Both the position numbers and the translations under genes were made by a program. From contig JAKAVQ010000001.1 of NCBI GenBank assembly GCA_021817245.1, positions 62,001-126,000 on the forward strand: a DNA stretch of 64,000 bases, written 5' to 3'. The notes under the pieces are model-generated. The model saw nothing but the letters and a program-made list of their open reading frames with translations. It was not told the origin of the DNA and did not search any database. Positions 1 to 64,000 of this stretch are shown one piece after another. Source of the stretch: Thermoplasmata archaeon. Lineage in GTDB: Archaea > Thermoplasmatota > Thermoplasmata > Lutacidiplasmatales > UBA184. Position 1 is the first letter of the stretch; each line of letters starts with the position of its first letter.

Positions 1-334
1 CGAACTCGAAGTCCGCCGCGGTGAGGTTCGGCGTGGCCCCGACCGCCTGGGCGACCACGGTCGCCGTCGGCTTCACGGCGTAGGGATGCGACTCCGACCC
101 GACGTAGATCGCCCCGATCTGCTGAGGGTCGATCGCACCGCGCACGAGCGCGGTGCGGAGTGACTCGGTCGAGATCGTGATCGTGTCCTCGTCGGGGGAG
201 GGGACGCTCTTGCGGTGGACATTCAGGCTCTGCCCCATCGCGGCCCCGTCGGACCCCCAGACCCGGCCGATCTCCTCGGGCGTGATCCGGTAGCGAGGGA
301 CGTAGGCACCGTAGCTCACGATTCCTGCTTGCAT
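1..334 (-). CDS. Hydroxymethylglutaryl-CoA synthase, archaeal type (5' part; gene runs off the window)
   Basis: This is the first 111 codons of archaeal HMG-CoA synthase, which condenses acetoacetyl-CoA with acetyl-CoA in the mevalonate pathway for isoprenoid lipids. I translated the reverse strand from the ATG at 334. The product begins [17 protein letters not shown] and contains [15 protein letters not shown] and [12 protein letters not shown], which closely match archaeal HMGS N-termini. The catalytic cysteine lies beyond the window edge. A GGGAG stretch precedes the ATG. The regulator gene ends 16 bases upstream, so the two are probably cotranscribed. Its usual partners, thiolase and the OB-fold protein, lie about 25 kb away at 25616-27342. 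Confidence 0.9.
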
Positions 335-350
335 TCGATCTCCCTTCTGT

Positions 351-1028
351 TCAGAGTTCCTCGAGCCGTTCGATCAACGCCGGGGCGCTGAACGGGGTCG
401 TGAGGAGAGGAATGTTCTCGACCTCGGAGAGTCGGACCGCGAGCGGGTCCACGCGACCCGGGGCCGCGAAGACGACCGCCGCGGGCTTGAGCGGGTGCGC
501 GCGGATCGCGACCATCGGCGATCGCCCGTACTTCACGTTCGAGAAGATCAGCGCGCGCTGGGTCGTCCAGCCGTAGACCTCGACGAACCGCGAGGCATCG
601 ATCGCGAGGATCGCACGAGGGGCGTCGAGCACGGTGAAGCCGTGGATGTCCCGGTGGAGGTCGACCCGGCTCACCGCCCGCGCCTCGAGCCGGTCCGCAA
701 GCGTCTTCAGAGGGATCGCGACCGCGAACTCGCGCATCCCCAGGATCCCGTCCGAGTGGGGACGAATGCCCAGCCGCTGGCCGACCCGGCCGCCGTTCTG
801 GACGTCGAGCGCGAGGAGGGCGTCGACGTATCGGCGGATGAAGCCGGCTCCCGGGCTGGCGCGCCGCTCCGACTCGTAGTCGCTGATCACGGAGGGGACA
901 GTCGAGAGGTGCTTCGCGAGGTCCCGCTGCGAGATCGCGAAGTCCTCCCGCCACTTCCGCAGCGTGCGGCCCGGATGAGGGGAGAGGACGACCTCGCCGG
1001 CGATCTTTTCGCGGATCTCCGCTTCCAC
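351..1028 (-). CDS. Helix-turn-helix (XRE-type) transcriptional regulator beside HMG-CoA synthase
   Basis: This is a 225-residue DNA-binding protein. Residues about 22-75 form a Cro/C1-type helix-turn-helix ([19 protein letters not shown], then [17 protein letters not shown]). The rest is a regulatory domain of the kind found in a widespread archaeal regulator family (COG1709-like) that often lies next to the HMGS gene. The start is a GTG at 1028; a TATA box about 27 bases upstream makes the mRNA leaderless and fixes this start. It precedes HMG-CoA synthase by 16 bases, so it probably controls the mevalonate pathway or its own operon. The ligand is unknown. Confidence 0.85.
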
Positions 1029-1052
1029 GAGCTCGGTCGAGGCGTCCTCCGG

Positions 1053-1058
1053 TATAAA
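1053..1058 (-). promoter_or_regulatory. TATA box for regulator-HMGS operon
   Basis: TTTATA on the minus strand, centred about 27 bases before the GTG at 1028. This is the spacing expected for a leaderless archaeal transcript. Confidence 0.7.
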
Positions 1059-1130
1059 TCGCTGCGCGTCCTGTCGGTGCTAAGGCTCGACATCTGCCGA
1101 AGGGGCCGCGACCGCCGCCGGGCGGACAGG

Positions 1131-1237
1131 TGGACCGGGCGAGATGCTCCGGCCCGGGGCGAGCGCTTGCCCCGGACCATTTGAACTCGCGACCTCTACC
1201 TTGCCAAGGTAGCGATCTTCCGCTGATCTACCGGCCC
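1131..1237 (-). tRNA. tRNA-Ala (anticodon GGC) interrupted by an intron in the T-loop
   Basis: The minus strand folds into a complete tRNA once a 35-base intron (1145-1179) is removed. The acceptor GGGCCGG pairs with CCGGTCC and includes the G3:U70 wobble pair that marks alanine tRNAs. The discriminator is A73 at 1131. The D-stem is GATC/GATC, the anticodon stem is CTACC/GGTAG with loop TTGGCAA (anticodon GGC), and the T-stem is GCGAG/CTCGC. Without splicing the T-arm cannot form. The mature tRNA is 72 bases with loop TTCAAAT. Only CC of the CCA end follows in the genome. A TATA box lies about 30 bases upstream. Confidence 0.92.
1145..1179 (-). other. tRNA intron at position 59/60 (T-loop) of tRNA-Ala
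   Basis: This 35-base intron interrupts the T-loop between A59 and U60. Its ends form a bulge-helix-bulge: the outer helix is the T-stem (GCGAG/CTCGC), a short central helix pairs U54-C56 with intron bases near its 3' end, the bulges are AAU and CAU, and a 10-bp inner helix is GGTCCGGGGC/GCCCCGGGCC. Exact cut sites are ambiguous by up to two bases because AT recurs at both ends. I placed them by analogy with the tRNA-His intron in this window. Confidence 0.82.
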
Positions 1238-1265
1238 ACGCCGAGCGGCCGAGGCCCGGGGCGGG

Positions 1266-1273
1266 ATAATACC
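1266..1273 (-). promoter_or_regulatory. TATA box for tRNA-Ala
   Basis: GGTATTAT on the minus strand, about 32 bases upstream of the tRNA 5' end and AT-rich within a GC-rich stretch. Confidence 0.6.
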
Positions 1274-1383
1274 TTCTCCGTCCCGCCCTTCCGCCGGGTC
1301 GCTTTCCGCTCGGGGCCGGCCGTCGCGCAGAGCGCGCGGTACCCTCGACCCGGCGTCTCGCCGGCGCGCGTTGGAGCCAAACG

Positions 1384-1389
1384 CTTAAG
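1384..1389 (+). promoter_or_regulatory. TATA-like box for the 1417 gene pair
   Basis: CTTAAG about 30 bases before the ATG at 1417; implies a very short or absent leader. Confidence 0.5.
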
Positions 1390-1416
1390 CGGCCGGGTCG
1401 GCATCGACTCGCCGCG

Positions 1417-1776
1417 ATGGCGGACGGGGGTGCCTCCGGCGAGCCGATCGACGTGCTCGTGAAGAGCACGCGCGACCTCCTCCGCCCCGAAGAGCTCGTG
1501 CGGGAGGCGACCCGCGATATCGTCAAGGACGAGATTCGGCGCCACCTCGAAAAGACGCTGCACGAGGACCCGAAGCTCCAGCAGGCCCTCAAGGACGCGG
1601 TCCGCGACCTGCTCGAAGCGCGCGCGAACGAGTACGCGGCGCTCCTCCGGGTGGGGGCCGCGACCGCACGTCTTGGGCTCTCGGCCTTGCCTCCCGACGT
1701 GCGCCGGGCGGTCATGAAGGACCTTGTCGACCTCTTGTCGAAGGAGCTCGGCCAGATCGTCGAGAGGTCGCTCTAA
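1417..1776 (+). CDS. Hypothetical helical protein upstream of PAC2 protein
   Basis: A 119-residue protein that I do not recognise. It is rich in charged residues and predicted largely alpha-helical (for example VREATRDIVKDEIRRHLEKTL), with no transmembrane segment and no cysteines. It starts at the ATG at 1417 behind a TATA-like box. The PAC2-family gene begins three bases after its stop, so the two form an operon and may work together, for example as a helical partner of the chaperone-like protein. That link is inference from position only. Confidence 0.7.
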   Translation: MADGGASGEPIDVLVKSTRDLLRPEELVREATRDIVKDEIRRHLEKTLHEDPKLQQALKDAVRDLLEARANEYAALLRVGAATARLGLSALPPDVRRAVMKDLVDLLSKELGQIVERSL

Positions 1777-1779
1777 CCC

Positions 1780-2595
1780 ATGCCGATGGCGCCGGACCAG
1801 GTCCGGATCTACGAGATCAAGCGCGTCGACGTCGAGGGCGCGATCGTCATCGACGGTTTCCCTTCCGTCGGTCTGGTCAGCTCGATCGTCGCGAACTACC
1901 TCATCGACACGCTCGATATGGAGCAGATCGGGATCGTCGAGTCCCCGGCATTCCCCACGGTCTCGCTCGTGCGGAACGGGAATCCGCAGCATCCCGTGCG
2001 GATCTACGCCGGGCGCCCTCCGGCCGACCGGGCCGGGCGGGGCGCCGACAAGATCGTCGCGTTCGTCTCCGAGTTCCACCCCGCGCCGACGATCATCCAT
2101 CCCCTCGCCACGACGATCCTCGACTGGGTGCAGGAGCAGCGGTGCTCCCTGCTCGTCTCCCCGGAGGGCCTGGTCGTCGAGGCCGCCCCGACGTCGGGCC
2201 GACCGCCGCGGGCGCCGCGCCTCAACGACGTGAAGGTCTACGGGGTTGCGAGCACCCGGAAAGCCCGGGACCTCTACATCGAGCCGAACATGATCCCGTT
2301 CGTGGAGGGGGTCATCACCGGGATCGCCGGCGTCCTCCTGAACGAGGGACGCCGCCGCGGCTTTGACGTCCTGACGTTCCTCGCCGAGGCGCAGTCCGAC
2401 TACCCGGACGCGCGCGCGGCGGCGAAGGTCATCGAGACGATCAACCGGATCCTGCTCCGGACGCCGCTCGACCCGGTGCCGCTCTACGCGGAGGCGGAGC
2501 GGATCGAGCAGCAACTCCTGTCGATCCAGCGGCATGCGGCCGACCGGACGCGCGCCGAGACGGCAACGCCGCAGTCCCAGCCGATGTACCGCTGA
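1780..2595 (+). CDS. PAC2 family protein (proteasome assembly chaperone-like)
   Basis: A 271-residue soluble protein of the PAC2/DUF75 family, related to eukaryotic proteasome assembly chaperone 2 and archaeal PbaB. The N-terminal core VEGAIVIDGFPSVGLVSSIVANYLIDTL is characteristic, as is the later MIPFVEGVITGIAGVLLNEGRRRG region. The C-terminal 40 residues are hydrophilic. The family is thought to help assemble proteasome or related complexes, though archaeal functions are little tested. The last ~155 bases overlap, antisense, the 3' end of the convergent aminotransferase gene. Confidence 0.88.
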   Translation: MPMAPDQVRIYEIKRVDVEGAIVIDGFPSVGLVSSIVANYLIDTLDMEQIGIVESPAFPTVSLVRNGNPQHPVRIYAGRPPADRAGRGADKIVAFVSEFHPAPTIIHPLATTILDWVQEQRCSLLVSPEGLVVEAAPTSGRPPRAPRLNDVKVYGVASTRKARDLYIEPNMIPFVEGVITGIAGVLLNEGRRRGFDVLTFLAEAQSDYPDARAAAKVIETINRILLRTPLDPVPLYAEAERIEQQLLSIQRHAADRTRAETATPQSQPMYR

Positions 2596-3817
2596 TCCGG
2601 CGGTCCCCGACTCGCTCCAGGAGCTCGCGAACCCCCCGCACGAGCGCGTCCGCGTCGTCCGCGCCGTTGTAGAGATAGAACGAGGCGCGCAGGTTGCCGG
2701 GCAGCCCTCGGGCCGCATAGAACGAGTGGACGCAGTGCATGCCGGAACGGACCATCACCCCGTGGCCCTCGTCGAGGAAGATCGCCGCGTCGTGGGGATC
2801 GACCCCTTCCAGCGAGAAGGCGAAGATGCTCGGGCGATCCTGGGGGTCCTCGGGCCCCCAGCGCCGGACCCGCGGGTCCCCGGCGAACGCCGCGGAGACC
2901 CGACGGTTGACCCGGAGCTCCCGCGCGCGCACCTCGTCGAGCCCGACCGCTTCGAGGTAGTCGAGGCCGGCGTGCGCGCCGAGGACGCCGGCGTAGTTCT
3001 GCAGGCCTGCTTCGAAGCGGTGCGGCGCCGGACGGAGCGCGTGGTCGGTGAGGGTGCTCCACTCCACCGTCTCGCCGCCGACCACGAGCGGGCGGAGGTC
3101 CTCGAGCACTTCGGGCCGGCCCGCGAGGACCCCGACCCCGCTCGGGCCGAGCATCTTGTGCGCCGATAGCGCGTAGAAGTCGATCCCGATGCGATCGAGC
3201 TCGGGTCGTTCGTGGGGGGCAGCCTGGCATCCATCGATCAGCACGAGCGCCCCGCGATCGTGCGCCCGTTCGGTGATCTCGCGCACGGGCAGCGACCGGC
3301 CGTCGAGGTTCGACGTGTGGAAGAGGCTCACGAGACGCACCGAGGGGACGAGGTGTCGCTCGAGCTCCTCGGGATCGAACGCGCCGTCCTCGCGGAGCGG
3401 GAGCACCTCGATCCGGATCCCGCGTTCTCGGGCGAGACGCTGCCACAGGATCAGGTTCGAGTTGTGCTCCCGGTCGGAGATGAGCACCCGCTCTCCTCGC
3501 TTCCAGCGCAGCCCTTCTCCGACCTGGTGGATCGCCTCTGTCGCGTTGCGGAGGAAGACGATCCCGCGCGGGTCGGAGCGTCCGAGGTAACGCGCGAACG
3601 CGCGCCGCGCCCCCTCGAACCGGCGGGAGACCTCCTCCGAGAAGCGGTGCAGGCTACGGCCGGCGCATCCCGGATAGTCGCGGTAGTACTCCTCCATCGC
3701 CCGAAGGACGGGCCGCGGGACGAGCGACATGCACGCCGAGTCAAGGTAGACCGGGGGTAGACGGTCCCGATCCCTCGCGAGCGCCGGGAAGTCCGCGGGT
3801 CGGCCGCCCCGGCTCAC
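2441..3817 (-). CDS. Class V aminotransferase, SufS/IscS-like cysteine desulfurase
   Basis: A PLP enzyme of the cysteine desulfurase family that would remove sulfur from cysteine for Fe-S or thio-cofactor synthesis. It contains VYLDSACMSLVPRPV near the N-terminus, EHNSNLILWQRLA, the PLP lysine in SAHKMLGPSG, and a candidate persulfide cysteine in RSGMHCVHSF. The start is the GTG at 3817, which overlaps the stop of the upstream M20 gene (GTGA). At 458 residues it is about 50 longer than usual. The extra low-complexity C-terminal tail is antisense to the PAC2 gene, because no stop occurs until 2441. No scaffold gene (sufB, sufC) is adjacent. Confidence 0.85.
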   Translation of the reverse strand: MSRGGRPADFPALARDRDRLPPVYLDSACMSLVPRPVLRAMEEYYRDYPGCAGRSLHRFSEEVSRRFEGARRAFARYLGRSDPRGIVFLRNATEAIHQVGEGLRWKRGERVLISDREHNSNLILWQRLARERGIRIEVLPLREDGAFDPEELERHLVPSVRLVSLFHTSNLDGRSLPVREITERAHDRGALVLIDGCQAAPHERPELDRIGIDFYALSAHKMLGPSGVGVLAGRPEVLEDLRPLVVGGETVEWSTLTDHALRPAPHRFEAGLQNYAGVLGAHAGLDYLEAVGLDEVRARELRVNRRVSAAFAGDPRVRRWGPEDPQDRPSIFAFSLEGVDPHDAAIFLDEGHGVMVRSGMHCVHSFYAARGLPGNLRASFYLYNGADDADALVRGVRELLERVGDRRISGTSAGTAALPSRRASGRPHAAGSTGVAARSAPPPRRAAPGRAASGAGSG

Positions 3818-5010
3818 GGGGGGCTCCGCTGAAGACCTTCGGCCGCCGCCGCGAGCGCCGCCGCCCCGATCACGAGCGTCCGCTCGTCCGGAGCGAAAGT
3901 GGCACTGTGCAGGCTCGCGGGATGACCGGGGACCCCGACGCCAAGGCGCAGGAAGGTGCCCGGGACCCGCTCGAGGTACCGCGAGAAGTCCTCGGCGCCC
4001 ATGATCGGGTGGTCGACCTCGATGACGTTGGCCCGCCCGAGCTCCACGGAGAGCGCTTCGGCGACGACGTGCGTCGCGGCGGGGTGGTTGACGAGCGGCG
4101 GATAGCCGCGTTCGTAGACGATCCGGAGCCGGGCGCCGAGGCTCGCCGCGATCGCGCGGGCCCGCCGGCGCAGCGCGGCTTCCATCCGGTCCCGGGTGCC
4201 CTCCCGGAGTGTTCGTACGGTCCCTTCGAGCACGACCTCGTCCGGCAGGATGTTGTGTCGGGTCCCCCCGTGGATCGACCCGACGCTGACCACGACGGGG
4301 TCGAGCGGGTCCCGGACCCGACTTACCAGCGCCTGAAGGCCGGTGACGATCTCCGCGGCGACCAAGATCGCGTCCGGTCCCTGGTGGGGGGTGGCGGCGT
4401 GGCCCCCCCGTCCCCGCACGGTGATGCGGAAAAAGTCGGCGGCGGCCATGGTCGGCCCCGTGCGCCATCCGACGCGGCCGAGCGGGAGGCTCGGGTCGAC
4501 GTGCTGGCCGACGACGTAGGCCACCTTTGGCCGATCGAGCGCGCCCCGCTCGATGAGCGGGAGCGCGCCCCCCCGGTTCCCCTCTTCCTCCGCTGGCTGG
4601 AACAGGAGGCGGACCGGTCCGAGGTTGGGGGCGGTAGGCCGGGAAAGGAGGCTCGCCGCCCCCAGCACGCACGTCATGTGCACATCGTGTCCGCACGCAT
4701 GCATCCGTCCGGGATTGCGGGAAGCGAACGGGAGACCGGTCGCCTCCGTGACGGGGAGTGCGTCCATGTCGGCACGTAGGGCGACCACGGGACCCGAACG
4801 GTCGGCCCCAATCGTCGCGACGACGCCCGGGAAATCGTCGAAAGTACGGTAGGGGATCCCGAGCTCGTCGAGGGCCCGGACGATCTTCTCCCGGGTCTTC
4901 TGCTCGTGGAGAGAGAGCTCCGGCTCCTCATGGAAGGCGGTCCTCCAGGTGCGCATCGCCGGGAGGATGCGACGAGCGAGTCCGGTCCAGGGATCGTGGA
5001 GTCGGGCCAT
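3814..5010 (-). CDS. M20 family metallopeptidase / amidohydrolase
   Basis: A 398-residue zinc hydrolase of the M20D amidohydrolase group (N-acyl amino acid amidohydrolase, carboxypeptidase Ss1-like). It removes acyl or amino groups from modified amino acids or short peptides. Metal ligands are visible: RADMDALPV, CGHDVHMTCVLG, the EEEG general base/ligand region, and a late histidine in SLHSATFAPDE. The dimerisation domain sits near residues 180-290 (FFRITVRGRGGHAATPHQG). The ATG at 5010 lies 25 bases below a TATA box, so the mRNA is leaderless. It is translationally coupled to the downstream desulfurase-like gene; the exact substrate is unknown. Confidence 0.88.
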   Translation of the reverse strand: MARLHDPWTGLARRILPAMRTWRTAFHEEPELSLHEQKTREKIVRALDELGIPYRTFDDFPGVVATIGADRSGPVVALRADMDALPVTEATGLPFASRNPGRMHACGHDVHMTCVLGAASLLSRPTAPNLGPVRLLFQPAEEEGNRGGALPLIERGALDRPKVAYVVGQHVDPSLPLGRVGWRTGPTMAAADFFRITVRGRGGHAATPHQGPDAILVAAEIVTGLQALVSRVRDPLDPVVVSVGSIHGGTRHNILPDEVVLEGTVRTLREGTRDRMEAALRRRARAIAASLGARLRIVYERGYPPLVNHPAATHVVAEALSVELGRANVIEVDHPIMGAEDFSRYLERVPGTFLRLGVGVPGHPASLHSATFAPDERTLVIGAAALAAAAEGLQRSPP

Positions 5011-5032
5011 CGGTCGCGCAATCCGGCGGGCG

Positions 5033-5038
5033 ATATAA
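5033..5038 (-). promoter_or_regulatory. TATA box for M20-desulfurase operon
   Basis: TTATAT on the minus strand, about 25 bases before the ATG at 5010; leaderless spacing. Confidence 0.65.
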
Positions 5039-5162
5039 TCCGTCCGAGGTCCGCGCGGATCGGCGCGGGAAGGTACGGGCGCCCGGGTTCCTTCCGGCGT
5101 CCGGCCCTCGGTCGACGGGCAGCGCGGGGAGACGGCCGGCGCCCGAGCCTCCCCTCCGGGGC

Positions 5163-5167
5163 TATAT
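5163..5167 (+). promoter_or_regulatory. TATA box for ABC exporter operon
   Basis: TATAT about 40 bases before the ATG at 5206. It is divergent from the M20 promoter. Confidence 0.5.
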
Positions 5168-5205
5168 CGGGTGTGCCGCTCGCAGAGGCGGCGAGTCTCG
5201 TGTCG

Positions 5206-6138
5206 ATGATCCACGCGGTCGGGCTGACCAAGCGTTTCGGGAACCTGACCGCCGTCGAGGAGCTGAGCCTCGACGTGCACGAGGGGGAGGTGTTCGGGTT
5301 CCTCGGCCCGAACGGTGCCGGGAAGACGACCACGGTCCGGATGCTCACGAGCCTCATCTCGAGGTCGAGCGGAACGGCCGAGGTCGCCGGCTGCACGCTC
5401 GGTCGGGACGCCGACGAACTCGAGCTGCGGCGCCGGATCGGCCTTCTCCCCGAGAACGTGGGGCTCTACGAGAGCACGAGCGCCGTCCAGAACCTCGAGT
5501 ACTTCGGACGGCTCCACCGGCTCCCGGAGGCGAAGCTCCGTGCGAACATCGAGCGACTGCTGAGGATGATGGACCTCTGGAACGAGCGCGACCGCCCGAT
5601 TGCCACCTATTCGAAGGGAATGAAACAGAAGGTCGCGATCGCCCGGGCACTGGTGCACGACCCGGTCCTCCTCTTCCTGGACGAACCGACGGCGAACCTC
5701 GACCCCGAGTCCGCGAAGACCGTCCGGGACTTCATCCTCGAGCTGAAGAAGGAGCGCAGGACGATCTTCCTCAACACCCATCACCTGGACGAAGCGGAGC
5801 GGATCTGCGATCGGGTGGGGATCCTCCGCACGCGACTCCTGACGGTCGGATCTCCCGAAGCGCTCCGAGACCGTCTGTGGGGGAGCCGCACGGTCGTCCG
5901 GGTCGAGCGACCGTCCGAGGCGCTCGTCGTCGCCATCACGGACCGTCTCGGTCCGCGCAAGGTCGAGATCTCGGGCGATACGATGGTCGTCGAAGTGACG
6001 GATCCCGACCGCGACAACCCGGAGATCGCCGCCGCGGTGGTCGGTGCGGGGGGGCGTCTCCGCCAGATCTCCCAGCTCTCGCCGTCGCTCGAGGAGGTCT
6101 ACCTGCGCCTGATCCACGAGCAGGGGAGCGCAGGATGA
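5206..6138 (+). CDS. ABC-2 type transporter ATP-binding protein
   Basis: A 310-residue cytoplasmic ATPase that powers the membrane protein encoded next to it. Walker A is GPNGAGKTT (residue ~37), the Q-loop region follows, the signature is YSKGMKQK in place of LSGGQ, Walker B is LLFLDEPTANLD, and the switch histidine is in NTHHLDEAE. The C-terminal ~80 residues form the extra domain typical of DrrA/CcmA-like exporters. I chose the ATG at 6206 bases from family alignment logic, that is the ATG at 5206 giving MIHAVGLTKRFGN; in-frame GTGs at 5173 and 5200 are alternatives. The stop overlaps the permease start (ATGA). The substrate is unknown. Confidence 0.9.
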   Translation: MIHAVGLTKRFGNLTAVEELSLDVHEGEVFGFLGPNGAGKTTTVRMLTSLISRSSGTAEVAGCTLGRDADELELRRRIGLLPENVGLYESTSAVQNLEYFGRLHRLPEAKLRANIERLLRMMDLWNERDRPIATYSKGMKQKVAIARALVHDPVLLFLDEPTANLDPESAKTVRDFILELKKERRTIFLNTHHLDEAERICDRVGILRTRLLTVGSPEALRDRLWGSRTVVRVERPSEALVVAITDRLGPRKVEISGDTMVVEVTDPDRDNPEIAAAVVGAGGRLRQISQLSPSLEEVYLRLIHEQGSAG

Positions 6139-6878
6139 GGCTCTCGCAGGCCTGGCTGGTCGCGCGCCATGACCTCAACCTCTACCGCCACCGGCGCACG
6201 ATCCTCTACACCCTCGTCGCGTTCCCGCTCGGGGTCGCGATCGGGTTCCCGGTCCTGGTACGGTACCTCCTCTCCCGCGTCGGCCCCGCGAGCATTCCGA
6301 GCCCCGTGCTCGTCGGGCTCATCGACTCCTTCAGCTTCTTCTTCGTGATCGCGTCGGCGACCCTTCCGATCGCGGTGGCGTCCTACAGCATCGTGGGCGA
6401 GAAGATCGAGAAGAGCCTCGAGCCGCTGCTCGCGACCCCGACGACCGACGGGGAGATCCTGCTCGGGAAGGCGCTCGCCGCGCTCGTGCCGACCCTGGCC
6501 GCGATCTGGGCCAGTTCGGTCCTGTACATGGTCCTCATGGACCGGGTGACGGTCGGTCACCTGGGCTACCTCTTCTACCCCAACGCGGAGATCGCGGTGG
6601 TCCTGCTCGCGCTTGCGCCGCTCGCCTGCCTCTTCGCGGTCGAGGTCTCGATCCTGATCTCCGCACGGGTCGCGGACGTGAGGACCGCCCAGCAGATCGG
6701 AGGGATCGTCTTCCTGCCGTTCGTCCTTCTCTACGTCGTGAGCGAGGTCGGGATCGTGACGCTGGACACGCTCCACCTCCTCGCCGTCTCGGGCGGGCTC
6801 GCCCTCGTGACGCTCGGCCTCTTCGCTCTGAGCCGACGGGCGTTCGAGCGGGAGGAGATCCTGACCCGCTGGAAGTGA
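6135..6878 (+). CDS. ABC-2 type transporter permease
   Basis: A 247-residue integral membrane protein with about six hydrophobic segments, including TILYTLVAFPLGVAIGFPVL, FFFVIASATLPIAVASYSIV, LAPLACLFAVEVSILIS and LLAVSGGLALVTLGLFAL. The motif IVGEKIEKSLEPLLATPTTDGEIL is typical of ABC-2 permeases (NatB/ABC2 family) and is the coupling-helix area. It overlaps the ATPase gene by four bases, so the two make an exporter. The exported compound could be a lipid, sodium, drug or peptide and cannot be read from sequence. Confidence 0.88.
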   Translation: MRLSQAWLVARHDLNLYRHRRTILYTLVAFPLGVAIGFPVLVRYLLSRVGPASIPSPVLVGLIDSFSFFFVIASATLPIAVASYSIVGEKIEKSLEPLLATPTTDGEILLGKALAALVPTLAAIWASSVLYMVLMDRVTVGHLGYLFYPNAEIAVVLLALAPLACLFAVEVSILISARVADVRTAQQIGGIVFLPFVLLYVVSEVGIVTLDTLHLLAVSGGLALVTLGLFALSRRAFEREEILTRWK

Positions 6879-6952
6879 GGGGACCCTGCCCTCCGGCCGA
6901 CCGCGGGCCGGCGACCGACCGCGACGGTCGCGGGACGGTAATCATTTACCTT

Positions 6953-6959
6953 TTTATAT
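6953..6959 (+). promoter_or_regulatory. TATA box and leader of dnaK
   Basis: TTTATAT in an AT-rich island (about 6938-6984). Transcription should begin near 6984, leaving a ~54-base leader with a strong GGAGG ribosome binding site at 7023-7027. This leadered layout differs from most genes here. Confidence 0.7.
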
Positions 6960-7037
6960 GAGTGCATACTTATCGATAACGCAATCAAGCCGGGCAGACC
7001 CGGGCCCGCCCGCGGTCCGCACGGAGGAAGTCACGAT

Positions 7038-8936
7038 ATGGCAAAGACCATCGGAATCGACCTCGGAACAAGCAACTCGGCGGCGGCGGTCCTCGAGGGG
7101 GGCCGGCCGGTCATCATCCCGAGCGCGGAAGGGACGACCGTCGGCGGCGGGAAGGCGTTCCCGTCGTACGTCGCGTTCACCAAGGACGGACAGCTGATCG
7201 TCGGGGAACCGGCCCGACGGCAGGCGATCTCGAACCCGGAGGGGACGGTGACCGCCTTCAAGCGGAAGATGGGGACCGACTACCAGTACACGATCCACGG
7301 CAAGAAGTACACGCCGCAACAGCTCTCCGCCTTCTTACTCCAGAAGATCAAGCGGGACGCCGAGGCGTTCCTCGGCGACAAGGTGGAGAAGGCCGTCGTG
7401 ACCGTACCGGCCTACTTCAACGACAACCAGCGCCAGGCGACGAAGGACGCCGGTGCGATCGCCGGGCTCGACGTCGTCCGCATCATCAACGAGCCGACGG
7501 CCGCTTCGCTCGCCTACGGCCTCGACAAGGCCGGCAAGAACCAGAAGATCCTCGTCTTCGACCTCGGAGGCGGAACGCTCGACGTCACGATCATGGAGTT
7601 CGGCGACGGGGTCTTCGAGGTCATCTCGACGAGCGGGGACACCCAGCTCGGCGGGACCGACATGGACAGCGTCCTGACCGAGTGGATCGCCGGGGAGTTC
7701 CAGAAGGAATCCGGGGTCAACGTGCGCAACGACAAGATGGCGATGCAGCGGGTCCGGGACGCGGCGGAGAAGGCGAAGATCGAGCTGTCGTCCACGATCG
7801 AGACCCAGCTGAACCTCCCGTTCCTCACGGCGACGAACGAGGGTCCGAAGCATCTGACCCTCGCCCTCACCCGGGCCAAGCTCGAGGAGCTCGTCCGCCC
7901 GATCATCGAGCGGTGCCGCTCACCGGTCGAGCAGTCGCTGCGCGACGCGAAGCTCTCGAAGGAGCAGATCGACCGCGTCGTGCTCGTCGGAGGACCCACG
8001 CGCATGCCGGTCGTCCAGAAGTTCCTCGAGCAGTCGATCGGCCGGCCCATCGAGCGGGGCGTCGACCCGATGGAGTGCGTCGCGATGGGCGCGTCGATCC
8101 AAGGCGGCGTGCTGGCCGGCGAGGTCAAGGACGTCGTGCTGCTCGACGTGACCCCGCTCTCGCTCGGGGTCGAGACCCTCGGCGGGGTCTTCACCCGCCT
8201 CATCGAGCGGAACACGACCATCCCGAGCCGCAAGAGCCAGATCTTCACCACCGCGGCGGACAACCAGTCGTCGGTCGAGATCCAGGTCTTCCAGGGCGAG
8301 CGTCCGATGGCGGCCGACAACGTCGCGCTCGGGAGCTTCCTCCTGACCGGCATGCCCCCCGCGCCCCGGGGGGTTCCACAGGTCGAGGTCGGGTTCGACA
8401 TCGACGCGAACGGTATCCTCAACGTCTCCGCGAAGGACCTCGCGACCGGCCGCAAGCAGGGGATCACGATCACCGCGTCGAACAAGCTCTCGAAAGACGA
8501 GGTGCAGCGGATGGTCCACCAGGCCGAGGAGTTCGCCGAGAAGGACCGGGAGCGCGCCGATCTCGTGACCGCGCGCAACCAGGCGGAGTCGCTCGCCTAC
8601 GAGGCCGAGCGGCTACTCACCGACCAGAAGGACAAGATCGACTCGGCGGACGCGGAGAGCGTCCGGGCGAAGGTACAGGCGGTCCGAGACGTCGTCCAGA
8701 AGAAGGACGCGACCAAGGCCGAGATCCAGGCGAAGGCCGACGAGCTGACGCATGCCCTCCACGGGATCTCGCAGAAGCTCTACCAATCCGGGGCCACGCC
8801 CCCGGGCGCTCCGAGCCCGCCGCCGACCGAGGAGACGTCGTCGGAGAGCCCGGGCGCCGGGAGCGTCCCCGGGGCCGTCGACGCCGACTTCAAGGTCGTC
8901 GACAAAGAGGACGGGAAGGAGCACGGCTCTTCGTGA
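7038..8936 (+). CDS. dnaK: Molecular chaperone DnaK (Hsp70)
   Basis: A full-length 632-residue Hsp70 that folds proteins in an ATP-dependent cycle in the cytoplasm. The nucleotide-binding domain begins [15 protein letters not shown] and includes [33 protein letters not shown] and [12 protein letters not shown]. The substrate-binding domain follows [13 protein letters not shown] (residue ~372 on), with the helical lid after ~490 and a Gly/Pro-rich, acidic tail. The ATG at 7038 has a strong GGAGG seven bases upstream. grpE and dnaJ are not adjacent, although they usually cluster with dnaK. Archaeal dnaK genes are generally regarded as acquired from bacteria. Confidence 0.97.
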
Positions 8937-8963
8937 GCCGGCGCCCCGGCGCTCTCCCCGTTC

Positions 8964-10094
8964 CTACCGACCCGGGAGGGGCCGGGGCCAGACCCGTCCC
9001 TTCGCCGGGCCGACGTACTCGACCTCGGGCCGGATCAGGCGGTTGTCGCGCGCCTGCTCGAGCGCGTGCGCGGCCCAGCCGGCGGTTCGGGCGACGGCGA
9101 AGGTCGGAGTGAAGAGCGCGGGCGGGAGCCCGATCGCCTCGAGGACGACCGCGCTGTAGTACTCCACGTTCGTGAAGAGGCGCGCGTTCGGTCGGGCCTG
9201 TCGGAGGGCCGCGAGCGCGCTCCGCTCGACGGCCTCGGCGAGCGCGAGCCGGTCGGGGCGCGCCACGGAGCGGGCGATCTCGTGGAGGACGAGACCGCGG
9301 GGGTCCTCGGCCTTGTACGCGCGGTGGCCGAAGCCGTAGAGAACCTCCCGCCGGGCGAGCCGCTCCCCGATCCACGCGTCGGCCCGATCCGGCCGGCCGA
9401 TCGCGTCGAGCATTTCGGAGACTCGCGACGGGGCCCCTCCGTGGACGGGCCCCTTCAGCGTCGCGAGCGCGGCCGTGGCGGCGCTGACGAGGTCCGACTG
9501 GGTCGAGATCGCGACGCGGAGCGCGAACGTCGACGCGTTCATCCCGTGGTCGGCGAGGAGATCGAGGTAACCCTCCAGGGCGCGGACCCGGTCGGGCGAC
9601 GGCGCCTCGCCCGTGATCATGTAAAGGTAGTTCGCCGCATGCGACCATCGGTCCTCCGGCGGGATCGGCGCGAGCCCCCGCGAGCGGCGTACGTGCCGCG
9701 CCAGGAGGACGGGTGTCTGGGCGATCAGCCGGAAACCCTGCTCCTCGGTGGGCGGGTAGGCGTAGCTTCCGTCTCCGAGGGCGGAGAGGATCGTGCGCAA
9801 CGCCTCGAGCGGGGGAAGGTCCGGCGGAAGGGCGTCCACAACCTGCTCGACGGCCGGTGCGACCGTCCGGTGCGCCCGCAGCGCCTCCACGACCCCGGTC
9901 GCCGGGTCGGAGGCGGGAGGATCCCCGTAGAGGAGCAGGTGGACGACCGACTCGTACGGCACGCCCGGGACGAGGTCGCGGACATCGAAGCCCCGGTAGA
10001 CGAGCTCCCCCGTCGAGCCTCCGACCCACGAGATCGCCGACCGGCCGACCGCCACATCGTCGAGACCCTTCGAATAGTGGAGCGCAGACGCCAT
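8964..10094 (-). CDS. gltA: Citrate synthase
   Basis: A 376-residue citrate synthase that condenses oxaloacetate and acetyl-CoA at TCA entry. Key histidines are in LADHGMNASTFA and GFGHRAYK, and the C-terminal signature TPTFAVARTAGWAAH and NRLIRPEVEYVGP is present. The usual catalytic Asp of the NVDFYSG motif is Glu here (NVEYYSAVVLEA), a substitution I believe occurs in some citrate/methylcitrate synthases. The short length matches archaeal and Gram-positive types. The ATG at 10094 is about 26 bases from a TATA-like CTTAG, so probably leaderless. 2-Methylcitrate synthase activity cannot be excluded. Confidence 0.92.
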   Translation of the reverse strand: MASALHYSKGLDDVAVGRSAISWVGGSTGELVYRGFDVRDLVPGVPYESVVHLLLYGDPPASDPATGVVEALRAHRTVAPAVEQVVDALPPDLPPLEALRTILSALGDGSYAYPPTEEQGFRLIAQTPVLLARHVRRSRGLAPIPPEDRWSHAANYLYMITGEAPSPDRVRALEGYLDLLADHGMNASTFALRVAISTQSDLVSAATAALATLKGPVHGGAPSRVSEMLDAIGRPDRADAWIGERLARREVLYGFGHRAYKAEDPRGLVLHEIARSVARPDRLALAEAVERSALAALRQARPNARLFTNVEYYSAVVLEAIGLPPALFTPTFAVARTAGWAAHALEQARDNRLIRPEVEYVGPAKGRVWPRPLPGR

Positions 10095-10117
10095 GGGACG
10101 GGCAGGAGGCCCGGAGG

Positions 10118-10122
10118 CTTAG
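10118..10122 (-). promoter_or_regulatory. TATA-like box for citrate synthase
   Basis: CTTAG core on the minus-strand side of a divergent promoter region, about 26 bases before the ATG at 10094. Confidence 0.4.
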
Positions 10123-10144
10123 CCTGCGCGTCGGTCGAGAAAAG

Positions 10145-10150
10145 GCTAAA
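10145..10150 (+). promoter_or_regulatory. TATA box for lsm-ribK-raSEA-nadE operon
   Basis: GCTAAA about 26 bases before the lsm ATG at 10174, preceded by an A-rich stretch; leaderless spacing. Confidence 0.55.
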
Positions 10151-10173
10151 GGTCGCGTCTCGGTCGGTTCGCG

Positions 10174-10416
10174 ATGCCGGAAGCGCCGAGCCACCTTCTC
10201 GACCGGGTGCTCCAACAGCGCGTCGTGCTCACCCTCAAGGACGCGCGTCGGCTGACGGGAAAGCTCGTCGGCGTCGACGAGCACATGAACCTCGTGCTGG
10301 ACGACGCCGAAGAGACGACGAGCGAGGCGACCCGTCGGCTCGGTCGCGTCGTCTTGCGCGGGTCCAATCTCGTCGCGCTCAACGCCCCCCCGACCGGCTC
10401 GGGTAAGCCGGCCTGA
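10174..10416 (+). CDS. Sm-like (LSm/SmAP) RNA-binding protein
   Basis: An 80-residue archaeal Sm protein that forms heptameric rings binding U-rich RNA. The Sm1 motif is VVLTLKDARRLTGKLVGVDEHMNLVLDDAEE, and Sm2 is GRVVLRGSNLVALNAP. Length matches the family. It starts at the ATG at 10174 behind a TATA box and leads a compact operon with riboflavin kinase, RaSEA and NAD synthetase, a mix of RNA and cofactor functions. Confidence 0.95.
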   Translation: MPEAPSHLLDRVLQQRVVLTLKDARRLTGKLVGVDEHMNLVLDDAEETTSEATRRLGRVVLRGSNLVALNAPPTGSGKPA

Positions 10417-10418
10417 CC

Positions 10419-11120
10419 GTGCCTGCCGCTCCCCCGTCCGCCGAGCTCGGTCGGCTGCGCACCCGCGGCGAGTCGCTCGCGGTGCTGAAGTGCCTCGCGC
10501 TCGGCGGAGCGGACCACACCCCGGTGGTCGTCACTTCGCGGGAGCTCGGTGAGAAGATCGGCGTCAGCCAGCAGGCGGCGGACCGCTACCTGGTCGCGCT
10601 CGAGAAGCGCGGGCTTGTTTCCCGATCTCTCGCCCAGCGCCGGCAGCGCCTCCTGGTCACCGCGGCCGGGATGGACCAGCTGCGCGCCGAGTACCACTCC
10701 TACCGTCGCATCTTCGAGGGTCCGGCCCAGCTCTCGTTCGCGGGCAAGGTCGTCTCGGGCCTCGGGGAGGGCCAGTACTACCTCAGCCAACCGGGCTACG
10801 TCGTCCAGTTCACCGAGCGCCTGGGCTACGGGCCGTATCCGGGGACCCTGAACGTCCGGGTGACGGCGGAGGCGCTCCGCAAGATCGACCTCGTGCGCGA
10901 CTGGACCGGGATCCGGATCGACGGCTTCCAGGCGAGCGGCCGGACCTTCGGCGGGGCCTCCTGCTTTCCGGCGCGGATGAACGGGCACTCCTGCCACCTC
11001 ATCCACCCGGACCGCACGCACTACCAGGACGTGGTGGAGTTCGTGGCCCCCGAGCGGCTCCGGGACGCCCTCCCCGTGAAGGACGGCGACTCGGTCACGG
11101 TCGAGATCGAGGAGCCGTGA
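10419..11120 (+). CDS. ribK: CTP-dependent riboflavin kinase with N-terminal winged helix
   Basis: A 233-residue enzyme that makes FMN from riboflavin using CTP, the archaeal alternative to bacterial RibF. Residues ~15-90 are a winged HTH (VTSRELGEKIGVSQQAADRYLVALEKRG), as in Thermoplasma homologues. The kinase domain carries GKVVSGLGEGQYYLSQPGY and GYGPYPGTLNVRV (nucleotide and substrate site) and ends with GDSVTVEIEEP. The GTG start lies two bases after the lsm stop. The N-terminal domain may make it a regulator as well as an enzyme. The stop overlaps the next start (GTGA). Confidence 0.95.
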   Translation: MPAAPPSAELGRLRTRGESLAVLKCLALGGADHTPVVVTSRELGEKIGVSQQAADRYLVALEKRGLVSRSLAQRRQRLLVTAAGMDQLRAEYHSYRRIFEGPAQLSFAGKVVSGLGEGQYYLSQPGYVVQFTERLGYGPYPGTLNVRVTAEALRKIDLVRDWTGIRIDGFQASGRTFGGASCFPARMNGHSCHLIHPDRTHYQDVVEFVAPERLRDALPVKDGDSVTVEIEEP

Positions 11121-12139
11121 CGCGGGAATCGCTCGCGCGCACCGTCGCGCGGGACCGCCGACCGCCTCCCGCCCCTCCGTCCGCCGCGTCCCGGTACGTC
11201 AACCAGTGGACCGAGGACGAGGCGCTCGGCGGCGAGCGGGTCCGTGCGTTCGTCTTGATCCTGAAGACCCGCGGCTGCTACTGGGCGGACGTCAAGGGCT
11301 GCTCGATGTGCGGCTACGCCAAGGACACGCTCGGTCGCTCGGCGACGCCGACCGAGCTCTCCGAGCAGCTCGCGCGGGCGCTCGACCGGTATCGAGAAGA
11401 GCCGTACGTGAAGGTCTACACCTCCGGAAGCTTCCTCGACGACCGGGAGGTCGATCCCGAGAGCCGGCTCGCGCTGGTCCGGTCCTTTTCCGGACGGGCC
11501 CGACGGCTGCTCTTCGAGACGCTCCCCGAGTTCGCGTCCGAAACCGCGCTCGACCCTCTCCGAGCGTCGTTCCGGGGAGAGCTCGAGGTCGCGCTTGGGC
11601 TCGAGACGACCGACCCTACGGTGCTGGCGCGCTACGTCCACAAGAGCGCGTCGCCGGGGGAGTACCTCGACGCCGCCGACCGGGTCCGCGCGGCCGGTCT
11701 CCGGGCGAAGGCGTACCTTCTGTTGAAGCCCCCGTACCTGACCGAGCGGGAGGCGGTCGAGGACGTCGTTCGCTCGGTGGGGGAAGCCGCCGGGCACTTC
11801 GACGCGCTGTCGGTCAACCCGGTGCACATCCAGAACGGGACGGTCGTCGAGTGGCTCTACCACCGGGGCCGCTACCGGCCTCCGTGGCTCTGGTCGGTGG
11901 TCGAGGCGCTCCGCCGAGGCGCGGAGCGTCGCGGCGCCGCCCGTCTCGTCTCGTTCCCGACGGCGGGGGGATTGGCGCGCGGTCCCCACAACTGCGGCGA
12001 GTGCGACGCACGCGTGCTCGCGGCGATCCAGGAGGCGTCCCTCCGCCAGGAGTTCGGCTCGCTCGCGGATCTGGACTGCTCCTGTCGCAGCGTCTGGGAG
12101 GCGAAAGGTCGGCTCGAACCGCTCGGAGTGGAGGCGTGA
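11117..12139 (+). CDS. Archaeosine biosynthesis radical SAM protein RaSEA
   Basis: A 340-residue radical SAM enzyme that, with ArcS, completes archaeosine (G+) at position 15 of tRNA. The 4Fe-4S ligands are in TRGCYWADVKGCSMCGYAKDT (C-x7-C-x2-C spacing, characteristic of this family rather than the usual CxxxCxxC). Later motifs are VKVYTSGSFLDDREV, LETLPEF-like LFETLPEFAS, GLETTDPTVLARYVHK and a C-terminal Cys cluster (HNCGECDARV, DLDCSC). The GTG start overlaps the ribK stop, and the stop overlaps nadE (GTGA). No arcS gene is in this window. Confidence 0.92.
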   Translation: MTRESLARTVARDRRPPPAPPSAASRYVNQWTEDEALGGERVRAFVLILKTRGCYWADVKGCSMCGYAKDTLGRSATPTELSEQLARALDRYREEPYVKVYTSGSFLDDREVDPESRLALVRSFSGRARRLLFETLPEFASETALDPLRASFRGELEVALGLETTDPTVLARYVHKSASPGEYLDAADRVRAAGLRAKAYLLLKPPYLTEREAVEDVVRSVGEAAGHFDALSVNPVHIQNGTVVEWLYHRGRYRPPWLWSVVEALRRGAERRGAARLVSFPTAGGLARGPHNCGECDARVLAAIQEASLRQEFGSLADLDCSCRSVWEAKGRLEPLGVEA

Positions 12140-12948
12140 CCCTCCCGCTCGTCCCTCGCCTGCCGGCGCACGCCGTCCCGACGATCCACCAGTTCCTTCG
12201 CGCGCACGCGCTCGCGGACGGGGCCCAGGGGGTCGTGGTCGGGCTCTCGGGCGGGATCGACAGCGCCCTCGTGGCGCGGCTCGCGCGGGATGCGCTCGGC
12301 CCGGAGCGGGTGCTCGGCGTGCTGTTGCCGGACGGGGCGTTTCCGCCGGCGCTTCTCGAGGAGACCGAGGCCTACGGCCGCGCGCTGGGGATCGAGCTCC
12401 GGGTCGTGCCGGTCGATCCGTTCGTCCGCGCGTTCTCCTTGGCGCTTCCGGAAGTGCACGACCGGGTCGCGCTCGGCAACGCGGTCGCGCGGTTCCGGAT
12501 GGTCCTGTGGTACACCCTCGCCCGGGAGACCCACCGCCTCGTCGCGGGGACCGGCAACAAGTCCGAGATCCTGCTCGGCTACTTCACAAAGTACGGGGAC
12601 GGAGGCGTCGACCTGCTACCGATCGGCGACCTCTTCAAGACGGAGGTGCGGGCGCTCGCCGCCGATCTCGGCCTCCCCGAGGCGGTCCGGGCCCGGGCCC
12701 CGTCGGCCGGTCTCTGGGAGGGCCAGACGGACGAGGAGGAGCTCGGGATCACGTACGACGATGCCGATCGGATCCTCCGGGGGCTCGAGCAGTTGCTCGA
12801 CCCGGAGGAGATTGTCGCCGCCACCGGATTCCCGGCCGAACGGGTCCAGCTCGTGATCGACCGGGTGGAGCGGAACCGCCACAAGCGGCGCCCGCCCCCG
12901 ATCCCGAAGGTCGGCTTAAGGACGGTCGGACTCGACTGGCGCGACTAG
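12136..12948 (+). CDS. nadE: NAD+ synthetase (ammonia-dependent)
   Basis: A 270-residue NadE that amidates nicotinic acid adenine dinucleotide to NAD+ using ATP and ammonia. The PP-loop is VVVGLSGGIDSALVARLA (residue ~30), followed by GTGNKSEILLGYFTKYGDGGVDLLPIGDLFKTEVR and PSAGLWEGQTDEEELGITYDD, all conserved in NadE. There is no glutaminase domain, so it needs free ammonia. The GTG start overlaps the raSEA stop by four bases. It is the last tightly coupled gene of the operon. Confidence 0.95.
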   Translation: MTLPLVPRLPAHAVPTIHQFLRAHALADGAQGVVVGLSGGIDSALVARLARDALGPERVLGVLLPDGAFPPALLEETEAYGRALGIELRVVPVDPFVRAFSLALPEVHDRVALGNAVARFRMVLWYTLARETHRLVAGTGNKSEILLGYFTKYGDGGVDLLPIGDLFKTEVRALAADLGLPEAVRARAPSAGLWEGQTDEEELGITYDDADRILRGLEQLLDPEEIVAATGFPAERVQLVIDRVERNRHKRRPPPIPKVGLRTVGLDWRD

Positions 12949-13040
12949 CCTCCTCGGTCCCCTCGCGCGACCCCCGGCTTGGCGCGCAACGTTTTTCCCC
13001 GCCGGGGGCTCGGGGCACCGTCTTTCGAGTCGGGACCTCC

Positions 13041-13925
13041 ATGGACCGAGCGACCTACCAGCGGCTCTACGACGCCCTCGTCACGTACGAGGACGTGCAC
13101 CGGATCGCGCACGACGAGCACCGGGACGAGGAGCTCCTCTTCGTGATCCACACGCACCGCGTCACCCGGGACGCGACCCGACGGTTCTACGTCGTCAAGC
13201 GGCAGATCCCCCGCCTCGTTGGCCAGTGGAAGCACGGGCGTTCGATCTTCGACATCGCGCGGGAGTGGAACTTCCCTCCGGTCCTCATGGGCCAGCAGAT
13301 GCTCGGCGAGCTCGGGATCCCCCGGAAGAAGGTCTGGCAGACGTTCCTGCATCCCGAGACCGCGCCGGACCAGCGGATCCGCGACGAGGTCGAGCAGCTC
13401 CTCGCGCACGACTTCATCTACTCGCCCCGAGGCATGGAGCTCCAGCGCGAGCGCGGTCGTAAGGGCGAGGATCGCCTCCAGCGGTGGCTCGAGAAGCACG
13501 GGATCGGCTACCGGACCGAGAAGGATCTCCGCGGGAAGTACGCGAAGACGCCGGACGCGCTCCTCGACGACCCGATCATCTTCTTCGGCCAGAAGCTGAC
13601 CTGGATCGAGTCGAAGGCGAACTTCGGGGACGACGTCGAGCTCCGCAAGAACCTGCGGCGCCAACTCGCCCCGTACACCGAGCTCTTCGGCGAGGGGGCG
13701 GTCGTCTACTGGTACGGGTACGTCGACGGGGCGGAGTCCCCGCCGGGGATCCTCTTGTGGGACGGGGAGACGTTCGAAGGGATCACGCCGACCGTGCCGC
13801 CCCGGACCGAACGATCTCACGCTGCGCACCCGTCGCGAGATCACGCTCGACCACCGACCCCGGGGCCGTCTCCTTCAGCCCCACGATCAGCGCACGACGC
13901 GCCCGGCGGCGCGCCGCCTCTTTGA
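13041..13925 (+). CDS. TPD-motif nuclease-like protein (CDIN1/C15orf41 family)
   Basis: A protein of 294 residues belonging to the TPD family, the archaeal relatives of human CDAN1-interacting nuclease 1. It has an N-terminal helical HTH-like part (residues ~1-130) and a PD-(D/E)xK-type nuclease domain holding KTPDALLDDPIIFFGQKLTWIESKANFG, which supplies the TPD motif and the ESK catalytic residues. The ATG at 13041 starts MDRATYQRLYDAL. The last ~46 residues are low-complexity and antisense to the 3' end of hisS, so the functional protein probably ends near FEGITPTVPP. DNA substrate and role are unknown. Confidence 0.85.
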   Translation: MDRATYQRLYDALVTYEDVHRIAHDEHRDEELLFVIHTHRVTRDATRRFYVVKRQIPRLVGQWKHGRSIFDIAREWNFPPVLMGQQMLGELGIPRKKVWQTFLHPETAPDQRIRDEVEQLLAHDFIYSPRGMELQRERGRKGEDRLQRWLEKHGIGYRTEKDLRGKYAKTPDALLDDPIIFFGQKLTWIESKANFGDDVELRKNLRRQLAPYTELFGEGAVVYWYGYVDGAESPPGILLWDGETFEGITPTVPPRTERSHAAHPSRDHARPPTPGPSPSAPRSAHDAPGGAPPL

Positions 13926-15084
13926 GCTGGCGGGACATCGACCGACCGAGAAGGTCGGCGTCCGCGCTCACGCCGGCGCGACGCAATTCCTCGACGAGCG
14001 CGACGGCGTCCGCGTGGAGGGCCGAGTCGACGACCACGACATAGGTGTCGAGCGGGGGCTCTCCTTCCGGCCACCGATTTCCGCTCCGCAGGAGGAGCTC
14101 GAGCGTCTGGTCGCCGATCGCGAGCCCGACGGCGGGCGTCGGGGGGCCCCCGAACAGTTCGACCAGGTGATCGTAGCGGCCGCCCCCGAAAACGGACCGG
14201 CCCTCCCCCGAGCGGTCGTACGCCTCGAAGACCGTGGACGTGTAGTAGGCGAGGCCCCGGACCACCGTCGGGTCGAGGACCACGCGGTCGGCGAGGCCCG
14301 CCCGCGCGAGCAACGCGAAGAGGGCGCGCAGCCGGTCGGCCCCCGCGCGCCCGGGGACGTCGAGTCCGTCGTGCTCGAGTCCGTCGAGATACGCTCCGAC
14401 GCGCTCCGGGGAAAGCCCCCCTCCGACCGCTCGCAGGCGGTCGGCGAGCTCCGCCGCCCGATCGGGGACGACGCCAGCGGCGACGAGCTCCTCGACGAAC
14501 GCGGCCGGGCCGACCTTGCGAAACCGGTCGACCGCGCGGAAGAAGCGGCCCCCGTCCGTCGCCCCGTAGAGGCGGCCGAGCCCCTCCGAGAGGGCGCGGT
14601 CGTTGACCCGCAGGGAGTACAGGTCCTTCCCGCCGACTTCGTCCAGCACGAGCGCAGCGGCGGCGAGGAGGTCGGCTTCCGCCTCGATCCCGGCGACGCC
14701 GAGGATGTCGAGGTTGAACTGGAGAAACTCGCGCGTCCGGCCGGACTGCGGCTCCTCGTAGCGCCACAACTTGGAGATCGTGAACCACTTGACCGGAAGC
14801 GGCTCGGACTTCGCTCGGTCGGCGTACACGCGCACCAGCGACGGGGTCGTTTCCGAGGCGAGCGCGACCGCGCGCCCTCCCTTGTCCGTGAACCCCCAGG
14901 TCTGGCCGGCGACCTCGTCGCCGCTCTTCACCTGGTACAGCTCGAAGCTCTCGACCGACGGCGTCTCGAGCTCGGAGTAGCCGGCCCGGCGCGCCGCGGC
15001 GCGCATGCGGCGGAGCAGCTCGCTCCGTGCCCCCGCGTCGGGCGGAGGGTAGTCACGGAAGCCTCGCAGTACCGGGAAGGTCAC
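13783..15084 (-). CDS. hisS: Histidyl-tRNA synthetase
   Basis: A 433-residue class II aminoacyl-tRNA synthetase charging tRNA-His. It has FPVLRGFRDYPPPD at the N-terminus, motif 2 around WRYEEPQSGRTREFLQFNLDILG, the histidine-A motif LAYYTSTVFEAYD, motif 3 GGGRYDHLVELFGG with VGLAIG, and the C-terminal anticodon-binding domain (~340-433). The GTG at 15084 begins the protein, supported by a TATA-like box 26 bases upstream (leaderless). It ends convergently with the TPD gene, overlapping 143 bases. The matching tRNA-His gene is at 47826-47932. Confidence 0.96.
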   Translation of the reverse strand: MTFPVLRGFRDYPPPDAGARSELLRRMRAAARRAGYSELETPSVESFELYQVKSGDEVAGQTWGFTDKGGRAVALASETTPSLVRVYADRAKSEPLPVKWFTISKLWRYEEPQSGRTREFLQFNLDILGVAGIEAEADLLAAAALVLDEVGGKDLYSLRVNDRALSEGLGRLYGATDGGRFFRAVDRFRKVGPAAFVEELVAAGVVPDRAAELADRLRAVGGGLSPERVGAYLDGLEHDGLDVPGRAGADRLRALFALLARAGLADRVVLDPTVVRGLAYYTSTVFEAYDRSGEGRSVFGGGRYDHLVELFGGPPTPAVGLAIGDQTLELLLRSGNRWPEGEPPLDTYVVVVDSALHADAVALVEELRRAGVSADADLLGRSMSRQLKEAARRRARRALIVGLKETAPGSVVERDLATGAQREIVRSGAARSA

Positions 15085-15105
15085 GCAGGGCGGACCGACC
15101 CCCCG

Positions 15106-15113
15106 GTATTTGA
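15106..15113 (-). promoter_or_regulatory. TATA box for hisS
   Basis: GTCAAATACC region on the minus strand at the very end of the upstream gene, about 26 bases before the GTG at 15084; gives hisS its own leaderless transcript. Confidence 0.55.
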
Positions 15114-16238
15114 CTACGCGGACGGCGACGAACGGGCCGGCAAAATCTCGTCCAGCGGTCCCGCACCGTCGGGCGGTGCGGTCCGGTCGAGGAACGACCG
15201 CAGTCGCTGGTAGGCCGTCACGGTCCCCACGAAGTTCCGCTGGCGCAGCTCGGCCGCGACGCCCCGCAGCTCCACGAGCGCCGGTGCGACGTCCGCCCCC
15301 GCGCTCCGGAACTCGATCATGCGGTCCCGTAGCCGGCGGAGCTCCTCGAAGAACCTCGGCTCGAGCAGCGACCACAGCGCGACCGCCGCCCGCGCGAGGA
15401 GGCGCTCGCCCTCGGCGCGTTTCCCCTCACCGAGGAAGCGCCGGCCCTCTTCGAGCGGTCCGGTGGCCGGGCCGGGGTCCCCACCCAAGTCGCGCAGCGT
15501 CTGGGCGAGGAGGTCGCACTCCGTCACGAGGATGCGGCCCACCTGCCACTCCTCCTCGAGGCGGGTAAGCTCGTCGCGGACGTGCACGAGTCGGCGCTGG
15601 GAGCCCGTGAGGTCGCCGACGAGGGTCGCGCGTCGGATCGCATCGAGCTCGACGTCCGCGCTGGGCGTCGGGACGAGCTGCGCGATCTCGTTCCGGCGTC
15701 CGAGCGCGGACTCGTACTCCTCGGTGAGGGCACTCGCGAGATGGACGAACATCTCCCGCGCGAGGACCTCGAGGCTCGCCGTGTCGTCGGCCAGTTGGGC
15801 GGCACCCCAGCGGCTTTCGAAGTCGGTGAAGTCGAGCCCGAGCCTTCGCCCGAGCTGGAAGTACTCTTCGATACGGCGCCGCACTTCGGCCGACGAGGCC
15901 GCGGCCGGCAGGGCCGGGAGGTCGCCGAGCGGGGCGATCGTCGGAGCGTCCCGGGCGGGCACCGGGGGAACGACCGCGCCGGGTCGGGTCGCCAGGAAAC
16001 GAGCGGGCCGGCTGAGGAGTCCCTGCGCGGCCGATGGCGCCGGATCGGAAGCGGAGGAAAGGTCCACGGAGGAGAGGATCTCGCCGATCGTGCGCAGGTA
16101 CGTGGGATCGGCGCCCCCTTCGCTCCCGGCGGCCTCGCGGACCGCGGAGAAGAGGTGGGTCGCGAGATGGCACCGCGGGCATTGGACCGCCGCGTCGGCA
16201 TCGGGGAGCTCGCCCCCGCACGCCGGGCAGCTCACCAT
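15114..16238 (-). CDS. Zinc-ribbon protein with long helical region, function unknown
   Basis: A 374-residue protein that begins with a zinc ribbon (MVSCPACGGELPD, then VQCPRCHLATH; two CxxC pairs). A Pro/Ala-rich linker follows (~60-110), then ~250 residues of predicted coiled or bundled helices (RRRIEEYFQLGRRLGLDF through QRRLVHVRDELTRLEEEWQVGRILV). There is no transmembrane segment. It lies 18 bases after htpX on the same strand, so it is probably cotranscribed with that membrane protease. I do not recognise the family; an adaptor or scaffold role is a guess. Confidence 0.8.
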   Translation of the reverse strand: MVSCPACGGELPDADAAVQCPRCHLATHLFSAVREAAGSEGGADPTYLRTIGEILSSVDLSSASDPAPSAAQGLLSRPARFLATRPGAVVPPVPARDAPTIAPLGDLPALPAAASSAEVRRRIEEYFQLGRRLGLDFTDFESRWGAAQLADDTASLEVLAREMFVHLASALTEEYESALGRRNEIAQLVPTPSADVELDAIRRATLVGDLTGSQRRLVHVRDELTRLEEEWQVGRILVTECDLLAQTLRDLGGDPGPATGPLEEGRRFLGEGKRAEGERLLARAAVALWSLLEPRFFEELRRLRDRMIEFRSAGADVAPALVELRGVAAELRQRNFVGTVTAYQRLRSFLDRTAPPDGAGPLDEILPARSSPSA

Positions 16239-16256
16239 GCGCCCCCGGTGTCTGTC

Positions 16257-17180
16257 CTACCCATCGGCGTGCGCTCCGCGGCGGGTCGTCGGTCCTCGAA
16301 CCGTCGGACGGTACGTGAAAGAGGTCCGCATCGCCCGGAGACGGCGAATCCGTTCGTCGATCGGAGGGTGGGTCGAGAAGATCGAGGCGAACCAGGAGCC
16401 GCGGAACGGGTTCACGATGTAGAGGCTCGACTGCGCCGGGGAACCCACGCGCATCGGACGGCGCCGGTTCGCCCCTTCGAGCTTGCCGAGCGCGCTCGCG
16501 AGCGCCTCGGGATCTCCGACCGTGTGGGCCCCCACCTCGTCCGCGCGGTACTCCCGGGAGCGGCTGATCGCGAGCTGGATCAGCATCGCCGCGATCGGAG
16601 CCGTGAGCACGGCGAAGAGCCCGACCAGACCGTTGTTCCGGTTGGCGCCGCCTCCGAAGAGGGTCGAGAAGAAGGCGATCTGGGCCGCGTAGGAGATCGC
16701 GCCGGCGAGGGTCGCCGCGAACGTCATCAGCAGCACGTCCCGGTCCTGGATGTGGGCGAGCTCGTGCGCGAGGACCCCCCGGAGCTCCCGATCATCGAGG
16801 AGGCGAAGGATCCCCTGGGTCGCCGCGACCACGGCGTGCTTCTCGTTCCGCCCCGTCGCGAAGGCGTTCGGGGTCTCGGTGGGCACGATCGCGAGGCGGG
16901 GAGCGGTCAGGTGGAACTTCGGAGCGAGCTCCTCGACGATCTTCGCAAGGCGTGGCGCTTCCTCCGAGGTGACGATCTTCGCCCCGGTCGACCAGAGTAT
17001 CAGGCGATCGCAAGCGAAGTACGCGCCGACGTTCAGGACGATCGAGAGCCCGAGGGCCATGACGATGCCGGCGAGCCAGGAACCCTGGAAGACGAACTGG
17101 CCGACCAGACCCCCGACCCCGACGAAGAGCGCGATGATCGCGGCGAAGAGGACGGCCGTCTTGGTGCGCGCCCAGGCCAT
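16257..17180 (-). CDS. htpX: Membrane zinc metalloprotease HtpX
   Basis: A 307-residue M48 family protease that degrades damaged membrane proteins. The zinc site is LAHELAHIQDRD (HExxH) with the third ligand in SREYRADEVGA. Transmembrane segments lie near residues 8-30, 32-55, ~150-175 and ~180-205. The substrate-side motif TPNAFATGRNEKHAVVAATQG is conserved. The ATG is at 17180; a TATA-like CTTTTGAG lies about 36 bases upstream at 17213-17220. The zinc-ribbon gene follows closely. Confidence 0.95.
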   Translation of the reverse strand: MAWARTKTAVLFAAIIALFVGVGGLVGQFVFQGSWLAGIVMALGLSIVLNVGAYFACDRLILWSTGAKIVTSEEAPRLAKIVEELAPKFHLTAPRLAIVPTETPNAFATGRNEKHAVVAATQGILRLLDDRELRGVLAHELAHIQDRDVLLMTFAATLAGAISYAAQIAFFSTLFGGGANRNNGLVGLFAVLTAPIAAMLIQLAISRSREYRADEVGAHTVGDPEALASALGKLEGANRRRPMRVGSPAQSSLYIVNPFRGSWFASIFSTHPPIDERIRRLRAMRTSFTYRPTVRGPTTRRGAHADG

Positions 17181-17241
17181 GGACCCCGCTCGGACCGAAC
17201 TACCCTCGACCGCTCAAAAGCATTCGCGAAGCCGAACCGGG

Positions 17242-18555
17242 TCAGTCGTCCGGTGCGCGGGGGGCGAGATGGCGTCGGGCCGAGGGTGTCGGGTGGTACT
17301 CTTTGACCGACAGCGGGGCGACGCGACGCGGTCTCACGGCTTTCTCCGGGGGAAGCCGGTGGTGGCAGCCCGGGCAACGATATCCCCGGGACCGGCCGAG
17401 GGAGCGCGTCGGGCGCCCGCAACGATCGCACGCAGGAGCGCGCGGTGGGCCCCGGCGTGGCGCGAGGCGGAGGAGCCGGAGCCCCTCGAGCCGGAACGTC
17501 GGGTCGGCGCCCCGGCTTCCCCAGACCAGGAGGCGGTCTCCAGGGACGAGCGCCCGGACCACGCGGGGAAGGGTCTTGGTCGGCTCGAACGCGAGGCACG
17601 CGAGATCGCTCCCGTCGGCCGCCCGGGTGGAAAGCGCGACGTGCCCGCCCGGTAGGTCGCGCGGCGGCGCCCGGACGGTCACCCGGAGCCGCCCGCTCTC
17701 GTACGGTCCGAGGAGGGACGCCCCGGACCGCACGACGAGGTGGTCCCCCGACGCCTGGTTCGTGCAAAAGCGCATCCATCGGTCGACCGGCTCGGAGCGA
17801 ACGACCCGGAGCGCCCGGGAGAGCCCCGCCGGCCGGTCGGCGCGGAGCCCGTAGAGCACCGGGCACGCGGTGTGCGGGGCGACGAGGAGTCGCCGGGTCC
17901 GGCGGTCCTCGCAGAGAAACAGTGACGGCCACCGCGCTGCCGCCCGACGCACGCTCGCCCGGTCCACCTGGCGGGGCGTGCCCTGCCGCTCGGGCCGACG
18001 ATAGGTGGTGAGCTCCCAGGTCGCCCGCCGGCCCGGCCAGGCGATCGCGGCGGCGGCGCCGACCAGCCCCCGCTCGCTGCCGTGGGTACGCCACCACGCC
18101 CCCGCGAGGTCCAGGGCTTGCCGGATCGCGTCGACCGGGACGACCTCGCGGACCGCCCTCCAGTAGAGCGTGCCGGGCAGACGGTGCGAGCTGACGACCA
18201 TCGCCGGGTCGGTGCCGGGCTCCCCGACGGACGCATTCGCGAGCACCCGCTCCCACGCGGCCGCCCGGAACGACCCGGATTCCTGGGACGACAGCGGCCC
18301 GCCCGCTTCGTAGCCCCAGATCCCCCGGCCTCCGACCTCGCCGACCCGTCGCCGCCGGCCCCGACCGTGACCGAAGCGGGCCCCCAACGCCGCGTTTCCG
18401 CGCGTCTTCCAGGGAATGTTCGGGTTGAGTCGGACGAGCCAGGGCTCTCCGATCAGGTCCACGCCGAGGTCCCGGGCGAGCCCGACGACCTCGGAGAGCA
18501 TCCAGGTCGTGCATCCGCCGCGCGGACTATCGGTGTCGTCGATCCCGAGCCAGAT
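17242..18555 (-). CDS. tiaS: tRNA(Ile2) 2-agmatinylcytidine synthetase TiaS, with non-canonical start codon
   Basis: TiaS attaches agmatine to C34 of tRNA-Ile2 so that it reads AUA codons; it is essential in archaea. The conserved N-terminus GIDDTDSPRGGCTT is in frame only upstream of the first ATG (18501). Between the korB stop (18608) and that motif there is no ATG, GTG or TTG in frame. Translation must therefore start at ATC 18555 (giving (M)WLGIDDTD), or ACG 18558, just after GGAGGGGAG. Further domains: a central ATP/agmatine region, an OB-like region and a C-terminal zinc ribbon (CDRCGRP, then CPGC). Length ~437 fits the family. Confidence 0.88.
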   Translation of the reverse strand: MWLGIDDTDSPRGGCTTWMLSEVVGLARDLGVDLIGEPWLVRLNPNIPWKTRGNAALGARFGHGRGRRRRVGEVGGRGIWGYEAGGPLSSQESGSFRAAAWERVLANASVGEPGTDPAMVVSSHRLPGTLYWRAVREVVPVDAIRQALDLAGAWWRTHGSERGLVGAAAAIAWPGRRATWELTTYRRPERQGTPRQVDRASVRRAAARWPSLFLCEDRRTRRLLVAPHTACPVLYGLRADRPAGLSRALRVVRSEPVDRWMRFCTNQASGDHLVVRSGASLLGPYESGRLRVTVRAPPRDLPGGHVALSTRAADGSDLACLAFEPTKTLPRVVRALVPGDRLLVWGSRGADPTFRLEGLRLLRLAPRRGPPRAPACDRCGRPTRSLGRSRGYRCPGCHHRLPPEKAVRPRRVAPLSVKEYHPTPSARRHLAPRAPDD

Positions 18556-18607
18556 CGTCTCCCCTCCCGGACCCCCGCGGGCGCGCGGACCGCCGGTCCC
18601 ACCGGCG

Positions 18608-19474
18608 CTACGTCAGGCCCGAAAGGAGCTTCTGATAGGACGCCAGGTTCGGCGCGAGGGCGATGTCCGCCCGGGCCGGCCCCGGCCGGTCCCCCACCAG
18701 CTTCGCCTCGAGCCCGTCGTGGCCCGGCTCCTTCGGCCGGTGCATGACCCCGATCGGGATGCGGCCCTGCTCGATCGTCTCGAGGCAGAGTCGGAACATC
18801 GTCTTGCGGTCCGTCGGGTCGTAGCCGGGGAGCTTCGAGACATCGAGGACCTTCTCTCGCCAGAGCTTGTACGTGTCGTTGTAGGTCACGCACGGCGACA
18901 GGTCCTCCACGAACGCGAATCCGCGGCCCTCGCGGTTGAACCGCAGCGCTTCCTCCAGCACCGCCGTCATGGTCTTCGGGTCCCCCGAGAACGTGCGCGC
19001 GATGAAGTTCGGCGCGGGGATCGACAGGGCCGTGAGCATCGCATGGAAGGGGGGCTCAACATTCCCCTCGAAGCCGAGCTGGCTCGTCGGGGATGCCTGA
19101 CCCTTCGTCAGCCCGTAGGTCTCGTTGTTCATGACGATGTAGAGGATGGAGGCGTTCTTCTTGAACGCGTGGATGAAGTGACCCATCCCGATCGCGTAGC
19201 CGTCCCCATCGCCCCCCGCGGCGACCACGGTGAGCGAGGGGTTCGCGAGCTTCACTCCGACAGCCTGTGCGAGCAGACGGCCGTGGAGGGCGTGGATCCC
19301 GTTGACCTCGAGGAAGTTGTGGATCGATCCCGAGCATCCGATCCCTCCAACGAGGACCAGATCGTGCACCGAAATCTTCTGGTTCGCCGCCGCCTTCTTG
19401 ACGGCCGCGAGCACCCCGAAGTCCCCGCAGCCGGGGCACCAGATCGGGGGCACCGGTTTCGCGGACTGCACCAT
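18608..19474 (-). CDS. korB: 2-oxoacid:ferredoxin oxidoreductase beta subunit
   Basis: The 288-residue thiamine-diphosphate subunit of a 2-oxoacid:ferredoxin oxidoreductase, which oxidises 2-oxoacids (2-oxoglutarate or pyruvate) to acyl-CoA and reduces ferredoxin. The N-terminal WCPGCGDFG carries cluster-binding cysteines (a further Cys is in GGIGCSG). The ThDP motif is GGDGDGYAIGMGHF with NNETYGLTKGQASPTS. The ATG at 19474 lies one base after the alpha-subunit stop, with GGAGG upstream. It is followed by tiaS. Confidence 0.93.
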   Translation of the reverse strand: MVQSAKPVPPIWCPGCGDFGVLAAVKKAAANQKISVHDLVLVGGIGCSGSIHNFLEVNGIHALHGRLLAQAVGVKLANPSLTVVAAGGDGDGYAIGMGHFIHAFKKNASILYIVMNNETYGLTKGQASPTSQLGFEGNVEPPFHAMLTALSIPAPNFIARTFSGDPKTMTAVLEEALRFNREGRGFAFVEDLSPCVTYNDTYKLWREKVLDVSKLPGYDPTDRKTMFRLCLETIEQGRIPIGVMHRPKEPGHDGLEAKLVGDRPGPARADIALAPNLASYQKLLSGLT

Positions 19475-19475
19475 C

Positions 19476-21269
19476 TTACGCGCCTCCTGTCGCCGCGGCG
19501 ACGATCTCGGGAGCACGGAACGACGTCCCGTCGTACTTGAGGGTCGAGCGGAGCTTCGCATGCTGGGCCGGCATCGTCTCCCGCAGGAGACGGGCCAGCT
19601 GGCCGGTGTAGTTGTGCTCGACGACGTAGCAGACGTCGAGCCCGGCCAGGAAGGGTTCGATCTCGTGCACGGGGACCGGATAGAGGGTTCGGGCCTGCAG
19701 GTAGCGCGTCCCGATCCCGCGGCTCTCCAGGATCCGCATCGCCTCGAGGATGGGGCCCGAGGTGTTGCCGAACCCGACGAACCCGATGCGCGCCTCGGAC
19801 GGTCCGAAGAGCCGGCACGGGGGCAGTTCATTGCGCGCGCGGACCATCTTCTCCATGCGCTTCTGCATCATGCGCACGCGGTTGACCGGGTTCACGGAGA
19901 CGTGCCCCCATTCGTCGTGCTCGTTGCCGGTGACCTCGGACCAAAGCCCGGGGGTCCCGGGGGGGGCGAAGGGGCTCACTCCGTCGTCGGTGAACTGGTA
20001 GACCTTGTACTGCGCGAGTCCCTGGGCCGCGTCGCCGCCGAGTCGCTTTCCGCGGTCGACCCGTACGTTCGACAACTCGAACCGGCGGCACGTCGCCGTG
20101 TTCTGGCAGAGCGCCTGGTCCAGAAGGAGGATCACCGGTAGGCGCCAGCGCTCCGCAAGGTTGAGCGCCTCGACCGTGAGGTCGAACGCATCTTCGGGAG
20201 TCGCGGGGGCGAGGATGAACCGCGGGTACTCCCCGTGCCCGAGGTTCGCGAGGTGGGAGAGATCGGACTGTTCGTTGCGGGTCGGCTCCCCCGTCGAGGG
20301 TCCCACCCGCTGGCAGTCGGCCACGACGATCGGGAGCTCGGCAGTCCCGGCGTGGCCGATCCCCTCGGTCATGAGCGAGAGTCCCGGTCCGCTCGTCGAG
20401 GTCATCACTCGCGACCCCGTGTACGAGGCGCCGATCACCATGTTGATCGCGGCGAGCTCGTCCTCCGCCTGCCGGACGATCCCGCCGAACGCGGGAAGGT
20501 ACCGTTGGAGGTACTCCATGATCTCCGTCGCGGGGGTGATGGGATACCCCGCGAAGAATCGGCCGCCTCCGACGACGAAACCGAGCGCCACGGCCTGATT
20601 GCCGGTCGTGAGGATGAGATCGCGCGCGTCCCCCTCGGCGACGGAAAACCGCTGGCCGACCCGGGGATCCTCGAGCGCGACCTTCCGGCCGATCTCGAGC
20701 GCCTTGAGGTTCTTCTCCAGCGCTTCCGGGCTGCGCCGCTTGAAGCGCTCCTCGATCACGAGGCGCGTCTGGACGGGGTCGAAGCCGAAAAGCACCGAGA
20801 GCGCGCCGTAGGCCGCCGTGTTCTTGAAGATCGGCTGGCCGAGCGGTCCGCCGACGAGCGTCGCGAAAGGGAAGCCGGCCGAATTCGGCAGCTCCGAGTG
20901 GAACGTCGTCGAGTCGTACAGGACGAAGCCGTGCGGCGCGAGCTCCGCTTTGCCGATCTCGATCGCCTCGTTGTCGAACGCCACGAGCACGTCGACCTGC
21001 GACTTCACCGAAGCGATGGGATCGCGGCTCGCGCGGATCGAGGCGTCGGCGTGACCGCCCCGGATCCGGGAGAGGACGTTGCGCGAAGTGTAAACGTAAA
21101 GGCCCCGCTTGCGGAAGTACCGGCCGAGGAGGTCCGAGACGGTGAGGGTGCCGTCGCCTCCCTGGCCCCCGATCATCACGCTCAGGTCCGAGAGTTCCTG
21201 CGCAGGCGTCGTCGCCTCCCCACCGGTGGCTGCCGAAAGGGGAGGGTTCCTGACCGCGGGCGTCGTCAT
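19476..21269 (-). CDS. korA: 2-oxoacid:ferredoxin oxidoreductase gamma-alpha fused subunit
   Basis: This 597-residue subunit fuses the gamma domain (residues ~28-190, VMIGGQGGDGTLTVSDLLGRYF) to the alpha domain (~210-597). The alpha domain carries GYPITPATEIMEYL, the YPITP motif that binds substrate and CoA in the Sulfolobus-type enzymes, and TSTSGPGLSLMTEGIG. The two-gene layout matches archaeal enzymes of broad 2-oxoacid range, so the substrate (2-oxoglutarate or pyruvate) is not settled. It would pair with citrate synthase and SucCD in this window to run an oxidative TCA cycle with ferredoxin. The ATG at 21269 has a GGTGA ribosome site. Confidence 0.93.
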   Translation of the reverse strand: MTTPAVRNPPLSAATGGEATTPAQELSDLSVMIGGQGGDGTLTVSDLLGRYFRKRGLYVYTSRNVLSRIRGGHADASIRASRDPIASVKSQVDVLVAFDNEAIEIGKAELAPHGFVLYDSTTFHSELPNSAGFPFATLVGGPLGQPIFKNTAAYGALSVLFGFDPVQTRLVIEERFKRRSPEALEKNLKALEIGRKVALEDPRVGQRFSVAEGDARDLILTTGNQAVALGFVVGGGRFFAGYPITPATEIMEYLQRYLPAFGGIVRQAEDELAAINMVIGASYTGSRVMTSTSGPGLSLMTEGIGHAGTAELPIVVADCQRVGPSTGEPTRNEQSDLSHLANLGHGEYPRFILAPATPEDAFDLTVEALNLAERWRLPVILLLDQALCQNTATCRRFELSNVRVDRGKRLGGDAAQGLAQYKVYQFTDDGVSPFAPPGTPGLWSEVTGNEHDEWGHVSVNPVNRVRMMQKRMEKMVRARNELPPCRLFGPSEARIGFVGFGNTSGPILEAMRILESRGIGTRYLQARTLYPVPVHEIEPFLAGLDVCYVVEHNYTGQLARLLRETMPAQHAKLRSTLKYDGTSFRAPEIVAAATGGA

Positions 21270-21324
21270 AGGTTCACCGAGAACAGGTCGTGACCGACTT
21301 GCAGCGTGTTTGAGGTCCGGTCAC

Positions 21325-21332
21325 TATTTAAG
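21325..21332 (-). promoter_or_regulatory. TATA box for korAB-tiaS operon
   Basis: CTTAAATA on the minus strand, about 60 bases before the korA ATG; predicts a leader of ~30 bases carrying GGTGA. Confidence 0.6.
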
Positions 21333-21398
21333 AGGTGGCCGGAACCCGTCGTAACTTGCGAGCCGGGGCCTCCGGAAGGGCGAGCGCGCGCGACAAAG

Positions 21399-21405
21399 GT
21401 TAATT
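21399..21405 (+). promoter_or_regulatory. TATA-like box for the LeuA-like operon
   Basis: GGTTAAT about 27 bases before the ATG at 21429; leaderless spacing. Confidence 0.5.
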
Positions 21406-21428
21406 CGGCCGGACCCGTAGAAGCGCGG

Positions 21429-22676
21429 ATGGCGGAGCCCGCGCTCGTCGAGAATTACCATTCCGCGACCGCGCTCGCACGACACATTCCCGAGTCTCTG
21501 GAGATCTGGGACGAGACGCTGCGCGACGGCGAGCAGATGCCGGGGGTGCATTTCTCGCCGGAAGAGAAGCTCCGGATCGCGGAGAAGCTCTCCGAGGTCG
21601 GCGTCGGGGTCCTCAACGCCGGCATCCCGGTGGTGTCGGAGGAGGAGGCGGAGGCCGTCCACCGCGTCGCGCACGCGGGGCTGAAGGCGAAAGTGCTCGC
21701 AGCCGCGCGGACCGTGCCGGCCGACGTGGACGCCGTGATTCGCAGCGGAGTGAGCCATATCGCGATCTTCGTCGCGGCGAGCCACGTCCATCTCCGGTAC
21801 AAGCTGCGCATGACGCAGGACGAGGTGCGCGCGGCCTCGGTCAAGACCGTCCGGCAGGCCAAGGAGGCCGGCCTCCACGTCGCGTACGTCACCGAGGATA
21901 CGGTCCGGGCCCCATTCGACTTTGTCGAGCGGCTGTATCGGGACGTTCAGGAGGCGGGGGCGGACCGGCTCGTGGTCGCGGACACCGTCGGGATCATGAC
22001 CCCCCTCACGTTCCGCTGGTTCCTCGAAGAGTTCGTCCGACGCGTACGGCCGAAGGACCTCTCCGTTCACTGCCACAACGACTTCGGCCTCGCGACCGCG
22101 AACACGATCACCGCCGTCGAGTGCGGTGCTCGGGCGCCCCAGGTCTGCGTGAACGGCCTCGGCGAACGGGCCGGCAACGCGTCCTTGGAAGAGGTCGTAC
22201 TGGGCCTCGAAGCGCTCTACGGCGTGCGCACCGGAATCCGCACCGCCCTTCTCCACGAGCTGTCGCGCGAGGTCGAGGAGCTCTCGGGCGTCCCGGTCGC
22301 GGCGAACAAGGCCCTCGTGGGCTACAACGCCTTCTCGCACGAGGCCGGTATTCACACCCACGGCATCCTCGCCCATACGCTGACCTACGAGCCCCTCCAG
22401 CCCGAGGTCGTCGGGCGGCGCCGCCAGATGATCCTCGGAAAGCACACGGGCAAAGCGGCGGTCGTGGAGAAGCTCAAGGAGCGGGGCATCGTCGCACCCG
22501 ATCCGCTCCTCCTCGAGCTCCTGCAGCGGATCAAGCGGGAGACGGAGTCCCGATCGAAAGAGGACCTGCGCCGCTTCTTGCATCTGTACCGTGCGCTTTT
22601 CGAGCACCCGGGCTTGAGCGATGAGGAGTTCTGGTCCATGGTGGAGGCGGTCGGACTACGGCCGGTGAACGCATGA
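21429..22676 (+). CDS. LeuA/homocitrate synthase family acyltransferase
   Basis: A 415-residue DRE-TIM aldolase-type enzyme that condenses acetyl-CoA with a 2-oxoacid, as the first step of leucine (isopropylmalate), lysine (homocitrate) or related chain elongation. Active-site motifs are DETLRDGEQMPGVHFS, CHNDFGLATANT and GLGERAGNASLEEVV, with the later GYNAFSHEAGIHTHG and LGKHTGKAAV. It lacks the ~130-residue C-terminal allosteric domain of true LeuA, and its size resembles homocitrate synthases (NifV/AksA/LysS types). The ATG at 21429 follows a TATA box by 27 bases. The three following genes supply the rest of either pathway. Confidence 0.88.
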   Translation: MAEPALVENYHSATALARHIPESLEIWDETLRDGEQMPGVHFSPEEKLRIAEKLSEVGVGVLNAGIPVVSEEEAEAVHRVAHAGLKAKVLAAARTVPADVDAVIRSGVSHIAIFVAASHVHLRYKLRMTQDEVRAASVKTVRQAKEAGLHVAYVTEDTVRAPFDFVERLYRDVQEAGADRLVVADTVGIMTPLTFRWFLEEFVRRVRPKDLSVHCHNDFGLATANTITAVECGARAPQVCVNGLGERAGNASLEEVVLGLEALYGVRTGIRTALLHELSREVEELSGVPVAANKALVGYNAFSHEAGIHTHGILAHTLTYEPLQPEVVGRRRQMILGKHTGKAAVVEKLKERGIVAPDPLLLELLQRIKRETESRSKEDLRRFLHLYRALFEHPGLSDEEFWSMVEAVGLRPVNA

Positions 22677-23953
22677 GCGGCGCCGCGGCCGGCGCGACCC
22701 TCGCCGAGAAGGTCCTGGCCCGGGCGGCGGGCCTCGATCGGGTCGTACCGGGACAGATCGTGGAGGGTCAGGTCGACCTCGCGATGATGCACGAGCAGGG
22801 GGCCCAGACGGTGGGACCGTTCCATCAGATGGGCGCCGAGCGGGTCTGGGATCCGGACCGGGTCGTGATCGCGATCGATCACTGGGTCCCGGCCTCGACG
22901 GAGGGCGCGGCCGTGCTCCACCGGATCCTCCGGAAGTTCGCGGCCGAGACCGGTCTCCCGCATTTCTACGATGTCGGCCAGCACGGCATCTGCCACCAGA
23001 TCCTGGCCGAGAACGGCTGGGTCGTTCCCGGGGACCTGGCCGTCGGCACCGACTCGCACACGAACATGTTGGGGGCGATGGGGGCCGTCGCGACCGGGAT
23101 CGGTCCCACGGAGATGGCGGCCGTGCTCGCGCTGGGGCGGCTCTGGCTCAAGGTCCCGCCCACGATCCAGGTCCGGGTTCGGGGACGCCTCGGAAAGGGA
23201 GTCACGGCCAAGGACCTGGTGCTCCGGGTCCTGGGGGAGATCCGGACCACCGGTGCGCAGTACCGGGCGGTCGAGTTCTCTGGAGCGACCGTTCGGGGCC
23301 TCTCGATGCCCGAACGCTTCACGCTGTGCAACATGACGACCGAGATGGGGGCGAAGACGGGCATGGTCGCTCCGGACGCGACGACCAGGGAGTACCTCGC
23401 CGGGATCGCAAAGCATCCGATGCATCCGCTGCTGCCGGACCCCGACGCCCGGTACGAGCGCACGATCGACCTCGACGTCGAGGGGATGCCCCCGATGGTC
23501 GCGTGTCCGTACTCTCCCGACAACGTCCGCCCCCTGCCCGACGTCGCCCGAGAGCACGTCCCGATTCACCAGGCCTTTCTCGGTTCCTGCACGAACGCGC
23601 GGATCGAGGACCTCCGGGAAGGGGCCGCGCTGATGAAGGGCGCGAAAGTCGCGAAGGGCGTCCGCTTCATCGTCTCGCCGGCGTCGACCTCGATCTACCA
23701 GCAGTGCCTCGAGGAGGGGATCATCGAGACGTTCACGCACGCCGGCGCCGTGTTCACGAACTCGAGCTGCTCCGCGTGCTTCGGTGGGAACATGGGTATC
23801 CTCGCTCCCGACGAGATCTGCGCTTCCTCCTCGAACCGGAACTTCCCCGGACGGATGGGTCCGAAGGAGGCCCGGATCTACCTCATGTCGCCGGCGGCGG
23901 TCGTCGCTTCGGCGATCAAGGGCGAGATCGCCGATCCTCGGGAGCTGCTCTAG
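22673..23953 (+). CDS. leuC: 3-isopropylmalate / homoaconitate dehydratase large subunit
   Basis: A 426-residue aconitase-family large subunit (LeuC/HacA, archaeal type) carrying the 4Fe-4S cluster. It isomerises the product of the preceding synthase. Conserved parts are IAIDHWVPASTEGAA, HGICHQIL, GTDSHTNMLGAMGAVATGIGPTEMAAVL, and cluster cysteines in LGSCTNARIEDLR and NSSCSACFGG. The ATG overlaps the previous stop (ATGA). Whether the substrate is isopropylmalate or homocitrate is not clear from sequence. Confidence 0.93.
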   Translation: MSGAAAGATLAEKVLARAAGLDRVVPGQIVEGQVDLAMMHEQGAQTVGPFHQMGAERVWDPDRVVIAIDHWVPASTEGAAVLHRILRKFAAETGLPHFYDVGQHGICHQILAENGWVVPGDLAVGTDSHTNMLGAMGAVATGIGPTEMAAVLALGRLWLKVPPTIQVRVRGRLGKGVTAKDLVLRVLGEIRTTGAQYRAVEFSGATVRGLSMPERFTLCNMTTEMGAKTGMVAPDATTREYLAGIAKHPMHPLLPDPDARYERTIDLDVEGMPPMVACPYSPDNVRPLPDVAREHVPIHQAFLGSCTNARIEDLREGAALMKGAKVAKGVRFIVSPASTSIYQQCLEEGIIETFTHAGAVFTNSSCSACFGGNMGILAPDEICASSSNRNFPGRMGPKEARIYLMSPAAVVASAIKGEIADPRELL

Positions 23954-23964
23954 GGGGGCGGACG

Positions 23965-24489
23965 TTGCAGGAGATCATCGAGGGCCGGGTCTGGACGCTC
24001 GGGCGCGACGTCGACACCGACCAGATCATCTCGGGCAAGTACCTCACGATCATCGACCCGGAAGAGCTCAAGAAGCACGTCTTCGAGATCGCGCTCCCGG
24101 AGTTCGCGAAGGAGGCTCGCTCCGGCGACATTCTGGTCGCGGGGGAGAATTTCGGCTCCGGCTCGAGCCGGGAGCACGCCCCGCAGGCGATGCGGGCGAT
24201 CGGCGTCGGGGCCGTTGTCGCCGATTCGTTCGCCCGCATCTTCTTCCGCAATGCGATCAACCTCGGCATCCCGGCGATCGAGGCGCCGGGCGTCCGGGCG
24301 ATCTTCGAGCAGGGCGACCACGCTCGAGTCGAGATGCGAAACGGGGTCGTCCGAAACTTGACGAGGGACCGGTCGGTCTCCTTCCCTCCCCTCCCGCACC
24401 ACCTCCTCGACCTCCTCGAGGCGGGCGGTCTCGTCGAGAAGGTGCGACGAGAGCTCGCCGCCCGGGGCTCGGCGCCCCGCGCTCCATGA
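23965..24489 (+). CDS. leuD: 3-isopropylmalate / homoaconitate dehydratase small subunit
   Basis: A 174-residue swivel-domain partner of the preceding dehydratase subunit. GRDVDTDQIISGKYLTIIDPEELKKHVFE contains the loop that sets substrate choice; its YLTI sequence fits neither the YLRT type linked to homoaconitase nor common LeuD variants, so specificity stays open. GENFGSGSSREHAPQAM and the FRNAINLGIPAIEA region are typical. The start is TTG at 23965 behind a G-rich ribosome site. Its stop overlaps the next ATG (ATGA). Confidence 0.92.
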   Translation: MQEIIEGRVWTLGRDVDTDQIISGKYLTIIDPEELKKHVFEIALPEFAKEARSGDILVAGENFGSGSSREHAPQAMRAIGVGAVVADSFARIFFRNAINLGIPAIEAPGVRAIFEQGDHARVEMRNGVVRNLTRDRSVSFPPLPHHLLDLLEAGGLVEKVRRELAARGSAPRAP

Positions 24490-25619
24490 AGGACGCCGGC
24501 TACTCCATCGCCGTCTATCCCGGCGACGGCACCGGACCCGAGGTCCTGCGGGAGGGGGAGAAAGTGCTCGCCGCGCTCGCGGAAGGGGGTCCCGCGCCCT
24601 GGCACCTCACGCGATATCCGGGCGGAGGAAAGTACTACCTCGAGACGGGGCGCGAGTGGGAACCCGAAGCGGCCGCCGCCGCCGCCTCGGCGGACGCGAT
24701 CCTCTTGGGGGCGGTCGGATGGCCCGGTGCGACCCTCCCGAACGGGGACATTGCCGGCCGCGCGCTCGTGCTCGGCGTGCGCGAAGAGCTCGACCTCTAC
24801 GCGAACGTGCGCCCCTGCAAGCTCTACCCCGGGGTCCGCCACCGCATCAGCGGCGCGTACCACGAGGTCTGGTCGCCGAAGAACGTCGACCTGGTCATCG
24901 TCCGGGAGAACACCGAGGGCCTGTACACGCCCGCCCACGGCCGCCTCACCCGTGCGCGGGAGACCGAGGTCGCGGTCGACACGCGGGTCATCACACGGAA
25001 GGGATCGGAGCGGGTGATCCGGTACGCCTTCGAGCTGGCCCGTTCGCGCGGACGCGGCGCGCCCCTCGACGCGAAGCTCCGAGTGACGTGCGTCGACAAG
25101 GCGAACGTCCTCGAGGGTTGCCGGTTCTTCCGGGAGACCTACGACCGAGTGGCGGCCGAGTACCCCGACGTCGAGCGCGACTATGCGTACGTGGACGCCT
25201 TCACCCAGTGGCTGATCCGGGAGCCCGAGCGGTTCGACGTCGTGGTCGCGACGAACATGATGGGGGACATCATCAGCGACCTTGCCTCGGTCCTCCAGGG
25301 CGGGATGGGGTTCGCGGCGGGGGGCAACGTGGGAGAGTCGCACGCGATGTTCGAGCCGATCCACGGGAGCGCTCCGAAGTACGCGGGCAAGAACCAGGTG
25401 AACCCGTTCGCGACGTTCTTCGCGATCGAGCAGATGGTCCGCTGGCTCGGCCAACGGCACTCCGATGCCCGACTCACCGGGCAGGCCGACCGGCTCGAGC
25501 GCGCCTTGGCCGCCGTGCTCGCGGGGGGTACTGCCCGCACCTACGATCAGGGGGGCCACGTCTCCACCAGCGCGGCCGGGGACCGGGTCGTCGAGGAGAT
25601 CCGGGCGGGGCGGCGATGA
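24486..25619 (+). CDS. leuB: Isocitrate/isopropylmalate dehydrogenase family protein
   Basis: A 377-residue NAD(P)-dependent beta-decarboxylating dehydrogenase completing the cycle of condensation, isomerisation and oxidation. Motifs: VYPGDGTGPEV at the N-terminus, LYANVRPCKLYPGV, VRENTEGLYTPAHG (a type seen in archaeal LeuB and homoisocitrate dehydrogenases), CVDKANVLEG, and the metal/nucleotide site NMMGDIISDLASVLQGG with EPIHGSAPKYAGKNQVNP. It could be 3-isopropylmalate or homoisocitrate dehydrogenase. The ATG overlaps leuD and its stop overlaps the thiolase ATG. Confidence 0.9.
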   Translation: MKDAGYSIAVYPGDGTGPEVLREGEKVLAALAEGGPAPWHLTRYPGGGKYYLETGREWEPEAAAAAASADAILLGAVGWPGATLPNGDIAGRALVLGVREELDLYANVRPCKLYPGVRHRISGAYHEVWSPKNVDLVIVRENTEGLYTPAHGRLTRARETEVAVDTRVITRKGSERVIRYAFELARSRGRGAPLDAKLRVTCVDKANVLEGCRFFRETYDRVAAEYPDVERDYAYVDAFTQWLIREPERFDVVVATNMMGDIISDLASVLQGGMGFAAGGNVGESHAMFEPIHGSAPKYAGKNQVNPFATFFAIEQMVRWLGQRHSDARLTGQADRLERALAAVLAGGTARTYDQGGHVSTSAAGDRVVEEIRAGRR

Positions 25620-26797
25620 GCGGTCGCCGGGTCGCGCTGGTCGGGGGTGCGTCCACCCGCTGGGGCGTGCGTTCCGCGACGTGGTCGGAGCTGGCCCAAG
25701 AGGTCGGCGCGGCGCTCTTCCGGGCCGTGCCCCGGCTCCGCGCCGAGGACGTAGATTCCCTGTTCGTCGGGGCGGCCGAGCCCGAGCGCTTCGCGTTCCA
25801 GTCGCACGTGGCGCCGCTCGCCGCGGAACAGATGGGCCTGCGGCCGCGGAACATCCTCCAGCGGACGGAGCTCGCTTGCGCGTCGGGACAATCGGCGATC
25901 CGATCCGCCTACGCCGCGATCGCCGCGGGTCTCTCCGAGGTTGCGGTCGCCGTGGGGGTGGAGAAGATGAACCTGCCTTCGATGAGCGAAGCGAACTCGG
26001 CCATGGGGTGCGTGATGGACCGCCCCTGGGACGGCCCCCACGGGGCGACCGCTCCCCCGTTCTTCGCGATGGTCGCGCAGCGCCACATGCTCGAGTACGG
26101 GACGACGGAGGAGATGCTCGCGGCCGTCTCCGAGAAGAACCACCGCTTCGCGAACTCGAACCCGAACGCGCAGTTCTACGAGAAGACGTTCCCCCGGGAG
26201 AAGCTCCTGCGGCTCCCCCTCGTCGCTCCTCCGCTGAGGCTCGGAGACTGTTCCTCCATGACGGACGGGGCTGCGGCCGTCGTATTGGTCGCCGAGGAAC
26301 GGGTACGGGAGTACACCGACACCCCCGCATGGATCCGCGGTACAGGGCAGTACTCGAACTTTCACAACCTCGCCCACGCCGGCTCGCTCACGGACTGGGT
26401 CGGGCTCAAGCACGCCTCGCGCGAAGCGCTCGGCCGGGCGGGGATCTCCGTCCACGACCTCGACCTCGCGGAGGTCCACGACTGCTTCACGATCTCCGAG
26501 ATCGTCGAGTACGAGGCGCTCGGACTCTGCCCTCCCGGTGAGGGCGGCCGTTTCGCCGCCGACGGACGGGGGGAGGTCGGGGCCGACCTCGTCGTCAACC
26601 CGCGCGGAGGTCTCCTCGGCTGCGGTCATCCGCTGGGGGCGACCGGTATCGCTCAGGCGCTCGAGGTCTTCCAGCAGTTCGCGGGCCAGGTCCCGGCACG
26701 CCGGCAGGCCCCGGACCCCGGCTGGGCGCTCGTGCACAATCTGTCCGGGAGCGCGAACGTCCACTCGGTGATGGTCTACGGCCGCGAGGCAGCGTGA
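25616..26797 (+). CDS. Acetoacetyl-CoA thiolase, archaeal (SCP2-like) type
   Basis: A 393-residue thiolase joining two acetyl-CoA to acetoacetyl-CoA, the first mevalonate-pathway step. The nucleophile is in RTELACASGQSA, with LAEVHDCFTISEI, GGLLGCGHPLGATG and the C-terminal HNLSGSANVHSVMVYG. In archaea this enzyme forms a complex with HMG-CoA synthase and the OB-fold protein encoded next, channelling acetoacetyl-CoA. Here it is fused by an ATGA overlap to the end of the leu-like operon, while HMGS is far away at 1-334. Confidence 0.92.
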   Translation: MSGRRVALVGGASTRWGVRSATWSELAQEVGAALFRAVPRLRAEDVDSLFVGAAEPERFAFQSHVAPLAAEQMGLRPRNILQRTELACASGQSAIRSAYAAIAAGLSEVAVAVGVEKMNLPSMSEANSAMGCVMDRPWDGPHGATAPPFFAMVAQRHMLEYGTTEEMLAAVSEKNHRFANSNPNAQFYEKTFPREKLLRLPLVAPPLRLGDCSSMTDGAAAVVLVAEERVREYTDTPAWIRGTGQYSNFHNLAHAGSLTDWVGLKHASREALGRAGISVHDLDLAEVHDCFTISEIVEYEALGLCPPGEGGRFAADGRGEVGADLVVNPRGGLLGCGHPLGATGIAQALEVFQQFAGQVPARRQAPDPGWALVHNLSGSANVHSVMVYGREAA

Positions 26798-27342
26798 GCG
26801 CCCCGCCCTCCCGACCGCGGCGGCCCGCGCCGACCCTTGTCCCACCCGACCCGGCAGCCTCTCCTCCCGCTCCGGCGGCTTCCGAGGCGCCCGGGGTCGC
26901 CCCGCGGCCTCGGGAGAAGCGGCCGTTCCTGCTCGATTTCTTTCCTCTCGAGAGCGAGAAGGAGACCCGGCTTTCCCGCTTCTACGATCGACTGCGCGAA
27001 GGTCGGCTCTCCTCGACCCGCTGTCCGCGCGACGGCGAGCTCCACTGGCCCCCGCGCACCGCATGCCCCGGGTGCCACTCTGAGGAGCTCGAATGGATCG
27101 ATCTTCCCGAGCACGGGCGGATCTACGCCTTCAGCGCCGTCCTCGCGGGCGCCCCGCTCGGCATGGAGAGCGAGGTCCCGTTCGCGGTCGGTCTCGTCGA
27201 CCTGGAGGGAGCTCCCCTTCGCCTCTTCGGCCGGATCGACGGCCGGCCGTGGTCGGAGCTTCGGCTCGGCGAGCGGGTCCGGGTGGAAACGTACGATATC
27301 GGGGACGGACGTTGGTTCTACCGCTTCCGAGCCCTTCCGTAG
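26794..27342 (+). CDS. Zn-ribbon OB-fold (DUF35) protein, thiolase/HMGS partner
   Basis: A 182-residue protein: a Pro/Ala-rich N-terminal extension (~1-45), then a zinc ribbon (STRCPRDGELHWPPRTACPGC) and an OB-fold (IDLPEHGRIYAFSAVL onward). DUF35 proteins bind CoA thioesters and bridge acetoacetyl-CoA thiolase and HMG-CoA synthase in archaea. The GTG start overlaps the thiolase stop (GTGA). The long N-terminal extension is unusual and could be over-called, but no closer in-frame start fits the overlap. Confidence 0.88.
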   Translation: MSAPPSRPRRPAPTLVPPDPAASPPAPAASEAPGVAPRPREKRPFLLDFFPLESEKETRLSRFYDRLREGRLSSTRCPRDGELHWPPRTACPGCHSEELEWIDLPEHGRIYAFSAVLAGAPLGMESEVPFAVGLVDLEGAPLRLFGRIDGRPWSELRLGERVRVETYDIGDGRWFYRFRALP

Positions 27343-27427
27343 GGGGGAGGGCGTTCCCACCGGGATCCGGGGCGAAGGCGTTCCCGAAGGGCGCACGGCC
27401 GGCCGCCGTCGATTTCCTGCAGTAGCC

Positions 27428-27436
27428 TATTTATAC
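27428..27436 (+). promoter_or_regulatory. TATA box for aglB operon
   Basis: TATTTATAC, a near-perfect archaeal TATA box. The predicted start of transcription is about 27456, leaving a ~26-base leader with GGGAG before the ATG at 27482. Confidence 0.75.
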
Positions 27437-27481
27437 AGCTCCTCGGTCTCGCGCGCCGCCAGCTCGGGAGAGCGGCGACGC

Positions 27482-30400
27482 ATGGATTCGTCTCAAACGG
27501 GTTGGTGGCGACGTCACGGCTGGACCGTCGCCCTGCTGCTGGCCGCGTTCGGCATCTCCTTCGCGATCCGGACCGTCTGGTCGTACCCGATCATCGCGCA
27601 GTGGGGGGCGCTCAACGTCTACGCGGGCGGCTCCGATTCGTACTACCACTCGCGGGTGATGGCGTACATCGCGCTGAACCATCACAACCTGATCACCGAC
27701 CCGCTGCTGAACTTCCCGCGCGGCCTGATCAACCCGCGGGAGCCGCTGTTCGACTGGATGAACGGTGTCCTCGGAGTCGCGTTCGCGCCGCTCTTCGGGG
27801 GGAACCCCGTGACCGCCGGCGCCTGGTTCCTCGATCTCCAGGCCCCCCTCTGGTCGGCGCTCGGCGTCTTTCCGGTCTACCTCATCGGACGGGAGGTCTC
27901 CGGCCGTCGGGTCGGGCTCGTGGCCGCCCTGATCTATCCGTTCCTGAGCGCGAACATCGACTCCTCGATCTTCGGCTACGCGAACTACCTCTCCTTCTAC
28001 ACGTTCTTCATCCTCCTCCTCGTCTACGCCTACCTGCGCACGGTCAAGTCCGTCGGGAACCGTCGCTGGGTGGAGAACTACCGGAGCCCACGGTCGGTCC
28101 TTGCCGGGCTCCGGGGGTTCCTCCGAACCGAACGAACGGCGGTCAAATGGGCCGTCTTCACCGGGGTCTCGCTCGGCGCGCTCGCGCTCGCCTGGCAGGG
28201 GTTCACCTACGGGATCGTCGTCATCGGGATCTCGATCCTCATTACGACGGTCATCGAGCGGATCCGACGGGTCGACTCCTTCGGTCTTTACGTCGCCACG
28301 TGGATCGTCGGACTCGTCGGCTTCCCGATGGCGGTCCCGTACTACCTCGTCCAGCACCAGTTCTCGGTGTGGTTCGATCTCCCCCTCCTGCTGTATTTCG
28401 GGGTCCTCCTTTTGCTGCTTCCGTTCCTCTTCCTGCGCGACGTTCCGTGGGTGTTCTCGATCCCGGTCCTGATCGGCCTCTTCGTCGCTGCGGGGGCCTT
28501 CCTCGCGATCCTCTCTCCCACCTATTTCCAGAACATCATCACGGGGCAGGGCTACTTTGTCAAGAACCTGATCTACTCGACGGTCGCCGAGGCCCAAGCG
28601 CCGTCGATCGACCAGCTGATCATCGGCTACGGGGTGGTGACCTTCTTCCTCACGTTCGTGGGCCTCGCCCTCTTCCTCTACCTGCTCGTCCACCACCGCT
28701 TCAAGCGTTACCTCGTCGTCTTCCTGGTCTACGGCGTCCTCTCGATCTATCTCCCCGTCTCCGCCGCGAAGTTCTTCCTTGTCGGATCCCCGATCTTCGC
28801 GCTGCTCCCCGCCGAGGCGATCGTCCGCTCGCTCGACATCGCCGGCTTTCCCGAGCTGCGCCGCACGGTCGCCTCGCTCTCGGACCGAAGGAGCCAGTTC
28901 GGCGCCTTCCGCAAGGCGTTCAAGGTCCGCCACGTCGTGATCCTCTTCCTCGTCGTGGGCCTCGTCCTCCCGAACGTATGGGTCGCGATCGACGCCGGCA
29001 TCCCGGGGAACACGAAGGGCCAGTTCTCGAGCCAGGTCGCCGCGACATTGCCGCCGTGGCTCCAGTCGAACATCGGGAGCCCCTCGACCCAGTATTTCGG
29101 AGCCGCCGGCTCGTCCCTTGACACGCCGAACCAGTACGATAGCGCGGGATACAACTGGCTTGCCCAGCAGGACACGAACCTCGCGCCTTCCCAGCGTCCG
29201 GCGCTCGTGAGCTGGTGGGATTACGGGTTCCAGACGATCGCGCAGGGCGGCCATCCGAGCGTCGCCGACAATTTCCAGAACGGGATCGACCCCGCCGGTC
29301 AGTTCCTGCTTGCGCAGAACGAGTCGCTCGCCATCGGTGTCCTCACGACCACGCTCCTCCAGGCCGAGCAGCTCCACACCGGCCTACGGTACCTCCCCGC
29401 CGGGCTCAACCAGATCCTGGCCGGTGACGGTCTCAACCTGACCGAACTCCACTCGCTGATGGTGAACACGTCCGCCGACTACACGCTCGTCGTCGCGCAC
29501 CCCGAGCGTTACCTCCCCGTCGACCCGGCGACCCTCACCGACGCGAACGCGATGTACCTCGCGATGGAGTATTTCATCGCGTCGTCGCTCCCGCTCTCGG
29601 GGGTCGCGAAGGTCTACAACGACGTCCAGCAGTACACCGGCTGGTCGATCCGCTACGCGATGTCGGACTCTCGCCTCTTCCCCCTCTCGGGTCAGAGCAC
29701 CGGCATCTTCTACGCTCCGGCGGACCTTACGGGCCGGATCATCAACTCCGCGGGCCTGCCCGTCACGTTCTTCAATGTCACGGTGGCGACGACCCAAGGC
29801 ACCTTCCCCGCGGGCCAGGTGCCGGCGGGCGCGAGCGTCCTCGCGAACGGGTACCAGATCAACTGGTTCTCGCCGTTCTACAACTCGATGATTTACCACA
29901 TCTATGTCGGGTACAACGGGACCGACGCGGGGCTCGGGCCGGGGATCCCCGGCCTCGCCGGTTCGCAGCAGGTGGCGACCTCGCCGCTCATGCCGGGCTG
30001 GATGCTCCAGCACTTCCGGGTCGTGTACAAGACCGCCTACTACTGCTCGCAGGCGAACGCGACCCCCGGGGCGAGCTGCTACGGGGCGCAGAACCTTCCG
30101 ATCGCGAACGCGCTTAAGGCGAAGAACGGCGGCTCGGTCGACGCTTCGTCCCAGACGTACTACACCGCCGGCAGCGAGGCGATCCTCGAGTACTATCCGG
30201 GCCAGACGCTTCTCGGGCGGGTCGTCCTCCCCGACGGGTCGCCGGTCGCCGCCGCCCGCGTGACCGTGGACGACGGCTGGGGGATCCCGCACATGACGAC
30301 CCTCACCGCGTCGGACGGCTCCTTCTCCCTCGTCCTTCCGCCGGGCAATGATACCCTCAACATCACGATCGGTTCGTTCGACGGCCTCCGGCAGCAGGGG

Positions 30401-33400
30401 AACATCGTTCTGAAGTCCGTCCCGATCTACGTGCCGGACTCGATCGGGCTTTCGTACAACGCGCCGGCCCTCTCCGAGACGTACACCCTCGCTCCGGGGA
30501 CGGTCCAGGGGTTCGTCTACTGGAACGCGAATAACTCCTCGGCCTACGCGCCGGCGCATGACCCGCTCGTGACCGGGGCCGAGGTCCTCCTCTGGGGTTC
30601 CAACGGCACCGCCTACCGGGCGGTTCGGACCGACAGTAGCGGATCGTTCCTGCTCTCGAACGTGCCGCCCGGGGTCTACAACTACAACATCCTCTACGGC
30701 GGCCGCAACTACTCCGAAACCGCCGTCACGCTGAACGTCGGCGCCACCTACAACGCGACCGTGGGCCTCGATCCGGGTCGGTTCGTGGGAACCGTGACGG
30801 ACCTCTCGGGCAATCCGGTGGCCGGCGCGAGCGTCACGCTCGCGAACGCGAGCGGGACGCTGGCCGTAGCGACCAGCAACGCGACAGGTGTGTACTCGAT
30901 CGCCACGGTGGGGGCCGGCAACTACACCCTCACTGCGAGCGGCCCCGAACCCGGTTGGCGCTCGGAGGGCGTCACGGTCGCGACCTCTGTGCCGGGAGCG
31001 ATCGTCCGGACGAACCTCACGGTGGGTCCTACGGTACCGGTCTCGGTGACCGTGACGGCGCAGGGTGCCCCGGCCGTCGGGATCCCCGTCCGTTTCGTAC
31101 CTCTCGCGGAGTTCCGCTCCGGCGCCTCCCCCCTCGGAGCGCTCCTGAACGCGAGCGCCGGGGGGCGGGTCTACTCCACCGACGCGAGCGGCGGGGTCCT
31201 CGCGAACCTGCCGGCAGGAACCTACTCGGTCTACGCGCTCGGCTTCGTGGGGCCGTCGCTCTACGCCGGCACCGCGACCGTCGAGGTCGGCGGAGCGGGA
31301 ACCTCTTCCCTTTCGATCTCGCTGGCACCGGCCGAGCGGCTCTCGGGGACGGTCTCCGGTGGGAGCGGCTCGAGCGGAGGGCGGATCGCGGTCACGGCCT
31401 ACGCCGCGAGCGGGGCCGCGGTCACGACGTGGGCCTCCCCGAACGGTTCCTACGCGCTCCTGCTACCGCCCGGTCGGTACTCGGTCCTCGCGCTGAGCGG
31501 GCCGACGACGGGTTCGGTGACCGTGCTGAGCGCGCTCGCCGCGACCAACCTCTCGGGCCCGACGGTGCTTCCGCTCGTGCCGGTGAGCGCGATCTCGAGC
31601 GAGTTCACGGTATCGGCGCACCTTCCGAGCGGCGTCTTGTTCCCGGCATCCGGGGCCTCCGTCCGTGTCTCCGTCGGCACCTCGGGACCGTCGGTCCCGG
31701 CGATCGCCGACGGGAACGGCACGGTCGGGTTCTACGTACCTTCGACCCTGCCGGGCGGGGGAACGTACTGTATCGTCGCCTCCGCGATCGGATTTGCTGG
31801 CGGAACGACGTGCAATGTGGCCCCGAACGGCCTCGCCACGCTTACCGATCTGCCGGTCTCCCTCCAGAACGTCTCGGTCACGCTCACGGTGCGCGGGCTT
31901 CCGGCCGGCGTGAAGGTGACCGTGAACCTCACCGCCGAGAGCCCGACCGCGGTGAATCGGACCTACTCGGGCGGACCGGCCTTCGCCTTCTCGCTGCCGC
32001 CCGGAGTGTACGGGGTCGGCGCACGCGCGACCGTGGGCGGCGGGGTCGTGTACCTGCCCTCGACGACCCTTTCCACGACGATCCCGGTCGGAGCGACGTA
32101 CTCGAACCTCACGCTCTACGTCCTGCCGCAGGTCACGGCGAAAGGGACGATCTCGCTACCGCCGGGGGTGCGGCTCGGCGCCGTGAACGTCACCCTGACC
32201 TCCCCGCTGCTCAACCTCACCGTCAACGGCACCGCGTACACACAAGGGTTCTACGCGACCCCGGCCACCTACTCGGTCTACGCGAACGCGACCGCGAACG
32301 GCACCACGTACGTGGCGCTCTCGCAGCTATCGATCGCCACCAACGGCAGTCTCTCCGGCCCGCTCGTCCTGTCGAACGCCGGCGTCCAGGTCGCGGGGTC
32401 GCTCACGGACCCGTCGGGGGGAGCAGTGCCGCTGAACGCGACCGCGACCATCCGCTCCCCGTCCGGCTCCGAGACCGAAGTGGCGGTGGCACAGGGCCAC
32501 TTCTCCGTCGCCCTTCCCCCCAACGAGGCGTACACGGTCCTCATCAACGGAACCACCCTCACGCCGGGACCGAACGGGAGCTTCTATCAGACCTGGAACA
32601 GCCAGAGTGGCGCCGGCTGCACGCCCACCGCGTCGAACGCTTCCTGCCGCGTCACGGTCGTTCCGACGACCGAACGGGTCTGGCTGAACGGCACTCTGAC
32701 GATGCCGGGGGTCTTCGGGAACCCCGCCGGCACGGTGTCGCTCATCGGGCCGTATCCGTCGACGAACGTCACGGTCGTCCCGGCTCCGAACGGCAGCTTC
32801 CGCGTGCTGGTGTTGCCCGGTGCCTACGATGTCTACGCGACGACCGGGGCCACCGGCGGCTCGGGCGCGACGTTCGCGAGCGCCCTCGCGCTTCCCTCCC
32901 ACTCCGGCGCGCTCACGCTCACGCTCCTACCGACGTGGACCGCGACGATCGTGCTTTCTCCTCCGAACGGGACGTCGGCCGGACTGGGGCCGGCGTCGCT
33001 GATCGTCCGTGACGCCTTCGGGCACCGGCTGGTCATCTCGGGTCTCTCGGGGACCTCGACCGTGACGCTCGCGCTCCCTGCCGGAAACTACTCGCTCTCC
33101 GCGACCGCGCTCGGGGTCTACGGGGGCATCGCGACCCCGGCCGACGCGTCGACGGCGCTGCGGGTGATGAACGGAAACGTCGGAGCCACGCTCGCGCTCA
33201 CCTACCGTCTCGTGCCGGCGGTCTCGGGCTCGCTCGTCGGCGCACGGTCCGCGACCGTGACCGCGGGAGGCACCGCGACGTTCTCCTTCTCGGTCGTCAA
33301 TACGGGGAACCTTCCCGTGACCGTGCGACCCGTGGGAAGCCCCGCGTACTGGACGTTCGACTTCGCTGCCCCGAGCCTCACGCTCGCGCCCGGTCAGTCG

Positions 33401-34072
33401 GCGTCGAGCGAGGTCGTCGTCCAAGTACCGGCCGGGACCGCGGTCGACCACCCGCCGGTCGGCATCTCGTTCCAGCTCGCCAACGGAACCTCGATCGGGT
33501 CGGTGAGCCCGCCGCCGATTGTGAACGTCGTGGGTTACTACGGCGTGCGGGTCGGGAGCCCGACCTCACCGCCCGAGGTGGGCCCGAACGTGAGCACCAT
33601 CCCGTTCTACGTTGCGAACACGGGGAACACCTACGAGGTCGTGCAGCTCACGATCGTCGACGCCCCCCGGATCACCGGTCTCGGCTGGTCCCTCTCGATG
33701 AAGGGACCGGATCAGAAGCCGGCCACCTCCGCGGGGCTCAACGCCGGCGCGAACGAGACGTACTACGTCGTGCTGAACGCGACGGGCGCGATCTTCGTCC
33801 CGCCCGGTTCGGTAACCGTGAGCGGTGCGGTCGCGAACTCCAGCGGCGCGGTCCAGTCGACGGCGACGCTGCCGATCCCGCTCCTCTCGGTCCACCCGCG
33901 GTCGAGCGCCGGGAGTTCCGGGATCACGGTGACCGGTCCCTCGATCGCCACCCCGCCCGCGAACCTGCCGGACTGGCTGGTCCCGCTGCTCTCGTTCGTT
34001 CCGGCGATCGCGCTCGCGCTCGGCATCGTGAGCTGGCGGTGGTGGAAGACCCGCCGGTGGAACCGACGATGA
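27482..34072 (+). CDS. aglB: Giant AglB: STT3-type oligosaccharyltransferase fused to a large repeat-rich surface region
   Basis: A 2,196-residue membrane protein. Residues ~1-500 are the multi-spanning STT3 domain: the first loop holds the metal/donor site GGSDSYYHSR (~D52), and many hydrophobic helices follow. The catalytic signature SWWDYGF lies at 577-583. After ~910 comes an unusually long outer region (~1,250 residues) of repeated carboxypeptidase-regulatory/Ig-like beta units (GRVVLPDGSPVAAARVTV, GTVTDLSGNPVAGASVTL). It is rich in Ser, Thr, Gly and N-x-S/T sites and ends in one transmembrane helix (~2163-2188) and a basic tail. Known AglB/STT3 proteins are about 600-1,000 residues. Role: transfer of lipid-linked glycans to Asn outside the cell. 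Confidence 0.9.
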   Translation: MDSSQTGWWRRHGWTVALLLAAFGISFAIRTVWSYPIIAQWGALNVYAGGSDSYYHSRVMAYIALNHHNLITDPLLNFPRGLINPREPLFDWMNGVLGVAFAPLFGGNPVTAGAWFLDLQAPLWSALGVFPVYLIGREVSGRRVGLVAALIYPFLSANIDSSIFGYANYLSFYTFFILLLVYAYLRTVKSVGNRRWVENYRSPRSVLAGLRGFLRTERTAVKWAVFTGVSLGALALAWQGFTYGIVVIGISILITTVIERIRRVDSFGLYVATWIVGLVGFPMAVPYYLVQHQFSVWFDLPLLLYFGVLLLLLPFLFLRDVPWVFSIPVLIGLFVAAGAFLAILSPTYFQNIITGQGYFVKNLIYSTVAEAQAPSIDQLIIGYGVVTFFLTFVGLALFLYLLVHHRFKRYLVVFLVYGVLSIYLPVSAAKFFLVGSPIFALLPAEAIVRSLDIAGFPELRRTVASLSDRRSQFGAFRKAFKVRHVVILFLVVGLVLPNVWVAIDAGIPGNTKGQFSSQVAATLPPWLQSNIGSPSTQYFGAAGSSLDTPNQYDSAGYNWLAQQDTNLAPSQRPALVSWWDYGFQTIAQGGHPSVADNFQNGIDPAGQFLLAQNESLAIGVLTTTLLQAEQLHTGLRYLPAGLNQILAGDGLNLTELHSLMVNTSADYTLVVAHPERYLPVDPATLTDANAMYLAMEYFIASSLPLSGVAKVYNDVQQYTGWSIRYAMSDSRLFPLSGQSTGIFYAPADLTGRIINSAGLPVTFFNVTVATTQGTFPAGQVPAGASVLANGYQINWFSPFYNSMIYHIYVGYNGTDAGLGPGIPGLAGSQQVATSPLMPGWMLQHFRVVYKTAYYCSQANATPGASCYGAQNLPIANALKAKNGGSVDASSQTYYTAGSEAILEYYPGQTLLGRVVLPDGSPVAAARVTVDDGWGIPHMTTLTASDGSFSLVLPPGNDTLNITIGSFDGLRQQGNIVLKSVPIYVPDSIGLSYNAPALSETYTLAPGTVQGFVYWNANNSSAYAPAHDPLVTGAEVLLWGSNGTAYRAVRTDSSGSFLLSNVPPGVYNYNILYGGRNYSETAVTLNVGATYNATVGLDPGRFVGTVTDLSGNPVAGASVTLANASGTLAVATSNATGVYSIATVGAGNYTLTASGPEPGWRSEGVTVATSVPGAIVRTNLTVGPTVPVSVTVTAQGAPAVGIPVRFVPLAEFRSGASPLGALLNASAGGRVYSTDASGGVLANLPAGTYSVYALGFVGPSLYAGTATVEVGGAGTSSLSISLAPAERLSGTVSGGSGSSGGRIAVTAYAASGAAVTTWASPNGSYALLLPPGRYSVLALSGPTTGSVTVLSALAATNLSGPTVLPLVPVSAISSEFTVSAHLPSGVLFPASGASVRVSVGTSGPSVPAIADGNGTVGFYVPSTLPGGGTYCIVASAIGFAGGTTCNVAPNGLATLTDLPVSLQNVSVTLTVRGLPAGVKVTVNLTAESPTAVNRTYSGGPAFAFSLPPGVYGVGARATVGGGVVYLPSTTLSTTIPVGATYSNLTLYVLPQVTAKGTISLPPGVRLGAVNVTLTSPLLNLTVNGTAYTQGFYATPATYSVYANATANGTTYVALSQLSIATNGSLSGPLVLSNAGVQVAGSLTDPSGGAVPLNATATIRSPSGSETEVAVAQGHFSVALPPNEAYTVLINGTTLTPGPNGSFYQTWNSQSGAGCTPTASNASCRVTVVPTTERVWLNGTLTMPGVFGNPAGTVSLIGPYPSTNVTVVPAPNGSFRVLVLPGAYDVYATTGATGGSGATFASALALPSHSGALTLTLLPTWTATIVLSPPNGTSAGLGPASLIVRDAFGHRLVISGLSGTSTVTLALPAGNYSLSATALGVYGGIATPADASTALRVMNGNVGATLALTYRLVPAVSGSLVGARSATVTAGGTATFSFSVVNTGNLPVTVRPVGSPAYWTFDFAAPSLTLAPGQSASSEVVVQVPAGTAVDHPPVGISFQLANGTSIGSVSPPPIVNVVGYYGVRVGSPTSPPEVGPNVSTIPFYVANTGNTYEVVQLTIVDAPRITGLGWSLSMKGPDQKPATSAGLNAGANETYYVVLNATGAIFVPPGSVTVSGAVANSSGAVQSTATLPIPLLSVHPRSSAGSSGITVTGPSIATPPANLPDWLVPLLSFVPAIALALGIVSWRWWKTRRWNRR

Positions 34073-34899
34073 GGCGAGCTGGGCTCCTTTTGTCCATCGT
34101 CGGGCTCGCGCTCGTGGCCGTTCTCCTGGTTCCGCTCGGACCGGCGGGCGGGGTCTCGGCCTCCGTTGGGCCGACCGCGTCGTCGACCCCGGTGACCGGC
34201 ACCGTGACCTATCCGAGCGTAGTCTCGTTGCGCGCCACCGCGACCCTGTCGTTCCTCGCCCACGGCGGTCCGGCGTTCGCCGCGAACGGCACGCAGGTCG
34301 GCAACCTGAGCTACTACGCCGCGATCCTGGGAACCAACCTGAGTGGCGTCACCCTTGCCCCTCTCGCGGGCCGCATTCTGGGCAATACGAGCGACCACGC
34401 GACGCTGTCCGTCAGCAACATCTCCCAGACCCTGACGTTGAACGTGATGTTCTCCTCGGTCTATCAGGGCCAGAACGAGTCGGTGAACTACTCCTACACG
34501 ATCGCGGTCGTCCAGCCGTACGTCGTCGCGGCGACGATCGTAAACCCGACCGCGTCGACCGTGCTGCCGTTCCGGGTCGCCGTCGAACTGGACGGAACTC
34601 CGGTGGGCTCGGTCCTCGTGCCGTCGCTCACGCCGGGCGCGGAGTACAACCTCTCGTTCCAGTACGCGGTCGCGAACTTGGGGTCCGGGACCCACACGTT
34701 CTCGATCTCCCTCGCGAGCGAGCACGGGCTGGTCACCTTCTCCGGTGGGGCCACGCAGTACTCACAGTCGTTCTATATCGAGGGCGGCGCGCCGAACTAC
34801 ACGCTCTGGTACGCGCTCGGCATCGTCGCCTTCGTGGTGGTACTCTTTATATTCGTGACCCGGGTGGCCGCGCGCCGGCGGGGCGCGGTGCGCAGGTAG
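34069..34899 (+). CDS. Membrane-anchored, glycosylation-site-rich surface protein
   Basis: A 276-residue protein with an N-terminal signal or anchor helix (LLLSIVGLALVAVLLVPLG), a beta-rich, Ser/Thr-rich outer domain, and a C-terminal transmembrane helix (YALGIVAFVVVLFIFVTRV) with a basic tail. It has many N-x-S/T sites (NGT, NLS, NTS, NIS, NES, NYS). The central part resembles CARDB-like adhesion domains, without a firm match. The ATG overlaps the aglB stop by four bases, so it is translated with the oligosaccharyltransferase and may be its substrate or partner. That is inference. Confidence 0.85.
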   Translation: MRRAGLLLSIVGLALVAVLLVPLGPAGGVSASVGPTASSTPVTGTVTYPSVVSLRATATLSFLAHGGPAFAANGTQVGNLSYYAAILGTNLSGVTLAPLAGRILGNTSDHATLSVSNISQTLTLNVMFSSVYQGQNESVNYSYTIAVVQPYVVAATIVNPTASTVLPFRVAVELDGTPVGSVLVPSLTPGAEYNLSFQYAVANLGSGTHTFSISLASEHGLVTFSGGATQYSQSFYIEGGAPNYTLWYALGIVAFVVVLFIFVTRVAARRRGAVRR

Positions 34900-34927
34900 C
34901 GCGCCTCCGGATCGATAGGGGACGAGT

Positions 34928-35101
34928 ATGCAGGCGCGAACGGAGCTGCGATGCACCTCGTGCGGACGCGCCGTCCCGTCGGAGGGCGCCACCCAGTTCC
35001 CGTGCCCCAGCTGCGGTGCCGTGACGATCGGGCGGTGCGCCCGCTGCCGGGACCAGAGCGTGACCTTCCACTGTCCGCAATGCGGCTTCGAGGGCCCGTA
35101 G
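34928..35101 (+). CDS. Small zinc-finger protein next to aEF1B (HVO_2753-like)
   Basis: A 57-residue protein beginning MQARTELRCTSCGRAV, with four CxxC pairs (CTSC, CPSC, CARC, CPQC) that should bind two zinc ions. Small proteins of this type are commonly encoded just before archaeal elongation factor 1-beta, and I identified it by that context as well as by sequence. A GGGGA ribosome site precedes the ATG. Function is unknown; a role in translation or RNA binding is plausible. Confidence 0.88.
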   Translation: MQARTELRCTSCGRAVPSEGATQFPCPSCGAVTIGRCARCRDQSVTFHCPQCGFEGP

Positions 35102-35118
35102 GGGGGTGAGATCGCTCG

Positions 35119-35385
35119 ATGGGCTCGGTCGCTGTGCTGTTCCGGGTGATGCCCCAGGGCGTCGAGACCGACATGAACGCCCTCGCAAAGGGCGTGCGCG
35201 ACGTCGTCCCCACGAGCGTGACGATCCGCGGGATGCAGGTCAAGGACATCGCGTTCGGGCTGAAAGCGCTGCTCGTGTCGGTCGTGATGGCCGACGCGGG
35301 CGGGCTGCTCCAGGCGACCGAGGACGCGTTCGCGAAGGTGCCGCACGTGGAGTCGGTCGAGGTGATGGAGGAAGGCCTCCTCTAG
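35119..35385 (+). CDS. ef1b: Translation elongation factor 1-beta (aEF1B)
   Basis: An 88-residue guanine-nucleotide exchange factor that recharges aEF1A with GTP. It begins MGSVAVLFRVMPQGVETDMNAL and ends HVESVEVMEEGLL, with IAFGLKALLVSVVMADA in the middle, matching the family over its whole length. A GGGGTGAG ribosome site precedes the ATG. It is cotranscribed with the zinc-finger gene 17 bases upstream. Confidence 0.96.
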   Translation: MGSVAVLFRVMPQGVETDMNALAKGVRDVVPTSVTIRGMQVKDIAFGLKALLVSVVMADAGGLLQATEDAFAKVPHVESVEVMEEGLL

Positions 35386-35403
35386 GCCGGTCGCTCCGCG
35401 GTT

Positions 35404-36387
35404 GTGGACCTGCTCACGCACGTACTGGTCGCCTACCTTCTCACGGCAGGGATCGTCGGACTCCATCCTCAGTATCTCGCGGCCGGAGCCCTCGCGGGCG
35501 GCCTACCGGACGCGGACGCGCTCTTCTTTCCGCTCGCCCGCCGCTTTCCTCTCCTCCGCCATCACGGGATCACCCACTCCGTGTTCGGGGTCTCCGTCAT
35601 CGCCGTCGCGGGCGCGTTCCTGGCCCCGCTCATCCTTCCCGGCTCCCCACTGCTCTACTTCGTCGTGATGGAGGTCGGCGGGCTCGCGCACGTCCTCCAG
35701 GACGGGTTCACCCAGTTCTCGGTCCCCCCGCTCGCCCCGTTCAGCGACAAGCGTCTTCAGATGGATGCCGACCGGGCGGTGAACATCATCACCCTCATCG
35801 TGAGCGCGGTCGGCTTCTACGTCCTGCTGGACGTGGAACGGAACCGGGTCACGTACGATGTCTACACGGCCACGCTCTGGGTGCTGGTCGCGTTCTTCGT
35901 CGCCTACTTCGGGATCCGGCTCGCGGGTCGACTCGCGATCGGGCGCCGCCTCAAGGAGCTCGGGGAGCTCCACCAGCCCGTCCCGACCTCGAACCCGTTC
36001 GTCTGGCTGCTTCTCCGCGAGACGAACACCGAGGGACGGGTCCGGACGAGCTGGGCCCGCTACGTCCTCGGACGCGGGATCGTGGAAGGGCCGCACAGCG
36101 TGGACGGGCCGATCGATGCCGCTCCCCACGACGGGGCTCCGGGGTCGGAGCGGGAGGCGCTCGAGTGGTCGTATCCGCTCGCCCGGCGGGCCAGCCGGGT
36201 GATCGAGTCGACCTACCATTTCGGGGAGGCATTCCGCGAAGCCTCGGGGGCCTGGGTGGCGGTGTGGTACTCCCTCGAGTTCTCCGCGTTCGGTCGCTCC
36301 GCGGCCGTTCGGGTCCGTTTCCCGGCTTCGGGCGGCCCGGCGGAAGTGAAGTCGACCTTCTACCGGCCCCGGCTTCGGCCGGTCTGA
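35404..36387 (+). CDS. YdjM-like membrane-bound metal-dependent hydrolase
   Basis: A 327-residue protein of the YdjM/LexA-binding membrane hydrolase family (PF04307-like). The N-terminal half carries THVLVAYLLTAG, GGLPDADALFFPLARRF and HHGITHSVFG, which supply the conserved His/Asp metal ligands between hydrophobic helices; further helices lie at ~60-80, ~130-150 and ~165-180. The C-terminal half is soluble. It starts at GTG 35404, 18 bases after aEF1B. The reaction is not known for this family. Confidence 0.8.
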   Translation: MDLLTHVLVAYLLTAGIVGLHPQYLAAGALAGGLPDADALFFPLARRFPLLRHHGITHSVFGVSVIAVAGAFLAPLILPGSPLLYFVVMEVGGLAHVLQDGFTQFSVPPLAPFSDKRLQMDADRAVNIITLIVSAVGFYVLLDVERNRVTYDVYTATLWVLVAFFVAYFGIRLAGRLAIGRRLKELGELHQPVPTSNPFVWLLLRETNTEGRVRTSWARYVLGRGIVEGPHSVDGPIDAAPHDGAPGSEREALEWSYPLARRASRVIESTYHFGEAFREASGAWVAVWYSLEFSAFGRSAAVRVRFPASGGPAEVKSTFYRPRLRPV

Positions 36388-36496
36388 CCCGCGTCGCCGA
36401 TCGAACCCCCTCCGCTCCGGTCGTCCGGCGGGCCCCCACGATGGCTTGGGGCCCCGACAGCCCCGCGGGATCGGTACCGGTGTCTTGGGAGGGAGC

Positions 36497-36775
36497 CTAC
36501 TTGTACGTCGATTGGTGGGTCGTTCCCTCGTCGTCCACGATCGTGATGCACTCCCCTTCGCACTCGAAGAGACAGGCCTCGCACATGATGCAGTCCGGTC
36601 CGTGGATGACCGCGGACTTCTCCGCGCGGAACTGGAACTTCGCCGCGACCGCCGGGTCGTCGACCACGTTCGGCCAGTTCTCACGGGGCTGCATCTCGAA
36701 GACCGTCACCGGGCAGACGTCCCGGCAATGGCTGCAACCGGTGCACTTCTCGTGGGCTACCTCGACGCTGACCAT
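36497..36775 (-). CDS. Ferredoxin with two 4Fe-4S cluster motifs
   Basis: A 92-residue electron carrier. Motif 1 is KCTGCSHCRDVCPV and motif 2 is CIMCEACLFECEGE, both CxxCxxCxxxC. A loop of ~38 residues separates them, longer than in the simplest 8-Fe ferredoxins, as in the zinc-containing or thermoacidophile type, although the extra zinc histidines are not clear. It could carry electrons from KorAB to complex I. The ATG at 36775 lies ~32 bases from a TATA box. Confidence 0.93.
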   Translation of the reverse strand: MVSVEVAHEKCTGCSHCRDVCPVTVFEMQPRENWPNVVDDPAVAAKFQFRAEKSAVIHGPDCIMCEACLFECEGECITIVDDEGTTHQSTYK

Positions 36776-36805
36776 GGCCGTACCGCGCCGCTCACCGAGG
36801 GAGAA

Positions 36806-36810
36806 TATAT
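36806..36810 (-). promoter_or_regulatory. TATA box for ferredoxin
   Basis: TAATATATTC on the minus strand, about 32 bases before the ATG at 36775; very short leader. Confidence 0.65.
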
Positions 36811-36938
36811 TACCTCACGCCGTGCGCCGGTCGTACGAATCCCCGGCGTTTTGTCGCGCGTCGCGCGACGACCTGCACGATCGGCGCGGGGCACGGAGGT
36901 CGCTCCTTCTCGCGCGGGTCCGCGGCGGTCGACCCCGG

Positions 36939-38162
36939 TCAGCGCCGGAGCCGTGGGTCGAACGCGTCCCGGAGCCCGTCCGCGACGAAGCTCACGCTGA
37001 TGGCGAAGAGGAACAGGGCGAGGCCGGGGAAGAGTGCCTGCCACCATGGGAGGGGGCAGGTCGATCCGGACCCGAGGATGTTGCAGGTCAATAGGATGCT
37101 CGGAAGGACCACGGTCGCCTGCGCGGCGATCGACCCCCACTCGGGCCAGAGGACGTTCGGAACGATGGGAAAGCCGATGAAGATCAGCGCCGCAACGTTC
37201 AACGGAAACGCGCCGACGTCGAGCGACATCTGCACGAAGACCGGATAGACGCTGTTCGGGAGGACGTGCTTGCGCAGGAGTCGGCCGTTGGTCGCGCCGG
37301 CGGCCCGCGCGGCCTCAACGTACTTCTGCTCCCGGACGACGAGGGACTGCCCGCGGACGATGCGGGCGTAGATCGGCCACGACGTTATCGCGAACGCGCT
37401 GATCATCAGGAGGATCCGGTCGTTGAACCCGGTGAGGCCGAGCTCGACGCCGGCGATGATCACCACGATCACCAGCAGGATCCCGGGGATCGAGAAGAAG
37501 ATGTCCGTCGCCCGCATGAGCCCCTCGTCGAGGAGCCCCCCGTAGAACCCCGAGAGCGAGCCGAGGATCGTTCCGCTCACCGCGCCGATCGACACGATCG
37601 TGATCGCGATCGAGATCGACCACATCGAGCCCTTGGCGAGCCCGTCGAACAGGTTCTCGAAGTAGGGCGTGCCGACCTGTCCGCCCGCGACGAACGCGCC
37701 GAACGGCACCGGCCCGAGGCTGGGCGGATTCAAGGTAATGGTGGGAGCGACGAAGTTGCTGTACGGTTCGCCCGCCACAACGGGCACCACGTAGCACCCG
37801 GGAGACGGCGGGGTCGTTCCCTGGGGGTAGGTGCAGACCGTGTGCGGGCCGCCCGGACAGGTCGACGAGACGCCGCCGGTTGCGCACCACAGGTCGAGCT
37901 GCTGGTTGTTGACCGGCAGGCTGACTCCGTAGATGAACGCGAAGACGAAGAACGCGACGATCCCGAGCCCGACCATGGCCAGGGTGTTCCGTCGGAAGAA
38001 GTACCAGGTGCGGCGGACCTGATCGAGCCTCGGGTGGGGGCGTCGCCGCGCGTCGCGGCGCGGCCCCCGGGTCCGGCGCGATGGAGCGGCCTCGGGAAGG
38101 GGGGGCAGGTCCCCGTCGGTCTTGAGGGCCCGGTCGGGCGCGGCGCTCGAACGCTCGCTCAC
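36939..38162 (-). CDS. ABC transporter permease, DppC/OppC family (orphan)
   Basis: A 407-residue peptide/nickel-type permease. An OppC-like N-terminal region (RRTWYFFRRNTLAMVGLGIVAFFVFAF) is followed by a ~95-residue outer loop with four cysteines, then five more helices. The coupling motif is YVEAARAAGATNGRLLRKHVLPNS (EAA loop). The C-terminus (ADGLRDAFDPRLR) is typical. GTG at 38162 is 25 bases from a TATA box (leaderless). No DppB, ATPase or binding protein is adjacent, so it must pair with subunits elsewhere or be a remnant. Confidence 0.88.
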   Translation of the reverse strand: MSERSSAAPDRALKTDGDLPPLPEAAPSRRTRGPRRDARRRPHPRLDQVRRTWYFFRRNTLAMVGLGIVAFFVFAFIYGVSLPVNNQQLDLWCATGGVSSTCPGGPHTVCTYPQGTTPPSPGCYVVPVVAGEPYSNFVAPTITLNPPSLGPVPFGAFVAGGQVGTPYFENLFDGLAKGSMWSISIAITIVSIGAVSGTILGSLSGFYGGLLDEGLMRATDIFFSIPGILLVIVVIIAGVELGLTGFNDRILLMISAFAITSWPIYARIVRGQSLVVREQKYVEAARAAGATNGRLLRKHVLPNSVYPVFVQMSLDVGAFPLNVAALIFIGFPIVPNVLWPEWGSIAAQATVVLPSILLTCNILGSGSTCPLPWWQALFPGLALFLFAISVSFVADGLRDAFDPRLRR

Positions 38163-38183
38163 GGACGTTCGACGGGAAGGCAG

Positions 38184-38190
38184 TATTTAT
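38184..38190 (-). promoter_or_regulatory. TATA box for DppC-like permease
   Basis: ATAAATA on the minus strand, about 25 bases before the GTG at 38162. It shows that this permease has its own promoter. Confidence 0.7.
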
Positions 38191-38347
38191 CGAATTCAAG
38201 AAATTGGCCCCGCGTTTCGCGCTCCCGGCGGGGGCGCGGAACCGAGGGTCGTGGTCCGCGTGCTCGCCCCAGCGCGGGCCAATTGCGGCGCGGCGTTGAC
38301 CCCCGGCCGGCGGTACCTGCCCGCGGGCCGTCACCGTCCCCGCGGTC

Positions 38348-39193
38348 CTACGGGATCTCGGTGGGGTTCCAGGCGCCGACGCGCGCCCCTCCCCGCAGCG
38401 CATCGAGGGAGCCGACCTCTCCCGGCGAGAGGGAGAAGTCGAAGATCTGTGCGTTCTCGACGATCCGTTCCCGGTGGACCGACTTCGGGATCTCGAGGAA
38501 GCCGTGCTCGATCCCCCAACGGAGGAGGACTTGGGCCGGGGTCCGACGGTGCGCCGCGGCGATCGACCGGACCGTGGGATGGGCGAACTGGGACCCGCGC
38601 GTGAGTGGGGCCCACGCTTCGAGGCGGAGACCGTGCGTCTCCGCGAAGGCGACGAGCTCGGGATCGAACACGAAGGGGTGCAGTTCGACCTGGTCGAGCA
38701 CGGGGGGTATGCGGGCGTGGGGCAGCAGTTCCTCGAGGTGCCGGATCGAGTAGTTGCTCACCCCGATCGCACGGACGGTCCCGTCCCGCTGCAGTTCCTC
38801 GAGCGCCCTCCACGAGTCGAGGCGTTCCTGGGACGACCGGGCCCGGGGCCAGTGGATCAGATAGAGGTCGATGTAGTCGAGCCCAAGGCGCTCGAGGCTC
38901 GCCCGGGCGGCTCGGCGAGCTCGGTCGTACCCGTGATCGGTGTGCCAGAGCTTGGTGGTGACGAAGACCTCCTCCCGGGGGAGCCCGCTCTCCCGGACGG
39001 CCGCACCGACGTCCGCCTCGTTCTCGTAGTAGGTCGCCGTGTCGATGTGGCGGTACCCCGCCTCGAGCGCCCACCCGACGGCTTCACGGGTCGTCGGGCC
39101 GGGGGCCGCGTGAAAGACCCCGAGCCCGAGCACGGGGATCTCCACCCCCGGAGCGAGCCGAACGCGGGGAGCAACGGGAGCGGCGGGCGCCAT
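38348..39193 (-). CDS. Aldo/keto reductase
   Basis: A 281-residue NADPH-dependent carbonyl reductase. Catalytic tetrad motifs are visible: YRHIDTATYYENE (Asp, Tyr), VFVTTKLWHTDHG (Lys) and LYLIHWPRAR (His). The cofactor region is near the C-terminus (IPKSVHRERIVENAQIFDF). The ATG at 39193 gives the usual length. A small cysteine-containing gene ends 23 bases upstream on the same strand. The substrate is unknown. Confidence 0.92.
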   Translation of the reverse strand: MAPAAPVAPRVRLAPGVEIPVLGLGVFHAAPGPTTREAVGWALEAGYRHIDTATYYENEADVGAAVRESGLPREEVFVTTKLWHTDHGYDRARRAARASLERLGLDYIDLYLIHWPRARSSQERLDSWRALEELQRDGTVRAIGVSNYSIRHLEELLPHARIPPVLDQVELHPFVFDPELVAFAETHGLRLEAWAPLTRGSQFAHPTVRSIAAAHRRTPAQVLLRWGIEHGFLEIPKSVHRERIVENAQIFDFSLSPGEVGSLDALRGGARVGAWNPTEIP

Positions 39194-39216
39194 GGGGATC
39201 GAGGGACCTCCCGAAA

Positions 39217-39528
39217 CTATCGGGTCTCCGCCGCGTCGGCGGCCCCGGGGCGGTTTACCGGACCGCGGAATCGGCGGCCCCGGCCCCCCGCGGCAAGGCG
39301 CTCGTCGATCCGACGCAGCTGGGCCTCGTGCTCCGGACAGAGCGCGAACTCGCGCCAGTCCGAGCTTGCGGGGCTCCCGGCGGACGACGCCGCATAGACC
39401 TCTACGCGATGCGGCCGATCGTCGCACGGACCGCCCGAGCCGGCGTCGGGCTCCCCGGCATTGGGCCGGAATGCGTAGTCGTACGCCGCCCCCATATCGC
39501 ACAGCGGGCGCTGGAAGATCGCGCTCAT
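39217..39528 (-). CDS. Hypothetical small Cys/His protein upstream of aldo/keto reductase
   Basis: A 103-residue protein starting MSAIFQRPLCDMGAAYDYAF, with cysteines in LCDMG, GPCDD and ALCPEHEAQ that could bind zinc. The CPEH motif resembles small archaeal zinc proteins. The C-terminus is basic and low-complexity. I do not recognise it. Its position 23 bases before the reductase and its codon pattern favour a real gene, but evidence is modest. Confidence 0.5.
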   Translation of the reverse strand: MSAIFQRPLCDMGAAYDYAFRPNAGEPDAGSGGPCDDRPHRVEVYAASSAGSPASSDWREFALCPEHEAQLRRIDERLAAGGRGRRFRGPVNRPGAADAAETR

Positions 39529-39849
39529 CGGGCTCCTGATCCTCGCGGGGCCCCCAGGGTCGCACGGCCCGGACGGGGAGTTCTCGGCGGACGTCGGGCC
39601 TCGACCTCGGCGCGGTCGACGCACGGCAGCGCCCGGTCGTCCGTCCCGCGGCGGGTTTTCGTTTCCCTCGAGCGCCCGACCGTCACGAACGTCCGCCCCC
39701 TCGCGGACACCGCCGCGGCGCGGCCGAGCGGAACGGGCGTACTTGAGGCTTGGCGGGGGGCCGGGAGGCGTCCCGCCAACGTAAGGAGCCGTCGGAGCTC
39801 GGCACGGCGCGGACCGGCCCCGACCGGGGTCGGCCGGCCGAGGCGCTCG
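39529..39849 (+). other. Intergenic region, no gene seen
   Basis: About 320 bases between divergent genes. The only feature is a weak TATA-like GTACTTGAG near 39739-39747 on the plus strand. No tRNA, repeat or convincing small ORF was found. Confidence 0.5.
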
Positions 39850-40680
39850 TTGCCGCAGGTGGACCTGGGACCGGTTCGGCTCTACTACGAACGGACAGCG
39901 GCGACCGGCGAGCCCGTCGTCCTCCTGCACGGTTCCTGGACCGATCATCACACCTGGGATGCCCTCGTGCCGCCGCTCGCCCCCGCCCTCGAGGTCGTCG
40001 TGGTCGACCGGCGCGGCCACGGGTCGAGTTATGGCCCCCCGCGGGAGCACCCCGTCCGGGACGATGCCCATGACCTGGCGGAGCTCCTCAGCGCGATCGA
40101 CCTTTTCCCGGTACACCTCGTCGCCCACTCCTATGCCGGAGCGGTCGCGCTCCGGCTTGCTTTCGACCGTCCCGAGATGGTGAGGAGCCTATCGCTGCAC
40201 GAGCCTCCGTTCGTCGGGCTGCTTCGTCAGGACCCCGCGGGGCGCCCGGAGGCCGACCGGCTGATCGGCGAGACCGAGCGTCTCGCCGACCTCGTCCGGG
40301 CCGGAGAGGCGGAGCGCGCGGCGCGCGCTCTCGCGGCGGGGATCTCGATGCGGGAGGACGCGTGGGACCGGCTTCCCGGTACGGCTCGAGGGGCGCTCCT
40401 GAAGCATGCCGACCGGTGGGCCGAGGAGCTGGGCGACCCCGAGGCGATCTCGCCGGACCCCGCCGGCCTCGAAGACCTCTGGCTACCGGTCCTCTTGTCC
40501 TCGGGGGGACGCTCGCCTCCGTTCCTCCGTCGCATTAACGAGCTGCTCGGCGCGTCGCTCCGTAACGCCCTCCTTCGGGAGCTTCCGGACTGCGGACACC
40601 TGCCTCAGGTGAGCTGCCCCGCCCGGTACGCGGGCCTCCTGGGGACGTTCCTCCTCGAGCGGAACGTTCCGGTCAGCTAG
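39850..40680 (+). CDS. Alpha/beta fold hydrolase
   Basis: A 276-residue serine hydrolase. The oxyanion region is VVLLHGSWTDHHTWD, the nucleophile elbow is AHSYAGAVAL, and the catalytic histidine is in LPDCGHLPQV. The acid position follows VLLSSGGRSPPFLRR, where Ser replaces the commonest Asp, a pattern found in several members of the family. Start choice is uncertain: TTG 39850 and GTG 39859 are the only in-frame candidates close to the conserved start. It may act on esters, epoxides or lactones. Confidence 0.82.
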   Translation: MPQVDLGPVRLYYERTAATGEPVVLLHGSWTDHHTWDALVPPLAPALEVVVVDRRGHGSSYGPPREHPVRDDAHDLAELLSAIDLFPVHLVAHSYAGAVALRLAFDRPEMVRSLSLHEPPFVGLLRQDPAGRPEADRLIGETERLADLVRAGEAERAARALAAGISMREDAWDRLPGTARGALLKHADRWAEELGDPEAISPDPAGLEDLWLPVLLSSGGRSPPFLRRINELLGASLRNALLRELPDCGHLPQVSCPARYAGLLGTFLLERNVPVS

Positions 40681-41233
40681 GGCGCGCTCGTTGGGGCGCC
40701 GTCCGTCGGCGGGCCCCCGAGGAGCGGGGCGCTCGGGCCGCACAGCCCGGGCACGCGCGTTCGCCCCCTTCCGAGGGCGCCGCGTAGAACAGTGGGGACG
40801 TGTGGGCACGGCGGTGGCAGACGAACAGCCTCTGATCGACTCCCTTCGCGTCCTGGAAGGGGTACACCCTCCAGTAGACCACCCGGACGGGACGCCGGCG
40901 CGGGTCCCTCTCGAGGAGACGCTCGGCCCTCGGTCCAAGCTCGGGACCGTGGCGGGTGGCGAGCCTAAGGTCCGTGGCGCGCACGAGGGACGCCGGCCGC
41001 GTACGGGTCCGCAGAAAGGCGGCCACAGACCGGCTGGCGTCCCGCCGCGACCACTCCGAGTACATCGCGACCGAAACCACCCCGGACGGGCAGGCGAGGA
41101 CCTGGAAGACCCCCGGCAGAGGGGTCGCGGCGGTCCGGGCTCGCACGCCCTGATCGCAGTGTCGATAGCATCGCCCCTCCGAGGCGCGAAGGGCGCGGAC
41201 GAGGGGAAGACTGAGCGTGCCGGCCCGCGTCAT
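40673..41233 (-). CDS. Hypothetical protein coupled to thioredoxin-like gene
   Basis: A 186-residue protein I do not recognise. It has Cys pairs near the start (RCYRHC) and end (ACPGC), plus single cysteines in LACPSG and FVCHRRAH, suggesting metal binding. The middle (SVAAFLRTRTRPASLVRATDLRLATRHG) is basic. The ATG at 41233 overlaps the stop of the upstream thioredoxin-like gene (ATGA), so the two are translated together. The 3' end overlaps the hydrolase gene by eight bases. Confidence 0.65.
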   Translation of the reverse strand: MTRAGTLSLPLVRALRASEGRCYRHCDQGVRARTAATPLPGVFQVLACPSGVVSVAMYSEWSRRDASRSVAAFLRTRTRPASLVRATDLRLATRHGPELGPRAERLLERDPRRRPVRVVYWRVYPFQDAKGVDQRLFVCHRRAHTSPLFYAAPSEGGERACPGCAARAPRSSGARRRTAPQRARPS

Positions 41234-41595
41234 GACGCCCTCGGCCGGAGGAGCGCCTTGAGCCACGCGCTCGCGAAGAGGTCACGCCACGCACGGTCGG
41301 TCCGCGCCGTCTGCTCGGAGAATCCGGTAAAGAGGTGGTCGATCGCTCCGTCCGACCACTCGAGGAATACCTGCGGGATCAGGTAATCCGGCGACGCGTC
41401 CCCGTGCTCCCGTACGATCCGGTCCGCGAGCCGCACTTCCCCCCGCCGGTCGATGTCGAGGATGCGGAGCGGCACCTTGAGCCGGGCCGCGAGGCGGCGG
41501 GCGTGGTCCTGGCTGAGCGGGACACAGTGCGGGCACCATTGGGCCAGCACGACGGTGAGGCGCTGCGGACGGCGGGGGGCAGTGGGGTGGGCCAT
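41230..41595 (-). CDS. Thioredoxin/glutaredoxin-like protein
   Basis: A 121-residue thioredoxin-fold protein. The redox motif is AQWCPHCVPLSQDHARRLA (CPHC), followed by ILDIDRRGEVRLADRIV, the cis-proline region PDYLIPQVFLEW, and a C-terminal helix. It could act as a disulfide reductase for the cysteine-rich protein encoded downstream and overlapping by four bases. The ATG is at 41595. Confidence 0.85.
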   Translation of the reverse strand: MAHPTAPRRPQRLTVVLAQWCPHCVPLSQDHARRLAARLKVPLRILDIDRRGEVRLADRIVREHGDASPDYLIPQVFLEWSDGAIDHLFTGFSEQTARTDRAWRDLFASAWLKALLRPRAS

Positions 41596-41690
41596 GAGCC
41601 TGGCAGGTACCGGCCGAACTTAGGATGGTCGGTCCGCCCGACCGGTCGCTACAGCGACTTCATAGAGGAGTGCCGGCCCTCCGGGGGAGG

Positions 41691-42113
41691 ATGCCCGACC
41701 GCTTCGGGGTGCGCGACGAGGGCCCGGCGAAGTGGTTCACGGCGGGGCCGGGGCTCCAGATGCGCCCCATGGTCGAGGGGAGCGGGGCCGCGATCATCCT
41801 CTATCGAATCGCGCCCGGGATCGAGTTCGACCTTCACCGGCACGAGTACTCCGAGCTCGCGGTGGTTCTTGCCGGCGGGGGCGAACTCCGTATCGACACC
41901 GAGTTCCGTGAGCTGCGGGCCGGTGACTCCTACTTCGTGCCAGGGAACACTCCCCACTCCTTTTCGGTGCCGCCCGACGGGACCGCCACCGTACTGATGG
42001 ACGTGAGCGTGGGCCTTCCGGCCGACACCCCGGGGCCGTCCACCGCCCAGCTCCTCCGGCAGGTCGAGCCGCTGGTCCATCGAACCTCGACCGCTCGGCC
42101 CACGTTCCGGTAG
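41691..42113 (+). CDS. Cupin domain protein
   Basis: A 140-residue single-domain cupin. Metal ligands: HRHEYSELAVVLAGGGELRI (His, His, Glu) and GDSYFVPGNTPHSF (His). The N-terminus (AKWFTAGPGLQMRPMVEG) resembles small sugar- or ligand-binding cupins. The ATG at 41691 directly follows GGGGGAGG, a very close ribosome site. Substrate is unknown; it may be an isomerase, dioxygenase or sensor. Confidence 0.88.
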   Translation: MPDRFGVRDEGPAKWFTAGPGLQMRPMVEGSGAAIILYRIAPGIEFDLHRHEYSELAVVLAGGGELRIDTEFRELRAGDSYFVPGNTPHSFSVPPDGTATVLMDVSVGLPADTPGPSTAQLLRQVEPLVHRTSTARPTFR

Positions 42114-42148
42114 CGCCGAGGGTCGGCGGCCCTCGCTCGACTTCGAGC

Positions 42149-43003
42149 TCAGTCGCCCCGCTTCGCACTCCCGGGGGCGAAGGTCTCGAGGAGCGGCATG
42201 ACCCCTTGGCCCAGCCACTGGCCACCGTCCACGGCGAGGACCTGGCCGGTGATGTAGCTGGCCCGGGGGCTCGCGAGGAACCGGACGGCCTCCGCGATCT
42301 CCTCGACGGTCCCGAACCGTCCGAGCGGCACCCCCCGGGTCACGGCCGACACGACCGCCTCGCTGACCCAGAGCTGTCGATCGGTCCCCTCGGTCCGGAC
42401 CGGACCCGGCGCCACGGCGTTGACCCGGATCCCGTAGCGGGCCCACTCGACGGCCAGGGACCGGGTCAGCGCGAGCACTCCCGCCTTCGCCGCGGCAGAG
42501 TGGGACGTCCCGGGCCCGGCCATCCACGCGTAGGAGGCGATGATGTTCACGATCGCGGGCTGGGGGGAGCGCTGCAGGAGCGGGAACGCTCCCTTGGAGC
42601 AGAAAAACGTCCCGTCGAGCACGATCTGGGTGACCGCACGCCAGCCATTCGCCGATATTTGTTCGGCCGGTGCGAAGAAGTTCCCGGCGGCGTTGTTCAC
42701 CAGGACGTCGAGCCGCCCGTACTCCTTCCGGACCGCCTCGAACAGACGGTCGACCTGGTCCGGGTGGCGAACGTCGGTCGGAACCTCGAGCACTCGGGCT
42801 CTCCGGCCCCGCAGGTCCGCCGCCCCCTCGGCGAGATGATCGGCCGACCGGCTGGCGATGCACAGGTGATAGCCGTCCTCGGCGAGGGCCCGGCCGATCG
42901 CACGGCCGATCCCGGTGCCTCCTCCCGTGATGAGCGCAACCGGCTTCGCGTCATGGTGGGAGGAGGAGCCGCTGCTGGACGGGCGCGAGGGGGTGTCACC
43001 CAT
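42149..43003 (-). CDS. SDR family oxidoreductase (2,4-dienoyl-CoA reductase-like)
   Basis: A 284-residue NAD(P)-binding reductase. The cofactor loop is VALITGGGTGIGRAIG, then DVLVNNAAGNFFAPAE. In place of the usual YxxxK, it has HSAAAKAGVLALTRSLAVEWARYGIRVN; Ser at the Tyr position and this context match dienoyl-CoA and enoyl-CoA reductases of the SDR family. The C-terminal ITGQVLAVDGGQWLG is typical. The N-terminus carries a Ser/His-rich tail. Likely role: unsaturated fatty acyl-CoA metabolism. Confidence 0.88.
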   Translation of the reverse strand: MGDTPSRPSSSGSSSHHDAKPVALITGGGTGIGRAIGRALAEDGYHLCIASRSADHLAEGAADLRGRRARVLEVPTDVRHPDQVDRLFEAVRKEYGRLDVLVNNAAGNFFAPAEQISANGWRAVTQIVLDGTFFCSKGAFPLLQRSPQPAIVNIIASYAWMAGPGTSHSAAAKAGVLALTRSLAVEWARYGIRVNAVAPGPVRTEGTDRQLWVSEAVVSAVTRGVPLGRFGTVEEIAEAVRFLASPRASYITGQVLAVDGGQWLGQGVMPLLETFAPGSAKRGD

Positions 43004-43033
43004 GGGGTCGCCAACCCCGGAGGAGCAGAAAAG

Positions 43034-43438
43034 CTACCGGACGGCCGAGGGCGTCGAGGAGGCCGCCCGACGGATCCGGTCGAGGTCGTCGGGGCCGAGT
43101 CCGGCGCCGGGCTGTCCGTCGAACCGTTCGGCCGCTCGACCGTCCCGGAAGATGATCACCGTCGGCACCACCTCGATGGAGAACTGGTCCCAGAGAGGAC
43201 TCTCCTCGTCGGTGACGTCGGCGATGGCGAAGCGGGAGATGCTCCCGTCCAGCGCGGCGAAATGCGGGGCGAACGCCCGGCAGTAGGGGCACCAGTCTGC
43301 GAGGAATGCGATCGTCCAGGTTCCGGGCCGCCCCAGGCGAGGGCCGCGGAACGCGGAGGCCCCCAGCCGGTCAACGGGGACGTCCGTTCCGACCCGGGGC
43401 GGTGCCATCGGTGCGGGTGACGAGCCGTCCCTCTTCAT
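43034..43438 (-). CDS. Thioredoxin
   Basis: A 134-residue thioredoxin with the motif FLADWCPYCRAFAPHF and cis-proline VVPTVIIFRDG. It has a 35-residue N-terminal extension; ATG 43408 is a shorter alternative start. CPYC is more typical of glutaredoxin-like redox sites than CGPC. It overlaps the eIF2B-like gene upstream by about 67 bases and is likely cotranscribed with it. Confidence 0.87.
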   Translation of the reverse strand: MKRDGSSPAPMAPPRVGTDVPVDRLGASAFRGPRLGRPGTWTIAFLADWCPYCRAFAPHFAALDGSISRFAIADVTDEESPLWDQFSIEVVPTVIIFRDGRAAERFDGQPGAGLGPDDLDRIRRAASSTPSAVR

Positions 43439-44306
43439 AGCGCCGGCGGTCGCGACCGGCCTGGTCCCGGCGACCCCGTGGGACCCGCCTCTTTCCCCGG
43501 TCGGTCCAGTACTCGCCGATCGCCTCGGGCGGGGTCCGGTCGAACGGTCCCACCAGGCGCGAGGGGGCGGATCGAGCGTTCACCCACTTCGACCGTCCGC
43601 TCAACACCACCACCGGCACGCCCGCGGCCCGAGCGGAGACGGCGATCCGGCGCGTGCCGACCTTGTGGACCAGCGAACCGTCCGCGTAGACGGCGTCGGC
43701 CCCGAGGAGCACGAGGTCGACCCCACGCACGAGCTCGGTCCCTTCGGCGTCGGGGACGAGCCGGGCGCGAACGCCTGCCGTGCGCAACTCCCTCGCGAGA
43801 AGTCGTCCCTCCCCGCCGGGGAGGCTTTCGAGCACCAGGACCTCTCGAGGCCGTCGGGACCGGGGAAGACCGCTGAGCGCCGCCCGCACGGAGCTGCTTC
43901 GGCTTAAGGTGAGGACGCGTGCGCCGGGCGGCAAGAACCGATGGGCCACCGCGGTGAGACGATCGGGTTCGTCCCTAAGTTGCTGGCCCCAGCGATCGAT
44001 CCAGCCGCGGAGTTCGCGTCCAAGGTCCCGTTCGTCCGCCCGGCGGGCGAAGTCGGTCCACTCCCGCGACCACTGGCGAAAGATGCCCATCGCCGGCTGG
44101 ATCCGCGCGAGGACTTTCGCGATCCGTCGCAGCTCGGAACGCCCCGGGCCGGCGGTGGCCGGTCGGTCCGGCGCGACGAGTTCGGAGAGCGCCCGGAGCG
44201 CACGGACGGCGAGGCCGTGCGCCCCGGTAGTCCGGTCGCGGCCCACGCGCTCGAGGCGCGTCTCGGCGTGGGCCAGCGAACGGGCCGCGTTCCGCGGACC
44301 GGGCAT
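43371..44306 (-). CDS. eIF2B alpha/beta/delta-like protein
   Basis: A 311-residue protein of the eIF2B/ribose-1,5-bisphosphate isomerase superfamily. The core LGADAVYADGSLVHKVGTRRIAVSARAAGVPVVVL is diagnostic, preceded by LTLSRSSSVRAAL. Archaeal members can be R15P isomerases of AMP salvage or of unknown function; this one lacks an obvious match to either catalytic set. The basic C-terminal tail is long. The ATG at 44306 lies ~30 bases from a TATA-like GTATTCAA at 44331-44340, shared divergently with the esterase. Confidence 0.85.
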   Translation of the reverse strand: MPGPRNAARSLAHAETRLERVGRDRTTGAHGLAVRALRALSELVAPDRPATAGPGRSELRRIAKVLARIQPAMGIFRQWSREWTDFARRADERDLGRELRGWIDRWGQQLRDEPDRLTAVAHRFLPPGARVLTLSRSSSVRAALSGLPRSRRPREVLVLESLPGGEGRLLARELRTAGVRARLVPDAEGTELVRGVDLVLLGADAVYADGSLVHKVGTRRIAVSARAAGVPVVVLSGRSKWVNARSAPSRLVGPFDRTPPEAIGEYWTDRGKRRVPRGRRDQAGRDRRRYEEGRLVTRTDGTAPGRNGRPR

Positions 44307-44330
44307 CGGCCTCCGGACCGGCGCCCACCC

Positions 44331-44340
44331 CCTTGAATAC
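44331..44340. promoter_or_regulatory. Divergent TATA-like element between eIF2B-like and esterase genes
   Basis: GTATTCAAGG when read on the minus strand. It is ~30 bases from the ATG at 44306 and ~35 bases from the ATG at 44372, so it may serve either gene. Confidence 0.45.
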
Positions 44341-44371
44341 TGCGTGCCGGGTTCTGACTTCGAGGTCGCGG

Positions 44372-45454
44372 ATGTCGATCCGAGTTCCAGTCGAGGCGCG
44401 CGCAGAGTCGCAGTTCCCGCTTCCGCTGAAGGGCCGCGTCGAGCGCCATCGATTCCCGAGCCGGAGGCTTGAGGGGAATCCCTGGAACGACCCGGCCGAG
44501 CGGGAGCTTCCGGTCTATCTTCCCCCTTCCGGAGTGACCGAGGGGCGGCCGCTGCTGCTCCTGCTCAGCGGGTACACGGGCGCCGGGTGGATGCACTTCG
44601 ACCGCCCACGTTTCCTGGCCGACTCGATCGTCGGGCGCCTGGACCGGCTCATCCGCACGGGCGCCGCTCCCGAAGCGGTCCTGACCGCTCCGGATTGCCT
44701 CACGTCGCTCGGGGGAAGCCAGTATCTCAACTCGATAGCGACCGGGCGCTACGAGGACTACGTTCTCGAGGAGATCCTACCCTGGGTACGGGACCGCTAT
44801 CGTACCGGGCCGACCGTGGTCCTCGGTACCTCGAGCGGGGGCTACGGCGCGCTGGTCCTGGCCCTGCGGCACCCCGAGCATCTTTCGGCCGCGGCCTCGA
44901 ATGCCGGCGACGCCTACTTCGAGTACTGCTACCTGCCCGAATTCCCGGTGGCCGCCCGCGAGATCCGGAGGGCCGGGGGCGCCGAGGCGCTCTTGCGGGA
45001 GTTCTTCTCGCGCCCGGTCCGAGATTTTGGGCCGCGGAACCCCAAGGTCCAGGCGCTCGAGATGATGGCGTACGCGGCCTGCTACTCCCCGGATGAGGCA
45101 TCACCGGGACGGTTCGAGCTTCCGTTCGATATCGAGGACGGCGCCCTCCGCTCCGAGGTGTGGGAGCGCTGGCTCGCCTGGGACCCGGTTCGCATGATCC
45201 GGACCGATCGGTATCGCGCCGCACTGCGTCGTCTCGCCTATGTCTACGTCGACGGCGGATCGCGGGACGAGTACTTCCTCGACGTGGGCGCACGGCTCTT
45301 CGCGCGGGAGGCGAGCCGTCAGGAGGTCTCGGTCGATTTCGAGGAGTTCGACGGGGGCCATGCTGACGGCCGTCCCCGGTACGACGTCATGATCCCGCGC
45401 CTGCTTGCGGCGGTCGGCTTCCCCCCGCCGAGCGGGGATGCCCGACGCCTTTAG
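44372..45454 (+). CDS. Putative esterase (alpha/beta hydrolase, esterase D/Fes-like)
   Basis: A 360-residue hydrolase of the putative esterase family (S-formylglutathione hydrolase, enterobactin esterase and mycolyltransferase relatives). It has the early beta strands RELPVYLPPSG and LLLLLSGYTG, the nucleophile elbow VVLGTSSGGYGALVLALRHP, a candidate acid near YVDGGSRDEYFLD, and His in EFDGGHADGRP. The ATG at 44372 gives MSIRVPVEARAES. No signal peptide is seen, so it is probably intracellular. Confidence 0.88.
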   Translation: MSIRVPVEARAESQFPLPLKGRVERHRFPSRRLEGNPWNDPAERELPVYLPPSGVTEGRPLLLLLSGYTGAGWMHFDRPRFLADSIVGRLDRLIRTGAAPEAVLTAPDCLTSLGGSQYLNSIATGRYEDYVLEEILPWVRDRYRTGPTVVLGTSSGGYGALVLALRHPEHLSAAASNAGDAYFEYCYLPEFPVAAREIRRAGGAEALLREFFSRPVRDFGPRNPKVQALEMMAYAACYSPDEASPGRFELPFDIEDGALRSEVWERWLAWDPVRMIRTDRYRAALRRLAYVYVDGGSRDEYFLDVGARLFAREASRQEVSVDFEEFDGGHADGRPRYDVMIPRLLAAVGFPPPSGDARRL

Positions 45455-45509
45455 TAGGCGACGGAACTGCGTCGGCCGGGACCGCGCCGGTCCCTCACGG
45501 AACTCCGCG

Positions 45510-45656
45510 ATGCTGAAGGACGCTCAACTCGTCTGCGACGCCTGCCGGTCCGTGATCACCCGCGTCACCGAGGTGCCGGACGAAGGCTGGCCCCAGCTGC
45601 ACAACCTCTGCTCGAAGTGCTACGCGGAGCTTCGTCAACGGGCACTACCGCGCTGA
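45510..45656 (+). CDS. Small zinc-ribbon-like protein
   Basis: A 48-residue protein, MLKDAQLVCDACRSVIT at the start and LCSKCYAELRQRALPR at the end. Two CxxC pairs about 28 residues apart should hold one zinc ion. Longer in-frame starts exist, but the ATG at 45510 fits best. The 3' end overlaps the convergent gene by 12 bases. Function is unknown. Confidence 0.75.
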   Translation: MLKDAQLVCDACRSVITRVTEVPDEGWPQLHNLCSKCYAELRQRALPR

Positions 45657-46226
45657 CGTCCCAGGCCGGCTCCCGGCCGGCGGCGAAACGTCCGGACCGG
45701 CGAGCGGCGTGAGCGCCTCGTCCTCGAACCAGGCGAGCACGATGAAGTACCAGCCGAGTACGACGAGCAGGAGCAGCTCGGAAAGGTCCACCGAACCCGG
45801 AGAGATCACCACCGCGCCGGCCTCGAGCCGCCGACCTTCCCGCACCGGCTCGATGTGCACGAGCTCCCGACCCTCGTCGGTCGAAACGGTCCACGCCGGC
45901 ACGAGCAGCCCCGCCCGATGGAACCGGTACGCCCGGCCCCCGGCAAGCTCCACCCGGTGGTAGTTCAGGTGGACGGTCAGGCGGGCGAGGTCCGCCCCAC
46001 CGGACGACGGCCGCACGGTGACGATCGGGTTCAGGAACCCCCCCCGCTTGAGGGTCCAGGCTCCGGTCCCGGTCTCGGCGACCGCTAGCGAGCCCGGGTG
46101 CTCCTTCCACCGCAGGGTGGCGACCTCGGCCTCGCCGGAGGAGAGTGTGAAGCCGATCGGTCGGTCGGAGGTCTTGAGCCATCGCAGCGCCGAACGGTCG
46201 ACCGCGGAGAAGGCGACGAGCGTCAT
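45645..46226 (-). CDS. Hypothetical membrane-attached protein (LURP/scramblase-like region possible)
   Basis: A 193-residue protein with a beta-rich N-terminal domain (IGFTLSSGEAEVATLRWKEHPGSLAVAETGTGAWTLKRGG) and one transmembrane helix near residues 155-175 (SELLLLVVLGWYFIVLAWF). The beta repeat pattern recalls LURP-one/scramblase folds, but the match is weak. The ATG at 46226 is 27 bases from a TATA-like CTTATGAGG (46248-46256), so it is leaderless; an upstream ATG at 46253 lies inside that box. Confidence 0.75.
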   Translation of the reverse strand: MTLVAFSAVDRSALRWLKTSDRPIGFTLSSGEAEVATLRWKEHPGSLAVAETGTGAWTLKRGGFLNPIVTVRPSSGGADLARLTVHLNYHRVELAGGRAYRFHRAGLLVPAWTVSTDEGRELVHIEPVREGRRLEAGAVVISPGSVDLSELLLLVVLGWYFIVLAWFEDEALTPLAGPDVSPPAGSRPGTSAR

Positions 46227-46283
46227 CGGCCCGAGACCGCCGCCGCACCTCATAAGCCCGCCGTGCCGCGCGGGCCTCTCCGC

Positions 46284-46643
46284 TCACCGGCCCGCGACGA
46301 GGTAGACAACGCCGCCGACGAGCGTGAGGACCGTCCCGAGGAGCGCGAGGAGACCGCTCCCGAACCCGAGGAGGAGCCACCCCACGACCGCGAGCACCAC
46401 GAGGACCGCTCCGCTGACATGGCCCCGTTCCCCGGGCCCGGACCGGCCGAAGAGCGCGAAGAACCCGATCAGACCCCCGACCACCAGGAAGAGGATCCCT
46501 CCCTCCCAGGCGCCGATCGCACGGCCCGCGTGCCCGAGGGCGAGTTCGAGCGTTCCACCGATCGCGCGGACGATTCCGGCCACGACGATCAGCGCGGCGC
46601 CCAAAAGTCCGAAGATCATTCCGAGCCGACGTTCCTCCGGCAT
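46284..46643 (-). CDS. Small multi-spanning membrane protein
   Basis: A 119-residue protein with four hydrophobic helices (IFGLLGAALIVVAGIVRAIGG, GGILFLVVGGLIGFFALFG, VLVVLAVVGWLLLGFGSGLL, LALLGTVLTLVGGVVYLVAG). The Gly-rich helices resemble small archaeal DUF membrane proteins. The ATG is at 46643 with a possible TATA-like CCTAATCC ~22 bases upstream. It ends 57 bases before the start of the gene at 46226 on the same strand. Function is unknown. Confidence 0.78.
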   Translation of the reverse strand: MPEERRLGMIFGLLGAALIVVAGIVRAIGGTLELALGHAGRAIGAWEGGILFLVVGGLIGFFALFGRSGPGERGHVSGAVLVVLAVVGWLLLGFGSGLLALLGTVLTLVGGVVYLVAGR

Positions 46644-46747
46644 CCGGTGCGGTCTCCTCCGGATTAGGCAGGGAGCCCCTCCGCGCATGAAGGTTGCCCC
46701 GCCCGGTCCCCGCGGAACCGATAAGGTCGGAGGCGCATCCGGGGTCG

Positions 46748-47449
46748 ATGGCCGGGGCGCGCGCGACTCCGAACTTGCGAGAGGAGTTCGATCGCGAGGC
46801 CCCGGACTACGACCGCACGGCCCTCGCGTCGATGCCGGGCTACGCGGATCTGCACCGGGCGCTCCTGTTCGGTATCCCGTACCTCCCGACCCGTTCGTTC
46901 CGCGCTCTTGAGCTCGGTACGGGGACCGGTACCTTGACGGCACTCGTGCTCCGGGAGTTCCCCCACGCGACCGTGACGGGGATCGACCTCTCCCGTCGGA
47001 TGATCGCGAAGGCGCGGGCCAAGCTTCGGCCGTTCCGCAACCGGGTCGAGCTGCTCACCGGCGACCTCGGCGACTTTCCGCTCGCCGAGTACGACGCCGT
47101 GATCTCCGCGCTCGCGATCCACCACCTCCCCGACCGGGAGAAGTGGCGCCTCTTCCGCCGCATCTACCGATGTCTTCCGCGCGGGGGATACTTTGGGGAC
47201 GCCGACGATCATCTTCCCGAGGACGCGGTCTTTGACAGTCGCTACGTCCAGGTCGCCGCACGTTTCACGGCCGGAGGAACGGGGCCAGGAGCGTGGACGA
47301 GCCCTCAGGAGGTCTGGCACGAGCACGAGCGATTCGACCGGCCGTGCACGATCGCCGCGGAGATCGCGGCGCTCGCGCGAGCCGGGTTTGCGCACGTCGG
47401 GAACCCTTGGCGCTTCTACGGCCAGGCGGTCGTCTGGGCGTACAAGTGA
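46748..47449 (+). CDS. Class I SAM-dependent methyltransferase
   Basis: A 233-residue methyltransferase. Motif I is ALELGTGTGTLTALVLREFP, motif II VTGIDLSRRMIAKARAKL, motif III area LLTGDLGDFPLAEYDAVISALAIHHLPD. The C-terminal half varies with substrate. The ATG at 46748 follows a TATA-like CGATAAGG (46719-46726) by 26 bases, so it is leaderless. The methyl acceptor is unknown; the family includes enzymes acting on small metabolites, lipids and quinones. Confidence 0.9.
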   Translation: MAGARATPNLREEFDREAPDYDRTALASMPGYADLHRALLFGIPYLPTRSFRALELGTGTGTLTALVLREFPHATVTGIDLSRRMIAKARAKLRPFRNRVELLTGDLGDFPLAEYDAVISALAIHHLPDREKWRLFRRIYRCLPRGGYFGDADDHLPEDAVFDSRYVQVAARFTAGGTGPGAWTSPQEVWHEHERFDRPCTIAAEIAALARAGFAHVGNPWRFYGQAVVWAYK

Positions 47450-47488
47450 TGGGGTCCCGGCCGTTCCCCTGGCCGGAGGGCGCGGCCG

Positions 47489-47740
47489 GTGGTACTACGG
47501 GAAACGACGTTCTTCGTCGGCGGCGTCTTGACGATCGGGCTCGGGATCGCCTTCGGCTACGGTCTCTACAGCGCCGGCGTCGGCTTCGAGTTCCTCGGTG
47601 CCTGGCTGGCCGCCGGGATCGCCGTGGGGTTCGGGGCGTTCTTCATCTACGTCTCCCGCGGCGAGCGCCGGGAGCGGCAGCGGCTCCTCCGAACGTTCGA
47701 GCCCTCCCCCTCGACCGGCGAAGAGGAGTCCCGGCCCTGA
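47489..47740 (+). CDS. Small two-helix membrane protein
   Basis: An 83-residue protein starting at GTG 47489, with helices TTFFVGGVLTIGLGIAFGYGL and FEFLGAWLAAGIAVGFGAFFIYV and a charged C-terminal tail (SRGERRERQRLLRTFEP). It lies 39 bases after the methyltransferase and may be cotranscribed. Function is unknown. Confidence 0.7.
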   Translation: MVLRETTFFVGGVLTIGLGIAFGYGLYSAGVGFEFLGAWLAAGIAVGFGAFFIYVSRGERRERQRLLRTFEPSPSTGEEESRP

Positions 47741-47792
47741 CTCCCGGGACGCGCCGGGGCCGTGGGAGCCGGGCCCTCGCGCCGACGGAAAG

Positions 47793-47799
47793 CCTTTTG
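47793..47799 (+). promoter_or_regulatory. TATA-like box for tRNA-His
   Basis: CCTTTTG about 29 bases before the tRNA 5' end; the only AT-rich stretch in that gap. Confidence 0.45.
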
Positions 47800-47825
47800 T
47801 CGGCCGCGCTCCGTCAACCGCTGTG

Positions 47826-47932
47826 GCCGGGATGGGGTAGTTTGGCCTATCCTGGGGGACTGTGGATCCCTCGACCCGGGTTCAAAGCGACGCGGGGCCG
47901 CCCCCCGCGTCCTGAGATTCTCGGTCCCGGCC
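47826..47932 (+). tRNA. tRNA-His (anticodon GTG) interrupted by an intron in the T-loop
   Basis: The sequence folds into a full tRNA after a 32-base intron (47887-47918) is removed. The acceptor GCCGGGA pairs with TCCCGGC, G-1 is encoded at 47825, and the discriminator is C73; G-1 and C73 are the histidine identity signals. The anticodon stem is GGGGA/TCCCT with loop CTGTGGA (anticodon GTG). The T-stem CCGGG/CTCGG forms only when the intron is out, giving loop TTCAAAT. The 13:22 pair is T/T and the variable loop has four bases. CCA is not encoded. The HAD gene stop begins at the next base, 47933. Confidence 0.92.
47887..47918 (+). other. tRNA intron at position 59/60 (T-loop) of tRNA-His
   Basis: This 32-base intron sits between A59 and U60. 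The bulge-helix-bulge is near canonical: the outer helix is the T-stem, the central 4-bp helix pairs U54-A57 (UUCA) with intron UGAG, the bulges are AAG and AUU, and the inner helix is GACGCGGGG/CCCCGCGTC. Cutting after the second base of each bulge gives exactly a 7-base T-loop. Confidence 0.85.
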
Positions 47933-48814
47933 CTACCGCCGACGTCGGGCGGCCGCCTTCGGGCGTCCGTCGCGCGGCGGACGACGTCGAGCGAGGCGCT
48001 CGAGCACCGCGGGAAGCTCGCTGAGGGAATAGTCGGCCCAGGCCGCGCCCCACTTTTCGAGGTCCGAGGGCGCAAGCGTCCACGCCGGGAGTCGCGAGGC
48101 CCGCCCGAGCGCGACGACGCCCGGCGCCGAGAGCGCGGCCTCCATGTCGAAGCGCGAATCTCCAACGAGGAAGAGCGGGGCGTGGGGGTACCGACGACGG
48201 TATTCCCGCAGGTGCTCGCGCTTCGTCCCTTCGCCCGAGCCGAGGACGGCGTCGAACCAGAACCTCAAGCCTTCCCGCTCGAGGATCAGCTCCGCCATCT
48301 CGGTCTCCGCCCCGGTGGATACCGCGAGGGTCCATCGGGCCTGCCCGAGCCGCTTCAAGAGCTTCGGTACCTCGGGGAACGGCTTCGCTCGTGCGTACGC
48401 CTCGGTGACCTTCCGCTGGTGGAACGCCCGAGCCGTACGGGCGCGCAGCTCGGTCGGCGCGTGGGGGTAGAGCTGGGCCAGCTGCGCCTCGAACGGCATG
48501 CCGGTCGTGGCGAGGTAGTGGATTCGCGCCTCCTCCGGTGGGGTGTCAAACGCTCCGGACATCACGTCGGCCGCGAGCTGGCTGATCGCGGGGAGGTCGT
48601 CGAGGATCGTGCCGTCCAGGTCGAAAACGACGACCCCTCGCTCGACCTCGCTCGGGGGCACGATCTCCGCGCTCCGAAGGACGGGGTGGGCGACCTCTGC
48701 GAACTGGCTCGGAGCCGCCACCATCGGAAGCGCGACCGGACGACCCTCGGGGGTCGCCCCTCCCGCTTCGGTGCGTCCCGAAGAGCTGGCGCTGCGACCG
48801 GAGGGAGGCGGCAC
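47933..48814 (-). CDS. HAD superfamily hydrolase
   Basis: A 293-residue phosphatase of the haloacid dehalogenase superfamily, phosphoglycolate phosphatase-like. Motif I is GVVVFDLDGTILDD, motif II WTLAVSTGAET, and motif III/IV FLVGDSRFDMEAAL. A helical cap lies between ~115 and ~175. GTG at 48814 fits a TATA box 26 bases upstream (leaderless); ATG 48724, nearer the fold, is an alternative that drops 30 disordered residues. The basic C-terminal end abuts the tRNA-His gene. The substrate is unknown. Confidence 0.85.
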   Translation of the reverse strand: MPPPSGRSASSSGRTEAGGATPEGRPVALPMVAAPSQFAEVAHPVLRSAEIVPPSEVERGVVVFDLDGTILDDLPAISQLAADVMSGAFDTPPEEARIHYLATTGMPFEAQLAQLYPHAPTELRARTARAFHQRKVTEAYARAKPFPEVPKLLKRLGQARWTLAVSTGAETEMAELILEREGLRFWFDAVLGSGEGTKREHLREYRRRYPHAPLFLVGDSRFDMEAALSAPGVVALGRASRLPAWTLAPSDLEKWGAAWADYSLSELPAVLERLARRRPPRDGRPKAAARRRR

Positions 48815-48836
48815 GCTGCCCCGAGGGCCCGGGGGG

Positions 48837-48842
48837 TTTAAA
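48837..48842. promoter_or_regulatory. TATA box (TTTAAA, palindromic) between HAD gene and coaBC
   Basis: TTTAAA reads the same on both strands. It lies 26 bases from the HAD GTG at 48814 and 70 bases from the coaBC ATG, so it may serve both divergent genes. Confidence 0.6.
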
Positions 48843-48911
48843 GACGGCCACGCGGCATGGGTAGGAGGGAGCCCGCCGGATCCTACGGGACCTCCGGAGG
48901 GGCGAACGCGC

Positions 48912-50225
48912 ATGCATCCGAGCCGGGTGATCCGGGGTCGAACGACCGAACTGCTCGCGGGGAAGAGGATCGTCGTCGGTGTCGCGGGGTCGATCGCGGC
49001 GATCGAGGTCCCCCGGATCGTACGGGAACTGATCCGCCACGGCGCGGACGTGCGGGCCGTGATGTCCGGCGAGGCGGCGCGCCTGATCGGACCCGAGACC
49101 CTCGAGTGGGCGACGGGGCACCCCCCGGTTCTCCAGCTCACCGGTAACGTCGAGCACGTGACCCTGCTCGGTCCGGGAGAGGGTCAGGCCGACCTCTACC
49201 TCGTCGCTCCCGCGACCGCGAACTCGATCTCTAAGATCGCGCACGGCATCGGCGACACCCCGGTGACCTCCTGCGCCTCGGTCGCCCTCGGGGGCCGGGT
49301 GCCGATGATGCTCGCACCCGCGATGCACGCGCACATGGGGATCAATCCCGCCATCCGGGAGAACCTCGAGAAGCTCGCCGGCTGGGGAGTGGGGATCATC
49401 GCGGGACCGGCGGCGGAGGGCGAAGAGAAGATCGCGAGCCCGGAGGAGATCGCGGCGGCCGTGCTGCATCGCCTTGCCCGAGGCCCGTGGGCCGGTCGCA
49501 AAGTGGTCGTGATCGGCGGGGCCTCCCGAGAAGCGATCGACGCGGTCCGGTCGATCACGAACGAGAGCTCGGGCCGCTCGGCGGTCGCGCTCGCGAGCCA
49601 GGCGTACTATCGGGGCGCCGACACGGTCCTCTGGGCGGGGAGCCTCGAGGTTCCCGTCCCTCCCTGGGTGAGGGTGGAACGGTGGCGCGGGGTCCGGGAC
49701 CTCCTCGCGCTGGCGCGTCGACACCGCGCGGAGCTCGGAGCGGCGGCGGCGGTCCTCGTGCCGGCCGCCCTCTCCGACTTCACGCTCGAGCCCCGGGCCG
49801 GGAAGATCCCCTCCCGCGATACGGCGAGCCTGACCCTGACGTTGGAGCGGGCACCGAAGGTACTTCCTGAGCTGCGGCGTCTCGGGCCTCGGCCGACCCG
49901 GCTGGTGGCGTTCAAGCTCGACGTAGGGGCCCCCGGCGAGGAGCTCGAGAGGAAGTCACGGGAGCTCGCCCGGGAGACGGGGGCCGACTGGGTCGTCGCG
50001 AACGATGTCGACTCGATGGGAAGGGATGCGACCAACGCCCTCGTCCTTCCTCCCAGCGGGGAGCGGCGGTGGATCCGCGGTCCGAAGTCCGAGTTCGCGG
50101 GGAAGCTGCTCGACGACCTCGGCCGGGACCTTGCGAACCTCTCGGGCAGCTCACCGCGCGAATCGCGTCCCCGCCGGTCGCGCGGCGCGCACCGACGCCG
50201 AGGGCACGGGCCCGCGCGCGGATGA
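48912..50225 (+). CDS. coaBC: Bifunctional phosphopantothenoylcysteine decarboxylase / phosphopantothenate-cysteine ligase
   Basis: A 437-residue coenzyme A biosynthesis enzyme. The N-terminal flavoprotein decarboxylase (CoaC, ~1-195) has RIVVGVAGSIAAIEVPRIVREL and the APATANSISKIAHGI motif with PMMLAPAMHAHM. The C-terminal ligase (CoaB, ~200-400) begins GRKVVVIGGASREAIDAVRSITN and has PAALSDFTLEPRAGKIPS and FKLDVG. The ATG at 48912 is preceded by GGAGG. The last ~30 basic residues are a tail. Confidence 0.94.
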   Translation: MHPSRVIRGRTTELLAGKRIVVGVAGSIAAIEVPRIVRELIRHGADVRAVMSGEAARLIGPETLEWATGHPPVLQLTGNVEHVTLLGPGEGQADLYLVAPATANSISKIAHGIGDTPVTSCASVALGGRVPMMLAPAMHAHMGINPAIRENLEKLAGWGVGIIAGPAAEGEEKIASPEEIAAAVLHRLARGPWAGRKVVVIGGASREAIDAVRSITNESSGRSAVALASQAYYRGADTVLWAGSLEVPVPPWVRVERWRGVRDLLALARRHRAELGAAAAVLVPAALSDFTLEPRAGKIPSRDTASLTLTLERAPKVLPELRRLGPRPTRLVAFKLDVGAPGEELERKSRELARETGADWVVANDVDSMGRDATNALVLPPSGERRWIRGPKSEFAGKLLDDLGRDLANLSGSSPRESRPRRSRGAHRRRGHGPARG

Positions 50226-50271
50226 ACCCGGACGCCGCATCGTCCCTTACGACGCGGTTCTCCGTGGTGCG

Positions 50272-51036
50272 CTAGATCGCGTTCACGAGGAACCCGGCGA
50301 GGAATCCGACGAGGATCCCGAGGTACGTCAGTCGCTGCTTCAGGTACGTCGCCTCGGGCGGTTGCGCGGGTCGGAACGCCATGCGCATCATCGGAATGAT
50401 CGAATAGAGGATCGCGCCGATCGCGAGCGAGGAGAAGACGAGGTCGAGCGTGGCGTCGTTGTAGTAGAACCCCGAGATGCCTCCGACCACCGCCGGCAGG
50501 CCCCCGATCAGGAAGAAGGCGGCGATGAGGCCGAACCGGCGATCGACGCTCCCGACGAACGGGGCGGCGATCGGGAATCCCTCGGTGACGTTCTGGAGGA
50601 AGAATCCTACGAAGACGACCGTGGTGAGGCCGGCGGCCCCGCCGGCCCACGAAGCGCCCAGCACGAGACCCTCGGTGAGGTTCTGGAAACCGATCGCGAG
50701 CGCGACGACGAGCGCGAGGCGCTCCGGGCGCAAGCTCCCCCCCCGGGAACGGTGCTCGGCGAAGAAGAGGAGCAAAAAGCAGGCTCCGACCGCGACGGCG
50801 AAGACGGCGGCCGGGGTTGCGTCCGCGAGGAACGCGTTCGACGGATTGTGGTAGATCGTCGGTCCGACGTCGAGGAACAGGTCGGCGAGAAGGAAGAGCA
50901 GGATCCCGATCGCCGCCGAGTTGAGGAGCGTGATCGTGCGCGACCCTATCGACTTACGGAAGAGGATAGGCATCGAAAGGTAGATCGAAAAGCCCATCGC
51001 CACGGCGAGGGCGACCAGCGGCGGTAGGTCGGCCAT
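50272..51036 (-). CDS. ZIP family metal transporter-like protein
   Basis: A 254-residue membrane protein with about eight helices. The ZIP metal sites are altered: transmembrane helix 4 has FQNLTEGLVLG and helix 5 has LQNVTEGFPIAAP, where Gln replaces the usual His of HNxxEG. The Glu ligands remain. It may move a different divalent metal or be a related transporter. The ATG at 51036 is ~30 bases from a CTTAAG box (leaderless). Confidence 0.85.
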   Translation of the reverse strand: MADLPPLVALAVAMGFSIYLSMPILFRKSIGSRTITLLNSAAIGILLFLLADLFLDVGPTIYHNPSNAFLADATPAAVFAVAVGACFLLLFFAEHRSRGGSLRPERLALVVALAIGFQNLTEGLVLGASWAGGAAGLTTVVFVGFFLQNVTEGFPIAAPFVGSVDRRFGLIAAFFLIGGLPAVVGGISGFYYNDATLDLVFSSLAIGAILYSIIPMMRMAFRPAQPPEATYLKQRLTYLGILVGFLAGFLVNAI

Positions 51037-51062
51037 CTCGGGTCCGGCGGGCGGCCCGGAGT

Positions 51063-51068
51063 ACTTAA
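51063..51068 (-). promoter_or_regulatory. TATA-like box for ZIP-like transporter
   Basis: CTTAAGT on the minus strand, about 29 bases before the ATG at 51036. Confidence 0.5.
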
Positions 51069-51158
51069 GCCCGGGGGTTCCGCGAGGGCCTCGGCCGGGG
51101 CGTCCACGCGCCGGCGCGGAGGCACCGGTGCGCGCGTCGGCCGGCGCGGTCCGTTCCG

Positions 51159-51166
51159 CTTAATAT
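51159..51166 (+). promoter_or_regulatory. TATA box for sucCD operon
   Basis: CTTAATAT about 38 bases before the sucC ATG at 51201; predicts a ~10-base leader. Confidence 0.6.
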
Positions 51167-51200
51167 CCGGCAAAGCTCGGCGCGCCGAGGATTGGTTCCG

Positions 51201-52334
51201 ATGGTGAAGCTCGCCGAGTGGCGCGGGAAGGAAGTCTTCCGAAAGTATGGCCTCCCCCTCCCCCGGGGGTCGGTCGCGCGCTCCCCCGAAGAAGCGGAGT
51301 CCCTGGTCCGGTCGGGGCGCGTGCCGGTCCCGTGCGTGGTGAAGGCGCAGGTGCTCGCCGGCGGGCGCGGTAAGGGAGGCGCCGTGAAGTTCGCGAACTC
51401 GGCGGAGGAGGCCCGGACCGCCGCGGCGTCGATCCTGGGCCTCGATTTCAAGGGCGAGGTCGTGAGGGAGCTCCTCCTGGAGGAGAAGCTCGCGATCTCC
51501 CGCGAACTGTACGTTGCGATCGCGCTCGACCGCGCCGCCCGCCTCCCGATCCTCATCGCGAGCGCGGACGGGGGGGTCGAGATCGAGTCGGTGGGGGACG
51601 ACCGAATCGACCGTCAGCCGGTCCACCCTTTCCCCGGGCTCACCTCGTACGAACGGCGGCGGGCCGCGAAGGCCCTCGGTCTCTCGGGGGCCCCGGCGAA
51701 GGCGCTCGAGCCCCTGCTCGACGGCCTGTGGAAGGCGTTCATGGCGGAAGACGCCGAGCTCGTCGAGATCAATCCCCTCGCGGTGGTCGGCGACCGGTTG
51801 GTCGCCCTTGACGCGAAAGTGATCATCGAGGACGACGCCGCGTTCCGCCACGCGGAGTACGCCGAGATCCGGGACGACCGGACGCCCCTCGAAGAGATTG
51901 CGCGGGAGAAGGAGATCGCCTTCGTCCAGCTGGACGGCAACATCGGCGTGATCGCGAACGGCGCCGGCCTGACGATGGCGACGCTCGACGTACTGAAGGA
52001 GTTCGGCGGGCACCCCGGGGTCTTCTTGGACCTCGGGGGGACCGACGACCCAAAGAAGGTCACCGAGGCGTTCCTTTTGATGGCGCAGGCGAAGCCGACG
52101 GCGGTGTTCCTGAACATCTTCGGCGGGGTCACGAAGTGCGACACCGTGGCGAAGGGTCTCGTGGAAGCGATGTCCCAGGTCCCCGCGGCCGACCGATTTC
52201 CCCTGGTCGCTCGGATCCGGGGCAACAACGAGAAGGAGGGGATCGAGATCCTCCGGGCCGCCGGCGTCACTTCCGTTCCGAGCCTGAAGGAGTCCGCGCA
52301 GGCGGTCGTCGCCGCCGCGGGAGGTCGGATATGA
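51201..52334 (+). CDS. sucC: Succinyl-CoA ligase (ADP-forming) beta subunit
   Basis: The 377-residue beta subunit that binds ATP/ADP and CoA partner sites in succinyl-CoA ligase, giving substrate-level ATP in the TCA cycle. The ATP-grasp domain has VVKAQVLAGGRGKGGAVKFA and the metal-binding AELVEINPLAVVGD. The ligase domain has ANGAGLTMATLDVLKEFGGHPGVFLDLGG and NIFGGVTKCDTVAKG. The ATG at 51201 gives MVKLAEWRGKEVF. The stop overlaps sucD (ATGA). Confidence 0.97.
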   Translation: MVKLAEWRGKEVFRKYGLPLPRGSVARSPEEAESLVRSGRVPVPCVVKAQVLAGGRGKGGAVKFANSAEEARTAAASILGLDFKGEVVRELLLEEKLAISRELYVAIALDRAARLPILIASADGGVEIESVGDDRIDRQPVHPFPGLTSYERRRAAKALGLSGAPAKALEPLLDGLWKAFMAEDAELVEINPLAVVGDRLVALDAKVIIEDDAAFRHAEYAEIRDDRTPLEEIAREKEIAFVQLDGNIGVIANGAGLTMATLDVLKEFGGHPGVFLDLGGTDDPKKVTEAFLLMAQAKPTAVFLNIFGGVTKCDTVAKGLVEAMSQVPAADRFPLVARIRGNNEKEGIEILRAAGVTSVPSLKESAQAVVAAAGGRI

Positions 52335-53215
52335 GCGTCCTCATCGATCGCGAGACCCGGGTCGTGGTCCAGGGGATCACGGGCCACCAGGGCACGACCC
52401 ACGCGCGGCAGATGAAGGCGTTCGGGACCCAGGTCGTCGCCGGCGTCACTCCCGGAAAGGGAGGCACCGAGGTCGAAGGGATCCCGGTCTTCGAATCGGT
52501 CCGGGAGGCCGTCGAGAAGACCGCCGCGAACGCCTCCTGCATCTTCGTGCCGGCGCCGTGGGCGAAGGACGCGCTGCTCGAGGCGGTGGATGCCGGGATC
52601 CGTCTCGCGACCGTCGTCACCGAGCACATCCCGTTCCACGACATGCTCGTGATGTACCACTACGCGAAGGAGAAGGGCGCCCGGATCATCGGCCCCAACT
52701 GCCCGGGGATCGCCGCGCCCGGCAAGTCGAAGGTGGGGATCATCCCGAACGTCGTCTTCCGTCCGGGGCGGGTCGGCGTCGTCTCCCGCAGCGGCACGCT
52801 GACCTACGAGATCGTGAACGGGATCCGGGAGCACGGCCTCGGCCAGTCGACTTGCATCGGCCTCGGAGGCGACCCGGTGGTCGGGACCTCGTTCGTCGAC
52901 GCCCTTCCGCTGTTCGAGGCGGATCCCGATACGGACCTGGTCGTCCTCGTCGGGGAGATCGGCGGGACCGCCGAGGAAGATGCGGCCGAGTTCGTGAAGC
53001 ACCACTTCTCAAAGCCGGTGATCGCCTACATCGCCGGACGCGCCGCCCCGGCCGGTAAGCGCATGGGACACGCCGGGGCGATCATCACCCGGGGCAAAGG
53101 GACCGCCGCGACGAAGGTCGCCGCCCTCGAGGCGGCCGGGGCGAAGGTCGCCCGGTTCCCGTACGACGTGCCCGACCTCGTCGCCGCAGCGCTGAAGCAG
53201 GACGCGCGGCGATGA
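52331..53215 (+). CDS. sucD: Succinyl-CoA ligase (ADP-forming) alpha subunit
   Basis: The 294-residue alpha subunit. It carries VVVQGITGHQGTTHARQM (CoA-binding Rossmann), GPNCPGIAAP, SRSGTLTYEIV and the phosphohistidine loop RMGHAGAII. It completes succinyl-CoA ligase with sucC and joins KorAB and citrate synthase in the TCA set of this window. Its stop overlaps the ATG of the small downstream gene. Confidence 0.97.
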   Translation: MSVLIDRETRVVVQGITGHQGTTHARQMKAFGTQVVAGVTPGKGGTEVEGIPVFESVREAVEKTAANASCIFVPAPWAKDALLEAVDAGIRLATVVTEHIPFHDMLVMYHYAKEKGARIIGPNCPGIAAPGKSKVGIIPNVVFRPGRVGVVSRSGTLTYEIVNGIREHGLGQSTCIGLGGDPVVGTSFVDALPLFEADPDTDLVVLVGEIGGTAEEDAAEFVKHHFSKPVIAYIAGRAAPAGKRMGHAGAIITRGKGTAATKVAALEAAGAKVARFPYDVPDLVAAALKQDARR

Positions 53216-53436
53216 GCGCGCCGGCCCGTCCTGAGCGCACGGAGGCCGAGAGCGAGCCGTGCATCGTTCCGGGCTGCGGGGCGGACTCCGTCCGCCACCT
53301 CGCGCTCGCCGAGGCGAAGAAGGCGTTCTCGAGCCTCCCCGACAAGGGCCGGCGCGCGCCGTTGTGCCGGGACCACTATCGGGAGTGGAAGAAGACCACC
53401 AAGGCGGCCCGCAAGCTCGACCGACTCGGCTGGTAA
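53212..53436 (+). CDS. Small zinc-binding protein coupled to sucCD
   Basis: A 74-residue protein: an N-terminal Ala/Glu tail, then PCIVPGCGADSVRHLALAEAKKAF and PLCRDHYREWKK. CxxxxC plus CxxH suggests one zinc site; the C-terminus is basic (KTTKAARKLDRLGW). The ATG overlaps the sucD stop by four bases, and the eL41 gene ends convergently downstream. It looks like a nucleic-acid-binding or ribosome-associated protein, which is inference. Confidence 0.8.
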   Translation: MSAPARPERTEAESEPCIVPGCGADSVRHLALAEAKKAFSSLPDKGRRAPLCRDHYREWKKTTKAARKLDRLGW

Positions 53437-53490
53437 GGGCGCGGGTCTCGAAAGGGGAAGGGGTTCGGTCCCCGATACGCATCGGGGGCG

Positions 53491-53598
53491 TTACTGCTTG
53501 CGCATCTTCTGGGCGCGCATGCGGCGGCGCATCCGCTTCTTGCGCCACTTCCAGCGCATGTGGCCGCGCTTCTTCCAGACCCGCGAGGAGCGTTTCAT
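53491..53598 (-). CDS. rpl41e: Ribosomal protein eL41
   Basis: A 35-residue, extremely basic protein (MKRSSRVWKKRGHMRWKWRK, then KRMRRRMRAQKMRKQ) read from the minus strand. Arg/Lys/Met/Trp composition, the RMRRR core and the tiny size match archaeal eL41, the smallest ribosomal protein. An ATG is at 53598 and TAA at 53493-53491. A TATA-like CCTTTTGAAG lies at about 53635-53643, 40 bases upstream. Confidence 0.85.
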   Translation of the reverse strand: MKRSSRVWKKRGHMRWKWRKKRMRRRMRAQKMRKQ

Positions 53599-53747
53599 TC
53601 CGAGGAACCGGTGGGGCGCGGGTAGGTGAGACCCTTCAAAAGGTTTGCCCGAGCCCGGCCCCCACCGGCGGGCGGACGGGGCCGGCGTCCGGGCCCGCCG
53701 CGCGGGCGCGCCTCCGAGGTTATCTCTCCCCGCGGTTCCTCCCGTGC

Positions 53748-54197
53748 GTGCTGACCGCCTCCGACCTCGAGATCAATGTGCTCGAGTTCCGCCAGCGGGC
53801 GTTCCAGTTCGAGCGTCTCGCGGACTTCGAAGGGACCGACTTCGCGGTCTTCTCGCGGACGGAGACGGAGAGCGAGAGCCAGTTCCGGCCCCGTCTCGTG
53901 CACCTGAAGCTCGTCGTCCCCCAATCCTGGGTGGTCTACGACGAGCCGAACGATCTCCTGGCGATCTCGAGGGACGGCCGCACGATTCCGGCCCGTCTCA
54001 CCGAGCCGGTCGTCGAGATCGCTGCCGAGCGCCCCGAGTTCTCCGAGCAAGGGATCGACTGGAGGCGGGCGAAGGGCTCCGCCGGGAACTGGGTCTACGT
54101 TCCCGAGGAGATCGCCCCGCTCGTCCTCTCCGGAGAAGGGCGCGACGCCCTCGGTCTCACCGGAGACCCGGACGCCGCGGGCTCCCTGCCCCGCTAG
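53748..54197 (+). CDS. Hypothetical conserved-looking protein
   Basis: A 149-residue acidic, soluble protein with no motif I recognise. It has SDLEINVLEFRQRAFQFERLADFEGTDFAVFSRT at the start and LVVPQSWVVYDEPNDLLAISRDG in the middle. The GTG at 53748 follows a TATA-like GGTTATCT (53718-53725) by 26 bases, so it is leaderless. It ends convergently with the aquaporin gene, overlapping four bases. Confidence 0.75.
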   Translation: MLTASDLEINVLEFRQRAFQFERLADFEGTDFAVFSRTETESESQFRPRLVHLKLVVPQSWVVYDEPNDLLAISRDGRTIPARLTEPVVEIAAERPEFSEQGIDWRRAKGSAGNWVYVPEEIAPLVLSGEGRDALGLTGDPDAAGSLPR

Positions 54198-54940
54198 CCG
54201 GCCCGCGGCCGCAGGAGCCGCTCGATCCCGGCGGCGATCAGGGCGCCGACGATCGGCGCGACCCAGAACAGCCAGTCCTGCTGGAGCGCCCAGTGGTCGG
54301 GCGAGAAGGCATACGAGAGGAGCGCCGGGGCGAAGCTGCGCGCCGGGTTGATGGAGGCCCCGTCGATCGGGATCGCGACGAGGTTCGTCATCACGAGCGT
54401 GAGGCCGATCCCGAGCGGGGCGAGGTTCTTCGAGAAGTTCTCCGGACGGGTCGCGAAGAGGGCGACCTCGACCAGGAGGAAGGTGAAGACGACCTCCAAA
54501 AGGAAGACCGAGCCGAGGCCTACCGTGTACGGCGAGCCACCGCCCGAGAAGCCCTGCGATGCGAGCGCGACGCCGCCCGAGCTGGCCGACGACCAGAGCG
54601 TGCCGGAACCATACGCGACGCCGGCGATGACGGCGAGCCCGAGGATGCCGCCGAGGAGCTGCGCGACGATGTACGGCACCACGTCGCGCGCCTTCAGTCG
54701 CCCGCTCAGCCAGAACCCGATGGTCACGGCGGGGTTGAAGTGCGCCCCCGAGAGGTCCCCGAAGGCGTAGACCGCGCCGATCACGCCGAGGCCGAGGGCG
54801 AAGCTGATCAGCACGACCCGGGAGATCGGATCGATCACGGGCACGTTCAGCGAGAGCAGCGCCGCCCCCGATACCGAGAGCAGCAGGGTGAAGGTCCCGA
54901 GGAACTCGGCGAGGTAGCGCTGGCCCGAACTCCACGACAT
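54194..54940 (-). CDS. Aquaporin / MIP family channel
   Basis: A 248-residue major intrinsic protein with six helices and two NPA half-helices: GAHFNPAVTIGFWLSG and GASINPARSFAPAL. Conserved Glu residues and the Arg after the second NPA (NPAR) are present. The selectivity filter cannot be settled by eye, so water and glycerol are both possible. ATG 54940 (MSWSSGQRYLAEFLG) is about 29 bases from TATA-like CTTACAA, so it is leaderless; ATG 54961 is an alternative. Confidence 0.93.
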   Translation of the reverse strand: MSWSSGQRYLAEFLGTFTLLLSVSGAALLSLNVPVIDPISRVVLISFALGLGVIGAVYAFGDLSGAHFNPAVTIGFWLSGRLKARDVVPYIVAQLLGGILGLAVIAGVAYGSGTLWSSASSGGVALASQGFSGGGSPYTVGLGSVFLLEVVFTFLLVEVALFATRPENFSKNLAPLGIGLTLVMTNLVAIPIDGASINPARSFAPALLSYAFSPDHWALQQDWLFWVAPIVGALIAAGIERLLRPRAG

Positions 54941-55002
54941 GGCCGCTGCCGAGCGGCCCATCCCTTGTAAGCCTTGCTCCGGGACCGGTAAGGGCGACGG
55001 GA

Positions 55003-56145
55003 TTACAGGACGCCCATCTCGCGCAGCTTGTCCGGAAGATAGTGCTCCGTGACGTAGTTGAGCCCGTACTTCGCGAGCGACTGCTGCTCGGCCTTCTTTC
55101 CGTTCTTCAGCATCAGCTCGATCTCGGCCCGCCAGTCGGCGGTCGCGAAGCGCGGGTCGGTGAGCTCGGCCTGGAGCGCCCGGACGTCCTGGTCGGTGAG
55201 CTTATCGGACGGGAGGTCGTAGTTCTCAATGTCCGATGCGGTGACGCCGAGGAACTCGGCGCTCGGGGTCGCGAGATAGTTCGAGAGGTGCGCCGTCTTG
55301 ATCGCCCCGAACGCGACGCTCGCGAAGATGCGGAACGACCACGGGTCGCCGTCAGTGAAGACGACCACGGGCAGCTTGAGCTCCTCGGTCATCCGCTTCA
55401 GGAACCGGCGCGTCGAGCGGGCCGGTTGGCCTTTCAGGTGCACGAGGACCGCTTCCTGGTCTTCGTCGAAGCCGTTCTCGGCGAGGCGATCGAACATGCC
55501 CCCGCACTCGATCGCGATGACGAACTTCGCGTTCGTGCTGAGGAACTCGATCTTCTCCTTCTCGACGTTGAACGGCAGCGAGTACCCGCCGTCCCCGACG
55601 TCGTCGCGGCAGTTGATCTTCTTGACGATTCCCTTGCGGTTGCGCTCGCGGATCGTGAGGTCGCCGATCACGCTCGCACCGTTCTCCTCCGGGTGGACCC
55701 GGAACTCCTCGCGGAGGCGCTCGCACAGGACCTCGAGGTCCTCGATCAGAAGGTTCGACTCGTCCTCGCTGTGGAACTTCCCCTCCTCCCAGCCCTCGCT
55801 GATGTAGTAGAGCTCGCGCAGGGTCGACGTCTTCTGGTCGCGGGCCATCTCGTTGATGAAGTCGACGAGATAGAACGTGCGCAGGAGCATCAGGGCCCCG
55901 TCGAGCTTTCGCGCGCTGCGGGTCCCGAGCGCGCGGCCGAGCTTCCAGACCCCCTCGCGCGCCTGGAAGGCGATGTTTTGCTTGGTCCGGAGCGGCAGGC
56001 GCATCCGCGGGATCTCGCCGTTCGCGAGCTGGCCGTAGATCTGCGCGGCGAGGTCGAGGGTCGGCTGGAGGGCGTCCGCCCGGATCTTCGGGGCGTCCGC
56101 CTCCTCACTCTTCGTCGGCGGCGTGCGCGCTCGCTTCGGCGGCAT
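55003..56145 (-). CDS. top6A: DNA topoisomerase VI subunit A
   Basis: A 380-residue Spo11-like DNA-cleaving subunit of topoisomerase VI, which relaxes and decatenates DNA in archaea. The catalytic tyrosine is in [13 protein letters not shown] (residue ~105). The Toprim domain has [11 protein letters not shown] and [15 protein letters not shown]. It follows subunit B and overlaps it by 41 bases (B stop at 56105). ATG 56145 gives [15 protein letters not shown]. The usual length is ~365-390. Confidence 0.97.
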
Positions 56146-58132
56146 CGTAATCCACCTCCTCTTCGCTCGTCCCACCGCCCGCCGCCGCGTCCGCGGCGGC
56201 CTGCTCGGCGGCCTCGACGATCGTGCGGGGGAGGCGCACGTCCCAGTCTCCCGGCAGGGGATCGGCGCCGAGGACATGGGCCTCGTCGATCCCCGCGACA
56301 TACCAGTCGAGATCGTTCGTGTCGAGGTCGGTCGCCGGGGGGAAGGAGATCGCGACCTGGGCGCGGCCGTTCGGCGGGAGCTTCGGAAGCGTCCACCACG
56401 CCCGACCGAGCGCGGCGTCGGTCCCGTCCGGGGCCGGCGAGAACCCGGCGTTCGCGAAGAGGTCGGGAGGGACCTCGACGAACAGTTCGAGGACGCGGGC
56501 CCGCGGGGTGTAGTTCGTGATCTCGACGGGCACGCGGACGCCCTTCGGATCGGAGAGTAGGCGCGACTCGACGTTCACGACGTCCATGATCCGGGTCACC
56601 ACCGGGGTGAGGTCGGGGACCGGTTTCCCCACGAGCTGGCTCGTCTTCTCGGCGAGTTTCGGGAGGATCTTGAGAATGATGGCGAACTTGTCGCCCGCGA
56701 ACTCCCGTCGGCTCTTCCGAGAGAGGTGCGTCCGGAGGTGGCGCGCCGCCGCCTGGAGCGCCAGCGTCACCTCCCGGTCGAGCTCGGGATCCTCGGCGAT
56801 CGCCTCCTTCGCCTCGCTCGTGAACGGGATCTTGGTCGACGCGACGTGCACGAGGACGAGCATCGGGCCGACCGGGACCCCCGAGCCGCCCTTCTGGTCG
56901 AGGCCGTAGCGCCGCCAGTCGAGGTTCGAGACCGCGCCGGTGATCGCGCAGGCGCCCTGCTGAAAGAGGAGGGGGACGCGGTTCGCGAACCGAAGGATCT
57001 GGACGGCCTGGTCGGAGGGAAGCCCGCCGCCGTAGACGAGCCCGACCTCGACCATGAACGGGAATCCTCCCCGGACCTTCGGCGGGCGGCTCACTGGGGG
57101 GGCGAAGAACTCCGGCTTGAGCTCTCCCAGGACGTTCCTCAGTCCCCGCTTGATCAGCATCGACCCGATCGGGGAGAGGCCCTCGGCGGACGGCGCGATG
57201 AGCGGAGCGTCGTGGAGCGCCTTCAAAAGGCGCTCTTGCGCCTCGCCGTGGATGCCCGAGGGGGAGTCGCCGGTCCGGAGCCCCACCGACGCGACGACCT
57301 CGCGCGCGGTCCGCGCGCTCACTCCTTGGAGGTCCTTGGTCAGGAACTCGACGAGCGACGGGCGTTTCGAGGCCTTGAGGAGGTAACCGAGCTCTCCGAG
57401 CTCGAGCCCGAACGGGTGCGGCGCGGTCTCGCGGGAGGGGGCCGGGAGCTCCGTCGAGGCGCGCTCGAAGGTGACCCGGGTGCCGTCCGGCTCGACGAAG
57501 ACGATGCGAGCGTGGGGGTTGACGATCGCGGTGCCCTTGAGGTATTCGAGCGCGGACTGCCGGCCCCGAACGTACTTCGCCTTGAGCACCAGCTCGACCT
57601 TGGTGCCGTGGGGCCGGTCCCAGAGGACGACGTCCTCGGAGACGACCCGCGGCTGGTTCTTCTGGGTGTCGATCGAGAGCTCCAGGACGTGCGCCGCCTC
57701 CTCTTCCTCGACCTTCGAGGTGATCCGGGCGGGCCGGGCCGTGGTCAGGTTCGCGTACAGGACCGCCGCAGAGATCCCGATCCCCTGCTGGCCCCGGGCC
57801 TGCCGGTTCTGGTGAAAGCGCGAGCCGTACAGGAGGCGAGCGAAGACGTTCGGGATCTCCCGCCGCAGGATCCCCGGCCCATTGTCGGTGACCGCAACGC
57901 GATAGCGGTCCTCGCCCTCCTTGGAGACCTCGACCAGGATCTCGGGGAGGATACGAGCGTCCTCGGCGGCATCGAGGCTGTTGTCGACGCTCTCCTTGAC
58001 CGTGGTGAGGAGCGCGCGCTGGAGATTGTCGAAGCCGAGGATCTGGCGGTTCCGCTCGAAGAACTCGGCGACGGAGATCTCGCGCTGCTTGGCCGCGAGC
58101 TGCTGGGCGATCGAGGGCGGGGACACCGGCAC
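56105..58132 (-). CDS. top6B: DNA topoisomerase VI subunit B
   Basis: A 675-residue GHKL ATPase subunit. The N-box is [17 protein letters not shown], then DNGPGIL (G1), [14 protein letters not shown] (G2) and [16 protein letters not shown]. The H2TH and transducer domains follow (~230-480). A C-terminal Ig-like domain (~530-640) is seen in some homologues and ends in a Glu/Ala-rich tail. The GTG at 58132 lies just below a TATA box (leaderless). It is cotranscribed with top6A. Confidence 0.97.
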
Positions 58133-58151
58133 AACGGGGGGTCGAGGAGCG

Positions 58152-58158
58152 CTATAAG
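58152..58158 (-). promoter_or_regulatory. TATA box for topoisomerase VI operon
   Basis: CTTATAG on the minus strand, about 23 bases before the GTG at 58132; leaderless. Confidence 0.65.
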
Positions 58159-58186
58159 CGCCGCGTTCGAGTTGAACCGTGGCGTG

Positions 58187-59008
58187 CTACAGCGAGGCGG
58201 GCGGCGCCGGCGGGGGCCGGCTCGCGAGGTCGCGCAGCACCGGACGGAACGGGCGCCACCGGGCGGACTCTCCCGGGTCGATCTCGACCACCGAGAGGCT
58301 CTCCTCGTTCGCCAGCGATGGGAACGGTACCGAGGTCGCGTCGCGGATCTCCCCTCGGGCGTCCCAGGCGCCGGAGCCGCCGCCGAAGACCACCCCGTCC
58401 TCGACACCGACTCGGTTCACGTAGACGACCGGGAAGGCGTTCTCGATCGCCCGCGCCGGCAGGAGCCGCTCGAAGAGGCGGCGGCTCGTCACCGGCGAGG
58501 CGCTGATCACGAGGAGAAGCTCAGCGCCGCCGAGCGCGAGCTGTCGGGAGACCTCGGGAAAGAAGGCGTCGTAGCAGATCTCGATCCCGACCGGGTGCTC
58601 GCCGAGAAGGACCGGTCGGCTCGCGTCGGTCGCCGTGAAGAGGACCCCTTCCTCGAACGGTCCGAACGTCGGGAGGTACCGCTTCACTTGGACGAACAGC
58701 TCCTCGGTCGGGAGGAAGGCGAGCGCCGCGTTGTGGATCTCCCCTTTGCGCTCGGCGGAAACGAGCGGAGCGCCGACGACGACCGTGCACCGGGTTTCCC
58801 GGGCGATCTCGCGCAACGCCTCGGTCGTGCGATCCCCGTCCCGGAGGGCGAGCCGGTGGAAGCGATCCCCGACGCGGTACCCCGAGAGGAAGAGCTCGGG
58901 AAAGACGGCGACGTCGGCCCGCGCCTCCCGGACGGACTCCCCGACCCGCGCGACGTTGCGCGCGAGATCGCCCGGGACCGGCGCCAGCTGGGCGAGCGCG
59001 ATCCGCAT
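58187..59008 (-). CDS. Carbon-nitrogen hydrolase (nitrilase superfamily)
   Basis: A 273-residue hydrolase with the Glu-Lys-Cys triad: Glu in VAVFPELFLSGYR, Lys in QVKRYLPTFGPFEEG and Cys in IEICYDAFFPEVSRQLAL. Superfamily members cleave amides, nitriles or N-carbamyl compounds, and some act as glutaminase domains of NAD synthetase. The ATG at 59008 overlaps the stop of the membrane-protein gene upstream (TGATG). The substrate is unknown. Confidence 0.93.
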   Translation of the reverse strand: MRIALAQLAPVPGDLARNVARVGESVREARADVAVFPELFLSGYRVGDRFHRLALRDGDRTTEALREIARETRCTVVVGAPLVSAERKGEIHNAALAFLPTEELFVQVKRYLPTFGPFEEGVLFTATDASRPVLLGEHPVGIEICYDAFFPEVSRQLALGGAELLLVISASPVTSRRLFERLLPARAIENAFPVVYVNRVGVEDGVVFGGGSGAWDARGEIRDATSVPFPSLANEESLSVVEIDPGESARWRPFRPVLRDLASRPPPAPPASL

Positions 59009-59463
59009 CAGTAGAAGAACCGGCGGACCGAAATGAGGTAGACGAAGAGCGCGACGAAGAGGAGGAAGAGGACCGTGATCGAGCCCGTGAAGAACAGATA
59101 GGCCGACGTGCCGAAGACAAGGACGATCGTCGTCCAGAGCGCCCAGGTCTCCTGGCGCCAGAGCGACGTCGCGACCCCGAGGAGGGTCGCGCCCAGCACG
59201 ACCAGGATCGCGGCGCCGTAGGGGTCGATCGCCTGGAAGATCTCGAGCGACGCCGGGACGAAGGCCCCCTCGTACAGCGCGAGAAGGAACAGGATCCCGC
59301 CGAGGACCATCACGACCCCGAGGACGGCGAGGACCACCGAAACGACCGCGATGCCGATCGGGAGGCGGGGCCGCACCGGCGTCGGCTCCCACCGCGGAGG
59401 CAGATGGTCGAAGCGCATCGGCGCGTCCGCCGGGCCGGCGCCGACATTCGAGGTTCCGCTCAT
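59008..59463 (-). CDS. Four-helix membrane protein coupled to nitrilase-family gene
   Basis: A 151-residue protein: a hydrophilic N-terminus, then helices IGIAVVSVVLAVLGVVMVLGG, AAILVVLGATLLGVATSLW, TWALWTTIVLVFGTSAYLFF and ITVLFLLFVALFVYLISV. The last base of its stop is the first base of the next ATG. Function is unknown; the coupling suggests a membrane partner or simple operon order. Confidence 0.8.
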   Translation of the reverse strand: MSGTSNVGAGPADAPMRFDHLPPRWEPTPVRPRLPIGIAVVSVVLAVLGVVMVLGGILFLLALYEGAFVPASLEIFQAIDPYGAAILVVLGATLLGVATSLWRQETWALWTTIVLVFGTSAYLFFTGSITVLFLLFVALFVYLISVRRFFY

Positions 59464-59535
59464 GGGTCGATCGACTCGGGGACGAACGATTCGACCCCGC
59501 GGGGGGAAGATGTAGCTTTCGTTCGAAAGGCGCGG

Positions 59536-60585
59536 CTAGAAGCGACGCTCGGCTGCGCCGTGGGCGAGCCGCTCGAGGAGGCGCCGGTACGGGCCCGGGG
59601 GGATCGGTTCGAGCGCCCGGACCGCCCGGTCGGTCCAGTTCGCCGCTTCCTGCGCGACGGACGTTGCGGCGTCGGTGAGGTCGGTGAGCTCCTTCAGCCG
59701 GAGCACGTGCTTCGTCCGCTTGCGACGCAGCTGGAACAGCTTCTCGTACTCGGCCTGGCGCCGGGGGTCGAGGCGGAGGAACGTCTCGAGGGAGAGGAGG
59801 GTCGGGTTCCCCTCGCGGAAGTCGGTGTAGAGCGGCTTGCCGAGGAGGTCGGGGTCGCCGTAGACGTCGAGCAGGTCGTCCCGGATCTGGAAGGCGACCC
59901 CGAGCGCCTTTCCGTACGTCTCGAGGGCGTTCATCACGGGCGCGGTGGCCTCGGCGACCTCCGCGACCGACGCGAGCCCGGAGGCGATGATCGCCGCGGT
60001 CTTGCGCTCGACCACGCGGAAGTAATGCTCGCGGCCGCTCGAGAGGTCGAAGCGCGACGCGTCCTGGAGGACCTCCCCTTCCACGAGGTCGGCGCACGCT
60101 TCCCCGCTGCGGAGGATGATCGACTTCGAGTACTCGGCCGCCAGCTCGAAGGCCCGCACGAACAGGTAGTCGCCTGAGACGATGGCGAGCGCGGTGCCGA
60201 AGGCGCGTGGCATCGACGGCCGACCCCGCCGCGTCTCGGCGTGGTCGATGACGTCATCGTGGACGAGCGTCGCGGTGTGGATCAGCTGGAAGGCGGCGGC
60301 GAGCGAGTGGATCGGCCCGGTCGACTCCTCGCCCAGCGCCCGGAAGGCCGCGGACATCACGAGCGGGCGGACCCGCTTTCCCCCGGTCGAACAGGCATAG
60401 CGGGCCGCCTCGGTCAGACGGGCGTAGGTCGATCCGAGGACCTGGTGGAGGCGCCAGTCGATGTCGCTGACGTCCCGCACGAGCACCGGAAGGACCTGGG
60501 CGAGCTCCTCGGCGGTCGCCTCGCCGAGCGCCTGGGCGACCAGCGCCTCGAGCGTCGGCTCGATACCTGGGTCGGGGGAGGGCAT
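59536..60585 (-). CDS. idsA: Geranylgeranyl (polyprenyl) diphosphate synthase
   Basis: A 349-residue trans-prenyltransferase. The first Asp-rich motif is LVHDDVIDHAETRRG and the second is FQIRDDLLDVYGD. Conserved GGKRVRPLVMSAAF starts the active-site helix. Residues before the first motif (HTATLVHDD) determine chain length, which I cannot assign with certainty. It supplies GGPP for ether lipids or longer chains for quinones. It lies two bases after the geranylgeranyl reductase stop, behind complex I genes. Confidence 0.94.
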   Translation of the reverse strand: MPSPDPGIEPTLEALVAQALGEATAEELAQVLPVLVRDVSDIDWRLHQVLGSTYARLTEAARYACSTGGKRVRPLVMSAAFRALGEESTGPIHSLAAAFQLIHTATLVHDDVIDHAETRRGRPSMPRAFGTALAIVSGDYLFVRAFELAAEYSKSIILRSGEACADLVEGEVLQDASRFDLSSGREHYFRVVERKTAAIIASGLASVAEVAEATAPVMNALETYGKALGVAFQIRDDLLDVYGDPDLLGKPLYTDFREGNPTLLSLETFLRLDPRRQAEYEKLFQLRRKRTKHVLRLKELTDLTDAATSVAQEAANWTDRAVRALEPIPPGPYRRLLERLAHGAAERRF

Positions 60586-60587
60586 GG

Positions 60588-61697
60588 TCAGGAGCTCCTC
60601 CCGAAGTGGAACGGCCAGCGCAGCCGCATCATCGCGTCCAGACCCGCCGCCCCGATATAGCGCATGCCCAGGGCGAGGAGGAGGTCCGTCCCCGCGACCC
60701 GGTCGCTGAACCGCTGGATCTGGGCCGCCCGAGCGAGCGGCGCGTACAGGACCGTCTTCCACGCGCGGTCGTACTCGGCGAGCGGGGTGCCACCGCGGAC
60801 GTGGCGGGCCGCCGCGCTCCCGGCGAGCCACCCACTGAGCATCGCGGTCGGGATCCCGCCGCCGTTGGTCGCCATGACGAGGTTCGCCGCGTCCCCGGCG
60901 AGCAGGGCTTGGCCCCAGACCAGCCGCTCGGGCGGGGGGCCGATCGGCACCCACCAGTGGGTCCGCTCGCGGGCGGTGCCGAGGCCCTCCCGCTCGAGGA
61001 ACCGGTCGAGCAGCCGGTCGAGCGATCGACCCGGGGGGAGCCGGTCGACCCCCAGGCCCACGTTCGCGTCGGTCGCCCGAGGGAAGAGCCACGCGTACCC
61101 GTGCGGCGCCGCGCCCCCGAAGTAAAGGTCGATCCGGTCGGAAAGGGGGCCGTCGACCGTCGCGGTGACCATCCGGAACATCGTTCGGGTCGGGGAGAAC
61201 CCGACCGCCCGGCCGACGGTCGACATCGGTCCGTCGGCGCCGATCACCACTTTCGCTTCGAGCCGACGCCCGCCCGTGAGCGTCAGCGTGCCCTCGCGCA
61301 CCGCCGTGACACCGACGGGGTAGCGAAGCTCCGCGCCCGACCCTTCGGCCCGCACCGCGAGCGCCTTGTCGAACGCCCGGCGGGAGACGGTATACCCCAC
61401 GAGCGGGAACCGGAACCGGTGCCCGTACGGGGAGACACAGGCCATCCACCGGGTCTCCCGGAGCACGGTGTTCGGGGGGATGTCGAACGCGGTCCCGATG
61501 AGCTCGGGCGCGCCGAACAGGTCCCCCAGCTCCCGGGGCGAGGGGAGGAACTCGCCGCACTGGACCGGGTGGCCGAGCTCGGGCCGGTGGTCGAGAAGGA
61601 CGGTACGGGCGCCGCCCTCCGCCGCCGCGCGGGCCGCCGAAGCACCGGCCGGACCGGCGCCGACCACCGCGACGTCGTACCGCTCGACCGCGCTCAC
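60588..61697 (-). CDS. Geranylgeranyl reductase family FAD enzyme
   Basis: A 369-residue flavoprotein that saturates prenyl chains of archaeal ether lipids or quinones. FAD motifs: YDVAVVGAGPAGASAARAAAEGG, VVIGADGPMSTVGRAVG and ALLAGDAANLVMATNGGGIPTAMLSG. The Cys in HPVQCGEFLP matches the archaeal reductase family. The GTG at 61697 overlaps the nuoN stop (GTGA). Its place between complex I and GGPP synthase suggests a role in lipid or menaquinone maturation. Confidence 0.92.
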   Translation of the reverse strand: MSAVERYDVAVVGAGPAGASAARAAAEGGARTVLLDHRPELGHPVQCGEFLPSPRELGDLFGAPELIGTAFDIPPNTVLRETRWMACVSPYGHRFRFPLVGYTVSRRAFDKALAVRAEGSGAELRYPVGVTAVREGTLTLTGGRRLEAKVVIGADGPMSTVGRAVGFSPTRTMFRMVTATVDGPLSDRIDLYFGGAAPHGYAWLFPRATDANVGLGVDRLPPGRSLDRLLDRFLEREGLGTARERTHWWVPIGPPPERLVWGQALLAGDAANLVMATNGGGIPTAMLSGWLAGSAAARHVRGGTPLAEYDRAWKTVLYAPLARAAQIQRFSDRVAGTDLLLALGMRYIGAAGLDAMMRLRWPFHFGRSS

Positions 61698-63280
61698 GGT
61701 CCGAGGCTCACGAACTGCTGCGCGGCCGCCTGGATCGCCCCGAGGACCGGTTGCGGATAGACCCCCACCGCGACGATGACGATGACCGCGAGCGCGATCG
61801 CGGTCGCCCGGCCGTAGCCGAAGCCGCCGGCGGGCAGCACTTCGGGCTCGGAGGCGCCGGCCACGACCCCGAGGGGCTCGGAGCGGGGCGCGGGAGCCTC
61901 GAAGAAGATCACCTTGAGGACGCGCGCGTAGTAGAACACCGACAGGGCGCTGTTGAGAAGGCCCGCGACCGCGAGCCAGACGAAGTACCCCTGGGCCTGC
62001 ACGGCGGCGCTGAAGAGGACGAACTTCGAGACGAAGCCGATCGTGAGCGGGACCCCGGCGAGGGAGAGCAGCATCAGCGCGAACGCGACGGCGGTGAGCG
62101 GCCGCCGCGTACCAAGGCCCCGCCAGTCCTCGATCAGCGGACCGACGCCCCACGCCGCGACCCCCGCGACGAGAAGGAACGCGGCGCCCTTCATGAAGAC
62201 ATGCGCGAACATCTGCAGGGTCGCGCCCGCCAGCGCCGGGGCGGTGCCGATGGCGACCCCGATCAGCATGTAGCCGGCCTGGCTGATCGAGGAGTAGGCG
62301 AGCATGCGTTTCATCTCCTTCTGGAGGAGCGCGAGGACGTTCCCCACCGTCATGGTGACGACGGCAAGCACCGAGAGCGTCACCTGCAGCACCGGTCCGA
62401 GAGCGACCGCGCCGTTCGTGAACGGGCCCCCCGACGGTGCGGTGCGGGCGAGGAGCACCGGCCCGAGGAAGACGAGGAAGAAGGCGAAGAGCCCGACCTT
62501 CTTCGACCCGCCCGCGAGGAACGCGGTGACGTCGGTCGGGGCGCCGTCGTAGACGTCGACTGCCCACGCGTGGAACGGCACGAGCGTGGCCTTGAACGCG
62601 AGGCCGACGATGAGGAAGCCGTAGCCGAGGAGGACGAGTACGGGATAACCGCCCGTCCCCGCGACCGCACGGATCGCGTAGAGGTTCGTTGTCCCGTACG
62701 CCCCGTACAGCAGCGAGGCGCCAAAGAAGGAGAGCGTGGTCGAGAGCGCGCCGATGATGTACATCTTCATCGCCGCCTCCATCGACCGGGCATCGCGCCG
62801 GGTGTACGCCACGAGGAGGTAGGTCGCAATGCTCGTGATCTCGATCGAGAGCAGGAGGAAGATCAGGTCGGAGGCGATCGCGACGAGCAGCATGCCGAGG
62901 GTGGCGAGCGAGAGCAATCCGAAGAAGATCGGCGCCCCCCGCTCGCGGCTCGGTCGGCTCAGCGACGCGAGCGCGACGAGGAGCCCCGCCAAGAGGAAGA
63001 TCGCCTGAAAGACGAGCCCGAGCGACGTGACCGCGTAGAGGGGGGTTCCCGAAGGGACGGTGTCGATCCCGCCGGAGGAGATCGTGGCGAGGCCGGCGAT
63101 CGGCGCGAAGCCGAGGTCGGCGAGCACGAACAGGAGGGCGAGCGCCATGCCGAGGACGGTGACGGCGCCGACGACCTCGTTCCGGCGGACGCGGACCACG
63201 TCGAGGAGGAAGACGAGGAGCGTTCCCGCGAGCAGGAGGATCTCGGGGAGGAATGGGCCGGCGAAGCTCGCGACGTCCAT
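61694..63280 (-). CDS. nuoN: NADH-quinone oxidoreductase subunit N (NuoN/FpoN)
   Basis: A 528-residue antiporter-like membrane subunit of complex I with about 14 helices. Conserved features: charged residues in LLSIEITSIATYLLVAYTRRDARSMEAAMKMYIIGALSTT, KATLVPFHAWAVDVYDGAPTDVTAFLAGGSKKVG and LQKEMKRMLAYSSISQAGYM. The stop overlaps the geranylgeranyl reductase start. The N subunit is the last of the large antiporter-like subunits in the usual gene order. Confidence 0.96.
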   Translation of the reverse strand: MDVASFAGPFLPEILLLAGTLLVFLLDVVRVRRNEVVGAVTVLGMALALLFVLADLGFAPIAGLATISSGGIDTVPSGTPLYAVTSLGLVFQAIFLLAGLLVALASLSRPSRERGAPIFFGLLSLATLGMLLVAIASDLIFLLLSIEITSIATYLLVAYTRRDARSMEAAMKMYIIGALSTTLSFFGASLLYGAYGTTNLYAIRAVAGTGGYPVLVLLGYGFLIVGLAFKATLVPFHAWAVDVYDGAPTDVTAFLAGGSKKVGLFAFFLVFLGPVLLARTAPSGGPFTNGAVALGPVLQVTLSVLAVVTMTVGNVLALLQKEMKRMLAYSSISQAGYMLIGVAIGTAPALAGATLQMFAHVFMKGAAFLLVAGVAAWGVGPLIEDWRGLGTRRPLTAVAFALMLLSLAGVPLTIGFVSKFVLFSAAVQAQGYFVWLAVAGLLNSALSVFYYARVLKVIFFEAPAPRSEPLGVVAGASEPEVLPAGGFGYGRATAIALAVIVIVAVGVYPQPVLGAIQAAAQQFVSLGP

Positions 63281-63284
63281 CGTC

Positions 63285-64000
63285 CTAAGGTCCCGGCCAG
63301 CCGTGGATCGGCGAGCTCACGATCACGTTCACGAGGAGTCCCGGCAGGATCCCGAAGAGGACGGTGAAGGCGACCAGGATCCCCATCCCCGCCCCTTCGT
63401 ACCACGGGATGTCGTGCGCTCCCGCCGGGATCCCTCTCGGCGTGCCGAACAGGAGGCGCTGCATCATCCACAGGTAGAACGCGGCGGTCACGACGAGGAT
63501 CGCGAGAGGGAGGAAGACCCAGTACGACAGGCCGTTCCACGTTGCGAGCAGCGCGGTGAACTCGGCGGGGAAGCTGATGAGCGCTGGGAGCCCGAGCGAC
63601 GCGAGGGAACCGGTCATGATGAGGGTCGACAGGGCCGGCGTGGTCGGGGTGATCCCGCCGATCGACGCGATGTCGCGGCTGCCGAAGGTATGGTGCACGC
63701 TGCCGGACGACATGAAGAGGAGACCGCTCACGATCCCGTGGGCGAACATCAGGAGCACCGCCGCGATGAGTCCGAGGGACGAGTCGAGCGCGATCGCGAG
63801 GAGGACGATCCCCATGTGGTTGATCGACGAGTAGGCGACGAGTCGCTTCAGGTCCCGCTGGGAGAGCGAGAGCACCGACCCCCATACGATCGAGAGGAAC
63901 GCCACGAAGAACAGGATCGGTTGGGCGGTGTGGAGGCCGCTCGGCAGCACCTCGACCGCCCACCGGATGAGTCCGTAACCCCCGAGCTTCAACAGAAGGC
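63285..64000 (-). CDS. nuoM: NADH-quinone oxidoreductase subunit M (NuoM/FpoM), C-terminal part
   Basis: The final ~238 residues of the M antiporter subunit; the 5' end lies beyond the window. It begins within LLLKLGGYGLIR and includes VWGSVLSLSQRDLKRLVAYSSINHMGIVLL, GIVSGLLFMSSGSVHHTFGSRDIASIGG and PALISFPAEFTALLA. The gap to nuoN is only four bases. It is part of a complex I operon that continues off the edge. Confidence 0.96.
   Translation of the reverse strand, partial: LLLKLGGYGLIRWAVEVLPSGLHTAQPILFFVAFLSIVWGSVLSLSQRDLKRLVAYSSINHMGIVLLAIALDSSLGLIAAVLLMFAHGIVSGLLFMSSGSVHHTFGSRDIASIGGITPTTPALSTLIMTGSLASLGLPALISFPAEFTALLATWNGLSYWVFLPLAILVVTAAFYLWMMQRLLFGTPRGIPAGAHDIPWYEGAGMGILVAFTVLFGILPGLLVNVIVSSPIHGWPGP

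Follow-up and report, generated by a model that had tools for sequence, protein, structure and literature searches.

Fifteen of the 46 tRNA genes that we found in the genome of a soil archaeon of the Thermoplasmata, about a third, carry an insert in the T-loop between tRNA positions 59 and 60. We interpret these inserts as archaeal BHB introns removed by the splicing endonuclease, a reading to which we assign a probability of roughly 0.92. The 15 genes represent 14 isoacceptors, and two other species have 59/60 introns in the same 14. The single splicing endonuclease (EndA) found in the genome belongs to a class often called narrow in specificity, and most introns of the family lack one or two of the pairs that the strict motif calls for.

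Two genes of the T-loop-intron type, those for tRNA-His(GTG) and tRNA-Ala(GGC), lie in the window, by which we mean the whole stretch of 64,000 nt that was analyzed.

The introns of tRNA-His and tRNA-Ala

The earlier note had proposed that tRNA-His has an intron at the same T-loop position as tRNA-Ala, and direct reading of both genes confirms it. The shared design that the note described also holds, with the T-stem as outer helix and T-loop positions 54-57 paired with the end of the intron, and both genes fit one register. The features are as follows.

47826-47932, + strand: tRNA-His(GTG) gene, read directly; G-1 at 47825
47826..47886, + strand: tRNA-His exon 1, positions 1-59
47887..47918, + strand: tRNA-His 59/60 intron, 32 nt
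47919..47932, + strand: tRNA-His exon 2, positions 60-73, with C73 at 47932
47826-47832 and 47925-47931, + strand: tRNA-His acceptor strands
47876-47880 with 47920-47924, + strand: tRNA-His T-stem, CCGGG with CUCGG
47881-47884, 47885-47886 and 47919, + strand: tRNA-His T-loop, respectively UUCA, A58 A59 and U60
47881-47884 with 47913-47916, + strand: tRNA-His central helix, UUCA with UGAG
47889-47897 with 47903-47911, + strand: tRNA-His inner helix, GACGCGGGG/CCCCGCGUC, 9 pairs
1180..1237, - strand: tRNA-Ala(GGC) exon 1, positions 1-59
1145..1179, - strand: tRNA-Ala 59/60 intron, 35 nt, register as in tRNA-His
1131..1144, - strand: tRNA-Ala exon 2, positions 60-73

The T-loop of tRNA-His thus reads UUCAAA, then the 32-nt intron, then U. 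Its motif is near canonical, as had been suggested: all four central pairs form (one of them U.G), and both bulges are 3 nt long, the 5' bulge consisting of A, A and the first intron base G, and the 3' bulge of the intron bases A and U followed by U60. One C.C opposition is present at the base of the inner helix, beside the 5' bulge. The central helix of tRNA-Ala, UUCA/GGAG, has three of four pairs and an A57.G opposition.

Comparison among relatives indicates that the fold of the His intron is under selection. The exons are near-invariant, and the intron varies with compensation. Among 24 sequences of equal length, taken from 33 distinct T-loop-intron His sequences, six of the nine inner-helix pairs have changed on both sides. 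On each of five measures the real alignment scored above all 500 shuffles, a result to be read with the tool's own warning that related sequences can exceed shuffles, and all slid controls scored lower. Because this gene is the only tRNA-His gene found in the genome, its intron must be spliced for the tRNA to work.

Two programs place the 3' ends of these genes inside the introns: ARAGORN calls tRNA-His as 47827-47916, and the Rfam tRNA model calls tRNA-Ala as 1168-1237. Standard tRNA finders and annotation will misplace or miss such genes.

tRNA genes of the genome

A search of the genome, which is 92.9% complete, with the Rfam tRNA model (E<=10) gave 44 matches, all of them readable as tRNAs, with His absent among them. 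Adding tRNA-His and tRNA-Leu(TAG) brings the total to 46. Introns at 59/60, 26-38 nt long, are present in the genes for Ala GGC, Asp, Glu CTC, Gly TCC, His, Lys TTT, Leu TAG, Asn (two genes), Gln CTG, Arg TCG, Arg TCT, Ser CGA, Ser GCT, and Ser GGA. Four genes have a 37/38 intron (Met, Tyr, Leu TAA, and Glu TTC) and five have a D-loop intron: both Arg GCG genes, a Met gene that is probably the initiator, Lys TTT, and Leu TAG (L035, L036, L037, L043, and L312). An outcome that the earlier note had set against its proposal, that the other tRNAs be intronless or only of the 37/38 type, is therefore realized only in part: the 37/38-only pattern fails, since 15 of 46 genes carry a 59/60 intron, yet 31 of the 46 have none at that site.

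The sole genes found for His, Asp, Asn, and Gly(TCC) are all of the T-loop-intron type. The two Asn genes lie near the ends of contigs C15 and C17 (L314 and L313), where their Met neighbors are similar and their T-loop introns differ. These near-duplicates may be strain copies or a duplication, and 14 isoacceptors is therefore the safer count. The Glu TTC and Gly TCC genes (L025, L039) were read by hand, and in both the usual U at position 33 is apparently replaced by C. Genes for tRNA-Pro and tRNA-Trp were not found in this genome with the Rfam model.

A motif built on the T-loop

The 14 introns of this genome that were compared together have an equal register, 7 nt to either side; the fifteenth, in Leu TAG, was read separately. 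We compared 94 distinct sequences, a set that includes one doubtful member (L204) and in which U54 to A58 are constant by demand of the parser. A59 and U60 are constant as well, and G lies opposite C56 in 91 sequences. Position 57 and its partner form A.G in 52 sequences, A-U in 25, G-C in 14, and other combinations in three, such that the partner is C when 57 is G (14/15) and G or U when 57 is A (77/79). The genes for tRNA-Asp provide an example, with UUCA/GGAG in one family member and UUCG/CGGA in the other five Asp genes listed. The last seven loop positions are mostly G, U, or C, followed by G, A/G, G/A, A, N, and U.

Four central pairs form in 37 of the 94 sequences, three in 55, and fewer in two; the central helices of the two Asn genes of this genome are weak, with two and three pairs. 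If the strict form is defined as four of four central pairs together with the first three inner pairs, 12 of 92 family sequences have it, 64 are one pair off, and 16 are two pairs off. A mismatch flanks the 5' bulge in 71 of the 92: in 52 it belongs to the central helix, in 17 (16 of them His) to the foot of the inner helix, and in two there is one on both sides. These mismatches in the family sequences look as if a 4x1 loop were preferred over a 3-nt bulge. Opposition of A to G is also seen in the 37/38 introns of Met and Leu TAA, and the enzyme therefore seems to accept A.G at both sites.

Removal of the introns restores a normal tRNA with a UUCRAAU loop and paired T-stem and acceptor. This predicted mature loop is that of 24 of the 29 distinct tRNAs of the genome that were resolved without a T-loop intron.

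The following pathway is suggested by these features. In the pre-tRNA, the T-stem would serve as the outer helix, and T-loop positions 54-57 (UUCR) would pair with bases near the 3' end of the intron. The 5' bulge would comprise A58, A59, and the first intron base, and the 3' bulge the last two intron bases and U60. EndA presumably cuts after A59 and before U60, and ligation would then restore the loop. The exon half of such a motif is the near-invariant T-loop, and a single intron 3' end (NGRRNN before U) should fit almost any tRNA. A 37/38 intron, by comparison, would have to match anticodon bases 34-35. In the 37/38 introns examined here the intron strand does follow the anticodon, as a review also describes for bases 34-35 (PMC4090602). 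Because the T-loop is constant and 37/38 introns depend on bases 34-35, T-loop introns would be portable in principle, and 59/60 could become the main site. A constant loop that supplies half of the motif would thus offer a reason for introns to settle there.

Distribution among relatives

To count such introns elsewhere we used R1, a covariance model that represents the T-arm together with its intron and was trained on 11 sequences, nine of them from this genome. Full-length MAFFT alignments and a first mini-intron alignment were left out of the models because 3' ends were misplaced. R1 recovers 12 of the 15 genes of its own genome, partly by construction, and misses both Asn genes and Arg TCG; only the matches to His, Leu TAG, and Lys are independent of training. 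All 12 matches, with E values up to 6e-4, are tRNA genes, and the next match stands at E 1.06. In relatives, matches were mostly counted, with few candidates per genome scored in large samples, and the counts, which include MAGs, are rough.

Across 61 genomes (E<=1), all 37 members of the genus, this genome included, have 5-16 matches; among the 24 genomes outside the genus, 12 have one to three and 12 have none. Across 300 genomes of the class (E<=0.1), each of the 62 family members listed has 4-13 matches, and 58 of the 238 others have one to six, family f25 having the highest numbers. Of the 180 class genomes that gave no R1 match, the 20 listed include no family member.

The two other species with 59/60 introns in the same 14 isoacceptors are represented by genomes G018 and G028. 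The former was parsed only at R1 matches and may exceed 14; three of its eight weaker matches (E 0.66 to 5.4) were fetched and none is a T-loop intron. The Gly TCC gene of G028 was read by eye (L386). G028 also has a Trp gene with a long 37/38 intron (L384, read by eye) and a Pro CGG gene (L376).

Among 36 relatives of the same genus that were searched, 30 have tRNA-His with a 59/60 intron of 29-32 nt. The other six, estimated to be 59-85% complete, gave no full-length His match, and none was seen to be intronless. Nineteen stretches were fetched from other families, and 16 contain a recognizable tRNA-His: 11 are intronless (L201 by eye), three have a 37/38 intron (two in f2, one in f15), one has a clear 59/60 intron (f16), and one is doubtful (f6). 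The doubtful case is the His gene of G055 (L204), whose T-loop reading leaves no central helix pairs. Other families also have 59/60 introns in further isoacceptors, Arg CCG, Ala CGC, and Leu TAA among them. The suggestion that T-loop introns have spread through the whole lineage is strongly supported by the counts in genus and family and by the 14 isoacceptors in three species.

In G038, a genome of the same order and another family, 13 isoacceptors have 59/60 introns. Twelve of these introns are only 13-15 nt long and mostly end in UGAAAA followed by U; that of Lys TTT has 26 nt and a UUCG/CGAA helix. The Leu TAA and Arg CCG genes of G038 (L417 and L419, the former read by eye) have three introns each, in the D-loop, at 37/38, and at 59/60, with the last being 13-14 nt. 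A second model, R2, was built for mini-introns, which R1 misses, and across 250 genomes it gave 11 matches in G038 and none to three elsewhere.

Eight of the nine isoacceptors first found in G038 are shared with the set of the genus under study (8/11 versus 1/20 among 31 resolved tRNAs; Fisher p = 1.7e-4). Glu CTC was brought in by R1 and not by Rfam, and leaving it out gives p = 4.2e-4; with four R2 finds added, the overlap is 9/12 versus 4/23 (35 tRNAs; p = 1.4e-3).

A single splicing endonuclease

Broad-specificity EndA had been expected in the earlier note, and it was not found. The genome has one EndA of 354 aa, a single natural gene with two fused PF01974 units, and a profile search at E<=10 gave no second PF01974 gene. 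With this protein as query, one place per genome was found in all 27 genomes that are at least 90% complete (in G042 as two adjoining pieces), a search that a very divergent subunit could escape. Neither a separate beta subunit nor a three-unit chain was found by the profile in this genome or by the protein query in relatives.

Alignment of unit 1 shows it to lack the Lys44 insertion of Aeropyrum pernix, and unit 2 is collinear with the EndAs of A. fulgidus and M. jannaschii. No CSL- or ASL-like loop is present, the latter judged from aligned ranges (epsilon2 aligns from its residue 165). The protein retains Tyr, His, and Lys, which we take to be the catalytic residues. The closest relative fetched (L046, 86% identical) has an AlphaFold model with a mean pLDDT of 93.6, whose best structural matches are the fused M. 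kandleri enzyme 5x89 (TM 0.87/0.91) and then A. fulgidus 2gjw (0.79/0.91). Collinearity extends from the 31 EndA proteins of 60% identity or more to 14 less similar ones from Thermoplasmata and allied groups; eight columns differ consistently between the two groups, two of them N-terminal, where most of the 14 are gapped. Relatives at 60-86% identity come from Thermoplasmata archaeon MAGs, among them AcS1-67 and UBA184, which are placed in Ca. Lutacidiplasmatales in the literature (PMC9287336). Similarity of EndA is the one basis on which we assign the window to that order.

According to one review, cleavage of relaxed motifs takes an (alpha-beta)2 or epsilon2 enzyme; it classes the EndAs of A. 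fulgidus and T. acidophilum as narrow and the M. kandleri enzyme as constrained broad (PMC6379350). Two further articles confine alpha4 and alpha2 enzymes to canonical motifs (PMC4033280) and state that the alpha2 EndA of H. volcanii requires the full motif (PMC7714728). According to another article, homodimers can cleave bulge-helix-loop motifs (PMC8707768), and the narrow-specificity rule is therefore not absolute. Reviews tie relaxed motifs at odd sites to EndAs with an extra specificity loop; the enzyme found in this lineage has none, and of 92 family introns 80 fall one or two pairs short of the strict motif.

One possible account, which we offer tentatively and consider less probable than not, is that a loopless, naturally fused two-unit EndA independently gained relaxed specificity and that the shared 14-intron set is kept by selection. 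Its substrates would include T-loop introns in which a mismatch opens the 5' bulge and, in the sister family, introns of 13 nt that nearly lack an inner helix. Selection might act through pre-tRNA quality control or through breaking of the tRNA 3' end as an integrase target.

Origin of the introns and alternative explanations

Within a genome, the interiors of introns from unlike isoacceptors barely exceed shuffles in similarity. The highest z in the genome under study is 3.8, and pairs with z>3 number five of 66 there (12 of the 15 introns; one of the pairs is Asn-Asn), one of 91 in G018 (14 introns), and none of 45 in G028 (10 of 14 introns). Mean z within a genome is 0.87, 0.47, and 0.53, respectively, and 1.3-2.4 for orthologous introns. 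This low similarity, together with the shared set of 14 isoacceptors, points to an old set that has been kept vertically. The set probably predates the genus, and in part the family, and would have been inherited since. Copying of one intron design, which the earlier note had raised, is not supported as a recent process, with interiors at most modestly similar within a genome; a founding spread or copying in a deep ancestor is possible. Recent large-scale transposition, in which a single T-loop intron would have been copied from tRNA gene to tRNA gene as is reported for Thermoproteales, is unlikely in our judgment. It would account for the uniform register and 3' end, but the T-loop itself dictates these shared ends. 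Two Arg mini-introns of G038 that differ at one of 13 bases also fit it, as do the five high-scoring pairs, which could instead reflect an old relation or the base composition of the helix strands. Against it stand the identity of the isoacceptor set in three species and the fact that introns resemble their orthologues more than their neighbors within a genome (the shuffle test covered this genome, G018, and G028).

The remaining alternatives concern how, or whether, the inserts are removed. A second, broad-specificity subunit that the search missed would agree with the stated enzyme requirement for relaxed motifs and could be hidden by the incompleteness of the assembly; the lone PF01974 gene, and the single EndA place in every one of the 27 more complete genomes, make it quite improbable. 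That the inserted genes are pseudogenes, or variants with a long T-loop that is never spliced, is hardly credible: for His, Asp, Asn, and Gly(TCC) no other genes were found, and the His exons are conserved while the intron changes with compensation. Spliced BHB introns at 59/60 thus remain our preferred reading of the inserts.

Comparison with known systems

Introns at 59/60 are known from other archaea, and those reported here agree with them in position, BHB logic, and size range (11-129 nt in the review; Yoshihisa 2014, PMC4090602). That review names Crenarchaeota and Nanoarchaeota as rich sources and puts intron-bearing tRNA genes of Euryarchaeota near 8%, a picture from which the present case differs in that 59/60 is the main intron site in a Thermoplasmata family (PMC4090602). 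Among Euryarchaeota, a few are known to have multiple introns (PMC4033280). A 217-genome survey was trained in part on non-canonical Euryarchaeota introns (PMC8450103), and such introns are therefore not new to that group. Our literature search, which covered the main texts of papers outside subscription journals, found no account of T-loop introns in Thermoplasmata, and the word "intron" is absent from the main text of the paper that places AcS1-67 and UBA184 in Ca. Lutacidiplasmatales (PMC9287336). In the Asgard Atabeyarchaeia and Freyarchaeia, 92-95% of tRNA genes have an intron; these are likewise soil archaea with many introns at non-canonical sites, and they belong to a different lineage (PMC11291895).

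The Thermoproteales, which have (alpha-beta)2 enzymes, share with this lineage an abundance of introns and, in G038, the presence of several per gene. The near-identical introns in unlike tRNAs that would mark transposition are not seen in this genome, G018, or G028. Sugahara in 2008 and Fujishima in 2010 reportedly described multiple and transposed tRNA introns in Thermoproteales. The M. kandleri EndA, like the enzyme described here, is not known to have a specificity loop. Its subunit fusion in 5x89 was, by the entry title, engineered for the crystal, whereas ours is one natural gene. The alpha'2 EndA of Archaeoglobus (2gjw) is the other close structural match, and ours, with its two fused PF01974 units and predicted fold, may be of the dimeric alpha'2 type. 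Against this background the 59/60 site is already familiar, whereas the lineage, the dominance of the T-loop, and the loopless enzyme seem to be new. With its many sampled genomes, the lineage provides a natural test of what EndA requires of its substrates.
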